Assembly: GCA_026390165.1 (NCBI GenBank)
Contig: JAPLGM010000011.1
Location: forward strand, 1 to 64,000
From: Campylobacterales bacterium
Lineage (GTDB): Bacteria > Campylobacterota > Campylobacteria > Campylobacterales > Sulfurimonadaceae
Direction of reading: 5' to 3'
DNA length: 64,000 nt
Positions 1 through 64,000 of this stretch are shown here, piece after piece. The translations under genes and the position numbers were made by a program. The number at the start of each line of letters is the position of its first letter. Position 1 is the stretch's first letter. The notes beneath the pieces are model-generated. The model made no database searches and had not been told where the DNA came from. It saw only the letters and a list, made by a program, of their open reading frames with translations.

Positions 1-863
1 ACTTTGGCGTGCTTACCACTTGCACGCTGTTTGAGATATTTCTCTTTGATAATTGGATTAGTGCGAACCGCAGAAACAGAAGCCATGTAAAGCATTTTAA
101 GCACTTGACTGTCACCGCGTTTTGAGATTTTATCTCTCTTTTTAACGGAGGTTCCCGACTGATAAGAGACAGGGTTAAGACCAAAAAATGAGGTGAGCTG
201 TCGGATATTGAATTTGTCGAAATGATCATACAAAAAAGGGAGAATGAAGAGCAAAAGCGTATCACCTACCCCTTTAATGTCTTTTTTGACGAGATCAAAT
301 TCAGGGCACTTTTCTTTAAGAAGAGTCAAAGAATGATCAAAAAGGAAAGTTCGTGTAATTTTCAATTGAGCCACTGTTTTTTCAATTTCAGAAACTAAAA
401 CCTTTGTGTCTTCGCCATATTCAAGGGCATGAATGAGGTTCTTAAGTTGTCGAGATTGTTTATCCAACTGAATAATTGAAGTCGTAAAGGGTTTAAAATA
501 ATCACGGATAGGATAGGAAAGAACGTTGAAATTATCACCTTTAAGGAGATAATACGCAATAGCATAAGCGTCCGATTTATCCATTTTTCCTTGAATCTTT
601 AGGGATTTACGAAAATGAGAGATAGTAAGAGGGTTTATAACAAAAGCCTCAAACCCATTATTTGAGAGATACAAATGGAGTTTTTTACTATAAACACCCG
701 TACTTTCAAAGCCTACTAAATCAATTTTGTTAGAGTGGAGAAGTTGAAGAATAGAATCAAAGCCAGTTGAATCGTTAGAAACAACGCTATAAATGGGCGT
801 ACCATTGATCAATAGACAAATGTCTAAGGTTAATTTTGAAACGTCGATGCCACATACTTTCAT
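1..863 (-). CDS. IS110-family transposase (DEDD recombinase), 3' end cut by window edge
   Basis: Manual minus-strand translation starts MKVCGIDVSKLTLDICLLINGTPIYSV and continues to ...IKGVGDTLLLFILPF...LTSFFGLNPVSYQSGTSVKKRDKISKRGDSQVLKMLYMASVSAVRTNPIIKEKYLK; N-terminal DEDD-type start and C-terminal Transposase_20-like block. Absent from the ORF track because it runs off the edge. Confidence 0.9.
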   Translation of the reverse strand, partial: MKVCGIDVSKLTLDICLLINGTPIYSVVSNDSTGFDSILQLLHSNKIDLVGFESTGVYSKKLHLYLSNNGFEAFVINPLTISHFRKSLKIQGKMDKSDAYAIAYYLLKGDNFNVLSYPIRDYFKPFTTSIIQLDKQSRQLKNLIHALEYGEDTKVLVSEIEKTVAQLKITRTFLFDHSLTLLKEKCPEFDLVKKDIKGVGDTLLLFILPFLYDHFDKFNIRQLTSFFGLNPVSYQSGTSVKKRDKISKRGDSQVLKMLYMASVSAVRTNPIIKEKYLKQRASGKHAK

Positions 864-1080
864 GTCGAAACCTTTATTTCTTATTTGAGGTCATGGAGAC
901 TCTTAACTACGTCATAGGTTATTCGAAGGGGTACTATTTGATTCACGAGATCAAGTCTCTAAAGGCTATTTGTACTCACCACCGAATACTACAAAAAAGA
1001 AAAACTTTAATTTCAAGCTAATGAAGCGAGATTTAAGCTAATATATTTTTTGTAGGTGTCGCATTATAAGAAAGGCTATA
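864..1080 (-). ncRNA. Candidate IS110 bridge RNA / non-coding left end upstream of the recombinase
   Basis: Long non-coding leader directly 5' of an IS110-type recombinase. On the minus strand, AGAGACT ... AGTCTC stem (about 953-960 with 896-902) enclosing TTGAT-CTCGTGA-ATCAA hairpin; minus-strand TATAAT at 1063-1068. Confidence 0.45.
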
Positions 1081-1150
1081 ATTTAGAAAATAGATTTATG
1101 TTCGGATGGAAAGATTCTAAAAGGCTATGGGAAGGGTATTAAATCACGAG

Positions 1151-1167
1151 TACGCTATAATGGCGTA
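1151..1167. promoter_or_regulatory. Palindromic operator-like site overlapping a -10 box (TACGC-TATAATG-GCGTA)
   Basis: Perfect 5-bp inverted arms with 7-nt spacer containing TATAAT, 23 bp before the 1190 ORF. Confidence 0.35.
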
Positions 1168-1189
1168 TCTTAATATTTAAAGGTCACTG

Positions 1190-1732
1190 ATGTGTCGCTT
1201 ACACCTTTTATCCGATTCCGAAAAAATTGCTTTACAAGCTCAATTACTTACACTTGCGAACTCTATCGGTGGGAAAAATGCGTTTTTAAAACTCATAGAG
1301 ACGATCCGAAAAACAACTCCTAATCCTCTCATCTCTAAAACGTCCCTCCTACGATTCCCAAAAGGGCTTGTCCGTTGGAATAAAACAATTCATCGCGACA
1401 ATCTAACCCTCCTTAGTACTCAAATGAATAATCGCACCCAAGAAAATCAAAATCTAATGGTCTCTAAAGAGCATAAAAACTATAAAGCCATTAGCAATAT
1501 GCTCCGTGCATTGGGTTCATTGACCTTTAGCATTACGATGCACACCGAAGAAGAAGGGGATGGATTTAATGGTAAGGGGTTCGATATTATTGATGCTGAG
1601 ACAACCAACCTCAACCCTATCTTCGAAATTCTTTTCTTTTGTCCTGTCAATATCACCAAAAAACTTCTTAATTTTACCGTTAAAGAGGGTGTTATTACAG
1701 AAAACGATGGCGAAGACGAGATCCAAGAATAA
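1190..1732 (+). CDS. Hypothetical protein preceding modE
   Basis: 180-aa ORF; no family recognised; overlaps the extended modE reading frame. Confidence 0.5.
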   Translation: MCRLHLLSDSEKIALQAQLLTLANSIGGKNAFLKLIETIRKTTPNPLISKTSLLRFPKGLVRWNKTIHRDNLTLLSTQMNNRTQENQNLMVSKEHKNYKAISNMLRALGSLTFSITMHTEEEGDGFNGKGFDIIDAETTNLNPIFEILFFCPVNITKKLLNFTVKEGVITENDGEDEIQE

Positions 1733-1742
1733 GGCTGCGCGT

Positions 1743-2519
1743 ATGAAAATTGACGGACGCTTTTGGTTTACCAAAGAGGGGCAAAGTTTTTTAGGCTCAG
1801 GAAGAGTTGAACTTCTGCAACTCATTGATACAACAGGCTCCATCAATGCCGCCGCCAAAGCGATGAAAATGAGCTACAAAGCGGCATGGGAGCGGATCAA
1901 TAGCATGAACGCCCTAGCTGATAAACCTCTCATTGATCGAACCACTGGCGGCAAGGGGGGGGGAGGAACGAAACTCACCCCCTACGCCCATGAACTCATT
2001 GCGACGTTTCACCGTTTTAATGAACTTCATCGTCAATTTATCGACCGATTTTCGGAAGCGGGGAATGATCCCCAACGTCTTGCTCGGATTTTGAGTCGTA
2101 CCTTTCTCACCACCAGCGCACGCAATCAACTCCCTGCTACCCTCACAAAAATTGAGTCAAAAGGGCTACACAGCACCTTGACTCTTGCCCTCTCAGGCGA
2201 TGATATACTTCGTTCCACTATTACCGCCAAATCGGTGGAAAACATGGGATTGAGCGTCGGGTGCGATCTCTATGCTATTATCAAATCGAGTGATATTCAT
2301 ATCGTTTCAGCACTGCCCTCCTCCGACACTACCAATAATATACTATCAGGAACAGTAGAGACGCTTGAGACTTCAGGAGATAATATTGAAATCGCACTAC
2401 GACTAGAGGGAGGAACGATCCTTGTAGCCCTCGAAAAAGAAGATACCCTCCAAAGTCTAAAAATCAATACAACCGCTTACGCGCTTATTTCGCCGTTACA
2501 TATTATTATTGGGTTGTGA
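1743..2519 (+). CDS. modE: ModE-type molybdate-responsive transcriptional regulator (HTH + tandem MOP domains)
   Basis: GSINAAAKAMKMSYKAAWERINSMNALADKPLIDRTTGGKGGGGTKLT HTH region followed by SARNQLPATLTKI... and LSGTVETLETSGDNIEIAL MOP repeats. Start at 1743 (or 1707) preferred over ORF start 1560. Confidence 0.9.
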   Translation: MKIDGRFWFTKEGQSFLGSGRVELLQLIDTTGSINAAAKAMKMSYKAAWERINSMNALADKPLIDRTTGGKGGGGTKLTPYAHELIATFHRFNELHRQFIDRFSEAGNDPQRLARILSRTFLTTSARNQLPATLTKIESKGLHSTLTLALSGDDILRSTITAKSVENMGLSVGCDLYAIIKSSDIHIVSALPSSDTTNNILSGTVETLETSGDNIEIALRLEGGTILVALEKEDTLQSLKINTTAYALISPLHIIIGL

Positions 2520-2603
2520 TTTCTCTCAATCCATAGCGTAATCATTTTGTTATCATAAACAATTACACTACCCAAAATTTATATAAAAAATGGGAAGTCG
2601 ATT

Positions 2604-3290
2604 GTGCATAAAAATATTCTTTTTAGCGTTTTCGTAGCCCTCTCACTCTATGGCGCTCGACCTCTTGTAACGGATGATGCAAGGTTGACAAATGCCTATA
2701 GTTGCCAACTCGAAAGTTACACAAAACACACCACGTTCGTCAATGATTTTTGGTTACTCCCAGCGTGTAATCCCACTGGAAATCTTGAATTTACCCTTGG
2801 ACTTGGGAGAAGTTATAATCAATCAAATACGATCGATAATATCTCATTACAAGCCAAAACCCTCTTTCATCCTCTTCAAGTAAATGGATACGGTATCGGT
2901 ATTGCCACAGGGGTTACAACCAATACAATAACAGATGCCTATCAAAATCAAATTGGTTCATTTTATGGGTATATTCCCGTGAGTTTTTCCTTAAATAACG
3001 ATCAAATCATACTGCATCTTAACGGAGGAATGGTACACGATACGCAAAGTTATAACACATTTGGAACCTATGGAATAGGCTCAGAAATCACTATCAACGA
3101 GCACCTGTTCGGAGTTGCTGAAGTCTATGGTGATACAACAGGCGAACTATTTTGGCAAGGGGGGAGCCGTTTGTGGCTTATTCCAAATAAACTACAAATG
3201 GATATGACCTACGGTGCAGGAGGAAATGATTTTCACCAATGGGTTACGTTTGGTCTGCGTATTTTGGGCTCTGAATGGTTTCGCCATTGA
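2604..3290 (+). CDS. Hypothetical outer-membrane/transporter-like beta-barrel protein
   Basis: Signal-peptide-like N terminus and alternating beta-strand-rich sequence with terminal aromatic-rich strands. Confidence 0.5.
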   Translation: MHKNILFSVFVALSLYGARPLVTDDARLTNAYSCQLESYTKHTTFVNDFWLLPACNPTGNLEFTLGLGRSYNQSNTIDNISLQAKTLFHPLQVNGYGIGIATGVTTNTITDAYQNQIGSFYGYIPVSFSLNNDQIILHLNGGMVHDTQSYNTFGTYGIGSEITINEHLFGVAEVYGDTTGELFWQGGSRLWLIPNKLQMDMTYGAGGNDFHQWVTFGLRILGSEWFRH

Positions 3291-3431
3291 CACTCTTCCC
3301 AATTATCAACAGGCGGACAAATTTAAGCTTTTTTTCATTACGCCTTTTTTTGTGATATTTCCCCAACTGTGCTACCTTTTAAGGAAAAAACAACTATTGT
3401 ATGCGAAATAATATCTTTCGTCAAAAGGCGT

Positions 3432-3482
3432 TCATTGAGAATCCTCCATTTCTCCGACACCCATTTTGGGTTCAACGACGAG
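3432..3482 (+). pseudogene. Remnant of a calcineurin-like metallophosphoesterase (SbcD-like) N terminus
   Basis: LRILHFSDTHFGFND motif (D-x-H) followed by unrelated low-complexity reading frame. Confidence 0.45.
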
Positions 3483-3584
3483 AATAAACGAATCAGCGTA
3501 TTTTTATTCATCCTGTTTTTGGACAAAAACCGTGAGCACTACAAACCAAAAAGAGATGTTTGAGAGAGTGGTGGAGTTATAAAT

Positions 3585-4076
3585 ATGAATGAAATAGTAA
3601 CGACCGAAGAAAATATCAAAAACAAAATTTTCACCATCAGAGGGTTGCAAGTGATGCTTGATCGGGACTTGGCAGAGCTTTATGAGGTGGAGACAAAAGT
3701 TTTCAATCAAGCCGTCAAAAGAAATGAGAACCGATTTCCTGATGATTTTAGATTTCAGTTAACAGAAGCAGAGTATCAAAACTTGAGGTCACAAATTGTG
3801 ACATCAAGCGAACAAGATTCTTTAAGGTCACAATCTGTGACTATAGAGAGCAAGAGAGGCAAACACACAAAATATTTACCTTACGCTTTCACCGAACAAG
3901 GGGTCTCCATGCTCAGTGCGGTTTTAAAAAGCGATATTGCCGTTGACATAAGTGTAAAAATCATCCGAAGCTTTGCAGCCATAGGAGCCAGTCTAAAAGA
4001 TTTAGGGAAAAAATGGTTCGCTTTTTCTAGGTTTGAGAGGGAGAGTTTTGATATTTTGAGTAGGTTGGAGAGGTGA
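3585..4076 (+). CDS. ORF6N domain-containing DNA-binding protein
   Basis: NKIFTIRGLQVMLDRDLAELYEVETKVFNQAVKRNENRFPDDFRFQLTEAEYQNLRSQ is the typical ORF6N block. Confidence 0.85.
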   Translation: MNEIVTTEENIKNKIFTIRGLQVMLDRDLAELYEVETKVFNQAVKRNENRFPDDFRFQLTEAEYQNLRSQIVTSSEQDSLRSQSVTIESKRGKHTKYLPYAFTEQGVSMLSAVLKSDIAVDISVKIIRSFAAIGASLKDLGKKWFAFSRFERESFDILSRLER

Positions 4077-4225
4077 TGGGAGTGGTGTTTAAAAGTCATG
4101 ACGAGGAACGGCGCATCCAGATCATGGAAGCGTTTCACACGATCAGCGAATCGTATCGGCAGATATTTTTGATCTCTCATGAAACGGAGATTAAAGAGAT
4201 GTTTGAAAGGGTTGTAGAGCTTTGA
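4076..4225 (+). pseudogene. C-terminal fragment of an SbcC/Rad50-like ATPase
   Basis: 49-aa frame MGVVFKSHDEERRIQIMEAFHTISESYRQIFLISHETEIKEMFERVVEL; the RQIFLISHETEIKEMF segment resembles the C-terminal D/H-loop region of SMC-type ATPases. Starts by TGATG overlap with the ORF6N stop. Confidence 0.4.
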
Positions 4226-4239
4226 AGAAAAGAACAATT

Positions 4240-5577
4240 ATGAAAAAAGTCAAAATTAATAGTATTGAAGAACTAAAAAAGTATTTTACCAAATATAAAG
4301 ATGGATTTCTCTTTAGGGGTCAAACAGCTCATTACATAAATAATAATGGTGATGTAAATGTACCAACTTCTTTTAGTCGGCATGGATGTATACCACCAAT
4401 AATGTTCAAATGGACACATTATTCCAAAGCTATAATAAGAGCCTTTACTCAATTAAATTACCATGAAATAAGCTCAGAATTATCACAAGCAATTTTGCAG
4501 CACTATGGTTGGAGATCGTTTTATGTAGACTTAACTAAATCCCCTCAAGTCGCTTGTTGGTTTGCTGTCAATCAATATAATGAAAATAATTTACTCAATA
4601 TGTGTGAAAATTTTGAAGAAGAGCCTATATGGCTAATACATAAAGAAGCTAAATATGTTGAAACAAACACCAAAGGACATATTTATATTGTCGATACTAA
4701 TATACTGAAAAAGTTAAACGTAACTATCTATGACCTTACTGAATTAGAAAGTACAGCAGGACTATTAAGATTTCATGCACAACAAGCATGTCTTGTTGGA
4801 AATTTTAAAGACACACTACCATTTCAAGCTATTATTGCTCATTTAGAAGTTGAAAATGAAATTTTGAAAGAGTTTTATTGTGAAAGTGGAATTAAGCATA
4901 CCAGTGACATTTTTCCAAGTAGATATGAAGATTTTGTGCTGAATAGCTTGTTAAATATTCCATGGGAAAAATTGCCTATTGATGGACCTATAACAACTTA
5001 TCAACGAGGACTGGGACTTCCCGAATATGACATAGAATTTATTAAGCACCTTTCTACAGAAACTGCTCTATTTAACGCTTATTGGATTGCTGATAATATC
5101 TCCGAAAAACATGTCCCATTAATTGGAATCCCATTTTACAAATTACCTGAGATTGCGTACTATGCAACCAGTGAAAATTCGTGCAAACTACAAGAAATAA
5201 ACCAATTACTAAAAACATATGATAAATTTGCTATTGAACTTGATCAATTAATCAAAATTGTAGAGCTAAATAATCAGAACGAGTACGAAAAAGGCATTGT
5301 AATCGAAAAAATTACAAGCGATTTAGTTTCAATATCGGGTTTAACAATTCATCATCCAGGACATCAGGTTTCAGGTATAGGTACAACTCGTAGTTGGTAT
5401 TATAAAATTGAAGATGAACAATGGTATCATATTGGACATCCTGAACAATGCCCATGCAATAATAATTTAAGACATGAATTGCACTATTCACTATTATATA
5501 TGTTTAACACATTTATAAAAGAGAAAAAAATTATACAAGTTGGCAAACTTATTTTTTCACATGCAGATATATTATAA
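4240..5577 (+). CDS. FRG domain-containing protein
   Basis: SIEELKKYFTKYKDGFLFRGQTAHY ... FSRHG ... LQHYGWRSFYVDLTKSPQVACWFAV; typical FRG motif and following LQHYG..T.LLDLT-like block. Confidence 0.75.
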   Translation: MKKVKINSIEELKKYFTKYKDGFLFRGQTAHYINNNGDVNVPTSFSRHGCIPPIMFKWTHYSKAIIRAFTQLNYHEISSELSQAILQHYGWRSFYVDLTKSPQVACWFAVNQYNENNLLNMCENFEEEPIWLIHKEAKYVETNTKGHIYIVDTNILKKLNVTIYDLTELESTAGLLRFHAQQACLVGNFKDTLPFQAIIAHLEVENEILKEFYCESGIKHTSDIFPSRYEDFVLNSLLNIPWEKLPIDGPITTYQRGLGLPEYDIEFIKHLSTETALFNAYWIADNISEKHVPLIGIPFYKLPEIAYYATSENSCKLQEINQLLKTYDKFAIELDQLIKIVELNNQNEYEKGIVIEKITSDLVSISGLTIHHPGHQVSGIGTTRSWYYKIEDEQWYHIGHPEQCPCNNNLRHELHYSLLYMFNTFIKEKKIIQVGKLIFSHADIL

Positions 5578-5606
5578 ACATAAATTTGAAAAGCTATTTA
5601 TCCTAG

Positions 5607-5650
5607 GTAGGATTTAGGGTAATCTAATGACCCTCTCTAAATCCCTCTAC
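5607..5650 (+). repeat. REP-like imperfect hairpin with GTAG foot
   Basis: GTAG-GATTTAGGGT-aatctaatg-ACCC(tct)CTAAATC...CTAC; one 3-nt bulge. Confidence 0.4.
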
Positions 5651-5821
5651 ACCCGTGGAATCCAGTGATCAAGATTAAGGGGTCGGGTGATACCTGTAAC
5701 TAAATTTTCTTACTTTTTTCCTCGTTTGTACTCAGAGAAATAACCACTTGTTGATAAAGAACTCTTTAGTATAATAACGATGTTTGAAAAACTGAGGCAA
5801 ACGCCTGATGATACTCCAATA

Positions 5822-6062
5822 GCGGACATGGACGAGGTGTGTAGATCCTAGGATCGAGGAGTCCAAAGTCGGAGGTATCCTAAGTGGAATTGGTCGTTTT
5901 GATCGTGAAGCTTGTGTGGATTTTAATCGAGTTCATCCGCTACTTTAACAAGTAGTAGATTTACTCACGGACGTGAACCGAAGTTGTCTTTGATTGACAC
6001 AAAGATAGATCGAAGATATAGTTAAGGTTAGGTTAAAACATATTTGACGATATAAGTTAACC
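5822..6062. ncRNA. Structured non-coding region (consecutive stem-loops), strand not determined
   Basis: GCGGA-ca-TGGAC (5822-5833) pairs with GTTCA-TCCGC (5931-5940); GATCCTAGGATC 5844-5855; TACTT/AAGTA 5941-5954; TCAC/GTGA 5965-5976; TCTTTG/CAAAGA 5987-6005; GGTTAA/TTAACC 6031-6062. No ORF of 60 aa or more in the supplied track between 5577 and 6380. Confidence 0.4.
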
Positions 6063-6269
6063 GTAGGTGGATAATAAGCCTTATCTATTTTCAAGCACAA
6101 TTATAACTGCTATACGTTAAAATATTCTTATTTATTTTATTGCCCAATTACCCCTTAAATCGTCTGCATATCTGAGAATATTGGTTTTTTACCTCCTGTC
6201 GGTACACTCAAAAATATTGAAAAACAAAGAGCGGCGTAGCCATTACTTTTAAGTTTTTTTCTATATAAT

Positions 6270-6295
6270 TCGCTATATCTTACAAAACATAACGA
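6270..6295. promoter_or_regulatory. Candidate ModE-binding site upstream of the mod operon
   Basis: TCGCTATATcttacaaaacATAACGA; resembles the ModE consensus of CGCTATATA/TATATAGCG-type half-sites; about 85 bp before the mop start. Confidence 0.5.
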
Positions 6296-6379
6296 AAATG
6301 TCGCATTTGGCTATGAATACTTTTTGCAATGTTGTGTTCGTGATTAACGTTATATCAAAATAGATACTAAGGAAAACTT

Positions 6380-6796
6380 ATGTTAACTTCTGCTCGCAAT
6401 ACCCTTTATGGGACGGTTGAATCTCTCGTCACTGGTGCAGTTAATTCCGAACTTGTTTTATCTCTTGGTGATGAAAAAATCGTTGCTACCCTTACGAATG
6501 AGTCGGTTAAAAATCTTGATATTACTATCGGCAGTAGCGCATACGCCCTTATCAAATCGAGTTCAATGATTTTGGCAAAAAACAAACCGTTACGTATCAG
6601 TGCGCGTAATGTTCTCACCGCAACCGTCTCAGAGGTAATCAAAGGTGCGGTGAACGCTGAGATCAAAATGCAGCTTGGAATTACCCCGTTAACCGCTATT
6701 ATTACCAATGAATCGGCGGAAGAGCTGATGCTCAAAAAAGAAGATACCGTCTATGCAATCTTCAAAGCTTCCAGTGTCATCATCGGCATGGTCTAA
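6380..6796 (+). CDS. Tandem-MOP molybdate-binding protein (molbindin-like)
   Basis: SARNTLYGTVESLVTGAVNSELVLSLG and SARNVLTATVSEVIKGAVNAEIKMQLG MOP repeats. Confidence 0.9.
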   Translation: MLTSARNTLYGTVESLVTGAVNSELVLSLGDEKIVATLTNESVKNLDITIGSSAYALIKSSSMILAKNKPLRISARNVLTATVSEVIKGAVNAEIKMQLGITPLTAIITNESAEELMLKKEDTVYAIFKASSVIIGMV

Positions 6797-6806
6797 AGGA
6801 ATTATT

Positions 6807-7568
6807 ATGAAACTATTTAAACTCACCCTCGTCTCACTTGCATTGGCTTCTGCCCTTGCGGCTCAAACCATCACCGTAGCAGCGGCAGCGAATATGAAAT
6901 ATGCCGTTACGGACATCGCCAAAGCGTTTACCAAAGAATCGGGGATTGATGTCAAAATCATCACCGGAGCGTCAGGGAAATTGACGCAGCAAATCATGAG
7001 CGGTGCCCCTTACGATGCGTTTCTCTCCGCCGATGTTGAGTTTCCTGCCAAATTGGCACAAAGCGGTTTTACAACAACCCCTTCTCAAGTGTATGCGTAT
7101 GGCTCCCTTATCCTTTGGAGCGATACGGGGATTGATCTTTCAAAAGGCTTAGCTGTGGTCGCTGATCCATCGGTGAAAAAAATCGCTGTTGCTAATCCTA
7201 AAACCGCTCCCTATGGTGTCGAAGCGATGAATGCCATGAAGTTTTATAAAGTAGATACCAATGCTATTACCCCTAAGTTGGTCATTGCTGAATCCATCTC
7301 TCAAGTAGGCGCATACGTCACCACCAAAGCCGTTGATGTTGGATTTATGGCAAAATCAATTGTCCTCTCTCCTGAAATGAAAAACGTCGGGAAATGGGTA
7401 GAAGTCGATCCAAAAGCGTACAACACAATCGATCAAGCGATGGTAGGACTCAAAAATGGAACTCCCGAAAATCAAATCGCTGCCAAAAAATTCTTACGAT
7501 TTATGAGTTCATCAGCGGCGCAAACGATTTTAAAAGCAAGTGGGTATAAATTACCTGCGGCGAAATAA
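6807..7568 (+). CDS. modA: Molybdate ABC transporter substrate-binding protein
   Basis: Signal peptide then TITVAAAANMKYAVTDIAKAFTKESGIDVKIITGASGKLTQQIMSGAPYDAFLSAD; typical ModA. Confidence 0.95.
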   Translation: MKLFKLTLVSLALASALAAQTITVAAAANMKYAVTDIAKAFTKESGIDVKIITGASGKLTQQIMSGAPYDAFLSADVEFPAKLAQSGFTTTPSQVYAYGSLILWSDTGIDLSKGLAVVADPSVKKIAVANPKTAPYGVEAMNAMKFYKVDTNAITPKLVIAESISQVGAYVTTKAVDVGFMAKSIVLSPEMKNVGKWVEVDPKAYNTIDQAMVGLKNGTPENQIAAKKFLRFMSSSAAQTILKASGYKLPAAK

Positions 7569-7577
7569 GGATTCCCC

Positions 7578-8954
7578 ATGACGAAATTAAGTGTTGTAAC
7601 CGCATTGCTATTAGGAAGTGGTGTATTGGCATCCGCTGCCGATGATTTGGCAAGTGCGTTTAAAGAGGGAAAACTTGATGGGCGAATTCGCGCTCAGTAT
7701 TTTAATACCGATTGGGATGATAATAGCATTAAAGGTAAAAATGGATCGGATGCCAACGGACTGGCTGTTGGTGGCAGTTTGATCTATAAAACAGCCCCTT
7801 TGTATGGAGTTAGTGCCGGAGCAGGTCTTTATACAACCCAAAATCCTGCCGGATGGACGGAGGCGAACGACGGAGCTACGTCAACCACCAGTAAAGATCT
7901 CTTTTCTCGTGATGCGGGTCAACCGTATGGTGAGGGGTATGCGGTTTTAGCCGAAGCCTATTTGCAAGTCGATATTGCCAAAACCAAAGGTAAAGGGGGT
8001 CATTTCTTGATGAATAACCCATGGATTACCCCCAATGATACCAAGATGATCCCTATTTCGGTAGAGGGGTATGAGGGGATCTCAAATGATATTGCCAATA
8101 CCACCATCCAGCTTGATTATGCCGATAAACTCAAAGAACGCGGGATGACCTATTTTGGAAATATGACCGATACGGGAGACACCCCCCTTAAAATTAAAAA
8201 TTATTACAGTGGTGGAACACACGGGGATGCCCCCTCCGTCATCGTGGCAGGGATTAAAAACAAATCCATTAACGGCTTAGAACTTCAAGCATGGTGGATG
8301 AACTGGAACGATCTCGCCAACCAAGCACTCGTTGAAGCCAACTACGCACTTGAAGCGGGAGATGTAATCCTTGGATTTGGTGCTCGTTATATTAAACAAT
8401 ATGATAAAGGGGCAGGAGCAATTCTTGCACCTAAAACCACCAATGGTGATAACGACAATAGCATTGACTCTTCGTTGTGGGCACTTCGGACAACGGCTGA
8501 TTATCGTGCAGTTAAACTGCTCCTATCACTGTCGCAAACCAGCAAAAATGGGGATATGATTGCCCCTTGGCGCGGATTTTTGACACAAGGATACACCCGC
8601 AGTATGACGGTCACAGACTGGAATGCCAACACCAAGGCATATAAAGCGCAAATTGACTATGATTTCAATGCAATGGTATCAGGACTTAGCACCTCAATTA
8701 GTTATTCGTATTACAATCGGGATCCGAGTAAAACACCTTATGCCAGTGCAACGGATCGTCTCTTTGGCAATGGGGATACTCGTCAGACCAACCTTGATAT
8801 TGTCTATAAATTAGCAGGCAGTTTTAAAGGGACGGAGCTTAAAGCCCGTTTTATGGATCAGAATAATGATCTTGATGGAACAAAAGAGGATGGCACATCA
8901 ATTGTAAACACCTCTAACAAAGAAATGCGTTTAGAAGCAAACTACCGTTTTTAA
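7578..8954 (+). CDS. Outer-membrane porin (OprD/Opr-like)
   Basis: Signal peptide, GKLDGRIRAQYFNTDWDD..., GVSAGAGLYTTQNP, C-terminal MRLEANYRF aromatic end. Confidence 0.75.
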   Translation: MTKLSVVTALLLGSGVLASAADDLASAFKEGKLDGRIRAQYFNTDWDDNSIKGKNGSDANGLAVGGSLIYKTAPLYGVSAGAGLYTTQNPAGWTEANDGATSTTSKDLFSRDAGQPYGEGYAVLAEAYLQVDIAKTKGKGGHFLMNNPWITPNDTKMIPISVEGYEGISNDIANTTIQLDYADKLKERGMTYFGNMTDTGDTPLKIKNYYSGGTHGDAPSVIVAGIKNKSINGLELQAWWMNWNDLANQALVEANYALEAGDVILGFGARYIKQYDKGAGAILAPKTTNGDNDNSIDSSLWALRTTADYRAVKLLLSLSQTSKNGDMIAPWRGFLTQGYTRSMTVTDWNANTKAYKAQIDYDFNAMVSGLSTSISYSYYNRDPSKTPYASATDRLFGNGDTRQTNLDIVYKLAGSFKGTELKARFMDQNNDLDGTKEDGTSIVNTSNKEMRLEANYRF

Positions 8955-9003
8955 ATCCACCGATCCCCTTAGGGGTCACAACTCTTATACACGAAGGAAC
9001 TCC

Positions 9004-9795
9004 ATGTTTTTAGAACCCATCGATTTTGCCGCAATGTACCGCAATCATAAAAATGCGACCGATTTTAAAGGAAAAACCAGCAGTGACTGGGATGATAAAT
9101 CCGCCGATATGGCAGCATCCACTATTGACAGCCCCTACGTGAATGATTTCATCTCCCGTATGAACATTACGGAAGATGATGTGATTCTCGATATTGGATG
9201 CGGTCCAGGAGCACTGAGTATCCCCTTGGCCAAAAAAGCTAAAAAGGTAATCGCCATCGATTTCTCTCCCCAAATGCTCGCCGAACTCGAAGCGTACGCC
9301 GCACGTGAGGGGGTGACGAATATACAAACCGTTCTCCTTGGTTGGGACGATGATTGGAGCACACTCCCAATTGTTGATATTGTCGTGGCATCCCGCTCTA
9401 TGGAGGTCAATGATGCAGCGATAGCTCTGGCGAAGATGTCCTCTCAGGCACGCAAGGGGTGTTATCTTACCTACAAAGTGGGGGGAAGTTTTGTCGATAT
9501 GAATATCCTTGATTACATTGGTAAAAAGATCATCACCAAACCCGATTATTGGTATCTCCCCATCCTCCTGTACCAAAAAGGGTATCTCCCTACTATCGAC
9601 TATATCACCACAGGTAGAGGGAGTATTCGCAGTGCCAATAGCGAAGAGTTCATCCAATCATTGACGTGGAGTCTGGGGGGGATAGATGAGGAGCAAGAGA
9701 GCAAAGCACGAGAGTATTATGATCGTTTTATCACAGGTGAGAATCGCCATCCCAAACCGATGCAATGGGCATTTATTGCGTGGGAGACCAAATGA
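9004..9795 (+). CDS. Class I SAM-dependent methyltransferase
   Basis: VILDIGCGPGALSIPLAKKAKKVIAIDFSPQML motif I/II. Confidence 0.9.
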   Translation: MFLEPIDFAAMYRNHKNATDFKGKTSSDWDDKSADMAASTIDSPYVNDFISRMNITEDDVILDIGCGPGALSIPLAKKAKKVIAIDFSPQMLAELEAYAAREGVTNIQTVLLGWDDDWSTLPIVDIVVASRSMEVNDAAIALAKMSSQARKGCYLTYKVGGSFVDMNILDYIGKKIITKPDYWYLPILLYQKGYLPTIDYITTGRGSIRSANSEEFIQSLTWSLGGIDEEQESKAREYYDRFITGENRHPKPMQWAFIAWETK

Positions 9796-10640
9796 TCGCA
9801 TTAACAGACTATGAACTCGAAACCCTCCTTGCCGAAGATGTCCCCTACGGTGATTTGACTACCACCGCATTGGGTATCACAGACCAACGCGCCCGTATCA
9901 CTTTTGCTACGCGTGAACGCCCTCTCGTCGTCTCGTGCACCGAAGAGGCGGTTCGGCTATGTGGACTCTATGGATTGGAGATCGACGGATTTGTGAAATC
10001 AGGCACCCTCGTTCCCCCCAAAAGCGTCTTTCTCGAAGCACACGGCGAAGCGGGAAATATCCATCGCGTATGGAAAAGCATCCAAAACCTCCTCGATTAC
10101 GCCAGCGGTATTGCTACCTACACCCGTGAAGCCGTTTTATTAGCCCGTACCATCAATCCCGATATCGTTGTCGCTACCACCCGAAAAACGACCCCCTTTA
10201 CGAAAAAAATCGCCATCAAAGCGGTCGAATCGGGGGGAGGTGTCGCACACCGTTTGGGACTTTCTGAATCCATCCTCGTTTTTGAGTACCACCGTGTATT
10301 TTTTCCCAATGATGATGCGTTTGCTACGGCATTAAGAAAAATGAAAAAAATGAATCCCGAGAAAAAAATCGTCATCGAAGCCGAAACACTGGAAGATGGA
10401 CTGAAATTCGCCGCAATGGGAGCCGACATTCTCCAACTCGAAAAAATGCCCCTCACGAAGCTCTCCGATACAGTACGTATCCTTCACACCGATTATCCCC
10501 ATATCACCCTCATCGCCACGGGGGGAATCAGTGCCAAAAATATTGCTGAGTATGCAGCTACGGGCGTTGATATGATCGTCACCTCATCGCCGTATAATGC
10601 GCAACCTGCGGATGTTAAGGTTAGGATTGAGGCGGTATGA
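9792..10640 (+). CDS. modD: ModD-like (quinolinate phosphoribosyltransferase-family) protein
   Basis: LLAEDVPYGDLTTTALGI ... VATTRKTTPFTKKIAIKAVESGGGVAHRLGLSESILVF ... IEAETLEDGLKFAAMGADILQLEKM; mod operon context; ATGA overlap with preceding CDS. Confidence 0.9.
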   Translation: MIALTDYELETLLAEDVPYGDLTTTALGITDQRARITFATRERPLVVSCTEEAVRLCGLYGLEIDGFVKSGTLVPPKSVFLEAHGEAGNIHRVWKSIQNLLDYASGIATYTREAVLLARTINPDIVVATTRKTTPFTKKIAIKAVESGGGVAHRLGLSESILVFEYHRVFFPNDDAFATALRKMKKMNPEKKIVIEAETLEDGLKFAAMGADILQLEKMPLTKLSDTVRILHTDYPHITLIATGGISAKNIAEYAATGVDMIVTSSPYNAQPADVKVRIEAV

Positions 10641-10727
10641 GAATAACTAAAGTAGATGTTTTATGATAAAATATAAAGAATATTTAAAGTACATAGTTTA
10701 TTCCTATGGACTAAAGGATTCTGCCGT

Positions 10728-11903
10728 ATGAAAATCCAAGACGTAACGATTCAAAATTTTAGAGGGATTTCTTCTAATCCATTTACAGTCTCTTTAGACC
10801 CTCAACTCACTGTCTTTATTGGGAGTAATGGAATCGGAAAATCGACGATTTTAGATGCAGTATCCATGGTTCTATCGCGTATTGTTAACCTCATTCGATT
10901 TCAGAAAAGTTCTGGAACCTCTTTTAAAGAGACTGATTTTCCTATAGGACAGCGATTTTTTGATGGAACGTCGATAAGTATAATTCCAGTAAACAGAAAA
11001 ATATGGGAACTAAGCAAAGAAAAATCAAAATCAAAAATTTCCTCTATTACGGATAAAGAGTACACAGAAAGCATTAGAGCGCATATTTTTGAGACAGAAG
11101 AGCAATGTTCTATCCCTCTTTTTGTCTATTATAGAACTAACCGAGCTGTGCTAGATATTCCCTTAAAAATTCGTAAAAAACACGATTTTTCACTGCTAGA
11201 AGCGTATGAGGATGCTCTTGTTGGAAGTGCAAATTTTAGACATTTTTTTGAATGGTTTCGTAATCGTGAGGATTTAGAAAATGAAATCAAAAATCAAGAA
11301 AGAAATCTTGATTATTCTGACAAACAACTCAGTGCAGTTCGTGTAGCGATAGAAAGTGTTATGAATAATTTCTGTTGTTTGTCAGTACGTCGAAATCCAT
11401 TACGTATGGTGATTAAAAAAGACGGGAAAGAACTCCTTGTTGATCATCTCTCTGATGGAGAAAAATGTATGTTAGCTATGATAGGGGATTTAGCCCGCCG
11501 CCTTGCAATCGCTAATCCTACTTTGCAAGAGCCTCTTAAAGGGAAAGGAATTGTCCTCATCGATGAAATCGAGCTTCATCTACACCCGACATGGCAAAAA
11601 ATGATCCTCAGTAAACTCTGTAAGGTTTTTCCAAATTGTCAGTTTATTGTTAGTACACACTCTCCGGTGGTTCTAGCGGAGCTACAAAACGGTAAAATTT
11701 TTGAGCTTTCTAAACAAAATGATTACTTGGAAGCAAAAGCGATAGAAAGTAATAATAACTATTTTTTAAACGATATACTCAAAGAGTTTTTTGATGTTGA
11801 TTTGAACAAAGACCGAATTGAAAATGTTGATAAAGAAAGGCAAAAAAAAGGTAAAGAAATTTTATTAAATCTTATTCAAAATTTGCAAGGGAATATGCAA
11901 TGA
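10728..11903 (+). CDS. AAA (RecF/SMC-like) ATPase of an ATPase-nuclease pair
   Basis: Walker A FIGSNGIGKST, signature HLSDGEKCMLAMI, Walker B GIVLIDEIELHLHPTWQ, H-loop FIVSTHSPVVL; no TOPRIM region evident. Confidence 0.9.
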   Translation: MKIQDVTIQNFRGISSNPFTVSLDPQLTVFIGSNGIGKSTILDAVSMVLSRIVNLIRFQKSSGTSFKETDFPIGQRFFDGTSISIIPVNRKIWELSKEKSKSKISSITDKEYTESIRAHIFETEEQCSIPLFVYYRTNRAVLDIPLKIRKKHDFSLLEAYEDALVGSANFRHFFEWFRNREDLENEIKNQERNLDYSDKQLSAVRVAIESVMNNFCCLSVRRNPLRMVIKKDGKELLVDHLSDGEKCMLAMIGDLARRLAIANPTLQEPLKGKGIVLIDEIELHLHPTWQKMILSKLCKVFPNCQFIVSTHSPVVLAELQNGKIFELSKQNDYLEAKAIESNNNYFLNDILKEFFDVDLNKDRIENVDKERQKKGKEILLNLIQNLQGNMQ

Positions 11904-12325
11904 AATATTTCATCGACACCAATCTTATTATTGACGTATTTGAAAGAAAAAATTCAGACTCTATTACCAAATTATCCCTTATCTTAGAAGATTCAAATAA
12001 CGAAATATTTTATAATGGAATAGTTTATACGGAAACATTAAGAACTATTTTAGATGAAAATACATTTTCTGAATTAAAGTCAGCATTTGATCTTTTTACA
12101 TGGCTAGATATTGATCAATCTATTTATACGGAAACAAAGAAATTTTCGAGATTTTGCCACTCTAAAGAGATAAAAGTGACAAAAGGGAGATGCGAAGTTA
12201 TTGACATAATACATTTTATCACTGCCAAACATTATGGTTTAGAACTTTTTAGCAATGATAGTGATATGCAAAAACTTGAAGAAGCTTACCAACAATTTTT
12301 CATCCCTTCAACACATCTATCATGA
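11900..12325 (+). CDS. PIN-like domain protein (putative RNase)
   Basis: MKYFIDTNLIIDVFER acidic start and DIIHFITAKHYGLELFSNDSDMQKL PIN-type C-terminal motif; ATGA overlaps with both neighbours. Confidence 0.75.
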   Translation: MKYFIDTNLIIDVFERKNSDSITKLSLILEDSNNEIFYNGIVYTETLRTILDENTFSELKSAFDLFTWLDIDQSIYTETKKFSRFCHSKEIKVTKGRCEVIDIIHFITAKHYGLELFSNDSDMQKLEEAYQQFFIPSTHLS

Positions 12326-12717
12326 ACACCCTCCCAGCAACCCTAACCGCCATCACAACCTCCGAGCACCTCACGTGCCTTAGTGTTGCCGTAGGAGATG
12401 ACACCTTTCACCTCCTCCTAGCCGAACAATGTCATGATACCATTGGTACACCTTTGACGCTAGTATTCAAAGAGACCGAAGTACTCCTCGCCTCAACACC
12501 TACGGCAACGACTGCCAATATCCATCATGCCGTAGTAACGAAGATCGAACAAGGAAGTGTGTTATCGCAAATTTCCCTCACCTATCACGAGATAACGATC
12601 GCAGCCCTCGTCCCTACCCTGACATTCAATCCCCTAAATATCCATGAGGGAGATGATGTATTTTGGATAGTGAGTCCGTCTGAAATTTCCCTCTTGCGGA
12701 GTAACCATGGAATCTGA
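12322..12717 (+). CDS. MOP-domain molybdate-binding protein
   Basis: NTLPATLTAITTSEHLTCLSVAVGDDTFHLLLAE and HHAVVTKIEQGSVLSQISL repeats. Confidence 0.75.
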   Translation: MNTLPATLTAITTSEHLTCLSVAVGDDTFHLLLAEQCHDTIGTPLTLVFKETEVLLASTPTATTANIHHAVVTKIEQGSVLSQISLTYHEITIAALVPTLTFNPLNIHEGDDVFWIVSPSEISLLRSNHGI

Positions 12718-13381
12718 ATTTTTAAGCACAATGGTGCTGACATTTAAACTAGCAACCATTACGACCGTGATACTTCTCCTTATCGGGATTCCCCTTGCGT
12801 CATTCTTGGTATTTAGTAAAATTCGATTCAAAAGTATTATTGAGACCATCGTGAGTATGCCCCTCGTTCTTCCCCCCTCCGTACTAGGGTTTTATCTCCT
12901 CCTCACCTTCAGCCCTGCTTCTGTTATCGGAGAGTTTTTAACCTCACACGGCATTCGATTAGCCTTTAGTTTCGAAGGGTTGGTGATCGGTTCTGTCCTC
13001 TTTAGCTTGCCCTTTATGGTGCATCCTATCCAGTCGGCTCTCTCCCAAGTTCCCCTCTCCATCTTCGAGGCCTCTTATACTCTTGGAAAATCAAAATTAG
13101 AGACGATGATCCGTGTCATCCTCCCCTCCATCCGTCACGGGCTCATTTCTGGGATCGTCCTTGCATTCGCCCATACGGTGGGAGAGTTCGGGGTGATACT
13201 AATGATCGGGGGAAATATTCCGGGAGAGACCCGTGTCGCCTCCATCGCCATCTACGACGAAGTAGAATCACTCAACTACGCCATGGCGCACCAATACGCC
13301 CTCACCCTCTTTGTCGTCACCTTTTCGATACTCCTCCTCGTCTATACTCTCAACAAGAAGTCCTTAGGGGGGATCAAATGA
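12707..13381 (+). CDS. modB: Molybdate ABC transporter permease
   Basis: MPLVLPPSVLGFYLLL ... SIFEASYTLGKSKLETMIRVILPSIRHGLISGIVLAFAHTVGEFGVILMIGGNIPGETR; canonical ModB. Confidence 0.95.
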   Translation: MESEFLSTMVLTFKLATITTVILLLIGIPLASFLVFSKIRFKSIIETIVSMPLVLPPSVLGFYLLLTFSPASVIGEFLTSHGIRLAFSFEGLVIGSVLFSLPFMVHPIQSALSQVPLSIFEASYTLGKSKLETMIRVILPSIRHGLISGIVLAFAHTVGEFGVILMIGGNIPGETRVASIAIYDEVESLNYAMAHQYALTLFVVTFSILLLVYTLNKKSLGGIK

Positions 13382-14253
13382 TTGTCATTAATATCACCAA
13401 ACATCTCAATACTGCGGATGGGGCTTTAGAAGCCCATTTTGACCTCTCTATTCATGATGGGGAGTTTCTCACACTCTTTGGCCCTTCTGGTGCGGGAAAA
13501 ACAACGCTAATGCGTATGATAGCAGGGCTTGAAAAACCTGATAGTGGACATATCGAAGTGGACGGTGAGGTGTGGTTTGATCACACCCAAAAGATCAATC
13601 TCTCCCCTCAAAAGCGTAGTATCGGATTTGTCTTCCAAGACTACGCCCTCTTTCCGACAATGAGCGTCCGAGAAAATCTCCTTTTTGCCGCTGAAAATGC
13701 TCAACAACGTCGTACCGTTGATGAGCTCATCGAACTCATCGAACTCTCTAACCTCTCCGATCGTCTCCCCGCAACCCTCTCAGGGGGACAAAAACAGCGT
13801 GTTGCCCTTGCCCGTGCCCTTGTGCGACGACCTAAGATATTGCTCCTTGATGAACCGCTCTCCGCATTGGATCCCACCATGCGCCAAAAACTCCAAGACG
13901 AACTGACCCTCATCCATAAACGGCTTGGGGTTACAACATTATTGGTAAGTCATGATATTGCCGAGACAGTCAAACTCTCCGACCGCTTAGCACAAATCGA
14001 ATCGGGGAAAATCCTCCGTACATGTACACCTATGGAGTTTTTCAGCCCCCAAACACTCAGTGGTAAATTACAGCTTATCGGAGAAGTTTTAAAGATGGAA
14101 GAGGATTTTCCTGTAGTGATTGTAACTTTACTCGTTGGGAATTCTGTCGTTCGTACCGTTTTAAGCACCGAGGAATCATCGGCTTTGCACATCGGAGACC
14201 ATGCCATTATTTCGACAAAAGCGTTTAATCCAATTGTAATGGCATTGGAGTAG
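13378..14253 (+). CDS. modC: Molybdate ABC transporter ATP-binding protein
   Basis: Walker A LFGPSGAGKTT, signature LSGGQKQRVALARAL, Walker B LLLDEPLSALD, C-terminal MOP-like region. Confidence 0.95.
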   Translation: MIVINITKHLNTADGALEAHFDLSIHDGEFLTLFGPSGAGKTTLMRMIAGLEKPDSGHIEVDGEVWFDHTQKINLSPQKRSIGFVFQDYALFPTMSVRENLLFAAENAQQRRTVDELIELIELSNLSDRLPATLSGGQKQRVALARALVRRPKILLLDEPLSALDPTMRQKLQDELTLIHKRLGVTTLLVSHDIAETVKLSDRLAQIESGKILRTCTPMEFFSPQTLSGKLQLIGEVLKMEEDFPVVIVTLLVGNSVVRTVLSTEESSALHIGDHAIISTKAFNPIVMALE

Positions 14254-14259
14254 TTTTCA

Positions 14260-15378
14260 CTACGCCAAAGATTTCCGTCTAAGCTTAACCCCCATCTCCA
14301 AATGATGGGTATAAGGAAATTGATCGAACAGTGCCATCGCTTGAACCTCATGAGTTTGACTTAAAATTTCCAAATCACGCAAAAGCGTTTCAGGATTGCA
14401 CGAGATATAGAGAAGATGGTCAAATCGTGCCGCAAACGCACACGGCTCTTCTCCCAAACCACTGCGGGGGGGATCGACGAAAAGGGTTTTCAGATGATAA
14501 TCACTCACCTTCAGCCCCTCAAGACGACGGAACTCCCTCGTCCCATCAAGTGCTTGGGTAAATTCCTCTGCACTGAGACGGACAAAATCAATATTCTCAA
14601 TAGTGTTAAGAACCATATTCCGTTTCGCCGCAACAATAGAAGCTTTGGAAATCTCAGTGGCTAAAACACGATCAAACTGAGTCGCAAAAGGGATGGTAAA
14701 ATTCCCCGCACCACAATAAAGCTCCAGTAAATCGCCCCCTACTCCCTCCAGCTGTTCCAATGACCATGAGACCATTTTTTCATTGACAAGGGCATTAGGC
14801 TGGGTAAAACTGTTTTCAATGTGAACATAGTGGTAATCACGCTCACCGATATGAAGTGTTTCGGTCACGTAATCGTGGCTTAACACGATTTTTTGCTTAC
14901 GGCTTCGCCCGATGATGGAAATGCCCAACTCTTTTTCGATCATCCGTCCTTTCTCACTCCAGCTCTCATCCAACGCTCTATGATAGATCAAACTTGCCAA
15001 CACTTCACCGCTGCTATGACTCGTCAAAAAATCGATACCGAAAAGTTTATGTCCCAATTCATGCTTTTTGATTTGGGCCAAAAGGGGGAGCATCACCGCT
15101 GCAATATTCTCATGGACGATGGAACAGTGGGTGATCTTCACCACCCCTTGTTTATCGGCACGATTCATCGCATAAAACGACCCCTCGTCATCATGATACA
15201 CTTTGAACTCAGCACGAGAGCGATAATGCTCTTCAATGGATTCAAAGCAATCAATATTTCCACTAAAATAAGGGGCAAACTGCTCTTTTATCATCTCTGT
15301 CTTCGTGGCCAATTGCCCCGCATACCCCTCTTCGTACAAACGGCAGCTGCCACAAACTCCAAAATATTCACATTCCAC
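14260..15378 (-). CDS. trmA: tRNA (uracil-5-)-methyltransferase
   Basis: LLELYCGAGNFTIPFATQFDRVLATEISKASI ... VDPPRSGL ... LLYISCNPETLLRDL. Confidence 0.92.
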   Translation of the reverse strand: MECEYFGVCGSCRLYEEGYAGQLATKTEMIKEQFAPYFSGNIDCFESIEEHYRSRAEFKVYHDDEGSFYAMNRADKQGVVKITHCSIVHENIAAVMLPLLAQIKKHELGHKLFGIDFLTSHSSGEVLASLIYHRALDESWSEKGRMIEKELGISIIGRSRKQKIVLSHDYVTETLHIGERDYHYVHIENSFTQPNALVNEKMVSWSLEQLEGVGGDLLELYCGAGNFTIPFATQFDRVLATEISKASIVAAKRNMVLNTIENIDFVRLSAEEFTQALDGTREFRRLEGLKVSDYHLKTLFVDPPRSGLGEEPCAFAARFDHLLYISCNPETLLRDLEILSQTHEVQAMALFDQFPYTHHLEMGVKLRRKSLA

Positions 15379-15399
15379 TACAACACCTCTAAAACTAAA

Positions 15400-16134
15400 C
15401 TATTTAACACTGGCAATCAAATTACCAATCAAAAGATTCCACCCATCCACCATAATAAAAACAAGAATTTTAAACGGCATCGAGATCATAACAGGCGGTA
15501 ACATCATCATCCCCATCGACATCAAAATAGAGGCAACAACCATATCAATAACCAAAAACGGCAAAAAGAGGAGAAATCCAATCTCAAACGATGTTTTAAG
15601 CTCACTGATAACAAAAGCAGGGATGACAATCGTCAGAGGAACCTCTTTGATCGATTGGGGATTTTCCATATGCCGAATACGCAAGAAAAGGGCTAAATCT
15701 TTCTCACGGGTATTACGCACCATAAAATTTTTAAACGGATCGGTTGTTTTTTCAAACGCTTCATCGTAACTGATCTTATTTTCACTGTAAGGTTTTATCC
15801 CCTCAGCATACGATTTTTGGGCAACAGGCTCCATGACAAATACGGTCAAGATAAGAGCAAGCATAACAAGAAGCTGTGTGGGCGGGACTTGCTGTGTCCC
15901 CAACGCTTGACGTAAAAAGCCAAAGACGATAACAAAACGGGTAAACGTCGTCATTACCAATACAAGACTCGGGGCAAGGAAAAGGACGGTGAGCATCAAC
16001 AGCACGTTGAGTGAACTCACTATCTCTTGGGGAGATTCGGGAGCCGCGAGATTAAAACTCATCGCAGGCATTTGAGCATCCGCACCCAAAAGGGCAAACG
16101 GGATTAAAAAAAGAAAAATAGCTATACGACCCAA
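15400..16134 (-). CDS. fliP: Flagellar type III secretion system pore protein
   Basis: TRFVIVFGFLRQALGTQQVPPTQLLVMLALILTVFVMEPV ... VIPAFVISELKTSFEIGFLLFLPFLVIDMVVASILMSMGMMMLPP. Confidence 0.97.
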   Translation of the reverse strand: MGRIAIFLFLIPFALLGADAQMPAMSFNLAAPESPQEIVSSLNVLLMLTVLFLAPSLVLVMTTFTRFVIVFGFLRQALGTQQVPPTQLLVMLALILTVFVMEPVAQKSYAEGIKPYSENKISYDEAFEKTTDPFKNFMVRNTREKDLALFLRIRHMENPQSIKEVPLTIVIPAFVISELKTSFEIGFLLFLPFLVIDMVVASILMSMGMMMLPPVMISMPFKILVFIMVDGWNLLIGNLIASVK

Positions 16135-16226
16135 ATGTGCACTCCAAAACTAAAAAAGCGATAATAGCACATAGATAGGGGTATTTTCGATTAAGTTTTC
16201 GCCATTTTGAGACTTGAAGCTATAAA

Positions 16227-16496
16227 TTAAATTTTCAATTCTACTTTTCCGTGTGCATAGTTATGAATCAACGCTTGGATAATATTTTGATATGAGATTC
16301 CAATATCTTTTGCTCGTTGTTTGACGAAATCCAAATCTGACTGTTTCATGTTGATGGTGATTTGCTTTTTTTGTTTGAGATAAGCAAGCGTATCGGTTGC
16401 CATTGCTTTTATTTTTTCATTATCAAAAGCAATAGGCTCAACTGCTTCAAGCTCAATAGCATCTAGTAACTCCAGTTCATCTGCATCATATTTCAT
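16227..16496 (-). CDS. Ribbon-helix-helix/BrnA-like antitoxin
   Basis: KKQITINMKQSDLDFVKQRAKDIGISYQNIIQALIHNYAHGKVEL; ATGA overlap with upstream toxin-like gene. Confidence 0.65.
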   Translation of the reverse strand: MKYDADELELLDAIELEAVEPIAFDNEKIKAMATDTLAYLKQKKQITINMKQSDLDFVKQRAKDIGISYQNIIQALIHNYAHGKVELKI

Positions 16497-16765
16497 AACG
16501 CATCTCCTTTATACTGTTTATGTAATTTTCGGCTAGGAATAATATTTTTAAGAAAAATATCATCGCCGTCAATCACGTAGGGGATATAATGAATATATCC
16601 ACCTATCGATATGACATAGATATATTGATTTGGATATTTATCCTTAAGTGGATGCTTATAGTTGTCAAGGACACCATTTCTAGATAATATTTCCACAACA
16701 TCTTCAAAACTATAACCACGAGTTGCTTTTAAGGTGCTATTCTTATCCTCATTCCATCTATACAT
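16493..16765 (-). CDS. BrnT-like toxin
   Basis: YRWNEDKNSTLKATRGYSFEDVVEIL ... DDIFLKNIIPSRKLHKQYKG; resembles BrnT-type W-x-x-x-K-N...SFEDV pattern. Confidence 0.6.
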   Translation of the reverse strand: MYRWNEDKNSTLKATRGYSFEDVVEILSRNGVLDNYKHPLKDKYPNQYIYVISIGGYIHYIPYVIDGDDIFLKNIIPSRKLHKQYKGDAL

Positions 16766-16888
16766 ACACTGCCTTTTCCATATCTAAGCATTATATTTCA
16801 TCTATATTGAATGTAAAATTAAAAAATTAGGGATAAATATATTTGCCGTTTACATCATCAGTCCATTTCTTGTCATCAACACAAAAGA

Positions 16889-16916
16889 GCTAGATTCCCG
16901 ATCAAGTAGGGAATGA
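16889..16916. repeat. Dispersed REP/MITE-like palindromic repeat (GATTCCCGATCAAGT-GGGAATGA type)
   Basis: gctagattcccgatcaagtagggaatga; matches the widespread CTAGATTCCCGATCAAGTCGGGAATGACA repeat form. Confidence 0.55.
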
Positions 16917-17001
16917 CTGCCAAAAAGTACGGAAATTACACCTAAAAATCAGCCTGTCTTGTACAACACGGTATACGGTATACAGAGTCAAAGAGGTAAA
17001 T

Positions 17002-17913
17002 TTATGATAATTGCATACTGGAAAGTATCTTTGGTATATCATCAATAAAGCACACTACAATTTGATTTGAATCCATACCGCATTTTCCAAATTGTTTTAT
17101 ATGTTTTATTCGTTCATCCTCTTTATAGAAACTAACAATCCATTTGCTACCTTGGGTTATTTCTGATATTTTCTTAAAATATGGAAGATCAATGTCATTT
17201 AATGAATGACCTAGGACTACAACAACCTCTACGTTTTTCAGACTTTCAAAGTAACTTTGGTTACGTTCTAAAATATCACTAACAGGCTTTTGAAACGCAT
17301 AAAATGGGTATGCAGCTGCACCTTTGGCATCGCTAAATATAATTCGGTTACTATTACCATCTTCATCTAGTTCAGGTTCTACTTCCCTTGATTCACCATG
17401 TCCAAATATCAGTTCATCATATTTGCTTGCACTACCATGAATATGAAAAATACGCTTATCCTCTATTCCGTAAAGTGTTTGAAGAAGAGACGTATAGTTA
17501 AATGAGATAAATCGTGCCTTCGGCTCAAAACAAAACTTTTTTTCAGCATCATCAACCGATATTGATTCAATCCACTCCTGAAATTGCGACCGAATAGCAT
17601 CAACTAAATTTTCTGCCTCTGCATTTAGTCCATCTTCAAGACTGAATGCCATACTTGGACGAAATGATTCCTCTTCCCAACTGTCAGTGTGATTATGATT
17701 GTTATAGAATTTTTCCCCATCAAATGTACCAAGATAGGTTTCAAAATCGCTCCATGGATTTTCTGAACTCACATCAGAAGATAGATACTGCCCCAATTCA
17801 TCTAAGAGACTTTCCGAATATACATAGAAGTCAGTGTATGTAGTAGGCAATTTATGCCATCGATCAAATCCGTTGCCAATGACATATAAAATTTTTGTAT
17901 CACGATTTTTCAT
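17002..17913 (-). CDS. AbiH-family abortive-infection protein
   Basis: KILYVIGNGFDRWHKLPTTYTDFYVY ... ARFISFNYTSLLQTLYGI...IFHIHGSA...LIFGHG ... VVVLGHSLNDIDLPYF; AbiH architecture. Confidence 0.85.
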   Translation of the reverse strand: MKNRDTKILYVIGNGFDRWHKLPTTYTDFYVYSESLLDELGQYLSSDVSSENPWSDFETYLGTFDGEKFYNNHNHTDSWEEESFRPSMAFSLEDGLNAEAENLVDAIRSQFQEWIESISVDDAEKKFCFEPKARFISFNYTSLLQTLYGIEDKRIFHIHGSASKYDELIFGHGESREVEPELDEDGNSNRIIFSDAKGAAAYPFYAFQKPVSDILERNQSYFESLKNVEVVVVLGHSLNDIDLPYFKKISEITQGSKWIVSFYKEDERIKHIKQFGKCGMDSNQIVVCFIDDIPKILSSMQLS

Positions 17914-18025
17914 CTGCTTGCCTTTATAATCTTGTTTCTGTAAGTATTTCGAAGAAATTTTTCACAGCTTCAAGACAAATAAACGCTATAAGTAATTTCC
18001 ACACTTACCACTTAACAAAGCTATT

Positions 18026-18190
18026 TTAATTGTTAATTCCAAGCCAATCAGTTATACCAATATATCCTTTATCTTTGTAAACATTCCAAGGAGTTGCAGG
18101 TATATTGCTTGGTTTTAAAGGTAGCTGTAAATATTTACCTTTACAATTTTCTCCAGTGAAAAAATACATCACTTTTTCAAAAATCACCAT
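18026..18190 (-). pseudogene. Small ORF/fragment carrying one integrase-type 'IPxxPxxVYKDKGxxxxxDWLG' repeat
   Basis: Manual translation MVIFEKVMYFFTGENCKGKYLQLPLKPSNIPATPWNVYKDKGYIGITDWLGINN (54 aa, below the ORF-track cutoff). Confidence 0.5.
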
Positions 18191-18311
18191 CTATTATTAT
18201 TTGTTAAATGATGATACTAATTTATAACTTCGATTTCGATAAACCTAAACTATTCAGTCGAATATTGCTATAATATTTTTTTAAACTATACAATTAAAGG
18301 AAACCACCAAT

Positions 18312-19412
18312 ATGGGACTTAGTATCGGACTTGTAGGACTACCAAACGTCGGAAAATCAACCACTTTTAACGCACTTACCAAAGCACAAAATGCCGAAGC
18401 GGCCAACTATCCATTCTGTACCATCGAGCCTAATAAAGCGACCGTTCCCGTTCCTGATAATCGTCTTGAAGCGTTAGCAAAAATCGTCAATCCTGAGCGT
18501 ATCCAATACTCAACCCTTGATTTTGTCGATATTGCAGGTCTTGTTAAGGGTGCAAGCAAAGGGGAAGGATTGGGAAATAAATTTCTCTCTAATATCCGTG
18601 AAACGGAAGTTATTTTGCAAATCGTCCGTTGTTTCGAGGATGAAAATATTGTCCATACGGAAGGACGTATCAATCCGTTAGATGATGTGGAAATTATTGA
18701 AAATGAACTTATATTTGCGGATATTGAAGTGTTGACCAATCGTATTGATCGACTTAACAAGCAAGCCAAAAATGATAAAGATTCCGCAATTATGGCTGAA
18801 TTTGCCCAAGAACTGGCAGAGTTTTTGGCAGAGGGGAACCTTGCCCGTAATTTCCCCAAAGCCAATAGCGAATTATTTGGACAACTCAATCACGATGTTA
18901 GATTATTAAGTGCCAAAGAGATTATCTATGGTGCAAATGTCGATGAAGAGGGTTTAACGACGGACAACGAGCACGTATTAGCCCTTGTAGCGCATGCGCA
19001 AAAAACAGGGTGTGAAGTTGTCAAACTCTGTGCTAAAATTGAAGAAGAGCTTATTGGATTAGACGATGAAGAGAGAAATGAATTTTTACGTGATTTAGGT
19101 ATTGAAGAATCAGGGTTAGAGCAAATTATCCGAAAAGGGTTTGATAAACTGGGATATATGAGCTATTTTACCGCGGGAGTCAAAGAGGTACGTTCATGGA
19201 CTATTCGTAAAAACTCTACTGCCCCTAAAGCTGCCTCAGCGATTCATAATGATTTTGAAAAAGGTTTTATTCGCGCTGAAGTGATCGCCTACAACGATTT
19301 TGTTGAATGTGGCGGAGAAGCAAAATCTAAAGAAGCAGGAAAAATGCGCCTTGAAGGGAAAGAGTATATTGTCCAAGATGGTGACATTATGCACTTCCGA
19401 TTTAATCTATAA
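18312..19412 (+). CDS. ychF: Redox-regulated ATPase YchF (Obg family)
   Basis: GLVGLPNVGKSTTFNALTKAQNAEAANYPFCTIEPNKATVPVPDNRL; canonical. Confidence 0.97.
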   Translation: MGLSIGLVGLPNVGKSTTFNALTKAQNAEAANYPFCTIEPNKATVPVPDNRLEALAKIVNPERIQYSTLDFVDIAGLVKGASKGEGLGNKFLSNIRETEVILQIVRCFEDENIVHTEGRINPLDDVEIIENELIFADIEVLTNRIDRLNKQAKNDKDSAIMAEFAQELAEFLAEGNLARNFPKANSELFGQLNHDVRLLSAKEIIYGANVDEEGLTTDNEHVLALVAHAQKTGCEVVKLCAKIEEELIGLDDEERNEFLRDLGIEESGLEQIIRKGFDKLGYMSYFTAGVKEVRSWTIRKNSTAPKAASAIHNDFEKGFIRAEVIAYNDFVECGGEAKSKEAGKMRLEGKEYIVQDGDIMHFRFNL

Positions 19413-19465
19413 TAAAGTATAATTGAAATTGTCGCCTCAGATTAAATTATTAAAGGGAGTACGTT

Positions 19466-20065
19466 ATGCCACTTACATATGCGGGTCCAAAGCCTTTTAT
19501 TTCGGCTCATGGAATTACATTTGATTTTAATAAAGAGGATAAATTTATTTATCTTAGCATTGTTGCTGAACTCATTCAGGCTTTGGATCACGATTATATT
19601 GAAGATAAACGGTACACCTATTTGGTAACGGCGAAGCCGTTGGATGCCGAAACTATTTTCAAGCTCATTGCCGATAAAGAGGATAATTTACTCACTCAAA
19701 TTGAGGAAAGACGTATTATTACGGAGAAAGAGATAGAGGATGAACTACAGCGGGCACGGGAAAACCGATTACTAGGAGAAGAAGAGCGCACTGTTTTGAT
19801 CCGGAATATTGAGCTCTTACATTCCTATCAAGTCAATCGTGCCCTCAACAAAACACTCTATTACTGCGGTATTGATGCTATCGCCCATGAGATAAAAAAA
19901 GGGCATATCGACTCTATCAATGCTCCGATGTTTCCTAAATTCTTGCATGTTTTTCATTCTATCCAAGGAATGCTACATACACTCATCCCTCAAGTAGAGA
20001 CACAGCTTGATATTTTTGAATTAGATAACCATTTAACGATACAGCTTAAAATTCTTTGGGTGTAA
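19466..20065 (+). CDS. Hypothetical protein (lineage-conserved style)
   Basis: 199-aa ORF downstream of ychF; no named family recognised. Confidence 0.6.
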   Translation: MPLTYAGPKPFISAHGITFDFNKEDKFIYLSIVAELIQALDHDYIEDKRYTYLVTAKPLDAETIFKLIADKEDNLLTQIEERRIITEKEIEDELQRARENRLLGEEERTVLIRNIELLHSYQVNRALNKTLYYCGIDAIAHEIKKGHIDSINAPMFPKFLHVFHSIQGMLHTLIPQVETQLDIFELDNHLTIQLKILWV

Positions 20066-20092
20066 CCCACTCACGAATGAGTGACCCAAAAT
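20055..20092. terminator. Hairpin between convergent genes
   Basis: TTTGGGT...CACTCA-cgaa-TGAGTG-ACCCAAA: inner 6-bp perfect stem plus outer 7-bp arms. Confidence 0.5.
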
Positions 20093-20096
20093 ACTT

Positions 20097-21575
20097 TTAG
20101 GAGAGAAATTTAAGAATTTCTCTCTCAATATTCTCTTTTTCAATCACACTGTCTTGAGTGATTGGTTTCGTAAACAACCCTTTTATCATCGCAGGAATCG
20201 GCAATGAAGCTCGATTCGAGATTGATTGCAGAGCGTCAATATCTTTTGCATCAACTTCGCCACTCAAGGCATTAGCAATAGTCGGTGAAAATTTCGTCCA
20301 TTCTGCTGTCGAATAGACAATCGTTTTTAGTTTCTTAGTGGCACAACAATCATACGCTTTAAAACACGTTGCTGTATGAGGATCCATCAAATAACCGTGG
20401 TCAAACGCCTCTCTAATATACCCTTTCCCTTCCTCTCCATTACAATAATCTGCCGCAAAAAAGGATTGCAACTTCATTGTCTCATCGTCATTAAGGGGAT
20501 AAAAACGTTCCGACTCCAACCCTTGCATCAGCTCTTTGGTACGAACACTGCCAAAAAGATCAAATAAGATACGCTCAACATTACTCGAGATCAAAATATC
20601 CATCGCAGGGGATGTAGTAGGGATTACTTTTTCACCACGTAAATCATAACGTCCTGTATTAATAAGTCGGGTAAGAACATTATTTTCATTGGAGGCAATA
20701 ATGATTTTTTCAACGGGGAGTCCCATCTTCATTGCGTAATAACCCCCTAAAGCATTCCCAAAATTTCCACTGGGGACATCAAGATAGACTTTTTCACCCA
20801 TAACAATCACATTTTGACGTACTAATTCAAGATAGCTGTGAATATGGTAAATTATTTGGAAAATAATTCGTCCAAAATTGACCGAATTTGCAGCGGAGAG
20901 AGAGATCTGTTTTTCTTTTAGCGCTGATTTGAAACTTGCTGAACCCAAAAGTTTTTTTAATGCGCTTTGAGCATCATCAAAATCCCCTTTAATCCCGATC
21001 ACTTTAAGATTAGGAGCATCTTCTGTCACCATCTGAAGACGTTGAACATCAGAAGTTCCTCCATCGGGATAAAGACACACAACACGAACGTTGGGACGGT
21101 TTTTAAATGTCTCTAACGCCGCAGGACCAGTATCACCACTGGTCGCTGCCAAAATCAGATACTCTTCATTTCGCTTTTGCGCAATCGAGGAGAGAACCAC
21201 CCCAAACGGTTGCAGTGCCATATCTTTAAACGCACGAGTCGGCCCGTGATACAGTTCACTCACGTACAAATCATCACGAACTTTGACAACAGGGACAGGA
21301 TTGGAGGGGTCATCAAAACCATCATACAAAGAGAGGGCCTCATCAATAACAGAAGAATCTATATCAATTGCAAGGGTCGTTAGTAAATCTTTTGCCAGCG
21401 TTTTATACGATGAGCTTAAATGTTTCACGAGAAATGCTTCACCCAAATTGGGCAACTCTTTAGGGACATACAATCCACCGTGTGACGCAATGGGGCTTAA
21501 TATCGCCTCGGAAAAAGTGACCTCGCTGGGATGAATTCCATCATTTCCGCGTGTTTCAATAAATTTCATACTCAA
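20097..21575 (-). CDS. thrC: Threonine synthase
   Basis: ISPIASHGGLYVPKELP-type start, LYHGPTRAFKDMALQPFG, AATSGDTGPAALETFKNRPNVRVVCLYPDGGTS, VPSGNFGNALGGYYA. Confidence 0.95.
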   Translation of the reverse strand: MSMKFIETRGNDGIHPSEVTFSEAILSPIASHGGLYVPKELPNLGEAFLVKHLSSSYKTLAKDLLTTLAIDIDSSVIDEALSLYDGFDDPSNPVPVVKVRDDLYVSELYHGPTRAFKDMALQPFGVVLSSIAQKRNEEYLILAATSGDTGPAALETFKNRPNVRVVCLYPDGGTSDVQRLQMVTEDAPNLKVIGIKGDFDDAQSALKKLLGSASFKSALKEKQISLSAANSVNFGRIIFQIIYHIHSYLELVRQNVIVMGEKVYLDVPSGNFGNALGGYYAMKMGLPVEKIIIASNENNVLTRLINTGRYDLRGEKVIPTTSPAMDILISSNVERILFDLFGSVRTKELMQGLESERFYPLNDDETMKLQSFFAADYCNGEEGKGYIREAFDHGYLMDPHTATCFKAYDCCATKKLKTIVYSTAEWTKFSPTIANALSGEVDAKDIDALQSISNRASLPIPAMIKGLFTKPITQDSVIEKENIEREILKFLS

Positions 21576-21624
21576 TAGCCCCGATTTAAAAATTTGGTGA
21601 TAAGAAACGACATTATATCAACTT

Positions 21625-23034
21625 TTATATTTGCGTTGGGATAAAAAGCTGGTGATAACTGTCTAGTTTGGTATATAAAATATCGGGATCGGTCGCCAAA
21701 AAACGCTTCAATGGGTTTTCAAACATCTTTTCAGTAAAAGGTAGACATTGAAGAAAATTTTCACTTTCACATAAAAAGCGGATGGGGTTTTCTTCGGTTT
21801 TTACGACTTTAATCGACTTAGAAAAAATCGTGGCGAGATTAGTAAAATGCTCTATTGCTTGCGTAATATTGTCTCGTTCTTCGGTTACATAATCAATCAG
21901 CTGTAAATTAAATCCAAGCTGAGAGGCAACATCAAAAACCGTCGTTGAAATGTGCTCAACATGACTCTTTTCCCCCAAAATAACGACCGATTCTGTCAAT
22001 GTTGAAAATGATCGGTTTGCTAATTTCAAAACAGGTACTTTCCCTTTGTAAAGTTTTTTACGCAATGTGTCTCGTGCGAACATCGCCTGAGAGACCAAGA
22101 AAAGACCGATATGATGCTTTTTAATATCATTTATAATCATATCTTCATCGACGTAAGGATCATAAACAATCTCAATTTCAACCCCTTCACGTCCACACGA
22201 TTTAATCTGCTGAAGATTCTCAATATGACTGGGGTTGACAATTTTTATCAACAGCGGCTTTTTTAATTTATTCTGAATATACATACTGCGTCGTACCAAT
22301 TCAAACATGATTTTCGGTGTCTCGTGCGCCATATCAATGTAGAGATAAAGCTTACTTCCAAAGGGGGCGGGAAACTGCCCTAATTCACGCTTGATGGCAC
22401 GATAGATAGATTTAAGCACATTGGGTTCCCCTACCAACACCAACAAATCATTGGGCTGAATCATCTTTTGATCAGAAGGGAGAATTAACTGCCGATTTCG
22501 GTAGATTGCCGCGATTCTCCAATTTTTTTGTTCAATTGCCCCAATATGACGATAGACAAACGAACTCCCAAAAGGGACAATAACCTCCATAATCTCCCCC
22601 TGTCCCAAACCGATATTTTGGGCAATAACAGGAATATTTGGGAGAGAATCGATAAGATTAAGAACTAAAACTTCTTGCATATTGACCCATTCAATACCAT
22701 CATTTGCACTTTTAGAATTCCAGAAGTCTAGGGCAATAATGCGAATACTGGGCTTTAAAAGGCGAATATTTTTAATCGTTTCTTCCAACTCAACTTTATC
22801 TTCCATTGCCAACATCGCTTGAGTAAAGTCTGTTTTAAGGACAGCGGAAATTTTATAATAACTGGTAGGATCAAAATTAAAAAAGGTAAAACGAGCAGGA
22901 TTATATCCCTCATATCCCGCTTCGGTTTCAGGATGAACAATGTAATACCTATTTTCACTGGTATGCGTCCCGATAACACGCTGAATAAAATGGCGACCGA
23001 TAACCCCATTACTTACAATTAAAATTTTTTTCAT
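21625..23034 (-). CDS. TrkA-C/NAD-binding domain protein (COG3400-like)
   Basis: KKILIVSNGVIGRHFIQRVIG start and TrkA-C-like IVPFGSSFVYRHIGAIEQKNWRIAAIYRNRQLILPSDQKMIQPNDLLVLVGEP. Confidence 0.7.
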   Translation of the reverse strand: MKKILIVSNGVIGRHFIQRVIGTHTSENRYYIVHPETEAGYEGYNPARFTFFNFDPTSYYKISAVLKTDFTQAMLAMEDKVELEETIKNIRLLKPSIRIIALDFWNSKSANDGIEWVNMQEVLVLNLIDSLPNIPVIAQNIGLGQGEIMEVIVPFGSSFVYRHIGAIEQKNWRIAAIYRNRQLILPSDQKMIQPNDLLVLVGEPNVLKSIYRAIKRELGQFPAPFGSKLYLYIDMAHETPKIMFELVRRSMYIQNKLKKPLLIKIVNPSHIENLQQIKSCGREGVEIEIVYDPYVDEDMIINDIKKHHIGLFLVSQAMFARDTLRKKLYKGKVPVLKLANRSFSTLTESVVILGEKSHVEHISTTVFDVASQLGFNLQLIDYVTEERDNITQAIEHFTNLATIFSKSIKVVKTEENPIRFLCESENFLQCLPFTEKMFENPLKRFLATDPDILYTKLDSYHQLFIPTQI

Positions 23035-23160
23035 TGCACCCTAGCCTCTACTTATTGGCGTGATTGTACCATAACTTCAAAGTGGTGCAAAAATCATTAT
23101 TTTCTACAGCTTTTTATATGAAATATGATAGAATATTTTTCAACTATAAAGGTTGATAGA

Positions 23161-25116
23161 ATGAAGAGTGTTACCAAAAAATATTTTTTTGCCCTTCTTT
23201 TTTTACTGCTCGTAGTGTGTGGTGTAGGGTATTATCATGTCAAACAAGAGAAAGATCACGTTGACCATATTATCAACACCACTCTTTTAGACACAGCTGA
23301 AATAGCCTATTATGTGATTGGCAATAATTTTCACGATCAGATACTCAAAACTCCCCCCTCCAAAATAGAAGATATGCAAACGATTAAAACGCTTTCCCTA
23401 TTGGCAAAAGATCAAAATGTTGAATACATCTATTCGTTAATCCTTGATAAAAAGGGGCAACTTCGTTTTACCTCCAGCAGTGCGACTGAGGCTGAACTCG
23501 TAACACAGGATAAACTAAGCCATTATTTTGATATTTATCCCTCTAACGCCAATATGATCAAAGCACTCAAAACCAATCAAATCATTTTTGATACAAATGA
23601 AGTAGCAGATGAGTGGGGGTCATTTCGAAGCGTGTTCGTCCCTCATACGACACCATCTGGAATCCACTATATTATTGGTGTTGATATTAAAATAGGTACG
23701 ATTCAGAAACTTTCCAATATTGCCATATTGAACTCTCTATTCGTTACATTCATTTTATTTTTTGGACTAATACCGTTAATGTTGGTTTATCGCAGCTCCA
23801 AAAAAGAGACCGAAAAATTTCTTCGCGAAGAGGTGCTCGCTGCCACTACAAATTTACGTAAACTCAATGAAAGATTAAAATTTAAAGTAGAAAAGAAAAC
23901 CGAAAAATTACTCTCACAAAATATTACCGACTCTCTCACCGGTCTACCCAATCGTACACATCTCGAATCTCAACTGGAACAAAAAAAGTTCTCCTCTTTG
24001 GCTATTCTCAATCTACACAATTTTCAGGAGATCAATGATTTTTTCGGTACTGCCATTGGAGATGATTTACTGAAGCAAATAGGAGTCTGGCTTCAAACAC
24101 TTTATGGAGGAAATCTCTATCGACTAGGGGGAGATGAGTTTGTCATCGTGATCGAAGAAGAGCGCAGTCGTAAAGAGATGGCAAGAATATACCATGAGTT
24201 TATCCATAATCTTGCTAACAAAACTTTTTATGTCAATGGTGAACACGTAACCTTAGACGTCACTATTGGCATCGATGACTCTTTGATTATTTCACTCGCG
24301 CATGCCGATATTGCACTCCATCAGGCAAAAGAAAATGGCAATCATTTTGAATTTTATTCCGAAGTTAAAGCAACAGAAAAGCAATATTTATTCAATATTT
24401 CCATGACGAAAATGGTTCGTGAAGCACTCAATAGAGAGGGGATAATCTGTTATTATCAGCCTATTGTTTCTACCAAGAGTGGAAAAATTGAAAAATACGA
24501 AACGTTGGTTCGGATGATTGATTCGAATGGGTTGATCATCCCCCCTATTGATTTTCTAAAAATCGCTCAAAAAACGCGTCTCTATCCACAAATTACTCGT
24601 ACTGTTATCCAACATGCCTGCACTGCCTTCCGTGAACGGAGTGAAGAGTTTTCGGTCAATCTCTCCATCCGCGATATTCTCGATCCCGATACCGTTCAAT
24701 TTATTGAAAAAACAATTCTTGAAACGGGCACCGCTCAGCGGATTGTATTTGAAATTCTCGAATCGGAGGGGATAGAGGATTTTGAATCTGCAATCTTATT
24801 TATCCAAAAAATGAAAAAGTTAGGAGCCAAAATCGCAATTGATGATTACGGTACAGGGTACTCAAGTATCGAAAATATTCTTAAGCTCGATATCGACTAC
24901 ATTAAAATCGACGGTTCACTCATCCACAGCATTATTTCTAATCCTAAGCACGCGATTCTTGTTGAATCAATCGCTGATTTTTCTTCAAAACTGGGAGTAA
25001 AAACGATCGCCGAATACGTCAGTTCAGAAGAAATTTTCACAAAAATAAAATCCATTGGCGTTACCTATTCTCAAGGGTACTATACGGGTAAACCAGCTCC
25101 ATTACCAGACCTTTAA
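23161..25116 (+). CDS. Membrane GGDEF-EAL domain protein
   Basis: TM segments, LYRLGGDEFVIVIEE, YQPIVSTKSGKIEKYETLVRM, FEILESEG, IDDYGTGYSS, IKIDGSLI. Confidence 0.9.
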   Translation: MKSVTKKYFFALLFLLLVVCGVGYYHVKQEKDHVDHIINTTLLDTAEIAYYVIGNNFHDQILKTPPSKIEDMQTIKTLSLLAKDQNVEYIYSLILDKKGQLRFTSSSATEAELVTQDKLSHYFDIYPSNANMIKALKTNQIIFDTNEVADEWGSFRSVFVPHTTPSGIHYIIGVDIKIGTIQKLSNIAILNSLFVTFILFFGLIPLMLVYRSSKKETEKFLREEVLAATTNLRKLNERLKFKVEKKTEKLLSQNITDSLTGLPNRTHLESQLEQKKFSSLAILNLHNFQEINDFFGTAIGDDLLKQIGVWLQTLYGGNLYRLGGDEFVIVIEEERSRKEMARIYHEFIHNLANKTFYVNGEHVTLDVTIGIDDSLIISLAHADIALHQAKENGNHFEFYSEVKATEKQYLFNISMTKMVREALNREGIICYYQPIVSTKSGKIEKYETLVRMIDSNGLIIPPIDFLKIAQKTRLYPQITRTVIQHACTAFRERSEEFSVNLSIRDILDPDTVQFIEKTILETGTAQRIVFEILESEGIEDFESAILFIQKMKKLGAKIAIDDYGTGYSSIENILKLDIDYIKIDGSLIHSIISNPKHAILVESIADFSSKLGVKTIAEYVSSEEIFTKIKSIGVTYSQGYYTGKPAPLPDL

Positions 25117-25856
25117 CCCTTCTTCTCCTGTCCCAACCGATAGAGGGCAAAATCATATTTTATCGGATCAATCGGGTCAAAACCTCGCAAGGTTTCGGTC
25201 AGCTCCAATGCCGCTTTAAGATCACATTGATTACGTTGTAAAAGTCCTAATCGTTTGGATACGCTAAACGTGTGCGTATCCAATGGCATAATCAGTTCAG
25301 AGGGGCAAACACAGCTCCAAACCCCCATATCCAGTGTATCATGACGAACCATCCATCGTAGATACATCATCCACCGCTTCATCGCCGACGTCCCTGATAT
25401 TTTTTTGATCGGTTTTCCGATGAGAAAGGTATACCCCGTAGAACGATACGAGTTTAGATCATAGAGGGTATCGATGAGATGGCTTAACCCCTCCAGAACC
25501 CCCCCTCTTTCGTATCCCTGTTTAAATCTCTCTTCGACTCCTCCATTGCGCTTCAAACGCCCTAAGGTAATAAACCATTGGGCGATATCCTCTCTGTTTT
25601 GAAAACGGTAATAGTGCCCTTGCGTCGCACGGAGAATTTCCTCTTCACTTTCATCAATCCATCGTGCATCAAATGAGCGTAGCAACTCAACGATAGCACG
25701 TACATTTCCGTAGGCAAACAACGCACACGTAAGGGCATGGTATTCATCCCCAACCTCTCGTGCGATCATCAGAGGGTCAGGTTTGCTCTCACACAGCTCC
25801 TCTGTACAATTACGTAAAGCAACCTCAGCATCCAGACGTATTTTAAGTGTTTTCAT
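25113..25856 (-). CDS. TIGR02757-family protein (DUF2400)
   Basis: REVGDEYHALTCALFAYGNVRAIVELLRSFD ... KRWMMYLRWMVRHDTLDMGVWSCVCPSELIMPLDTHTFSVSKRLGLL. Confidence 0.85.
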   Translation of the reverse strand: MKTLKIRLDAEVALRNCTEELCESKPDPLMIAREVGDEYHALTCALFAYGNVRAIVELLRSFDARWIDESEEEILRATQGHYYRFQNREDIAQWFITLGRLKRNGGVEERFKQGYERGGVLEGLSHLIDTLYDLNSYRSTGYTFLIGKPIKKISGTSAMKRWMMYLRWMVRHDTLDMGVWSCVCPSELIMPLDTHTFSVSKRLGLLQRNQCDLKAALELTETLRGFDPIDPIKYDFALYRLGQEKKG

Positions 25857-27124
25857 CGACCCAACTGATAAAGTTTTTTGCGCTCCGCCGAACCTGCGAT
25901 ATTGGCTTGCGAACGGTATTTTGCAATCGTGCGGCGCACCATCGTGATTTTAAATTTTGATTGTACCATTTCGAGGAGTTTCATATCACTCAGTGGCTTT
26001 TTATGGGACTCATTTTTGACCAATTCACTGACGTACTCTTTGATGGAGGCATTGGAGATATCCTCATCAATCGCGGTCGTAAAAAACTCTTTCATCGCAA
26101 ATACTCCCCGATCACACGCTATGTATTTATTGGCAATCGCCCGTGAAATGGTCGAAGGGTTATGACCAAACTCATCGGCAAGTGTCTTGAGGGTCAACGG
26201 TCGAATCGCCCCCCCCATAAAAAAGTCATATTGATACTCAACAATCATCAACCCCACTTTATAGAGGGTCGCTTTACGCATCTCTAGCGCATCCATCAGA
26301 CTCTTCGCCTCTTTCATCTTGTCACGGATATAGAGATGATCCACTCCATACTCTCCGTCGATAAGTATTGAGGGATAATAACGCTCATTAAGGCTCACCT
26401 CTATCCCCGTCTCAGGATCGTTGAAAATCATCAAATCGGGGACGACTTGGACAGACTCTTCCATAAAATCGATGGCAGGGGGGTTTTTAAATGTCCCTAT
26501 GATCCGCATCGCCTCTTGAAAATAGATCTCTTTATGATAACAGTTTAACGATTCCAAATGTTTGCACAGCTCAACCGCCAAAGTGTAAGCAGACTCCTCT
26601 ATCGAAGCGTGTTCCAACTGAAACAAAAAGGACTCCGACAAGGAGCGTGCCCCGACTCCGACGGGTTCAATATGACGAAAACGGTTTCGTATTTGTTCAA
26701 ACTGCTCTGGCAGAATGTTCATTTTAAGACAAAACGGTTCCATATCCCCCTCATAATATCCCCCCTCATCAAGGTTTTCACACACATGGCGGGCAACGGC
26801 TTTGGAAAGTGGCGTAGGAAAAAGGGGAGCGTCACACTGTTCATCCAAAACATCATAAAGACTTTTTTTCTGTACCGTGAGGGCTTCTATCGCTTCCGTT
26901 TGGGAATTTTTGACATATCCGTACTGAATTTTACGCGGAATTTTGGACTCGTACGACTCTTCAAACCCCGATTTGATCTCAATAAGGGGATTAGCTTCGA
27001 CAAAAGGAGCCATCACATCCCCCAAATCACCAAGGCTACTGTGTAAAATGGGGAGCCAATTACGCAGTGTATTAGAAAGCTTGCTTTTAAGCTCAACCGA
27101 TGTGTTAACCCGTAGTGTTGCCAT
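25853..27124 (-). CDS. rpoN: RNA polymerase sigma-54 factor
   Basis: PLTLKTLADEFGHNPSTISRAIANKYIACDRGVFAMKEFFT ... LVKNESHKKPLSDMKLLEMVQSKFKITMVRRTIAKYRSQANIAGSAERKKL. Confidence 0.95.
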   Translation of the reverse strand: MATLRVNTSVELKSKLSNTLRNWLPILHSSLGDLGDVMAPFVEANPLIEIKSGFEESYESKIPRKIQYGYVKNSQTEAIEALTVQKKSLYDVLDEQCDAPLFPTPLSKAVARHVCENLDEGGYYEGDMEPFCLKMNILPEQFEQIRNRFRHIEPVGVGARSLSESFLFQLEHASIEESAYTLAVELCKHLESLNCYHKEIYFQEAMRIIGTFKNPPAIDFMEESVQVVPDLMIFNDPETGIEVSLNERYYPSILIDGEYGVDHLYIRDKMKEAKSLMDALEMRKATLYKVGLMIVEYQYDFFMGGAIRPLTLKTLADEFGHNPSTISRAIANKYIACDRGVFAMKEFFTTAIDEDISNASIKEYVSELVKNESHKKPLSDMKLLEMVQSKFKITMVRRTIAKYRSQANIAGSAERKKLYQLGR

Positions 27125-27127
27125 GAA

Positions 27128-27862
27128 TTAGAGTTTAAACGATTCACCGAGATAATGTTCTCGTACATCACTGTTGTGGGCAATCTCATCACTCGTTCCT
27201 GAGGCAAGAAGGGTACCGCTTTTAATCACATACGCCCGATCACATACGGCAAGGGTTTCACGTACGTTATGATCGGTAATCAACACCCCGATCCCGTATT
27301 CGACCAGCTGTTTGATGACATTTTGAATATCCATCACTGCGATAGGGTCAACTCCTGCAAACGGTTCATCAAGGAGTAAAAAGCGGGGTTTGTTGACCAA
27401 TGCACGGGCAATCTCCGCACGTCTACGCTCACCGCCACTGAGATTAATCCCGCGACGATTTCGAATCGGTTCGATATTGAACATCTCTAGTAACTCTTCG
27501 ATTCGCTGATCACGCATCTCTTTGGAGAGGTTCCCTGCTTCTGCTGCAATAATGAGATTCTCTTCCACCGTAAGATCTTTGAAAATCGAGGCCTCTTGCG
27601 GCAAATAGCCAATCCCCATTTGAGAGCGTTTATGTAAGGGTAACTTTGAAATATCTTCCCCGTCAATGCTAACACGTCCCGATGTTGCCTCCACCAGTCC
27701 ACAAATCATATAAAAGGTGGTCGTTTTTCCTGCACCGTTTGGCCCCAAAAGCCCAACAACTTCACCCGTATACAACTCCATACTCACACCACGTACGATC
27801 TCATGTTTTTTGATTGTTTTAACGAGAGACTCAATTTTTAAATTATGTTTTGTTTTATCCAC
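27128..27862 (-). CDS. lptB: LPS export ABC transporter ATP-binding protein
   Basis: LGPNGAGKTTTFYMICGLVEATSGRVSIDGEDISKLPLHKRSQMGIGYLPQEASIF ... LSGGERRRAEIARALVNKPRFLLLDEPFAGVDP; GTG start at 27862 preferred. Confidence 0.95.
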   Translation of the reverse strand: MDKTKHNLKIESLVKTIKKHEIVRGVSMELYTGEVVGLLGPNGAGKTTTFYMICGLVEATSGRVSIDGEDISKLPLHKRSQMGIGYLPQEASIFKDLTVEENLIIAAEAGNLSKEMRDQRIEELLEMFNIEPIRNRRGINLSGGERRRAEIARALVNKPRFLLLDEPFAGVDPIAVMDIQNVIKQLVEYGIGVLITDHNVRETLAVCDRAYVIKSGTLLASGTSDEIAHNSDVREHYLGESFKL

Positions 27863-28265
27863 GGTGTACCTCGTACTCTCTTGTAGTATTATTACTTTTG
27901 GTGATTTTGACAACACAGTAATCAAACCCTCCCCTCTTTAACCATCCGATGAGGGTCTCATCTCCCCATTCGATCAAATGGTATCCGCTGCGTTCTAACT
28001 CTTCCATCATCCCAAGACTCAAAAATTTCTCAAATCCGTAATTATAAAGATCATAATGGTAAAGTTTTTCTCCATATACCTGTTGAAGCGAAAAAGTCGG
28101 AGAGGTTACCGCATCCTCCAATCCTAAAAAAGTGGCGAAGTGTTGGGTCAATGTCGTCTTACCGCTCGCTAAATCGCCTTGCAATATCACAACGCCCCCA
28201 TTGGGAAGTTTCTCACCAATTTTTTGACAGACGAGGTGAAGTGAATCTTGAGAAAGTCTCATCAT
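27855..28265 (-). CDS. tsaE: tRNA threonylcarbamoyladenosine biosynthesis protein TsaE
   Basis: VVILQGDLASGKTTLTQHFATFLGLEDAVTSPTFSLQQVY ... LIEWGD. Confidence 0.93.
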   Translation of the reverse strand: MMRLSQDSLHLVCQKIGEKLPNGGVVILQGDLASGKTTLTQHFATFLGLEDAVTSPTFSLQQVYGEKLYHYDLYNYGFEKFLSLGMMEELERSGYHLIEWGDETLIGWLKRGGFDYCVVKITKSNNTTREYEVHRG

Positions 28266-29242
28266 AGTTTTGATGATACCGCAATAATTTGGGCTATTTT
28301 ATCCGCTGCCTTTCCGCTTTGCAAGCCATCTCGCGCTATCTCTAACCCCTCTTGAATATCGCGTGCCATTCCCTCAGCAATCAACGCGTACCCTGCATTA
28401 ATAAGTACCATGTCTCGCTGTGGATCCGTTGCTTTGTTGTGTAAAATATTCATTAAGATAGTTGCATTTGCAACCGCATCTCCCCCTAAAATTGCTTCAA
28501 AAGGGGCTTTTTTTATCCCAAGCATTTGAGGATCTATCTCAAAATAATTAATTTTTTCGTTCTCTAACTGCCCTGCATAGGTAATATCACTGATACTGAT
28601 CTCGTCCATCTTTTCGCGAGAACTCACCACGATAGCCGATTTCATCCCCAACTCACGTGCCGCTTCAACCATTTTTGGCACAAATACCTCATCAAAGACA
28701 CCCAAAAGAATTTTTGAAAGCCCTACCGGATTGGTTAGTGGTCCCAAAATATTAAAAAGGGTCTTTTCAGGGATACTTCGACGAATGGGCATGATAAATT
28801 TCATCGCGGGATGATGGTATTGAGCAAACAAAAAGGTAAATCCTGTCTCTTCGAGCAAGATACTGCTTTGTTGGAGACCTAAATCCAGTTTAATTCCCAA
28901 ATATTCAAGAACATCGGCACTCCCCGATTTGGAGGTAATAGAGCGGTTCCCGTGTTTCGCTACATATCCCCCGCATGCTGCCACAAGAATCGCAACGGTG
29001 GAGGAGACATTAAAACTTCCACTTTTGTCCCCCCCTGTTCCCACGACATCAATGAGTTTTGATTTTAGACTTGGTGTGACCTCTAGCGTGATGGCGTGGC
29101 GGCGCATAACCTCTGCTGCCATAGCAATCATCGATGCCGATGTCGTTTCATTAAGCACCAATGAAGATAAAAACTCCCGCATAGCATCATCACTCAAACG
29201 ATGGTCAAACAACGCTTCAAAATCACTTTTCGTAGGATTCAT
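28262..29242 (-). CDS. trpD: Anthranilate phosphoribosyltransferase
   Basis: KLIDVVGTGGDKSGSFNVSSTVAILVAACGGYVAKHGNRSITSKSGSADVLEYLG. Confidence 0.95.
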   Translation of the reverse strand: MNPTKSDFEALFDHRLSDDAMREFLSSLVLNETTSASMIAMAAEVMRRHAITLEVTPSLKSKLIDVVGTGGDKSGSFNVSSTVAILVAACGGYVAKHGNRSITSKSGSADVLEYLGIKLDLGLQQSSILLEETGFTFLFAQYHHPAMKFIMPIRRSIPEKTLFNILGPLTNPVGLSKILLGVFDEVFVPKMVEAARELGMKSAIVVSSREKMDEISISDITYAGQLENEKINYFEIDPQMLGIKKAPFEAILGGDAVANATILMNILHNKATDPQRDMVLINAGYALIAEGMARDIQEGLEIARDGLQSGKAADKIAQIIAVSSKL

Positions 29243-29634
29243 GAGAGTTCCTTGACATACAGATGCTGTTGCGATTTTGGGGTTGATTTGATAGTAGGAA
29301 GCTGCACCACTTCGAACCGCTGTTCACGGGTCAAATAGACAAGGGTAATAATATCACCGATTGCCACATTTTTAGAAGACTTAACGGCTTTCCCATTGAT
29401 GAGAACAACCCCCTCCTCTATCATATCTTGTGCGACTGCACGACGTTTAGTGAGGTTAACGGCATTTAAAAATTTATCGATACGCAAAAAGTATTCCAAT
29501 ATAATAGTTTTGAAGTGTTTATTGTAAATGATAATAACTAAAACGGAGATAAGAAGAGAATGAATTAATTCTTTTTTTGTTATCATTCGAAAAGTTTTCT
29601 TCATTAAGGGAGGTGTGAGTGCGTTTGACTCCAC
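29239..29634 (-). CDS. S4-domain RNA-binding protein
   Basis: RIDKFLNAVNLTKRRAVAQDMIEEGVVLINGKAVKSSKNVAIGDIITL. Confidence 0.8.
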   Translation of the reverse strand: MESNALTPPLMKKTFRMITKKELIHSLLISVLVIIIYNKHFKTIILEYFLRIDKFLNAVNLTKRRAVAQDMIEEGVVLINGKAVKSSKNVAIGDIITLVYLTREQRFEVVQLPTIKSTPKSQQHLYVKELS

Positions 29635-31676
29635 TAATTTTCACCTTGTCATTGTTTACAGCAACCGTTTTGCTAGCCGATACTAACGTTGCAACCTCTC
29701 TTTTGCAAGATATGTCCAATACAACTGAAATCGCGACCCAAACCAATCAAAATATTGATTATCAACCCTTTATCCTCTCCGTCCTTCAAAGTGATGACCT
29801 TATGAAATTTGGGGTTCATACACTGGGCGAAGCACTGACTCTTGTTCCTGGTGTTGATATGGCAGCCAACACGATGAACAATCGTACCCCTATATTCCGT
29901 GGTTCCAATCCTACCGCATACGGTCAATCGATCCTTGTCATTGACGGATATGTCGTCAATGACCATTTCTTCAGTGGATATGATGCTTATCTTGATTTGC
30001 CCATTGAGCTCATCGAGCGTATCGAAGTTGTCCGTGGATCGGGGAGCTTTATCGAGGGAGTCAACGGCTATGCAGGGACGATTAATGTCATTACTCATGC
30101 TCAAAATGAACCTCTCTCGAATCAAAGCGGTGTACTCTTTACCCATATAGGGGATGAGGGGACGATGGGTCTTGGCGGATGGGCACGCTATAGCGGTGAA
30201 AAATGGAAACTTTCGTTAGACGCATTTGGACAACGCCATGATCGTGAAACCCCCATCAGTACTACTGACTCATTGGGAAAAACGGGATATGCCAATTTAG
30301 GGATGGAGCACAGCGGTTTTGGTGTTACGTACCATTACGACCGTTTCGAATTAAATGGTCGCTTTAACAACTACAAAAATCAAAGTGCCTTTGGTAACCT
30401 CAACGCACTCCCCAACCCTGAAGGGATGCTTCAGCAACCCTCATGGTATCTTCAAAGCAAATATACACTCCCTATAGCAAACGATACAACCCTTATTTTA
30501 AAAGCATCCATGATGGAAGATAACTGGAAAAGTGATTCGCGACCGCTCCCTTCTGGTACATATACTTTTTTACTTAGCCCAATTACACGTGCTACTAAAA
30601 CAGTCACCTTTATGGATGGGTATTGGGCATCTCTAATGGTCAAGAGTCGCCGTATTAACGGAGGTGCATCACTTCATTATGACGCCTTAGAGGGACACCA
30701 TCTCATTTCTGGGGTTGAATCCACGTGGGATGCTGCGATAGATTCGTATTCGATTACAACGACTAAAACAGGATTAACAACGGATATAATCGATTATACC
30801 GATACAGCGTTTCAATATTTTAAATATCAAAATGCCATGCGTCAAAGTACTAATCTCTATTTTTCCGATACCATGACCGTTAATGATCAAATTGCTATAG
30901 CAATGACATTGGGACTAATAAAGACTTCAGATTCAGATGTTGGTTCTGACTTTTATGGACGTGCTTCACTCGTTTATCAACCGACCTATCACGATATTTT
31001 TAAACTTATGGGAAGTTCTGGAAATCGTCTCCCCTCGTTTCAAGAGATGTATTTGACCTGGAGCCGTTATGCAGGGGGAAATCCCAATCTTACACATGAA
31101 CATGTTCATTCACTGGAAGCCCAATATCTGCGTAAAATAAATACCAACCTCACGGCTGGGATCAATCTCTTCTATCTCATTAATTCTCAGCAAATAGCTC
31201 GTGATGCAACTGGCACATTTCAAAATTTAGGGGAGAATACTATTCATGGCGGTGAAGCTGAATTACGGGGAAAACTCATCCCCAATGATACATTTTCCCT
31301 TTCGTATAGCTATAGCCAAGGAGAAGTAAAAGATAAATCCAATCATGAATATCCTCTCCCGTATGCGGCGTCGCATCTTATAAAAGTGGCATACGCGTAT
31401 GATTTTGCCAACAACTGGACTATTGGAAGTATTTGGAATTATGTGGGAAGTAAAAAACGGGATTTAGATGATATTCGCGATACTTTAGCACCTTATAATA
31501 CCTTCGACATTTCCCTAGGTTGGAATATGAATGTACAAAAAGGGTGGTATGCTCAAGCTGGGATCAAAGATATTGGAAATACAATCGTCCGTTATCCGGC
31601 CCCTGCCAATACATATGCTGGAGATTACCCCATAGCAGAGCGAAATTTTTGGATTCGTGCTGGGTGGAGGTTTTAA
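29619..31676 (+). CDS. TonB-dependent outer-membrane receptor
   Basis: FGVHTLGEALTLVPGVDMAANTMNNRTPIFRG...QSILVIDGYVVND...IELIERIEVVRGSGSFIEGVNGYAGTINVITH plug and C-terminal aromatic beta-strand. Confidence 0.92.
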   Translation: MRLTPLIFTLSLFTATVLLADTNVATSLLQDMSNTTEIATQTNQNIDYQPFILSVLQSDDLMKFGVHTLGEALTLVPGVDMAANTMNNRTPIFRGSNPTAYGQSILVIDGYVVNDHFFSGYDAYLDLPIELIERIEVVRGSGSFIEGVNGYAGTINVITHAQNEPLSNQSGVLFTHIGDEGTMGLGGWARYSGEKWKLSLDAFGQRHDRETPISTTDSLGKTGYANLGMEHSGFGVTYHYDRFELNGRFNNYKNQSAFGNLNALPNPEGMLQQPSWYLQSKYTLPIANDTTLILKASMMEDNWKSDSRPLPSGTYTFLLSPITRATKTVTFMDGYWASLMVKSRRINGGASLHYDALEGHHLISGVESTWDAAIDSYSITTTKTGLTTDIIDYTDTAFQYFKYQNAMRQSTNLYFSDTMTVNDQIAIAMTLGLIKTSDSDVGSDFYGRASLVYQPTYHDIFKLMGSSGNRLPSFQEMYLTWSRYAGGNPNLTHEHVHSLEAQYLRKINTNLTAGINLFYLINSQQIARDATGTFQNLGENTIHGGEAELRGKLIPNDTFSLSYSYSQGEVKDKSNHEYPLPYAASHLIKVAYAYDFANNWTIGSIWNYVGSKKRDLDDIRDTLAPYNTFDISLGWNMNVQKGWYAQAGIKDIGNTIVRYPAPANTYAGDYPIAERNFWIRAGWRF

Positions 31677-32202
31677 GATGTTCCGCCTTCTCCTTCTTAC
31701 TTTTTGGTTTGTACCTTTTTTATTCGCTGAAAACACCCTTTTACTGGATACTCAAATTCGGATGATTCCGAAAATCATGGCACTTAATACCGATATACTC
31801 CGTCGAAGCAGCTCATCCGATATTATACTCGGAGTTATCAGTGATCAAAAGGGGTTTAGTAGCGCTGTTGCCAATAAAATAAATAATTATTACAAGGGTC
31901 AGGTGGGAAATCTCAAATTTACGACTGAAGCGATCACCCTTAGCGAATTTTTAGCACGACGGGACCTCTCTTTTGTCTATCTCCTTGATGCAAGTCAAAG
32001 CACAATCGTACAAGCAATTACCATCTCCAAAGAGAAAAAAGTCCCCTCTTTTGTCTATAATATTGGCGATTTACCCCTTGGGGCATTGGGTTCAATCTCC
32101 ATTGAACGCTCTACCATTATTACTCTTAATAAAAATGTGCTAACATCCGGAAATTATCATTTTAATGATGCTCTTTATCAAATGGCACGGTGGATTGAAT
32201 GA
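31657..32202 (+). CDS. Small secreted protein (YfiR/DUF4154-like, tentative)
   Basis: Signal peptide; position between TonB receptor and GGDEF-EAL gene; YNIGDLPLGALGSISIERSTIITLN-type region. Confidence 0.45.
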   Translation: MLGGGFKMFRLLLLTFWFVPFLFAENTLLLDTQIRMIPKIMALNTDILRRSSSSDIILGVISDQKGFSSAVANKINNYYKGQVGNLKFTTEAITLSEFLARRDLSFVYLLDASQSTIVQAITISKEKKVPSFVYNIGDLPLGALGSISIERSTIITLNKNVLTSGNYHFNDALYQMARWIE

Positions 32203-34112
32203 ACAAATTTAAGAACGCTGGACTTGCAACGAAGCTTTTCATTGCCCTTGTGAGTGGAGGGTCTATCCTCATTTTAATCTTGCTTCTCTCCACCTATCTT
32301 ATCATTCGAGACACTACCTTAGATGCGGAAGAGCAAAAAGCCCATTTACTCCTCGATACCGTCGATAAATCGGTTGCAGTTTCCCTATTTTTGGGGATTA
32401 TCCCCTCTATTGATGAAAAGCTCAGCACCCTTACACGGCTTGAAGAGGTAAAAAACATCACATTAATCAACGAAGAGGGAAAGGTACTCTATTCGTATCA
32501 CGCGCATAACCCCTCCAATGTTTATGCCGTTTCCGTCACTAAAACACTTTTTAAACCCAATAGTATGAGTCCCATAGGGGTTATATCCCTTACCTATTCG
32601 GGAAGAACAGTGGATGAAACAATGTATTATTTCTATCTTCTTTTAGGATTGATTAGTATCGTCTCTGTCCTCGCATTTGGACTCATGACATCATGGATCA
32701 GAAACCTCCTCCTTCCTATCAAAAAGATCGCTAGGGAACTGCATAATTACACCCCAGGGGAGATGCTACATTTCAATATAGACTCAGCTCAACGTGAATT
32801 TTTAGATATTACCCATGCTTTTAATGTGATGCAAAAAAGCGTCCAAAATTATTCGGAAATGATAAAAACCATTAACCAAAATTTGGCACAAACCGTCAAA
32901 GAAAAAACGAAAGAGCTCACAAAGAATCTTTATCACGACACATTAACCGCTCTTCCGAACCGATTAAAACTTCAAGAAGATTTAGCCCTTTACCCAAAAA
33001 ACACCGTTGCTATCTTCAATATTGACGATTTCAAAGAGGTTAACGACTTTTTCGGAATCGATGCGGGAGATGAGCTACTGCACCAAGTAGCCTATTGGCT
33101 TGGTGAGATAAAACTGTACCCCTACCGTATCGGAGGGGATGAGTTTGCTGCCATTCTCCCTCGTAACCGTTCAGGAAAAGCTATTCAAAAAGAGATTGCC
33201 CTCTTGCTCTCCAAATTTAGAGAAAAGAATTTTATTATCGGAGACGAGAGCGTTCACCTTCGAGCGACAATAGGGGTAGCCATCGAGAGTTCTAAACCAT
33301 TGATTCATGCCGATATTGCCCTCAATAAAGCCCGTGATCTTAAAAAAACCTATTCCATCTATGATTCCAGTGAAGGGGTTGAAGAGCAATACAAAACCAA
33401 TATTGCCATGTCCGCCCAAATACGTCAAGCCCTTATCGAGCACCGTATTGTTTGCCAATACCAACCCATTGTGAACTGTAAAACGGGGCTCACCGACAAA
33501 TATGAGACCTTAGTACGAATTGCTCGCGAGGATGGGACCCTTATCCCTCCCAACGATTTCTTACCCATTGCCCAAAAAACCAAACTTTATTCCAATATCA
33601 CCCAAGAGGTCATCTATCAAGCCTGCCATACGTTTAGCAATCGTACCGAGCACTTTTCCATTAATCTCTCTAGCAGTGACATTATGGATCCCTATATCGT
33701 CAGTAGCATAGAGAGGATTTTAAAACAGACAGGAACTGCCAACCGTGTTGTTTTTGAGATACTTGAATCAGAGGGGATTGAGAACTTCGAAGAGGTTGCC
33801 TCTTTTATCACCCGAATGAAAAAGCTAGGAGCCGCTATTGCTATTGATGATTTTGGGAGTGGCTATTCAAACTTTGAGAACATTCTTAAGCTTAATGTGG
33901 ATTTTTTAAAAATTGATGGCTCACTCATCCGTAATATCGATCAAAACTCACGTCATCGTATTGTTGTTGCATCCATCGTTGATTTTGCACACCGTATCGG
34001 TATTGAGACCATAGCAGAATTTGTTTCAAGTGAGGAGATACTCACAATCGTCACAGAACTGGGGATTACCTACTCGCAAGGGTACCATACGGGGAAACCC
34101 CAGTTTCTCTAG
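32199..34112 (+). CDS. Membrane GGDEF-EAL domain protein (HAMP-like linker)
   Basis: Two TMs, LYPYRIGGDEFAAILP, YQPIVNCKTGLTDKYETLVRI, FEILESEGIE, IDDFGSGYSNFENI, LKIDGSLI. Confidence 0.92.
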   Translation: MNKFKNAGLATKLFIALVSGGSILILILLLSTYLIIRDTTLDAEEQKAHLLLDTVDKSVAVSLFLGIIPSIDEKLSTLTRLEEVKNITLINEEGKVLYSYHAHNPSNVYAVSVTKTLFKPNSMSPIGVISLTYSGRTVDETMYYFYLLLGLISIVSVLAFGLMTSWIRNLLLPIKKIARELHNYTPGEMLHFNIDSAQREFLDITHAFNVMQKSVQNYSEMIKTINQNLAQTVKEKTKELTKNLYHDTLTALPNRLKLQEDLALYPKNTVAIFNIDDFKEVNDFFGIDAGDELLHQVAYWLGEIKLYPYRIGGDEFAAILPRNRSGKAIQKEIALLLSKFREKNFIIGDESVHLRATIGVAIESSKPLIHADIALNKARDLKKTYSIYDSSEGVEEQYKTNIAMSAQIRQALIEHRIVCQYQPIVNCKTGLTDKYETLVRIAREDGTLIPPNDFLPIAQKTKLYSNITQEVIYQACHTFSNRTEHFSINLSSSDIMDPYIVSSIERILKQTGTANRVVFEILESEGIENFEEVASFITRMKKLGAAIAIDDFGSGYSNFENILKLNVDFLKIDGSLIRNIDQNSRHRIVVASIVDFAHRIGIETIAEFVSSEEILTIVTELGITYSQGYHTGKPQFL

Positions 34113-34130
34113 CCCCTAACCTCAGCTGTC

Positions 34131-35873
34131 TTAACTCCCAAATCCACTTTTAAAGTTCTCCTTTTGGACAACAATCTGCTTTTGTTTCTCTTTACGCACC
34201 GTATCTTTTTCAACAAATATCTTTTCCCTCGTTTTAGGATCCATCTCGGTGTAATACATCACCGCCGAATAGGTTCCTGGGGTCGGGGTAAACACTTGAG
34301 CTTGTTCCGGATTCATCTTGAGTTCATTGGTCGTAAAATTTTTCAGATCGTGCATATCTTTTTCCGTACATCCGGGATGAGCCGCGATGAGATAATAGGT
34401 CAAAAACTGCTTTTTCCCCTCTTCACGATTGAGCTGATCGTAGAGCTTTTTAAAATCAACGAGGGTTTGCTTGCCGGGTTTATTCATTAGATGAAGGACG
34501 TGATCGGACGTATGTTCGGGGGCTACTTTCATCTGCCCTGAGATGTGATGCTTGACCATCTCTTTAAGATAGTCGTACCCTTGCCGTTTGTCCTCATTGA
34601 TAAGATCATAGCGCACCCCTGAAGCGACAAACGCTTTTTTAACCCCCCGTACTTCACGCAAACGTCGTAAGAGGTTGATAATACGGGTATGATCCACTTT
34701 CATCGATTTGCACAGATGGGTATCATCGACACACCGCTGATGGGCGCACGTACCGTGTTTGAGTTTTTTGTTGCACTCATAGCCGTACATATTCGCCGTA
34801 GGACCTCCGACATCACTGATAATCCCTTTGAAATCCTTGTACTGTGTAAACTGTGTCGCTTCCGCCAAAATCGACGTTTCACTTCTAGTACGTATAGTAC
34901 GCCCTTGATGAACACCGATGGCACAAAAATTACACTCTCCCCAACACCCCTGATGGGTCATAATGGAGAACTTGATCGTTTCCAAACATTTCACCTCTCC
35001 TTGGGGACGGTGATAGGGGTGGAGTTCACGGGTAAAGGGCAATGCCGATACGGCGTCCATCTCATTCTCATCGAGATAATCCGCAGGGGGATTTTGGATA
35101 GAGTACCGTCCATCTACCTCTTGACATAATCCCATCGCACTTATTGGATCATTGTGATCATAAAACGCATCAAAAAGATCGATGTATCTCTCTTTATTCT
35201 CCAAACACTCTTTATGAGAAGGCAACGTCAAGTATCCCTCTTTCGGTTCTTTGGCAATATAACAGACACCTCGAATATCGTAGGGTGAAGTTCCATCTTC
35301 CAACGCTTTTGGAAGGGCGATAATCGCCCCCTCCCCCATCCCGTAAATCAAAAAGTCAGCTTTGGCATCAAAAAGGATAGGCTTGCGGAGTTTGTTACTC
35401 CAATAGTCATAATGGGTCACACGGCGTAAACTCGCCTCAATTCCCCCTAAAACAATCGGAACGGTATCTTTAAAATATTGACGGATAAGATTCGTATAGA
35501 CAAGGACGGCACGGTCAGGGCGCTTGTTATTAACCCCTCCGGGGGTGTAATCATCGTTGTTGCGGAATTTTTTGGTCGCCGTATAGTTGGAGACCATCGA
35601 ATCGACACTGCCGCCACTCACCCCCCAAAAGAGTCTCGGCTCTCCTAGACGCTTAATATCGACATCGCTGGTAATATCAGGCTGTCCGATAATACCGACA
35701 CGATACCCCTCACGCTCCAAGATTCGCCCTACCGCTGCTATACCGATAAAGGGGGAATCAATATAGGCATCCCCATTGACAAGGATAACATCGCACACAT
35801 CCCACCCTCGCGCATCCATCTCAGCACGGGTTGTGGGTAAAAATCGGAAAGTGTCTGAAGTAATAATTTTCAT
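34131..35873 (-). CDS. ygiQ: YgiQ-family radical SAM protein
   Basis: [40 protein letters not shown] ... MTHQGCWGECNFCAIGVHQGRTIRTRS. Confidence 0.95.
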   Translation of the reverse strand: MKIITSDTFRFLPTTRAEMDARGWDVCDVILVNGDAYIDSPFIGIAAVGRILEREGYRVGIIGQPDITSDVDIKRLGEPRLFWGVSGGSVDSMVSNYTATKKFRNNDDYTPGGVNNKRPDRAVLVYTNLIRQYFKDTVPIVLGGIEASLRRVTHYDYWSNKLRKPILFDAKADFLIYGMGEGAIIALPKALEDGTSPYDIRGVCYIAKEPKEGYLTLPSHKECLENKERYIDLFDAFYDHNDPISAMGLCQEVDGRYSIQNPPADYLDENEMDAVSALPFTRELHPYHRPQGEVKCLETIKFSIMTHQGCWGECNFCAIGVHQGRTIRTRSETSILAEATQFTQYKDFKGIISDVGGPTANMYGYECNKKLKHGTCAHQRCVDDTHLCKSMKVDHTRIINLLRRLREVRGVKKAFVASGVRYDLINEDKRQGYDYLKEMVKHHISGQMKVAPEHTSDHVLHLMNKPGKQTLVDFKKLYDQLNREEGKKQFLTYYLIAAHPGCTEKDMHDLKNFTTNELKMNPEQAQVFTPTPGTYSAVMYYTEMDPKTREKIFVEKDTVRKEKQKQIVVQKENFKSGFGS

Positions 35874-35890
35874 GCCAGAAGTGTACGGTG
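35725..35890. repeat. Left copy of about 166-bp direct repeat (ygiQ 5' end)
   Basis: Near-identical to 40887-41052, from cgccctaccgctgct to tgtacggtg. Confidence 0.92.
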
Positions 35891-36013
35891 TAAACTCTTA
35901 ATAAAAGACTATCCAACACGGGTTAATCTTGATTTAGCCTCTTTAATCAACTATTTTAACATTTTGGCATACAATAAGCTCAGATATTGCCTAAAGTCTG
36001 AAGGTTTGCCATT

Positions 36014-38500
36014 GTGAGATATATTATTCTAGCATTATTCCTCGTTACATTTATCGAAGCGCAAGAGCTAAAAAAAGTTTCGCTCCAACTCTTATGGAAG
36101 CACCAGTTCGAGTTCGCCGGTTATTACATGGCAAAAGAGAAAGGATTTTACAAAGAGGCGGGATTGGATGTTGAACTTATCGAATACGAATTCGGAACCG
36201 ATATTGCACAAAATGTCTCCAAACGCCATACCGATTTCGGAGTGGGAAGTTCTGCCGTTATCTTGGATAAAATCAACGGATTGGATGTTTATCTTCTGAT
36301 GCCAACCCTTCAGACCTCCCCTTTTGTACTGATGAGCAAAAAACGTCCCGACATTAAAACCGTCGCCGATTTAAAAGGAAAAAAAATCATGTTCACCCCC
36401 AATCAGGTGACCATGGCTTCGCTTGATGCAATGCTCACAGTCAATCATATCTCAAACCGTGATTACATCCACCAAGCACACAGTTTCAATGTTCAAGATT
36501 TAATCGATGAAAAAACCGATGCAATGAGCGCATACCTCTCCAACGAACCGTATCATATGATCGAAAAAAAGATACCTTACACCATTTTCAACCCTTCCGA
36601 CTTTGGATTTAACTTTTACGATGATATCCTCTTTACCTCGTATAAGCTGTACCAAGAAGATCCAGAAATGGTTCAAAAATTTTATCAAGCAACCCAAAAA
36701 GGGTGGGAATATGCATTCAATCACATCGATGAGAGCGCACAAGTCATCTTTGATAAATATAATACCCAAAACAAGAGCTTAAAACATTTGCATTTTGAAG
36801 CAAATGAGCTCAAACGAATTAGCCATTTCGGTTCCAACGAATACGGAAAATTCAAACCTGAAATTCTTCAGCAGATTATTCAAACCTACAATCTCCTCAA
36901 TATTTCAAAGTCAACGGTTGATATCCAAAAAATGGTTTATCCGGATGCCCTCTATGTCGAAAGTTCCATCGACTATATTCTCTTATGGAAAATAGTGGGA
37001 GGAGTTTTTGCCCTTTTTATCGCATTGTATTACTGGAATCGTAAACTCAGTAAACTTAATCACGAAATCCAAAGTAGCAAAAAAAAGGTAATGGTACTAC
37101 TTGACAATGCAGGTCAGGGATTTTTATCCTTCTCCACCGATTTCAAAATCGATGAAGAGCATTCCAAAGAGTGTCTTAAGTATTTGGGAGAGAACATTAC
37201 CCATCGCAATATCACCGATCTCCTCTTTCAAGACCAAAGTAAAAAAGAGTTTTTTACCAATACGTTAATCGTTGCATTACAAGAAAAAAATGTTCTCTCT
37301 CAAAATGCAATCCTTTCACTTTTACCGAATCTGATTCTACTGAATAAAAGAGCCTTGCGTCTTGAATACAAAATTATTGATACTGATAAAATCATGATGA
37401 TTATCACCAATATTTCAGAGCAGAAAAAACTCGAAAGAAAGATTAAAAAAGAGCAAGAGATACTCAAAATGATTGTTGCTGTCGTGAGTGAAAGTGACGT
37501 ATTTTACGATGCAAAAAAAGATTTTACCTTTTTTACCGATCAATCCAAAACTCTTATTGATATGAGTAAGACAGCTTTGCACAACGTTACCATTCTTTAT
37601 CGTATCATACACACGTACAAGGGGACCTTTTCACAACTGTATATGATCGAAACCGTCAATTTTCTCCATAAAGTAGAAAATGACCTCTCAAAAATGATAA
37701 AACAACCGATCGAAAAGAACGATGAGCTTATCACATTCTTAGAGGAGTGTGACTTTAAAACAAGTTTTCACAAAGATTTGGAAGTAATACGCGAATTTCT
37801 CGGAGACGAATTTTTGGAAAAAGAAAATTTTGTTCAAATCGATATTGGTGATATTCACTCTCTCCAAGAAAAAATCACCCGTATTTTCAACGATCAGGCG
37901 TATACTACACCCGAATGTACTGATGTATTAACCTATATTCAAAGCTTATCAACACAAAAATTATCCACTTTGTTGAAACCTTACGTCCATTTCACGCAAC
38001 AATTAGGTGAAAGACTGAATAAAGAGCTATACGATTTAGAGATTGTCGGTGACAACGACATCACGGTCTCAGATACTCTCAAACCTTTTATTAAATCACT
38101 GATTCATGTATTTAGAAACAGTATCGATCACGGGATAGAAGAGGCTCAAACACGCCTTGAAAAGAATAAAGACGAAAAAGGTTCTATCAGCTGTAGTTTT
38201 AAAAGAGAAAATGATACACTTCATCTCATTATCTCGGATGACGGTGCGGGACTTGATGCCGATAAAATCAAACTAAAACTTCGTGATCAAGGGTTAGAGA
38301 CACAATTGCTTACCGACGCAGAGCTCTATCTCCATATTTTTGATGATAATTTTTCGACCAAAGAGGATATTTCCACTATTTCTGGTCGCGGTATCGGTTT
38401 GGGAGCGGTAAAAAATGAACTCGAAAAACAAGGTGGAAGAGTAGAGATAAATTCAAAAAAAGATGTCGGAACAACATTTGAATTTATTCTACCTGCATAA
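36014..38500 (+). CDS. NMT1/THI5-like periplasmic sensor fused to Hpt and CheA-type HATPase histidine kinase
   Basis: KKVSLQLLWKHQFEFAGYYMAKEKGFYKEAGLDVELIEY (NMT1), TM near aa 330, HTYKGTFSQL (Hpt), LIHVFRNSIDHGIEEAQ (CheA N box), ISGRGIGLGAVKNELEKQGGRVEI (G box). Confidence 0.85.
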   Translation: MRYIILALFLVTFIEAQELKKVSLQLLWKHQFEFAGYYMAKEKGFYKEAGLDVELIEYEFGTDIAQNVSKRHTDFGVGSSAVILDKINGLDVYLLMPTLQTSPFVLMSKKRPDIKTVADLKGKKIMFTPNQVTMASLDAMLTVNHISNRDYIHQAHSFNVQDLIDEKTDAMSAYLSNEPYHMIEKKIPYTIFNPSDFGFNFYDDILFTSYKLYQEDPEMVQKFYQATQKGWEYAFNHIDESAQVIFDKYNTQNKSLKHLHFEANELKRISHFGSNEYGKFKPEILQQIIQTYNLLNISKSTVDIQKMVYPDALYVESSIDYILLWKIVGGVFALFIALYYWNRKLSKLNHEIQSSKKKVMVLLDNAGQGFLSFSTDFKIDEEHSKECLKYLGENITHRNITDLLFQDQSKKEFFTNTLIVALQEKNVLSQNAILSLLPNLILLNKRALRLEYKIIDTDKIMMIITNISEQKKLERKIKKEQEILKMIVAVVSESDVFYDAKKDFTFFTDQSKTLIDMSKTALHNVTILYRIIHTYKGTFSQLYMIETVNFLHKVENDLSKMIKQPIEKNDELITFLEECDFKTSFHKDLEVIREFLGDEFLEKENFVQIDIGDIHSLQEKITRIFNDQAYTTPECTDVLTYIQSLSTQKLSTLLKPYVHFTQQLGERLNKELYDLEIVGDNDITVSDTLKPFIKSLIHVFRNSIDHGIEEAQTRLEKNKDEKGSISCSFKRENDTLHLIISDDGAGLDADKIKLKLRDQGLETQLLTDAELYLHIFDDNFSTKEDISTISGRGIGLGAVKNELEKQGGRVEINSKKDVGTTFEFILPA

Positions 38501-38521
38501 TATTCACGTAGAAGGAAAAAA

Positions 38522-39004
38522 ATGATTTTAGATGCTTTGATTTTACAAACAAAACTGCTACTCCAAGATGACATGGGAATAACGGTCAACAGTGTCCAAA
38601 GTGAGAGAGGCTTAATCAACAAGTTAAATATGAAAAACTATACCTCCATGATCGGAACAGGAGGAAAGTTGAGCCTGTTGGTCATCATAAGTTTTGATAA
38701 CAGTATGATAGATAAGCTCGTTGATCTCTTTATGGACGGAGTGGAAATTGATTCCGATGAAGTGCTAGAGATCAAAGACAGTGTTGCCGGAGAGATGATA
38801 AACACCCTCATGGGTCTTGCCCTCCCAACCTTTCCGGGACGTGGCAAAGGGGTAACGATCACCCCACCAATTACCATCAACGATGCTAGCACTATCTCAA
38901 AGCATAAAAGTTCTACCATAGCAACCGCTGAGATTAACACCAATTTTGGTCAATTCAGCATCAGTATTATTGATTCAAAAAATTCAAACTCGCAGGAGAA
39001 GTAA
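38522..39004 (+). CDS. CheX-like chemotaxis phosphatase
   Basis: EIKDSVAGEMINTLMGLAL (ExxN motif) within CheX-size protein. Confidence 0.7.
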   Translation: MILDALILQTKLLLQDDMGITVNSVQSERGLINKLNMKNYTSMIGTGGKLSLLVIISFDNSMIDKLVDLFMDGVEIDSDEVLEIKDSVAGEMINTLMGLALPTFPGRGKGVTITPPITINDASTISKHKSSTIATAEINTNFGQFSISIIDSKNSNSQEK

Positions 39005-39406
39005 ATGTTAAAAGTACTAGTGGTCGATGATTCTCTGATTATTCGGAAAAAACTTTCAAAACTTATCGAAAATCTTGGGCACACGGTGGTATGCGACGCC
39101 AAAACGGGACAAGAAGCAATCGAAGCGTACGCTGCACATAAACCCGACCTTGTAAGCATGGACATCACCATGCCCGATATGGATGGTATTACCGCTGTCA
39201 AAAATATTATCAAAGATCATCACGATGCTAAAATCATTATGGTCACCTCCCACGGTCAAGAAGATATGGTCATCAAATCAATTCAAGCGGGTGCAGTGGG
39301 ATATATCCTTAAACCGCTTACTCAAGAAAAATTAGCTCAAGCGATAGGGGAAGTATTCATAGAGTATGCTGTAGAAGAGTCCGATTTGCTTGATGATGAG
39401 ATATAA
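39005..39406 (+). CDS. CheY-like response regulator
   Basis: VLVVDDSLIIRKKLSKLIENLG ... LVSMDITMPDMDG ... MVTSHGQ ... GYILKPL. Confidence 0.93.
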   Translation: MLKVLVVDDSLIIRKKLSKLIENLGHTVVCDAKTGQEAIEAYAAHKPDLVSMDITMPDMDGITAVKNIIKDHHDAKIIMVTSHGQEDMVIKSIQAGAVGYILKPLTQEKLAQAIGEVFIEYAVEESDLLDDEI

Positions 39407-39418
39407 AAGGGATCTGAT

Positions 39419-40351
39419 ATGCAAGAAAACAGACTCTTTGAAGCATTATTGGATGTTATCCCCTTTGCCGCGTATGCCGTAGATATTGAAACCTATGAGA
39501 TTGTTTACGCCAACAAGCGGATGAGTGAAAATATGTATGCCCCCAGAGAGAATTTTTGCTGGAAAAAACTCTACGGACAAAATGAGGTATGTAGCTGGTG
39601 TACCATCTCAGAGCTCAAACAACGACACAAAATATACAAAAGCGAAAAACTGATTAATAATTTTTTTGATGAGGGAAATGATAAATGGTTCCAAGGCTAC
39701 GATGAACTTGTCCGATGGCCTGATGGACGAACCGTAAAATATTCGATCTCGGTCGATATAACCGAACAAAAAGAGATTCAAGCGTCAATGATTAAAACCA
39801 ATACTAAGCTTGCCATTCAAAGTAAAAAACTCAAAGAAGCAAATCAAAAATTGGAATATTTGGCAACCAAAGATTATCTCACGGGTATCAATAATCGAGG
39901 AAACTTTTTCAAACTTTCAATCGATATGCTGGAACGCTCGATGCAGGAGGGTCTACAGATGTATATTGCGATGCTCGATATTGACCATTTCAAAACCCTC
40001 AACGACCATTTTGGGCACAACACCGGAGATGCCGCACTGATTGAATTTTCTAAAAAAGTTAACGAAAACCTTGATGAATCGGATATTTTTGGACGGATAG
40101 GAGGAGAAGAATTTGCCCTATCGTTATTAAGTGAAGATCAAGAGGGGACACTGAAAAAATTAGATGCTCTACGAGAAGCTATTTCACAGATCGTTCTCAC
40201 TAAAGATGACAATACGATTCACTTTACCGTCAGTATCGGAGTGGCTGCCGCAACTCAATCGGATACAATTGATACTCTATTAGACCGCGCCGATCAAGAA
40301 CTCTATCATGCAAAAAATGATGGTCGAAATAAATTAAAATTTAGGCTTTGA
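39419..40351 (+). CDS. PAS-GGDEF diguanylate cyclase
   Basis: PAS with CW-x9-C-x-WC motif; FGRIGGEEFALSLL GGDEF domain. Confidence 0.9.
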   Translation: MQENRLFEALLDVIPFAAYAVDIETYEIVYANKRMSENMYAPRENFCWKKLYGQNEVCSWCTISELKQRHKIYKSEKLINNFFDEGNDKWFQGYDELVRWPDGRTVKYSISVDITEQKEIQASMIKTNTKLAIQSKKLKEANQKLEYLATKDYLTGINNRGNFFKLSIDMLERSMQEGLQMYIAMLDIDHFKTLNDHFGHNTGDAALIEFSKKVNENLDESDIFGRIGGEEFALSLLSEDQEGTLKKLDALREAISQIVLTKDDNTIHFTVSIGVAAATQSDTIDTLLDRADQELYHAKNDGRNKLKFRL

Positions 40352-40352
40352 T

Positions 40353-40868
40353 ATGCTGGAAAACAAACTCTTTGAAGCGTTGCTGGATGTCATCCCCTTC
40401 GGCGCTTATGCTGTCGATATCGAAACATATGAAGTGGTTTACGCGAATAAACTGATGCGAGACAAAATGCACGCCCCAAAAGACGGCTTTTGCTGGGAAA
40501 GAATTTTCGGACAAGACGAAATTTGTACGTGGTGCAGTATCGAATCTTTGAAGATGAGAAAGCCCTTGCGTAAAGAAGAAGATAAATATATCTGCGAGTT
40601 TTTCAATGAATACGATGATCAATGGATTAAATCATACGATGAACTGATCAGCTGGCCAGATGGACGAGATGTTAAATACTCCATTTTAGTCGATATTACC
40701 GATCAAAAAGAGATACAGGGGAATATGATCAAATCCCATGCTACCCTCGCTATAAAGACAAAACAGCTCAGTATAATGAATAAAAATCTTCAAATTACAA
40801 AACTCAATCTCCAAAAAACAATTAACGAACTTGAAAAGAGACAAGAAGAATCTGAATCCAAAGAGTAA
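40353..40868 (+). CDS. Stand-alone PAS protein, paralog of the upstream PAS-GGDEF N terminus
   Basis: [32 protein letters not shown]... mirrors 39419 protein; ends after coiled coil with no GGDEF. Confidence 0.8.
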
Positions 40869-40869
40869 G

Positions 40870-41035
40870 TAACACTATCCAAAATCCGCCCTACCGCTGC
40901 TATGCCGATAAAGGGGGAATCAATATAGGCATCCCCATTGACAAGGATAACATCGCACACATCCCACCCTCGCGCATCCATCTCAGCACGGGTTGTGGGT
41001 AAAAATCGGAAAGTTTCAGAAGGGTTTGTTTTCAT
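40870..41035 (-). pseudogene. Truncated ygiQ N-terminal fragment
   Basis: ORF 40790-41035 N terminus matches YgiQ; C-terminal portion is out-of-frame antisense to the PAS gene. Confidence 0.8.
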
Positions 41036-41052
41036 AACGTGATTGTACGGTG
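40887..41052. repeat. Right copy of about 166-bp direct repeat (truncated ygiQ 5' end)
   Basis: Encodes [53 protein letters not shown] on the minus strand, then runs out of homology. Confidence 0.92.
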
Positions 41053-41094
41053 AAATCTCTTACAGAGGGCTATACGTTACGGTATAATAATTTT

Positions 41095-41526
41095 ATGGAA
41101 AATAATGTAAATCAAGAGGTTATCGAGCACCTCATGCACCCAAAAAATTACGGTCCGCTCGAAAATCCAACAGGCGTTGGTGTCGGACATAGCGAAGCAA
41201 GCGGAGAGTTTGTCATTTTTTATATCGACTATGATGGCAAAACTATTACGAATGTTAGTTATGCAACCAATGGATGTCATGACACCGTCGTCTTTGGATC
41301 GATGTTTACCGAAATGATCAAGGGGGAAACGTTGGAGTATGCGTATAAAGCAGCCCAAAGACTTACCGAAAAAGTGGCACTTGGAGCTGTAAAACAACAA
41401 GCGTGTGCCCAAATGGTACTCACCTCATTCGATGCAGCGCAAATCAATCAAGAAAATAAAGCAAATGGGATGGAGGAAGAGCTTCATGCTATCGAAATTG
41501 GTATGGATTGTGAGGTAGAACTATGA
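41095..41526 (+). CDS. NifU/IscU N-terminal-like protein with altered cysteine ligands
   Basis: NQEVIEHLMHPKNYGPLENPTGVGVGHSEASGEFVIFYI ... YATNGCHDTVVFGSMFTEMIKGETLEYA. Confidence 0.8.
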   Translation: MENNVNQEVIEHLMHPKNYGPLENPTGVGVGHSEASGEFVIFYIDYDGKTITNVSYATNGCHDTVVFGSMFTEMIKGETLEYAYKAAQRLTEKVALGAVKQQACAQMVLTSFDAAQINQENKANGMEEELHAIEIGMDCEVEL

Positions 41527-42356
41527 GTGATACAATTTTTTTCCGACGTAAGCACCAGTTATGGCTTCGAATTGCTTTTACCTCCTTTGCTACAACCGAT
41601 TTACAGATCAAAAACCGTCTCTATGAATTTTCGGTCATCGAATTTCGTCATCTCAAATGGATTGCCGAAACGTTAGTAGAGTCTAATATCCCCTACGATT
41701 ATGAGCGTGACAAAGAGTTGTGTATCGAATCCGAAACACTTTTTGAGCTTTTAACTCTACTCATCAAAGAAATGGAAGAGATGCAATCTCTCTATGATGA
41801 TTCACCGCTCTCACAACGACTTCTTCACGATGAACGCTATATGATCCAAACACTCAAAGAGACTCTCGCTTGCGCTTCACTGGATGAAAAACTAACGGCA
41901 TTTAATCGCTCACGTCAATGGGGTGAGGCTTCTCTCTCATCCGAACAGCTTGATGCCCTCACCCTCTTTTTGTTCGAAGAGAGCTACAAAGAGTATGAGC
42001 TTATTATGGTCTATTTTTACTCCCAAATGCGCGCTTCGACACCCCTTCAATACGGCAGTTTCCAAGATTTGATCGACGAGTCCCATTTGCACCTCCGTTC
42101 GTTCGGAGAGATGATGGCGAAGATGGGAATCTTATCACTCCCCCGAATGCTCCATCCACGAACCTACAAGATTACCGATATGGAAAAATTTTTACGTGAC
42201 GGAATTACCGAAGAGGAGAATGCAAAAGAGGAGTGTCGCCGCTTATCAGGACTCATCACCGATGAAAAACTCTCTACCTTTTTTGAATTTATCAATTTTC
42301 AAGAGAGTTATCATATCGAAATTATGAAAAAATTATTAAAGGAAATTCATGGATGA
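41523..42356 (+). CDS. Ferritin-like helical protein (tentative)
   Basis: EFRH and ESYH ExxH motifs plus acidic helices; ATGA overlap with the NifU-like gene. Confidence 0.45.
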   Translation: MSDTIFFRRKHQLWLRIAFTSFATTDLQIKNRLYEFSVIEFRHLKWIAETLVESNIPYDYERDKELCIESETLFELLTLLIKEMEEMQSLYDDSPLSQRLLHDERYMIQTLKETLACASLDEKLTAFNRSRQWGEASLSSEQLDALTLFLFEESYKEYELIMVYFYSQMRASTPLQYGSFQDLIDESHLHLRSFGEMMAKMGILSLPRMLHPRTYKITDMEKFLRDGITEEENAKEECRRLSGLITDEKLSTFFEFINFQESYHIEIMKKLLKEIHG

Positions 42357-42432
42357 GCAAGGGAATGTTTTTATATTGCTCGGCGTTATAGCCGTTTTTA
42401 TTTTTGTGTTGACACGTAAAAAAAAGGAGTAA
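42349..42432 (+). CDS. 27-aa single-pass membrane microprotein
   Basis: MDEQGNVFILLGVIAVFIFVLTRKKKE; overlaps the upstream stop; hydrophobic helix plus basic tail. Confidence 0.4.
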   Translation: MDEQGNVFILLGVIAVFIFVLTRKKKE

Positions 42433-42435
42433 TAG

Positions 42436-43470
42436 ATGAAGTACAAAGCAATAAAAGAGGAGCTCAAAGACAACCCAAAAAAGTGGCTCGTGACAGGGTG
42501 TGCTGGCTTTATCGGTTCAAATTTAGTAGAAACATTGTTACAACTCAACCAAACCGTTGTCGGACTCGATAATTTTTCGACAGGATATCAACACAATTTG
42601 GATGATATTGAAAAAAATGTTACGGATGAACAATGGAAAAGATTTAATTTTATCAAGGGGGATATTCGGAATTTAGAGGATTGTAACAAAGCATTAAGTG
42701 GCATTGATTTCGTTCTCCATCAAGCAGCTCTAGGCTCCGTTCCCCGCTCCATTGATAACCCAATCAATACCAATGATTCCAATGTTACAGGCTTTTTAAA
42801 TATTTTGACATCCGCGAAAGATAATGGTGTCAAACGATTTGTCTATGCAAGCAGCAGTTCGGTCTATGGTGATTCGCAAGAGTTACCAAAAGTAGAATCA
42901 CGAACAGGAAACTTACTCTCCCCTTATGCCGTTACCAAAATGGTCAATGAACTTTATGCCGGTGTCTTTTACAAAACATACGCTCTTGAGACGATAGGAT
43001 TACGCTATTTTAATGTTTTTGGAAAGAGACAAGATCCAGATGGTGCGTATGCCGCTGTTATTCCCAAATGGGTAAGCTCACTTCTAAAAGAGGGAGAGGT
43101 CTACATCAACGGTGATGGAGAAACAAGTCGAGATTTCACCTATATTACCAATGTTGTACAAGCCAATATCCTAGCAGCAACCGCAACCAATGAACAATCG
43201 TTCGGAGAAGCGTTTAACACAGGCATAGGTGGACGTGAAACACTCAATAATTTATATCATGCAATCAATGAGGGGTTAGCAAAAAATCTTTCTGATTTTG
43301 AGATGAAAAAAGCGATTTACCGAGATTTTAGAGCTGGAGACATTAGACATTCTAATGCAAATATTGATAAAATAAAACAATTACTTGGATATGTTCCGAC
43401 TCATTCACTTAAAGCTGGACTGGAAGAATCACTATCATGGTATATAAATGACATAAAAGGGAAAAAATAA
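42436..43470 (+). CDS. UDP-N-acetylhexosamine 4-epimerase-like SDR (WbpP/TviC-type)
   Basis: WLVTGCAGFIGSNLVETLLQLNQTVVGLDNFSTGYQHNL ... SPYAVTKMVNELYAGVF. Confidence 0.88.
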   Translation: MKYKAIKEELKDNPKKWLVTGCAGFIGSNLVETLLQLNQTVVGLDNFSTGYQHNLDDIEKNVTDEQWKRFNFIKGDIRNLEDCNKALSGIDFVLHQAALGSVPRSIDNPINTNDSNVTGFLNILTSAKDNGVKRFVYASSSSVYGDSQELPKVESRTGNLLSPYAVTKMVNELYAGVFYKTYALETIGLRYFNVFGKRQDPDGAYAAVIPKWVSSLLKEGEVYINGDGETSRDFTYITNVVQANILAATATNEQSFGEAFNTGIGGRETLNNLYHAINEGLAKNLSDFEMKKAIYRDFRAGDIRHSNANIDKIKQLLGYVPTHSLKAGLEESLSWYINDIKGKK

Positions 43471-44738
43471 TGCAAAACGATATTTCTATAAAAAATAGTA
43501 AAATATGTATTATCGGATTAGGGTACGTTGGACTCCCTTTAGCACACGCTTTTTCATCTAAATACAAAGTTGTCGGTTTTGACATTTCTCAATGGAGGAT
43601 TGATGAACTCAAGAATGGTCGTGATCGAACTTTTGAACTCAATGAAACACAACTCAAAGAGGCACTGGCAAATGGGATGGAATTTACTCTCAATATAGAT
43701 GACATTAAAGATTGCACGATCTTCATTGTAACCGTACCCACTCCCATCGATAAAAATAAACGCCCCGATTTAACACCCCTGATCAAAGCGAGTGAAACGA
43801 TAGGAAAAGCCCTCAAAAAAGATGATATTGTTATCTATGAATCAACGGTCTATCCTGGGGCTACCGAAGAGGAGTGCGTCCCTGTCCTTGAAAAATTCTC
43901 ACACCTAAAATTTAATGAGGACTTTTTTTGTGGATATTCCCCTGAACGGATCAACCCAGGGGATAAAGAGCACACCGTTACAAAAATAAAGAAAGTAACC
44001 TCAGGAAGTACGCTAGAGATAGGTAAAAAAGTCAATGAGCTCTACGCAAGTATCATCACAGCAGGTACCCACCTTGCACCAACAATAAAAGTGGCTGAAG
44101 CGGCAAAAGTTATTGAAAATTCTCAACGTGATATTAATATTGCGTTTGTTAATGAGCTCTCTATGATCTTTAACAAACTGGGGATTAACACCAATGATGT
44201 ACTAGAGGCTGCGGGGACAAAGTGGAATTTTATGCCCTTTAAACCCGGTCTTGTAGGGGGACACTGTATCGGTGTCGATCCCTACTATCTCACGCACAAA
44301 GCACAATCCATCGGTTATAACCCTGAGATCATTCTAGCAGGGCGACGACTTAATGACAGTATGGGAATCTATGTCGCCAACCAAGTGATTAAGCTGATGA
44401 TTAAAAAAGGGCATAAGATAGATGGGGCACGTATATTGATTCTAGGGATAACCTTCAAAGAGAACTGTCCCGATATACGAAACTCAAAAGTAATTGATGT
44501 GATACAAGAACTCCAAGAGTTTGGATGTAATGTTGATATAACCGATTATTGGGCTGACGCAGATGACGTTAAGCATGAATACAACCTCACCCTTACCCAA
44601 AATCCCAATATGGATGAGTACGAAGCGATCGTTTTAGCCGTTGCTCACAATAACTATAAAATACTTCAATTTAATAATAAGAATCAAGTCATTTTTGATA
44701 TCAAATCGATTATTGATAATGCCGATGGAAGACTCTGA
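43470..44738 (+). CDS. Nucleotide sugar (UDP-HexNAc) dehydrogenase (TviB/WbpO-type)
   Basis: ICIIGLGYVGLPLAHAFSSKYKVVGFDI ... FMPFKPGLVGGHCIGVDPYYLTHKAQSIGY. Confidence 0.92.
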   Translation: MQNDISIKNSKICIIGLGYVGLPLAHAFSSKYKVVGFDISQWRIDELKNGRDRTFELNETQLKEALANGMEFTLNIDDIKDCTIFIVTVPTPIDKNKRPDLTPLIKASETIGKALKKDDIVIYESTVYPGATEEECVPVLEKFSHLKFNEDFFCGYSPERINPGDKEHTVTKIKKVTSGSTLEIGKKVNELYASIITAGTHLAPTIKVAEAAKVIENSQRDINIAFVNELSMIFNKLGINTNDVLEAAGTKWNFMPFKPGLVGGHCIGVDPYYLTHKAQSIGYNPEIILAGRRLNDSMGIYVANQVIKLMIKKGHKIDGARILILGITFKENCPDIRNSKVIDVIQELQEFGCNVDITDYWADADDVKHEYNLTLTQNPNMDEYEAIVLAVAHNNYKILQFNNKNQVIFDIKSIIDNADGRL

Positions 44739-45296
44739 TTAAATCCTTCCCGCTTCGATACCCGCTTTCGTATCAAGGCGGTCTCGACATCGAAACGGTA
44801 TAGAAATGTCTGTTCCTGCTTTACACGCGATATTAAGGTGTTGTCGAGAGACGCATGAACCGTATTTAACCCCAATATCATAGCAACTCTCCTCAACAAC
44901 ATACGCTACGGGGTGATTCTCATACCCACTCTCTAATGCAAGATAGTCACACTCCTTTTCGTGTTTTTTCGGTGTTTGTCCACGAGGGATAAGATGGATA
45001 AATTTGGAGGCTTCTGCATTGTTGGGTGTAGATAAAAAAAGGTCTATATCACGGATAAACGTCGTATCAACCGTTTGGATAAACACCCCTTCAACCGTCT
45101 CTACATCATGATAATAGGATTGTCCACACTCACCGCTGTAAGAGATACTCAACATCCCATCAGGGGGAGTGATTTTTCCAATAACTATAACAGAATTTTT
45201 ATTTTGGGCATTGTTATTGACCTCCAGTATCTCAATGGAAGCTGTATCGCCACATCCCATAATACTCAAGGATAGGACAAAAATGAGGTACCTCAC
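44739..45296 (-). CDS. Putative lipoprotein (GTG start)
   Basis: From GTG at 45296: MRYLIFVLSLSIMGCGDT lipobox; Cys-rich C-terminal part. Confidence 0.5.
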   Translation of the reverse strand: MRYLIFVLSLSIMGCGDTASIEILEVNNNAQNKNSVIVIGKITPPDGMLSISYSGECGQSYYHDVETVEGVFIQTVDTTFIRDIDLFLSTPNNAEASKFIHLIPRGQTPKKHEKECDYLALESGYENHPVAYVVEESCYDIGVKYGSCVSRQHLNIACKAGTDISIPFRCRDRLDTKAGIEAGRI

Positions 45297-45309
45297 GACG
45301 GTGCTATCG

Positions 45310-46848
45310 TTACTGTGCCAAGTTAGGGTTATAGCCACGTAGATCTGCAAAAATAGCATTTTCTTCCTGCTCAAATGCACGGATGACAATGGGGCTAAAT
45401 GCTTGCCCCGATAATTTTTTCACTTCACCTGCCGCTTTTGCGAACGGATGCCCTGCACGGTAGGAACGATCACTGATTAATCCTGTAAGGTGCTCTGCAA
45501 AACCAAGAATTTGTGCTGCTAAAGGGATCTCATCCCCCAAAAGTCCTAATGGATATCCTTGACCGTCGTAACGTTCATGGTGATACTTAATCAAATCCCC
45601 TATTTGATAAATTTGGTTAAGAGGTTCAACAATAATACTCCCATAAAGGGGGTGATTACGAATCGTATCCATCTCACTGTCCGTGAGCTTATCTTCTTTC
45701 CCTAGAGAGAAACTGACATCGGCGATCATCCCAATATCATGAATTTTTGCCGCTATTTCAATACTTTCAACTGTTTTAGAATCGATCCTCAAACTTCTGG
45801 CAAGACGAAGAGCAACTACCCCTACCATTTGTGAGTGGTGGGCAAAATAGGGAAACTCCAACTCCATCGCATCATTGGAGTGAACCAAAAATTGTAAAAA
45901 CTGCTCTGCATGTTTGAAATTATCCTCTTCCTGAACAAACAGTGAATACGATGAGTCGACAAACCCCCCTATCGTATTGAGCTGTACCGGATCCAATGCG
46001 GTTGCCGTTACGATATTCATACGACAACCCGAGTGGTGAATGTAGAACTCTTTAGCGACCCCTTTTGCCCCTTTTTTGCCATAATTAAACGTAAGATTGT
46101 TTTTTTCATCATGAATCACTACTTCCAAAGAATGAACCGATTTCATAATAATATTCGAGATAAAAAAGAAAAAACGTTCACGATCATACTGCCAAGAGAG
46201 AAAGGATGAGGAGAGCTTAGTCGTTATTTGGGCGATACGTGATTGACGCTCTGTGGAGTGCTCTGATGAAATCAGCGTGTGAAGTTTTATCCCATTTGTA
46301 CATAAAATTTGAATCTGACGATAGATGTCACTATCCGCTTGAATCGGTTGATCCCGTGTGAACATTTTGATAACACTATTTTTATCCTTTTCAATAAACG
46401 ACGTAATGAAGAAATTCCCCGATTTTCCGCCCGTAGTCATAACCTCATTTGCACTCATTAAAAGAGGCATAGAGACCGCTTTTTCATTTGGATTTATTTT
46501 GATCTCAAACGCCAAGCCATACCAATCATCACGATGGGTATACATCGCTAAATATTCACTTCCCGCCATTGTACAGATTTCCCCAAACACTTTCTCTATA
46601 GCAATACTGTTTGAAGAGAGGGCAAATTTTTCAATAATAGCCATATTAGTGTACAGGGTTTTGCTGTTTTTCTTGATTTGCATACCAAGTTTTATGACAA
46701 TACCAACCAATACACCGATAATAAGGAGCCAAAATAAAGAGGGGATATCCTCCATAAAAGAGCTTGCCCCCTCTGTTGCGGAGCCAACTGTTTCCGGAAT
46801 CACGGTATTTGCGATATAACGGGTCTCTTCTAGCGTTGCCATGTTCAT
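45310..46848 (-). CDS. Membrane-anchored GAF-like + HD-GYP domain protein
   Basis: One TM, then HHSQMVGVVALRLAR...AAKIHDIGMIADV...HPLYGSIIVEPL...YHHERYDGQGYPLGLLGDEIPLAAQILGFAEHL. Confidence 0.9.
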   Translation of the reverse strand: MNMATLEETRYIANTVIPETVGSATEGASSFMEDIPSLFWLLIIGVLVGIVIKLGMQIKKNSKTLYTNMAIIEKFALSSNSIAIEKVFGEICTMAGSEYLAMYTHRDDWYGLAFEIKINPNEKAVSMPLLMSANEVMTTGGKSGNFFITSFIEKDKNSVIKMFTRDQPIQADSDIYRQIQILCTNGIKLHTLISSEHSTERQSRIAQITTKLSSSFLSWQYDRERFFFFISNIIMKSVHSLEVVIHDEKNNLTFNYGKKGAKGVAKEFYIHHSGCRMNIVTATALDPVQLNTIGGFVDSSYSLFVQEEDNFKHAEQFLQFLVHSNDAMELEFPYFAHHSQMVGVVALRLARSLRIDSKTVESIEIAAKIHDIGMIADVSFSLGKEDKLTDSEMDTIRNHPLYGSIIVEPLNQIYQIGDLIKYHHERYDGQGYPLGLLGDEIPLAAQILGFAEHLTGLISDRSYRAGHPFAKAAGEVKKLSGQAFSPIVIRAFEQEENAIFADLRGYNPNLAQ

Positions 46849-46854
46849 TTCTCC

Positions 46855-47889
46855 CTAATATTTTTGGTACTTCGAATAGTCGCCACTCATATTACTTTTA
46901 ATATCAATATATTTCGAACGCTGATCTGATTCATAAAAGATTTTTCTCACTTTTCCTTGAGCCGATTTGCTAAGGGTTACTTCAATAAGCGCTTTCGTGG
47001 AGGGTTGCAAAGCGTAATCCGGATTTTTCAACGGAATTTGAACAATCATCCTCCCAAGTTCCGGATCAACCACAGGGACGATACGATCGACAATCCCCAT
47101 ACGCTGAATTGAAGGGGTTGTCAAAAACGATACTTTCACTTTCTCTCCCTCTTTGACGAACTGATATAATCCTGATGCCAAAGCTCCATAAACAACCACT
47201 CTATCAATGTTAATCACTTGCCCGAGTTCACTATTTGAAGTGATACGCTGGCTTGGTTCAAGTTTAAAATTCGTCAAAAAACCATCTGTTGTGGCAATAA
47301 TATTCGTACGCGCAAGCTCATAGCGAAGTTGTGCGAGCTCTCCATAATATTCATCCAATGTACCCCGATCATCTTCACGGCTTTTACGCTGACTGGCATC
47401 GGTTGATTTACGCTGCTCTTCATTGACTAAAAGGGTTAAATAGCGATCCTCCGCATTGTCAAACTCTATTTTACTTGCCGCTCCAAGATGATAAAGGTGT
47501 GCAATTTTTTGAAGTTGAAGTTTAGCATTATCAATGACCGCTTCATTTTCTGCCCTTCCCCCCCCTTGTTTGTAGAAACTGATTGCCCGTTTTTTTCCTC
47601 GAATTTCCGCCTCTACCTTGGCTATATTAATTAATATAGGCTCTTTATCATAAACGGCAATAATATCCCCTTTACGAATACGATCCCCATTCCGTTTCAA
47701 AACAGAAGAAATTTCTCCATCTATCGGAGCCAAAACTCGTGCCTCTGCCCCAGGGCGAACAAACCCCTCAATCCTTAGAACCGTCTCATTATTATCTTGA
47801 GTGACTTGACGTTCTTCCGCTGACTTCACACAACCACTCATTATGACAGCAAAAAAAATCACACTGACATAAAATATCATTTTTTTCAT
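46855..47889 (-). CDS. HlyD-family periplasmic adaptor (lipoprotein)
   Basis: SGCVKS lipobox; VRPGAEARVLAPIDGEISSVLKRNGDRIRKGDIIAVYDKEP biotinyl-lipoyl motif. Confidence 0.85.
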   Translation of the reverse strand: MKKMIFYVSVIFFAVIMSGCVKSAEERQVTQDNNETVLRIEGFVRPGAEARVLAPIDGEISSVLKRNGDRIRKGDIIAVYDKEPILINIAKVEAEIRGKKRAISFYKQGGGRAENEAVIDNAKLQLQKIAHLYHLGAASKIEFDNAEDRYLTLLVNEEQRKSTDASQRKSREDDRGTLDEYYGELAQLRYELARTNIIATTDGFLTNFKLEPSQRITSNSELGQVINIDRVVVYGALASGLYQFVKEGEKVKVSFLTTPSIQRMGIVDRIVPVVDPELGRMIVQIPLKNPDYALQPSTKALIEVTLSKSAQGKVRKIFYESDQRSKYIDIKSNMSGDYSKYQKY

Positions 47890-47901
47890 ACTATACCCCT
47901 T

Positions 47902-48897
47902 TCATTGTTCACAACTTGTAATTTTATCCGTTCTATCCACCTGAATCATCCCCGCAATAGGAATTTTTTTCATAAAAATAATTCCCATCGCTAATACAAG
48001 CGGTACAATATTCAATAATAAGTGATAAAGAACCGCGATAGCAAAAGCATTCTCTTTGGGTATTCCATACCAGCCAGCCGCCATAACCAATCCCGCATGA
48101 AAGGTTCCTGTCCCTCCCGGTAAAAGGGGGATAGATAATGCCAATGAGCCGACTAAATAGATAACCAATAATTCTCTCCATGACAGTACGAACCCAGCTA
48201 TTTGTGTCAGAAAGAAAACAATGGTCAAGAAATAAACCCCCCGCACGGCCAAAGTATAAATCAAAACTAAAACCATCCGCTTATTTCCAAGTTCTCGCCG
48301 AAGCAAATGGACAATTTTTAGACCATACACACCCACGATACGAATCGGGATTTTGGAAGCTATCTTTCGTATCCATCCTATCGGTATATTTTTTAAGGCA
48401 AAAATAACCCCTACCATCCCCGCAAGAATGATGATGGAAATATCTTTAACCATAATACTATCCGTAATAAGCCATGCTGAAAACAAAAGAAGCAATGCGA
48501 CAAGAAAGAGATCCGCTCCACGCTCTATTACCATTATCCCAATGCCACGATTAATCGGATATTGGTAAAAATTGCGTAAATAAATAAGGCGAGAAATTTC
48601 TCCCAGTTTTGCCGGCAAAACAATATTCAAAAATCCCCCTATAATGATCGACTCAACGGAAGCCAGCCATGAACACTGATTTCGACTCAGAAACTGCCAT
48701 CTTATCGCCTGTACCCCATCATTTGCAACAATTATGAGTGCCCCAAGTACGATTAAAAAAAGGTTATAACTCTCCAACGCCCTCATAAATATTTTCCAAT
48801 CAATCCCTACGACAAGGTATCGGATGAGAGCAACGACAATAACCCCCTTTAGAATAAGGGTAAGCACCTCTTTTATAGTTTTAGGAAATTTTTCCAT
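47902..48897 (-). CDS. Lysylphosphatidylglycerol-synthase TM/flippase-like membrane protein
   Basis: Multi-TM, GGFLNIVLPAKLGEISRLIYLRNF and LLPGGTGTFHAGLVMAAGWYGIPKENAFAIAVLYHLL. Confidence 0.8.
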   Translation of the reverse strand: MEKFPKTIKEVLTLILKGVIVVALIRYLVVGIDWKIFMRALESYNLFLIVLGALIIVANDGVQAIRWQFLSRNQCSWLASVESIIIGGFLNIVLPAKLGEISRLIYLRNFYQYPINRGIGIMVIERGADLFLVALLLLFSAWLITDSIMVKDISIIILAGMVGVIFALKNIPIGWIRKIASKIPIRIVGVYGLKIVHLLRRELGNKRMVLVLIYTLAVRGVYFLTIVFFLTQIAGFVLSWRELLVIYLVGSLALSIPLLPGGTGTFHAGLVMAAGWYGIPKENAFAIAVLYHLLLNIVPLVLAMGIIFMKKIPIAGMIQVDRTDKITSCEQ

Positions 48898-49628
48898 TAC
48901 CTCCCCTTTATGCTCGACGCAAGTGTCACTGAGCCTCTAGCAACTTTTTCTACTGTCCCTAAAGGGGAGGTAAAACGGGCCAAATAAAAAGCCAAGACCA
49001 AAGGGGATATCCCTTTCGTATAACTGTGCACCGTTTCAGCCATACTCAAAAGATCAAAGGGGTGGAGATAAATAACCCTATGAGAAGTCGGATCAAACCC
49101 AGCACCTAGAAGATTAATCCACTTGATTCCGGCAGGAAAACGTCCATAGAGTGTTGATACCGGTATTTCAGGTAAAAAACCAAATTCGTATTGCCGCTCT
49201 TGATACCGTCCCGATAAAGAGGTGTTCACCGAACTTGAATCGTATAAAAATCCGAATTCCAAGAGAGTCTCTTCTGTATAACGGTTTTTCCGAAACTGCG
49301 GAGTTCGGAACCCGACTATCTGAACCCCAAGTGCATCTTCAAGACTCTCCTTTGATGAGCGGATCTCCTCTTTGAGCTCATTGCGAGACAATATGTCATA
49401 TTTTAAATCATGATGAAACCCGTGCGATGCAATCTCATGTCCGGCGTTAACGATAGCCTGCAACATTGGTTTTGTTGACAAAACTGTTTCTGCTGATACA
49501 AAAAAGGTCGCCTTCGCACCCACTTTATCCAAGCATTCTAACAAAGGGTGTGTCATACTTTCGATTGCCTTAGCAGTTTTAACCCTCCCGCCCCAATCAA
49601 ATTCATAATCAATGGTAAGACTAATCAT
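48897..49628 (-). CDS. Polysaccharide deacetylase
   Basis: LTIDYEFDWGGR, ATFFVSAETVL, HEIASHGFHHDLKYDILSRNELKEEI, VGFRTPQFRK. Confidence 0.88.
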   Translation of the reverse strand: MISLTIDYEFDWGGRVKTAKAIESMTHPLLECLDKVGAKATFFVSAETVLSTKPMLQAIVNAGHEIASHGFHHDLKYDILSRNELKEEIRSSKESLEDALGVQIVGFRTPQFRKNRYTEETLLEFGFLYDSSSVNTSLSGRYQERQYEFGFLPEIPVSTLYGRFPAGIKWINLLGAGFDPTSHRVIYLHPFDLLSMAETVHSYTKGISPLVLAFYLARFTSPLGTVEKVARGSVTLASSIKGR

Positions 49629-50545
49629 CTTTTATCTCTCGTCCCAAATCCAAAACTCCACATCTCTCTGCGAACGGTACTAATCTGATCAGAAAGAAGA
49701 GCAAATACAAATAGCATCACCGTTGCAATGAAAAGGGTCAATGTTGTATCGGTCATATCAAAGGTAATTAAATCACGTACAAATGATAGAAGTGTCAAGG
49801 TGCCAAAAAAGAAAACTGCCGGAAGAATTACCCTCAACGGTTTGAAAATCATCGCCATCTGCAGTACTTTTAATATTGCCCGAAAACCCGCCCTCATATT
49901 GACCATACTTTTCCCCTCGGTGCGCATTTGGATATTAATAGGAATATAAATAATCGGTTTATCATCGGAGATGTAGGCCAACGTTTGTGAGGTCGTAAAG
50001 CTAAAACGATCCGAACAAACATGAAAGTAGTGAATCGCCTCCAAACGGTTAAAAATACGAAAACCGGAGTTGAGATCTTTAATATCGTAATAAAATAGGT
50101 GGTTTGCCAACCAATTTAGGATCATTTTTCCAAGAATCCGTTTCGACTGGGTTTGGGTAATACCACGGGCACCGACAACCATCCCCCCCTTCTCATAATT
50201 TTCGAGAAGCGTTGGGATATCCTCAGCCAAATGTTGCCCATCTGAGTCCATAATAATAATCGTTTCATTGGATGCAGCACGAATTCCCGTTTTAAGTGCG
50301 GCACCATACCCTTTATTAATTTTATGCTCAACAAGATGGATAAAATTAATACCGCGCAAAATTTCACCACTGTTATCACGTGAAGCATCATTCACACAGA
50401 TGATCTCATAGCGTCCCGCCATCCCATACCCATCCAAATCACTTCGAAGATGCTCCAATACAGAGCGAATCATCTTCCCCTCATTATAGACGGGAATTAC
50501 AATGGAAAAATGATTATTTACACTCTCTTCACTCTGTATCTTCAT
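49625..50545 (-). CDS. Family 2 glycosyltransferase (DPM1-like)
   Basis: FSIVIPVYNEGKMIRSVLEHL ... ICVNDASRDNSGEIL ... NKGYGAALKTGIRAASNETIIIMDSDGQH. Confidence 0.92.
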   Translation of the reverse strand: MKIQSEESVNNHFSIVIPVYNEGKMIRSVLEHLRSDLDGYGMAGRYEIICVNDASRDNSGEILRGINFIHLVEHKINKGYGAALKTGIRAASNETIIIMDSDGQHLAEDIPTLLENYEKGGMVVGARGITQTQSKRILGKMILNWLANHLFYYDIKDLNSGFRIFNRLEAIHYFHVCSDRFSFTTSQTLAYISDDKPIIYIPINIQMRTEGKSMVNMRAGFRAILKVLQMAMIFKPLRVILPAVFFFGTLTLLSFVRDLITFDMTDTTLTLFIATVMLFVFALLSDQISTVRREMWSFGFGTRDKR

Positions 50546-50620
50546 TTTAATCTCCTAAAAATGTCTATTTTAATTCTAGATTTAAACAGCAAAAATCATT
50601 GCTATTATACCCGTACGATT

Positions 50621-51547
50621 TTACGAAGCGGCCAAATAGCGTCGTAATGTCGGACCGATAAAATCGGCAACGGATTTTGGAAGCTTTTTCCATAATAATG
50701 AGATCGTCGAGTATTTTGCATAAATATTCTCCTCTTTATGGCAAAGAATAGCCAAACCAACCGGTCGAGCTCCCATTTTAAACTTAAACCAATAGGTGCC
50801 ATTTTTAGTATTGGTATAGGGGCTACGGCCAAAATCAAATACCGTTTTTTCTCGATCAACAGCACGAAAAATAGCATCACGAAAGGCTCGCTGATTGGCA
50901 TGAAATTTTGAAAACTTCCGGCTCGACGCCGCATAAGGGCTCCATGCTATCGATTCATCATAAACCATTAAAACAGCGGCAGCTGGCTCATTATCAACAT
51001 AAATTACAATGACTTCCATATCCATAAACTTTTTAAGAACATCGAAAAGACCCCGCCCAAAGGGAGGGCTTCCAACGCGATGCATCGTTGACGTATAAAG
51101 CGAATAAAAATGATCCAGTAAAATGGAATCATCTCCTATTTTTGTTACTACCCCAAAGCGTTCGGACTGTCGAATATCATTACGGTATGTCGCATTAAAA
51201 TTTTTCATGATTTGTTCTTTATTTCCATGCGAAATATCCAAACGCATCGTTACCGGTTCAAATTCTTTAAAGATCTTTTTATTCGGATCAAGGGTACGAA
51301 TCGTATACGCTTTCCCTTTCACTGCGCTCAAAAGATCAGAGCATTCACCGACCCTTTTATCCGTATAGGTCAGCCCCGGCAAATAGCTATACGTTTTTTT
51401 CCCTCTCAAGGAAGGGATAATCAAAAACTCCCCTTCCCTCTCATATCGGTAATATTCCGTAAAAGCATCTCTCCATCGGCTCACAAAATCAACAGTAAAC
51501 ACAGCATAATCGATACCGTTTATCATGTTATCGTCCCCTCTCCTCAC
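50621..51547 (-). CDS. FemAB/GNAT-like acyltransferase
   Basis: NATYRNDIRQSERFGVVTKIGDDSILLDHFYSLYTSTMHRVGSPPFGRGLF ... FDFGRSPYTNTKNGTYWFKFKMGA. Confidence 0.8.
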   Translation of the reverse strand: MRRGDDNMINGIDYAVFTVDFVSRWRDAFTEYYRYEREGEFLIIPSLRGKKTYSYLPGLTYTDKRVGECSDLLSAVKGKAYTIRTLDPNKKIFKEFEPVTMRLDISHGNKEQIMKNFNATYRNDIRQSERFGVVTKIGDDSILLDHFYSLYTSTMHRVGSPPFGRGLFDVLKKFMDMEVIVIYVDNEPAAAVLMVYDESIAWSPYAASSRKFSKFHANQRAFRDAIFRAVDREKTVFDFGRSPYTNTKNGTYWFKFKMGARPVGLAILCHKEENIYAKYSTISLLWKKLPKSVADFIGPTLRRYLAAS

Positions 51548-51571
51548 ATAAATTGGATAATTTCCATATTT

Positions 51572-53842
51572 TTATTCTCCCGTTGTTTTATTCGACTCAT
51601 CCGCAAAATTATTAGGACGAGTATACACCTCTTTCGTAGAATAATGACCTGATTTTCGCTGCTCTTCTTTGAACAGATAGTCCATATACTCTTTATTTTC
51701 AATCATATAAACAATTACATGGGGAGAACGATAATAAATCTTCACCCTCCCTGGATGGTAGAGTGAAAATACAGCAACCCACTCATTAAACTGCCCTTCT
51801 ACCTCGCTTCGCCACCGGTAATACCACTCTCCCATACCTGCATATGGATGTGGTTTGAGTTCTACGAATAAAAATACAAGGGGAGTAGGAATCCGTAAAT
51901 AATCCTCTTTTGGATCGTATTCTTGGATAAAATTTTGGGTATTGTAATGGTACCCTTTTGTTAAAATCTCCGCATATTCGGGAACGTATGAAATAATCGT
52001 CCACGTAAACGGTTGAAAATCCTTTTTGATCTTGTACGCAAGATACGAGAAGTCGGAATACTCAATTGAATTTAATGATTCCCAAAACTCTTGCCGTTCG
52101 ACCCATTTAGGGGCCAACCACGCTACATTCGCGGCCAGTACCAATGAAAATGCCGATAGAAAAAGACGCCCCCATCTCCCCTGCGCAAATTTGGATAGTG
52201 GTACCACAATAAGCAAGTAAAAATATAAAGCCAAAATCATAGCCCAAGAGAGAAGTAACGCCTCAGCTGCACGGCTCGGATCAACAAATTTCGGCAATCC
52301 AATTATGGTCGATAAATCGATAAAAATAATCCCTATCGCAATCAGAGAAAAAGTACTCCATTCAAAACGGTGCCGCGAGAATTGTACTATAATTAAAAGA
52401 AAAAGAGCAGCTATGATCAACCCTAAGAGCGGATAAGAGGGGAGGACAAGAAATAGATTTTCGAATGCAAAATCCGCTTCAGAAATTGAGACGACTTGTG
52501 ACTCTTTTGAAATAACGCCAACCTTGTTCAAGATTACGTCGATGATTGGAGCCGCTGCACCAATATGTTGCAATCCGCCATATTTTAGGATTGATAAAAG
52601 CCAAGCATTGCCAATTATGGCTGCGACCACAACCGCTAATAATCCAACTTTCAACTTTGCAATCGTCAGTTTTCCATTGATAATTGCCCAAAATGTGATC
52701 AATAAACTGACTACCATCAAATAAATGGCAATCCCTCCGTGGAATGTAAAAACCAGTAAAAGGGTAACACCATACCACCAAATGTACTCTCTATCATCAG
52801 AGGAGAACGATTTAATCAAAAAATAGAGATTGGGCAAATAAAACATATAACTCAGTTCATACGGTAATCCCGTCGAGTTACGAACGGAGGGGATCATCCC
52901 AACCCCTCCTGTGGCAACACCTAAAGATTCCAACGGCCACGGCAGATAAAATTCCATCCCTAAAAAATGGGTTATTGGCGGGTGGGTGGTGATATACGTA
53001 GTGACCCCAAATAAATCAACTAATGGGCTAATTAAAATCACCCCAAAAATAAAAACAGCAAATACACCTGTCGCCGTAGATCCTGTCATTTTTTTAAGAA
53101 CATAAAAAAGACCAAACAGTAAAAATAAAATGGTGAAAAAAGGATAAAGGCTAAAAATGATTTGAGGACCAAGATTGGCGATAAACGAAAGGAAAAAAGC
53201 AAAAACGGTTGTGCCGTAAAAGTCTGCACCCGCCGTTTTTCCAAAATAAAAAAGCTCGCCTCGGTACAAAAACGAAACCCACTCATAAAACTGTGCCGTA
53301 TCGGATGCTCCATACGAGAATGTCAAAAAACCGCGTATGCTCATTAAAGCGGCAGGATAGAGAAAAATAAGGGCAATAACACTCCCTTGGAAAAATGAAA
53401 TTACGGAAAAACTCTCCCACATACTCTCCATTTTTGAGTATATACCCATTCTAAGACGTCTAAAAAAACTAGGTAAGTCATCAAGAGAGTTTAGAATAAA
53501 AACCATTATTTTATTTTGTAAATTAATAAAGTAGAGTCGCAAATGAATTTTTTCATAATATTTCATCACTAAAAGTTTCGTAACAATAATCAGTGAAAGA
53601 AATAAAAGATAGCTGAATACACTAAGGAGAAGCATCAATGGGATGAGAATCTCTATAAAAAGAACCATATACAAGATATTGAACATTACTTTGTCATACC
53701 TATCCCTTATTCCGATTTGAGGGAATACTTTTGAGGGAATCCAATAAAAAAATAAAACGATTAAAAAAGTCAATTTAAAAAACTGAGGAATCAATATTTC
53801 AACGACCCACGGAAGTGAAAAATAGTCAATATACGATTCCAT
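51572..53842 (-). CDS. Large polytopic membrane protein (polysaccharide cluster)
   Basis: 756 aa, many TM segments, C-terminal soluble region; within minus-strand cluster. Confidence 0.65.
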   Translation of the reverse strand: MESYIDYFSLPWVVEILIPQFFKLTFLIVLFFYWIPSKVFPQIGIRDRYDKVMFNILYMVLFIEILIPLMLLLSVFSYLLFLSLIIVTKLLVMKYYEKIHLRLYFINLQNKIMVFILNSLDDLPSFFRRLRMGIYSKMESMWESFSVISFFQGSVIALIFLYPAALMSIRGFLTFSYGASDTAQFYEWVSFLYRGELFYFGKTAGADFYGTTVFAFFLSFIANLGPQIIFSLYPFFTILFLLFGLFYVLKKMTGSTATGVFAVFIFGVILISPLVDLFGVTTYITTHPPITHFLGMEFYLPWPLESLGVATGGVGMIPSVRNSTGLPYELSYMFYLPNLYFLIKSFSSDDREYIWWYGVTLLLVFTFHGGIAIYLMVVSLLITFWAIINGKLTIAKLKVGLLAVVVAAIIGNAWLLSILKYGGLQHIGAAAPIIDVILNKVGVISKESQVVSISEADFAFENLFLVLPSYPLLGLIIAALFLLIIVQFSRHRFEWSTFSLIAIGIIFIDLSTIIGLPKFVDPSRAAEALLLSWAMILALYFYLLIVVPLSKFAQGRWGRLFLSAFSLVLAANVAWLAPKWVERQEFWESLNSIEYSDFSYLAYKIKKDFQPFTWTIISYVPEYAEILTKGYHYNTQNFIQEYDPKEDYLRIPTPLVFLFVELKPHPYAGMGEWYYRWRSEVEGQFNEWVAVFSLYHPGRVKIYYRSPHVIVYMIENKEYMDYLFKEEQRKSGHYSTKEVYTRPNNFADESNKTTGE

Positions 53843-53874
53843 TATCCCTCTTTCTTAATCATTTTTTTCACTTA

Positions 53875-54843
53875 TTATTTCTTAGGCTTCGGATTTTCAA
53901 GAAATTTGGCATCAACATTCCCTTTTCGCTGTAAAATCCAGGAGAGAAGTTTCCATCGATACAGCTCACCATCATCATCCGCATGCCAGTAGATTGTCGG
54001 AACCGTAGTGATAATCACCCCTTTGCCCAGCATCCCATAGCCGGCGTAACTCGTCCCAGCACTGTCAATAAGCAAAGAGTTCGATTGAATGATCGGATAC
54101 GATTCAATAAAACTAGTTGGCTGAAACATCACATGTGAAACCCCTCCCAACTGCACTGCAGATGGTGCCCCTTTGAGATTAACAATGACCGATTCATAAT
54201 TGACCATATCAACCGACATACTTTTAAGAATACGGTCACGTACCGGCAAGCCAAAGATCGTTCCATGATCTTTAGAAAAAAGAGCCAATGTTTTAGCATC
54301 ATTAATACTACCGTACGGATAAAACGTTTCAAAACGGCTAGCACGCAGTCCTGCTTCGCTCCACAAAATCCCCCCTTTCTCAATCCATTGCTTTAAACTC
54401 TCCATTTTTGAAGGGGAGATATTATAGGCTTTGGCGATATTGGCCATAAAATCACCGACCATAGGACCAGCTTCAGTAATCCCAATACTACTTTGTATAT
54501 AAATAATATCGTAAAAATTAGAATCTTTAGCCAATGTATCCCAATCCACTTTATCCAACGAAACAGCCTTCCATGACATTTTGACTCCATCATAAAAACT
54601 CTCATGAAATTTCCCCTGAAAATCGAACGGGGTAATCGTTGCTATAAAGGGGAAATCTTTAAGAACCGTTTGTTCCATCCATCTATCGGGTAGATAAATA
54701 CTTGTTACAGGAACCGAATAGACGGCTACTGGCGTATCACTCAATAACTCTTTATTCAATTCTGCAAGTGAATTATCCTTTGATGTACATCCGACAAGCG
54801 TCATTATTACGAACATCATTCCTGTTGCTATTGCTTTGTTCAT
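53875..54843 (-). CDS. Putative lipoprotein, GATase-like fold suggested
   Basis: MNKAIATGMMFVIMTLVGCTSKD lipobox; SLKQWIEKGGILWSEAGL. Start corrected from ORF start 54906. Confidence 0.55.
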   Translation of the reverse strand: MNKAIATGMMFVIMTLVGCTSKDNSLAELNKELLSDTPVAVYSVPVTSIYLPDRWMEQTVLKDFPFIATITPFDFQGKFHESFYDGVKMSWKAVSLDKVDWDTLAKDSNFYDIIYIQSSIGITEAGPMVGDFMANIAKAYNISPSKMESLKQWIEKGGILWSEAGLRASRFETFYPYGSINDAKTLALFSKDHGTIFGLPVRDRILKSMSVDMVNYESVIVNLKGAPSAVQLGGVSHVMFQPTSFIESYPIIQSNSLLIDSAGTSYAGYGMLGKGVIITTVPTIYWHADDDGELYRWKLLSWILQRKGNVDAKFLENPKPKK

Positions 54844-54853
54844 CTCCGACCCC

Positions 54854-56488
54854 TTAATAAGCTGAATAATAATAATAATCGAGATTTTTAAAAAAACGAT
54901 TACCAAAAAGAATTACGAATCCCCAAAATACGATCGAACCGATTAAAAGACCGATGACGGCGTATTGGTATCCAAGCAACCGGCTTAAAATCAATCCAAC
55001 AAAAATATTAACGACAAGCCCTACCGCAATCCCTTTTACAACGGATTTGTAACGCGAATAGGAAAAAAAGAAAAGAATATTTGTCAACGCATTGGCAAGG
55101 AACGTATAACTCACCGCCGCAAAACCAAAAATCCATGGTGTCGGCGCGACAAAAAAGACATTAAGAAAATCCCACTGCGTATATTTATTCAGCAAATAAA
55201 TCCCCATATAAACAAAAATAATCACAAAGAAAGAGATAATAAAAAAAATAATATTATATTTTAGGAAAAAAAGTCGATAAAGTTTATTAAATTTATGAGC
55301 TTCGTCATAACGATGGGCAATAATATCGTCATTAACCCGATACATAAATTCATAAATGATCACTTCACTCATCCCGATAAGCAAAATCAAAACGATCAAC
55401 GCCCAGTCCAAACCGATCTCATCACGAACATTAAACCATATAAAATAGGGGAGGAAAGGGGTTGCACTCCACGCAAGAATCCGGTCTGTAATCAAAAAAA
55501 GAAAATAGAGCGATCCATAGATCATATACGGATTAAGCGAATAGAACAATAGCGATGTTCGTGGTTGATCCCCCCCCTCTTTTTCACGACTCTTCTCCGT
55601 GAGCTTTTTAATTCTTCGAAACGCATCCATAAAAATAACAATATTAGAAATAACTAAGGATACCACTTGAGAGACAATAATACCAAAATGAAAAAAAACT
55701 GCATGAAAAATATACACCAAGGCAACCCCAAGGAGAACATAAAGAGCAATTGTCCCATAAAGTTCCATCATATAAAAAATGGCAAATGTCGTAAAGAATA
55801 ATGACAATAATAAATAATAAATAATCATATAAATCATCATATCAGTGGGGATCAATTCAAAAAAAATGTTCATTAAAATCATAATGATACCGACGATAAG
55901 AACTTGTGTAAAAAAAATCTTATACAACTTACGGGTAATCACATAGGCAAGATTATACTCTTCCATTTTGATATAAAAAAGTCCTTTACGCCCAATCGCC
56001 TGAGCAGGTCCTCCCGTAACAACAAGGGCAACGAACGTCCCCATTGCAATCGCCGTTGCTGTCCGGACATCCAACTCCAGACTCGACCACAGTCCATACC
56101 CGATAACCAGCGTAAAAAAAACCTGAATCAACATCGGAAGGGCAAATGCCATCCCTTCAAAATAGTTGACGATAATTCGCTTTACTTTGGAAGGGGGAGC
56201 TTCAAGTTCAAATATTTTAACTTCATATTTATAATCATCAATAAAGACTACCATCATTTTAGCAAACTCAAAAAGATTCTCAAAACCATACATCTCAACT
56301 GCATCGATATCCCGTAACCCATAAATCTCTAAAAGAGCCGTAATTTCCCAATGATTAAGTGGCTTTCCACGTTTGGCTATGATATTCTCGTACAGCGCAC
56401 GCCATTCTCTGACACGCTGAAATGTTATTGAGTTAACAACTGAATTACACAGTGAAGTATCATCCACGCACTCTAAATTCTTTGTCAT
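54854..56488 (-). CDS. pelG: PelG-like exopolysaccharide membrane protein
   Basis: Multi-TM, IVNYFEGMAFALPMLIQVFFTLVIGYGLWSSLELDVRTATAIAMGTFVALVVTGGPAQAIGRKGLFYIKMEEYN; next to PelF. Confidence 0.75.
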   Translation of the reverse strand: MTKNLECVDDTSLCNSVVNSITFQRVREWRALYENIIAKRGKPLNHWEITALLEIYGLRDIDAVEMYGFENLFEFAKMMVVFIDDYKYEVKIFELEAPPSKVKRIIVNYFEGMAFALPMLIQVFFTLVIGYGLWSSLELDVRTATAIAMGTFVALVVTGGPAQAIGRKGLFYIKMEEYNLAYVITRKLYKIFFTQVLIVGIIMILMNIFFELIPTDMMIYMIIYYLLLSLFFTTFAIFYMMELYGTIALYVLLGVALVYIFHAVFFHFGIIVSQVVSLVISNIVIFMDAFRRIKKLTEKSREKEGGDQPRTSLLFYSLNPYMIYGSLYFLFLITDRILAWSATPFLPYFIWFNVRDEIGLDWALIVLILLIGMSEVIIYEFMYRVNDDIIAHRYDEAHKFNKLYRLFFLKYNIIFFIISFFVIIFVYMGIYLLNKYTQWDFLNVFFVAPTPWIFGFAAVSYTFLANALTNILFFFSYSRYKSVVKGIAVGLVVNIFVGLILSRLLGYQYAVIGLLIGSIVFWGFVILFGNRFFKNLDYYYYSAY

Positions 56489-56591
56489 CTATTCCCAATC
56501 AAAACATAATAGTTGAATTGTAACCAATCAATATCGCAATCGGATCGCATTAGTAAAAGGTTTCCAAAAATAGTAAAAAACTTCCGCAATA

Positions 56592-58175
56592 TTACTTATC
56601 CTCATTACTAAATATTTCAGAAAGCTCTGCTTCGAGCTCAGCATTACTCAATTTATCTTCAGAAGGGGTACTTCGATGGTGCACCAGTTCTACACTTGAA
56701 GGCATTTCATAGAGATCTTGATACAAATTACGATAATTAAAAATCATATCCTCAATTCGAAACCCATTCAAAACATGCTCACGCGCCGCAATCCCCATCT
56801 CCTCTCTCATTACCCTATCATTCAAAACCAAAAGAACTTTTTGGGCAAATGTCTTATAATCTTTGGGCTTCACGACAAAGCCAAACCCTTCAAGCACCTC
56901 TTTGGTTCCCCCAACATCCGAAGAGACCATAACCTTCTCACACGCCATCGCCTCAAGTACGACGAAAGGGAATGCCTCCGATATACTCGTAAGCATCACA
57001 ACATCCCCCTCATTGTAGGCTTCAACAGGGTTAGAGGTCAATCCGGAAAATACAAAATTATTTTCTACACCCAATGAGATAACCAAATCTTCGCACACTT
57101 CATAATAAACGGGATCCAGTTTAGGACCATACATTTTAAATAGAACATTCGGGATCTCTTTTGCCACCAATGCGCACGTATGAATATAGCTCTCAATGTC
57201 TTTGAGCGGATCAATCCTAGCCACCATAACGACGGTCGGACGATCACTAGAGGGAATATCAAGCCGCTTAAAACGCTCTGTATCGATACCGTTATAAATA
57301 GTACGTATACGCGATGGTATCGCTCCCCATTGTTCTTCCCAACGCTTATTGTAATTGCATACGGGGGAGATAATATCGGCGTGATAATAGTTAATCCGTG
57401 CCACCATAGTAATAAGATTCATCAAGAACTCTTTGGTACGTAATGGCATTTTGATTCGTGAGGCTTGCAGCATTTGTTCACGAATATAAATACCGTGCTC
57501 CGTCAGAAGGAAACGGCTTCCATGTAATTTTTTGGCAATCAAACAGGGCAGTCCACAAAATGCCGCAGCGGAAGAGTGATAAATATCAGCATACGGGACG
57601 GTGGGCAAAAGGGTAATAAAAAAACGAAACATATACCGCAATGCTTCAACCGTATCATAGACAGAGGGGACATCGCCCTCGGCATTTAGATAAATTTGGG
57701 CAATCTTTTCTTTGAACTTGTCCCACACGAGCTTAGATCGAAACGTCGTATGGTAATCGTACGTCTGAAAAAACCAATAAAACTGAAAGAGTATCTCTCC
57801 GAGTTCCTCCATATCATCCGTGATACCATAGACATGATCCAGTAACGTATCAAAAATAGGGATAAACTGATCATGAATAATAACCTCAGTTGTCCGTATT
57901 TTTGAGTAAAGGATCGATGAAAAAGGGGCTGTTCGAACATATTCGGTAGGTTCTTCCGTTCCCCAAAGCGGTACTTTTATCACATCAATGACGTTAGAGG
58001 GAATCTCATATTTTAGCTTGACGTAAGGGTGCATCATAATCGGCATCAAAATAAAATCAATCTCTTGAAGATTTTGGATCAGCAAATGTGCCCAAACGCT
58101 CACCCCACCAACTTCGTAGGGGTACGTCCCCTCACCTGCCAAAACAATACTAACTTTCCCGGAATTTTCAGACAT
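56592..58175 (-). CDS. pelF: PelF-like glycosyltransferase (GT4)
   Basis: IVLAGEGTYPYEVGGVSVWAHLLIQNL ... LLTEHGIYIREQMLQ ... ARIDPLKDIESYIHTCALV ... SISEAFPFVVLEAMACEKVMVSSDVGGTKEVLEG. Confidence 0.9.
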   Translation of the reverse strand: MSENSGKVSIVLAGEGTYPYEVGGVSVWAHLLIQNLQEIDFILMPIMMHPYVKLKYEIPSNVIDVIKVPLWGTEEPTEYVRTAPFSSILYSKIRTTEVIIHDQFIPIFDTLLDHVYGITDDMEELGEILFQFYWFFQTYDYHTTFRSKLVWDKFKEKIAQIYLNAEGDVPSVYDTVEALRYMFRFFITLLPTVPYADIYHSSAAAFCGLPCLIAKKLHGSRFLLTEHGIYIREQMLQASRIKMPLRTKEFLMNLITMVARINYYHADIISPVCNYNKRWEEQWGAIPSRIRTIYNGIDTERFKRLDIPSSDRPTVVMVARIDPLKDIESYIHTCALVAKEIPNVLFKMYGPKLDPVYYEVCEDLVISLGVENNFVFSGLTSNPVEAYNEGDVVMLTSISEAFPFVVLEAMACEKVMVSSDVGGTKEVLEGFGFVVKPKDYKTFAQKVLLVLNDRVMREEMGIAAREHVLNGFRIEDMIFNYRNLYQDLYEMPSSVELVHHRSTPSEDKLSNAELEAELSEIFSNEDK

Positions 58176-59662
58176 TATTGAGAATCATCACTCAGAAGTT
58201 GAAGTTCAAATCGATTACGTGCTTGACGGATTTGTCCCGATAAGATCTCTTCCTCGACTTCAATCATTTTTTTCATACTTGCCGCATACGAAGAGTAAGG
58301 TTCAAGCCCCCCCTCAAGACGATACTTTGTAATCTTTAAATGGCGTTCCATAAGCTCTTTTTGAACGGATAAAAGCTGTAACATCTGATTTTCACGTTCA
58401 CACTCCACAAAAAGTTTATTCACTCTTGCTACTATTGCCTCTTGTGTAAGGGTAAGGTTACTTTTTTCTCTCAATGCTTCCACCATCTTTTTTTCGACAG
58501 CTAAATCAAGATTATGAGGATTGAGAGGGTGTGTTGCCTGCAAAGAGACGATCCAGTTGGGTCCAGTTGACTTGGATGTCGTCAGGTTGGTTGCTGTATT
58601 GGAATAACCTGCCCCTGCAAATCCATTAAAATTTACCTCCCAATCATTTTTTCCTCTCTCCCCTTGCACTTCCCCTTTTTTTAACCGAAAAAGGGTATCC
58701 GCAAGCTTAACTTGCGAATTTCTTTCGATTGCCGATCGCTGCAACATCTCAACCGATGCAGAGGGCATATCTATATTTGGCCAATCCAAAGCAATATCAC
58801 GATTGGGTGCCATATTCGCGGCTTGTTTAAAAGAGACGGTTGCCGAATATAAATCGTACTGTAACCCTAATACTAGTTTTTCCAAAGCAAGCTGATCAAT
58901 TTTTGCATTGATTTGGTTATAGGCATTATCATTCACCCCATGCTCATGTTTTTGCATGGCCATTCGATAAATATTATCGTTCAAATCCTGATATTTCTTT
59001 AAATAATTTTTACGCCCCTGCAGTTCTAATAGCCGTAAATACAATTCAGCACTGTAGAGTTTCATTTGTTCTTGAATCGATACTTTTTTCACCTTTGCAA
59101 AACGCTCAATAAGCGTTGTATGCTCGTTGAGATAAAAATGACGGTTTCCGTCATACAGGATCTTGTTTGCCTGAATTCCAGCCCGTCCAGAGAGTGTTGT
59201 CCCCAACCCCTCTGTTGGTGTTGGTAGCTGGCTTGCCGAAACCAGCGCTTGAAATGAAAGGATGAAATCGTATCGACTTTGATCGATCAACCCTTGGAGT
59301 TCCTGAAGTTTTGCATCATATCCTCCATTGGATCGATCAGATCCATCGTGCAAGACGAGATCAATGTACTCATTTAAATTAAGCGTTGCTGCAAAATCAC
59401 TTCGCATAATAGGTGTACCCACCGGTTCAACAGAGGAAACTCTTTTCTCAAATCCAATTTTTGGAGCAGCGGTTGATGAAACAAGAGGAGGAGGAGAGTG
59501 GAGAATATTTCTTCTTTCAATACGATTATTATTGTGGATTGGAGAAATTTCAGTTGATTCTCGCTGAAGCGTATTCCTCCGCTTAATGACGTCTGAACCC
59601 TCTAGGGCATAAAGAGTTATAGCCATATTAAACGCCATAAAAAGAGTTATCTTAACACTCAT
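58175..59662 (-). CDS. TolC-family outer-membrane protein
   Basis: Coiled-coil architecture, LALEKLVLGLQYDLYSATVSFKQAANM, RNRFELQLL end. Confidence 0.75.
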   Translation of the reverse strand: MSVKITLFMAFNMAITLYALEGSDVIKRRNTLQRESTEISPIHNNNRIERRNILHSPPPLVSSTAAPKIGFEKRVSSVEPVGTPIMRSDFAATLNLNEYIDLVLHDGSDRSNGGYDAKLQELQGLIDQSRYDFILSFQALVSASQLPTPTEGLGTTLSGRAGIQANKILYDGNRHFYLNEHTTLIERFAKVKKVSIQEQMKLYSAELYLRLLELQGRKNYLKKYQDLNDNIYRMAMQKHEHGVNDNAYNQINAKIDQLALEKLVLGLQYDLYSATVSFKQAANMAPNRDIALDWPNIDMPSASVEMLQRSAIERNSQVKLADTLFRLKKGEVQGERGKNDWEVNFNGFAGAGYSNTATNLTTSKSTGPNWIVSLQATHPLNPHNLDLAVEKKMVEALREKSNLTLTQEAIVARVNKLFVECERENQMLQLLSVQKELMERHLKITKYRLEGGLEPYSSYAASMKKMIEVEEEILSGQIRQARNRFELQLLSDDSQ

Positions 59663-59692
59663 ACTATAGCTCCCATCTTTTATTTAAAAAAT

Positions 59693-60526
59693 TCATTTAT
59701 CAAATTCCAATCTGCTTTGATCCACATTCAACCGAACATTTGGAAGCTCATTTAACGATATATCCGTAACAAGTGGCTGATACCCTTTACTTAAAGCAAT
59801 TTTATAAATTTTTGCCATTTCATGCGGCTCATCTCTCTCCCAATAATCAACACTGTAACGCTCTATTTTATGTTTTGGAAGAAATCTAAAATCATAACTA
59901 AAGAGTGAAAACTCCTTACTCCTAAAATCATAACTGGAAATAGTTGACTCATACAAGAGTGCGTCAATAGGAACCATATCGGCGATTTCAAATCCTCTAT
60001 TAAGCATTAGTTTGAGTGTCGGATACCGTTTTTTAATCGCCTTTATCAAATGAACAATCTCTTCATTAGAAATGTCACGGGCAATTAATGAGTCTACCGT
60101 ATCGAGAAAAAGACCACTATACCCCCCTTCAACAATCGGAGGTATCACGACATTCAATAATAGCTGTTCCCATCGCTTATCCGAAATTTTAATATGATAA
60201 CTGCCCCACTCTTGATTTTTTCCCTCAAGTAACTGATATTTTTTTACTGTATTAAAATAGGAACGACTATTATTTATTTCACCTATACTAAGATAAGCGA
60301 AACTTCGACTACGTAACGCATGAACATCACGGTACAAATCAGGATCTAAAACCACTGTTTTGTATCTCTCGAAATATTTAACGTCATAAGTGTAGCCATA
60401 ATAAATTAAAAGAGGATATTGTGCATGCAACGATGCTGTAAAAAAAATCAAGGTAATATAGCAAACAAAAGAGAGATTCCTAAAAATCGGATTGTAATAT
60501 TTTATCATCATAAAAAAATTCAACAA
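59693..60526 (-). CDS. Endo alpha-1,4-polygalactosaminidase-like hydrolase (GH114 / PelA N-domain-like)
   Basis: IYYGYTYDVKYFERYKTVVLDPDLY ... FAYLSIGEINNSR ... GGYSGLFLDTVDSL ... LNRGFEIADMVPIDALLYESTIS. Confidence 0.75.
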   Translation of the reverse strand: MLNFFMMIKYYNPIFRNLSFVCYITLIFFTASLHAQYPLLIYYGYTYDVKYFERYKTVVLDPDLYRDVHALRSRSFAYLSIGEINNSRSYFNTVKKYQLLEGKNQEWGSYHIKISDKRWEQLLLNVVIPPIVEGGYSGLFLDTVDSLIARDISNEEIVHLIKAIKKRYPTLKLMLNRGFEIADMVPIDALLYESTISSYDFRSKEFSLFSYDFRFLPKHKIERYSVDYWERDEPHEMAKIYKIALSKGYQPLVTDISLNELPNVRLNVDQSRLEFDK

Positions 60527-60562
60527 CTACATCAACATTCGATGCAGTCATCTCGGGTCACA

Positions 60563-61756
60563 TCAATGATTGAAGAGGACAATAGCAAGATTATACTGCG
60601 CACGACTATGTCCTTGCTCTGCAGCTTTACGGTACCACTTAATCGCTTCAGCCTCATTTTTAACAATCCCAGTCCCTTCCGAATAGGCTAACCCAAGATA
60701 AAACTGAGCATCAGCATGTCCTTGTTTAGCAGCTTGCGCATACCATGCAACTGCTTCGGTATCATTTTGCGCTACACCTCGCCCTTGTGTATACATAAGG
60801 GCGAGATTGTATTGAGCGCTTGGGTGTCCTTGTTGTGCGGCCTGAGAAAAAAGAGAAACAGCTTGGGCATCATTTTTTGATACACCTGCTCCTGAAAGGT
60901 AAAGTAAGCCAAGATTGTATTGAGCATCTGCATACCCTTGAGCTGCTGCTTGAGCATACCAATGTGCCGCTTGGGTATCACTTTTCTCAACTCCGTTGCC
61001 TTGAGCATACAAAAGTCCCAAATTATACTGAGCTCGAGGATCACCCTGTTTAGCAGACTTCATAAGCCATTTTGCCACTTCAGAAATATTCCCTGCCTCT
61101 ACTCTCGGAACAGAAGTAGCAACACTTACGGGGAGGGCTACGAATGGTGTCGAAACAATAGGAGTTGTTATAGCCACAGGTACTGGGGCATTAACAATGG
61201 TTGCTGGAACCTGAGGAGATTCAACCTTAGCCTTTTCTTTTTTTCGTTTTTTATGCTTCTTATAAGGAGTAGTTTCAGCAACAAACGGCTTTTGAATTAT
61301 TTGGGGGACAGTACTCTCGACGGGAACACTATCATGGGAATAGCGTGTTTCAAGAATTTTTTTAGCCTCACTATCCCCTTGTTCAGCTGCTTTAGAGAGC
61401 CATTTTTTAGCAAGTATTTCATTCTTTTGCGTCCCTACTCCTGCACCATACATAACGCCCAAATTATATTGAGAGTCTATATGCCCCTGCTCTGCCGCTT
61501 TTTGATACCACTTTAAGGCTTCTGTATCATCTCGATGAACTCCATATCCATTTTCATAAAGGATACCCAAATTGTATTGAGCAGCAGTATTCCCCTTATC
61601 CGCAAGCGGTTGCCAAATTTTAATTGCGCTCGCATAATCTTTATTATCAAACGCTTTTATCCCATCCTCAAATGGTGTTGCCATAAGAATCGATGACAAC
61701 GCAATACTAGCGACAGAAAGACGCAATATGCTAAAAGCAGAAGTTGAAAAATACAT
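60563..61756 (-). CDS. Sel1-like repeat protein
   Basis: Six or more repeats of A-x-x-G-x-x-x-A-Q-Y-N-L-G-x-(L/M)-Y-x-x-G-x-G-V, in two blocks with a lysine/proline linker. Confidence 0.95.
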   Translation of the reverse strand: MYFSTSAFSILRLSVASIALSSILMATPFEDGIKAFDNKDYASAIKIWQPLADKGNTAAQYNLGILYENGYGVHRDDTEALKWYQKAAEQGHIDSQYNLGVMYGAGVGTQKNEILAKKWLSKAAEQGDSEAKKILETRYSHDSVPVESTVPQIIQKPFVAETTPYKKHKKRKKEKAKVESPQVPATIVNAPVPVAITTPIVSTPFVALPVSVATSVPRVEAGNISEVAKWLMKSAKQGDPRAQYNLGLLYAQGNGVEKSDTQAAHWYAQAAAQGYADAQYNLGLLYLSGAGVSKNDAQAVSLFSQAAQQGHPSAQYNLALMYTQGRGVAQNDTEAVAWYAQAAKQGHADAQFYLGLAYSEGTGIVKNEAEAIKWYRKAAEQGHSRAQYNLAIVLFNH

Positions 61757-61838
61757 TAGAATAAGTCCTTGGATGTTTTATAAAATATTTCAATGGGGAA
61801 TCATTTTCCGAAGTATATCGTAATTAAGATTATACTTT

Positions 61839-62360
61839 TTAGTTAAACATAGAAAAAGATTTCAACCGTTGATAAATCCGCTCGAAGTCGGTCGAATAGA
61901 CACGTGTTTCTGCAATCGACGTAATAAAATTGGTATCTCTCTCCCATCGTGGGACGAGGTGCAGATGAATGTGCTCCGCAATCCCTGCCCCCGCCGCTCG
62001 ACCTAGATTCATCCCGATATTTACCCCATGAGCCCCAAACTTCTCCTTGAGCATTTTAACCCCTTTTTGAGCTAAAGCTGTGATATGCAACCATTGTTCC
62101 GCTTCTAATGATTCGAGTGCATCGGTATGATGGTGGGGGATAATCATAAAATGCCCTGGAGTATAGGGGTAGCGGTTCATAACGACAAAACAGTACTCAT
62201 CTCGGTGTAGGACATGATGTTCTTCATCCAACGAGGAATTTTCACTGATATGACAAAAGACACACCCTTCGGATTTGGCTCCTGCTATATACTCCGTGCG
62301 CCAAGGGGCGTATAAAATATTTTCCATAAGACTCTCTCTTTTCTGCCTCAAATGAGGCAA
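61839..62360 (-). CDS. HIT-family protein
   Basis: CVFCHIS ... NRYPYTPGHFMIIPHHHTDALESL ... GAGIAEHIHLHLVPRW. Confidence 0.93.
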   Translation of the reverse strand: MPHLRQKRESLMENILYAPWRTEYIAGAKSEGCVFCHISENSSLDEEHHVLHRDEYCFVVMNRYPYTPGHFMIIPHHHTDALESLEAEQWLHITALAQKGVKMLKEKFGAHGVNIGMNLGRAAGAGIAEHIHLHLVPRWERDTNFITSIAETRVYSTDFERIYQRLKSFSMFN

Positions 62361-62386
62361 GCTTTAGTGCCACAGCGGCAAGCGTA

Positions 62387-62414
62387 GTCAAGCGGGGCTT
62401 TTGCTCCGATTGAC
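62387..62414. terminator. Inverted repeat between MurF-like and HIT genes
   Basis: GTCAAgCGG ... CCGaTTGAC just downstream of the minus-strand 62422 stop. Confidence 0.35.
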
Positions 62415-62421
62415 GTTCAAA

Positions 62422-63861
62422 TCAAATAAAATTCGGTGCATCATTGGCAAAAAGGATAATATCCCCCGCACGTGTCACTTCGCCCAATGTTTTTGTCAAT
62501 TCCGCTTTATTGGAAAGCATTATCTTCTCCCCTACTCGTAATTCACGCTCAAACTGCGCCGCATTCAACGCACCTGTAATAATTGCAATATCAAACACCC
62601 CATTAATTGCATCAATGAGCTCACTATTAAGTTCTACGGTACTCTCCACTAATCCGGGAGTAACAATGACCTTTCTCCCTTTATGGAGTGAACACAATCG
62701 TATCCCCTCTAGCATTCCATCAATATTACCGTTATACCCATCATCAAGGATTATTTTACCCCCTGCATCAATACGCTCTAACCGATGTTCGACACTTTTG
62801 AGATTTTTGACTGCTTGAATCATCTCATCACTGCTCATCCCCATCTCATCGGCAATTAAGAGTGCCGCATTGATATTCATTGTCTGAAATCCACCTAACA
62901 CGGAGGTATGAAAGTGGTTCAACTGATGATGCAACATCAGAGCAAAATCGGTTCCATCGAGAGTAGCATTAAGATCCAGAATAGTATCTCCGAAAAAGGT
63001 CACTTTCTCATGCGGAACATCCGTTACCGACGTGTGGATAAACGCCCGTTTGAGTCGGTTGGAGTGGACAATCTCTAATTTGGTCTGCTGTATCCGTTCC
63101 AGTGTCTTGAAATACTCTAGGTGTTGAGGCCCGACTTTCCCCACAACAACAATTTGAGGATTAAGCAACTGGGTAATAGCATAAATATCCCCTATTTCAC
63201 GTGCCCCTGCTTCGCAGATATACACTTGTGCGTTTGAAGGTAACGATTCATTCACATCACGGATGATGCCACCAAGCGTATTGACACTACGCGGAGTGGC
63301 GTAGACATTGAATTTAGTCGATAAAATCTGAGCGATAAAATTCTTCATCGACGTTTTACCGTAGCTTCCTGTCACACAAATAATCGTTAGATTGGGCAGT
63401 GAAGCTATTTTTTTCTTCGCTTCACGCTTATACGCTTCAAACAAAAATTTCTCTGTTGCCCATGAGAGCCCATATGTTAATGCCAACGGAGCGAAAACGC
63501 TGTACGTTTCACTTAAGCGTGTGAGGGTAAAAATGACGTTTAAAAAGAAACTGATGGCAAAAAGGAGAATCAAAAACCGCTTAACTCGCCATGTCATCAC
63601 CAGTTTCTTATCCAAACGATAATGCCACATTCCCAATAAAGGGAGATACGCCACAAGAACCCATGCACCATGCACCCCTAAAATAGTATAGAGGATAAAA
63701 GGGATAACAAAATAAAGGGCGTGCCACCATGGCTTATGATGACGCAATACCACCCGCTCAATACGGTAATCGTACCATTGAAGATTGGTAATCAAATACC
63801 ATCCTAGTGCCATAACAAAAATGATGTTGGTCGCAAATGCGATAAGATGTGGGGTGTCCAT
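62422..63861 (-). CDS. Mur ligase family protein (MurF-like)
   Basis: ICVTGSYGKTSMKNFIAQIL ... YICEAGAREIGDIYAITQLLNPQIVVVGKVGPQHLEYFKTLERIQQTK ... ILDDGYNGN; N-terminal TM segments. Confidence 0.85.
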   Translation of the reverse strand: MDTPHLIAFATNIIFVMALGWYLITNLQWYDYRIERVVLRHHKPWWHALYFVIPFILYTILGVHGAWVLVAYLPLLGMWHYRLDKKLVMTWRVKRFLILLFAISFFLNVIFTLTRLSETYSVFAPLALTYGLSWATEKFLFEAYKREAKKKIASLPNLTIICVTGSYGKTSMKNFIAQILSTKFNVYATPRSVNTLGGIIRDVNESLPSNAQVYICEAGAREIGDIYAITQLLNPQIVVVGKVGPQHLEYFKTLERIQQTKLEIVHSNRLKRAFIHTSVTDVPHEKVTFFGDTILDLNATLDGTDFALMLHHQLNHFHTSVLGGFQTMNINAALLIADEMGMSSDEMIQAVKNLKSVEHRLERIDAGGKIILDDGYNGNIDGMLEGIRLCSLHKGRKVIVTPGLVESTVELNSELIDAINGVFDIAIITGALNAAQFERELRVGEKIMLSNKAELTKTLGEVTRAGDIILFANDAPNFI

Positions 63862-64000
63862 ATTTTAACCTTTTTTAATAAGTGAAATGTTATTCATTCT
63901 ATCGTCTATCTTGAGTAAAATAGAAACTATTGATAAAGATCATCGACGACCTTCTACAACATCTTTGATTCCATTAACCAAAACATTAAAACTATATGAA

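Follow-up and report, generated by a model that had tools for sequence, protein, structure and literature searches.

Introduction

HisKA/DHp histidine kinases often dephosphorylate their own response regulators, whereas CheA and other Hpt-type kinases do not. In CheA, a class II histidine kinase, the Hpt domain (P1) is far from the CheA-type HATPase (P4) and the target is CheY. The chemotaxis CheX–CheY pairs of Thermotoga and Borrelia, in which CheX has an ExxN site, belong to CheA/CheW/MCP sets. Among the chemosensory classes described for Campylobacterota, the F3 class is reported to have a separate cheX adjoining fliNO (PMC9321776), and the kinases of this phylum have been tallied by HisKA plus HATPase (PMC9239204). 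The Esn electrode-sensing network of Geobacter comprises an MCP, CheW and a response-regulator cyclase, with a CheA-like kinase implicated upstream of the cyclase (PMC5585712). Of the PBP clan, SBP_bac_3 alone is stated to have been studied in c-di-GMP networks (PMC8846402). Plasmid sensors of Burkholderia and Ideonella (H1, H3) combine Hpt with HATPase and lack the CheA tail.

The locus described here lies in a window of 64,000 nucleotides (the whole stretch of DNA that was analysed; assembly GCA_026390165.1, contig JAPLGM010000011.1) from a Campylobacterales bacterium, and its genes resemble each of these systems in part (Table 1). Like CheA, the receptor kinase has an Hpt far from a CheA-type P4 and a CheY as its predicted target; unlike CheA, it has neither P5/CheW nor a Pfam match to H-kinase_dim, carries its own periplasmic sensor, TM segment and PAS domain, and falls into a separate clade. 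It differs from HisKA-type two-component kinases in having no HisKA/DHp domain (Pfam), and a tally by HisKA plus HATPase would therefore leave kinases of this kind out. The CheX shares family, ExxN site and CheY partner with the Thermotoga and Borrelia pairs but is encoded with a receptor kinase, and a fliNO-linked cheX was not found in the same genome (CheX profile, E 1e-3). As in Esn, a CheA-like kinase would act upstream of a diguanylate cyclase, but the cassette has no MCP, no CheW and no receiver on the cyclase. With the c-di-GMP enzymes that carry periplasmic binding domains (PMC8846402) it has periplasmic input in common, which in the cassette would drive a kinase; NMT1-GGDEF fusions are present in the same genome. 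H1 and H3 are about 25% identical to the kinase and fall on the CheA side (98/88 group), not with the cassette lineage, and no CheX or CheY is annotated alongside H3, the one of the two with listed genes. The parts are known and their combination is apparently undescribed: full-text searches of open-access papers gave no account of the cassette, as a standard architecture or otherwise.

Results

Anatomy of the receptor kinase

Table 1. Features of the cassette and of its flanks, in window coordinates.
Feature	Position	Strand	Evidence or remark
Receptor kinase, 828 aa: signal peptide-NMT1-TM-PAS-Hpt-CheA-type HATPase	36014..38500	+	GTG start
NMT1/THI5-type periplasmic binding domain, residues 32-240	36107..36733	+	Pfam PF09084 E 1.8e-46; PDB 4nmy, 3ix1
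Single TM segment, about residues 318-341	36965..37036	+	hydropathy scan
PAS domain, about residues 356-466, then signalling helix	37079..37411	+	AlphaFold, Foldseek
Hpt (CheA P1-like), His533 in HTYKG at 37610-37612	37481..37834	+	family profile, conserved H/K/G
CheA-type HATPase (P4), residues 695-827	38096..38494	+	HATPase_c E 6e-16
CheX phosphatase (predicted), 160 aa, E91-x-x-N94	38522..39004	+	PF13690 E 4.8e-12
CheY, stand-alone receiver, 133 aa, phospho-accepting D53	39005..39406	+	D8, D9, D53, T81, K103
PAS-GGEEF diguanylate cyclase, 310 aa; PAS with conserved C47, C58, C61	39419..40351	+	PF00990 E 4.7e-36
Second-effector remnant: same PAS as cyclase, kinase part gone	40353..40868	+	comparison with relatives
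Left copy of 190-bp direct repeat, 5' end of intact ygiQ (gene 34131-35873, - strand)	35711..35900		
Right copy of 190-bp repeat, 89% identical, orphan 5' end of native ygiQ	40873..41062		

A preliminary description of the locus had proposed that one protein joins an NMT1 domain, a TM segment, an Hpt and a CheA-type HATPase without a CheW-like domain or receiver, and that a CheX with an ExxN motif and a CheY follow. The fusion is borne out by Pfam, hydropathy, the family profile and phmmer, the two missing domains by Pfam with canonical CheAs as contrast, and the downstream genes by PF13690 with E91/N94 and by the receiver residues; overlooked were the PAS domain between TM and Hpt and the continuation of the operon to a PAS-cyclase and a PAS remnant.

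In the kinase, Pfam found no CheW-like domain, no receiver and no HisKA, and no CheW match appeared in the scanned relatives; the protein stops at the HATPase and thus has no P5/CheW domain. As a control, a pair of canonical CheAs from the same genome was scanned, and here Hpt, H-kinase_dim, HATPase and CheW all exceeded the cut-off by a wide margin. By phmmer, residues 637-827 align with CheA structures (8c5v, 6s1k, E about 1e-29), and helices are predicted by AlphaFold in the P3 region, in place of the H-kinase_dim that Pfam did not match there. The Hpt motif reads HTYKGT. Its domain lay below the Pfam cut-off for the 828-aa kinase by itself and scored weakly in several relatives, and a profile of the segment from 28 relatives matches CheA P1 structures in PDB (1tqg, E 9e-8; 2ld6, 1e-7). 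Within His533-Thr-x-Lys-Gly, H and K are invariant in 27 loci and G is found in 26 of them, with one G-to-A change. AlphaFold, run with 35 relatives, predicts, at a mean pLDDT of 85 (about 90 in the PAS stretch), the PAS domain, a long helix and a bundle of helices; the best Foldseek matches of this kinase-core model are PAS structures only, and the Hpt assignment rests on the profile instead.

The NMT1 domain has remote similarity, at low identity, to thiamine-pyrimidine binding proteins (3ix1, E 5e-12; 4nmy), and that it might bind a nutrient is a guess from these remote thiamine-precursor-binding relatives. The five other NMT1 matches in the same genome (L004-L008) all belong to long proteins of several domains, which carry GGDEF, PAS, SBP_bac_3 or HATPase parts, and the search of this genome returned no free transport binding protein.

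The operon downstream of the kinase

CheX scores 46.2 bits against a PF13690 gathering score of 27, and its family profile matches the CheX structures 1squ and 1xko as well as 3hzh. The D, D, D, T, K set of CheY is invariant across 27 loci, and the protein has no output domain. The cyclase that follows has no receiver; its AlphaFold model (pLDDT 83) has Foldseek matches to PAS-GGDEF structures. In relatives the second effector is a protein of 497-759 aa with PAS-HisKA-HATPase architecture, to which two of three scanned proteins add REC-Hpt, and because it runs on there into HisKA-HATPase we regard the short gene behind the cyclase as a remnant. MCP, CheW, CheR and CheB genes are absent from the operon.

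Recurrence of the cassette

Whole-protein orthologues occur in several Campylobacterota (L011-L018, L025), of which that at L017 is cut by the contig end and that at L018 has a frameshifted NMT1 part; the closest relative belongs to a Sulfuricurvum MAG (L011), and the genome behind the window is of the Sulfuricurvum type. With a PAS-Hpt-P3 profile, relatives were found in 4 of 150 Campylobacterota and 11 of 41 genomes of the genus, in 8 of 274 Gammaproteobacteria (the class of Pseudomarimonas, L041) and in 7 of 247 genomes of Desulfobacterota (the phylum of Desulfamplus). Their sensors comprise NMT1, dCache_3, dCache_1-HAMP-PAS, up to four PAS domains, REC and a Tll0287-like domain, and one further set consists of NMT1 plus three SBP_bac_3. 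The protein is therefore no one-off fusion, relatives with different sensors being spread over three phyla. The operons of relatives are without MCP and CheW genes, except for an MCP-signal protein near L142. A tblastn search of PLSDB gave no plasmid-borne cassette, the matches being CheA-like and remote Hpt proteins only.

Several loci are of interest in their own right. At L013:3665-8478 and L014:5977-11055, cassette kinases with unlike sensors stand in tandem and have one CheX and one CheY in common, which suggests signal integration; the unlike sensors of such tandem kinases, with the L013 pair being sisters, also suggest sensor exchange after duplication. Another cassette of the genus (L130-L134) has no NMT1, adjoins a divergent GGDEF-EAL gene and sits upstream of an acetolactate-synthase-like gene pair. 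A MAG titled 'Helicobacter pylori PMSS1' (L015, L034) has the cassette as well; its isolate name and content suggest an environmental bin whose title misleads.

Linkage of kinase, CheX and CheY

Among 41 strong loci (39 whose kinase scored over 140 bits, plus L137 and L243, which were under-scored through a second domain match), CheX is present at 35, as a separate gene at 30 and fused to the kinase C-terminus at five (L041, L128, L129, L137, L154). The fused kinases take at least three separate positions in the tree, and their CheX occupies the place that the CheW domain (P5) has in CheA. CheX is absent at six loci, two of which (L012, L143) run off the contig, and a dedicated CheY is present at 36 of the 41, with L012, L134 and L143 among the other five running off the contig. 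In the same genome, the CheX profile (E 1e-3) found two genes only, both within cassettes, and its three cassette CheYs reach 202-228 bits, compared with 90 for the best of the remaining receivers. The third cassette kinase of this genome (L145, contig C15) has a cognate CheY and no CheX, and may borrow CheX from the other two cassettes. Over 27 loci the distances are correlated (kinase-CheX 0.88, kinase-CheY 0.86, CheX-CheY 0.88; 0 of 2000 permutations as high), which fits co-inheritance, although co-inheritance of neighbours alone would yield such values too and they are no proof of contact. That kinase, CheX and CheY make up a minimal, self-contained circuit of the receptor-kinase type finds good support in these correlations and in CheX and CheY travelling with the kinase across three phyla.

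PAS effectors and output

The cysteine-bearing PAS domain of the effectors (Cys-PAS) was searched in 25 genomes. Twenty matches reached 159 bits or more, every one of them in a cassette, and the next match scored 65 bits. It is found on two effector types, cyclase and HisKA kinase, in three phyla, and in Desulfobacterota it again stands behind CheY, fused to GGEEF or kinase parts. As the full-score domain is confined to cassettes, the PAS effectors are likely CheY targets, and gene linkage suggests that CheY~P likely acts on them and so sets c-di-GMP. PAS effectors accompany 16 of the 41 strong loci, including the Campylobacterota NMT1-type cassettes with the downstream region covered; the remaining 25 have none nearby, which means that the cassettes do not all feed into c-di-GMP, or that their output is located elsewhere. 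The earlier proposal that the circuit feeds diguanylate cyclases is consequently upheld in part: strict gene linkage and the cassette-confined PAS speak for it, but the operon holds one cyclase, not several.

A further-reaching reading, which we hold to be somewhat less likely than not, takes the cassettes as a distinct class of chemosensory-like system: array-free non-CheA kinases in which CheX, separate or fused at the P5 position, would replace the CheW module and CheY~P would dock on a dedicated Cys-PAS, driving a cyclase or a second kinase. It is rather unlikely, by our estimate, that the phosphorylation circuit is real but CheY~P targets the flagellar motor, another chemosensory system or something distant, the PAS-cyclase being a separate redox or metal sensor that only accompanies the cassette. 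Such a reading would account for the bare receiver, like that of a motor CheY, for the conserved C47, C58 and C61, and for cassettes of the same genus without any PAS effector; it sits poorly with full-score PAS domains that were found only adjoining these CheY genes, in three phyla and on two effector types, and with a cassette CheY far from the other receivers of the genome. It also weighs against a cyclase controlled by CheY that the effector PAS may sense redox or metal by itself.

The cyclase at 39419-40351 is missing the arginine of the inhibitory site (I-site, RxxD). In a comparison that included L239, L242 and L244, this holds for cassette cyclases of Campylobacterota (DESD, EKED and others), which points to a loss of product inhibition, while those of Desulfobacterota keep RxxD. 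The stretch just before ygiQ (29619-34112) holds genes for a TonB receptor, for an unknown protein of small size and for a protein with CHASE8-HAMP-GGDEF-EAL architecture, the last of which places further c-di-GMP genes close by.

Insertion beside ygiQ

The cassette lies between the two copies of the ygiQ repeat. At L162 the ygiQ 5' end is joined directly to the genes that stand right of the cassette here (90% identical over 1.5 kb), an arrangement that represents the empty site and marks the cassette as an insertion. In L011 the same cassette is at another genomic locus, and its GC content here is 37.8% against 40-43% alongside. Taken together, the flanking repeat, the empty site, the other locus in L011 and the GC content indicate that the cassette was acquired horizontally.

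A duplicated ygiQ fragment around an insertion and a truncated second effector are also what would be expected of recently acquired cargo that is decaying and without function in this genome. We hold this to be improbable: none of the four genes for kinase, CheX, CheY and cyclase is disrupted, and their catalytic motifs are complete. The truncation, moreover, also occurs in L011, where the cassette sits elsewhere in the genome; it therefore antedates the insertion beside ygiQ and has led to no loss.

Lineage of the kinase core

In a tree built on the P3-P4 region (root arbitrary), 13 canonical CheA rows, seven of them from the same genome, form one 99/95 clade without the receptor kinase, and a 99/99 branch separates all strong cassette kinases from CheA and four remote Hpt proteins. 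Judged by this tree, the kinase core is a lineage of its own, apart from true CheA, and derivation from CheA is rejected by the tree and by the domain tests. That the protein is an ordinary CheA minus its CheW domain, still in or decaying from a flagellar chemosensory system, is very improbable despite its CheA-type Hpt and HATPase, given the separate CheA clade, the TM segment and periplasmic sensor, an operon devoid of MCP, CheW, CheR and CheB, and the same architecture kept in three phyla.

Two CheW-less Hpt-HATPase proteins on Ideonella and Burkholderia replicons (L256, L257) form a separate CheA-side group, and the Ideonella gene is followed by an MCP gene.

Discussion

With moderate confidence we propose that the locus is a mobile, sensor-exchangeable receptor-kinase cassette, chemosensory-like but without an array, through which a ligand sets c-di-GMP. 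A small molecule, probably pyrimidine- or thiamine-precursor-like, would be bound by the periplasmic NMT1 domain, and the signal, passing through the one TM segment and the PAS domain, would set autophosphorylation of His533 by the CheA-type HATPase, as the conserved motifs suggest. From His533 the phosphoryl group would pass to D53 of the dedicated CheY, in keeping with the invariant residues and the strict linkage. CheX would then dephosphorylate CheY, a reset that an Hpt-type kinase cannot perform itself; the five natural kinase-CheX fusions support this step, and CheX would be obligatory because the kinase has no DHp domain, the source of phosphatase activity in ordinary kinases. Finally, going by linkage only, CheY~P would act on the Cys-PAS of the neighbouring effectors, here the GGEEF cyclase, so that the output would be c-di-GMP and not flagellar rotation.

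The cassette would be a natural simplification of chemotaxis signalling, in which receptor, kinase, messenger and reset are contained in three or four genes and sensors are swapped between copies. With it, one can test to what extent kinases of the CheA type depend on arrays and CheW, and for what reason a separate phosphatase is required by those of the Hpt type; it would also link a periplasmic binding domain to c-di-GMP.
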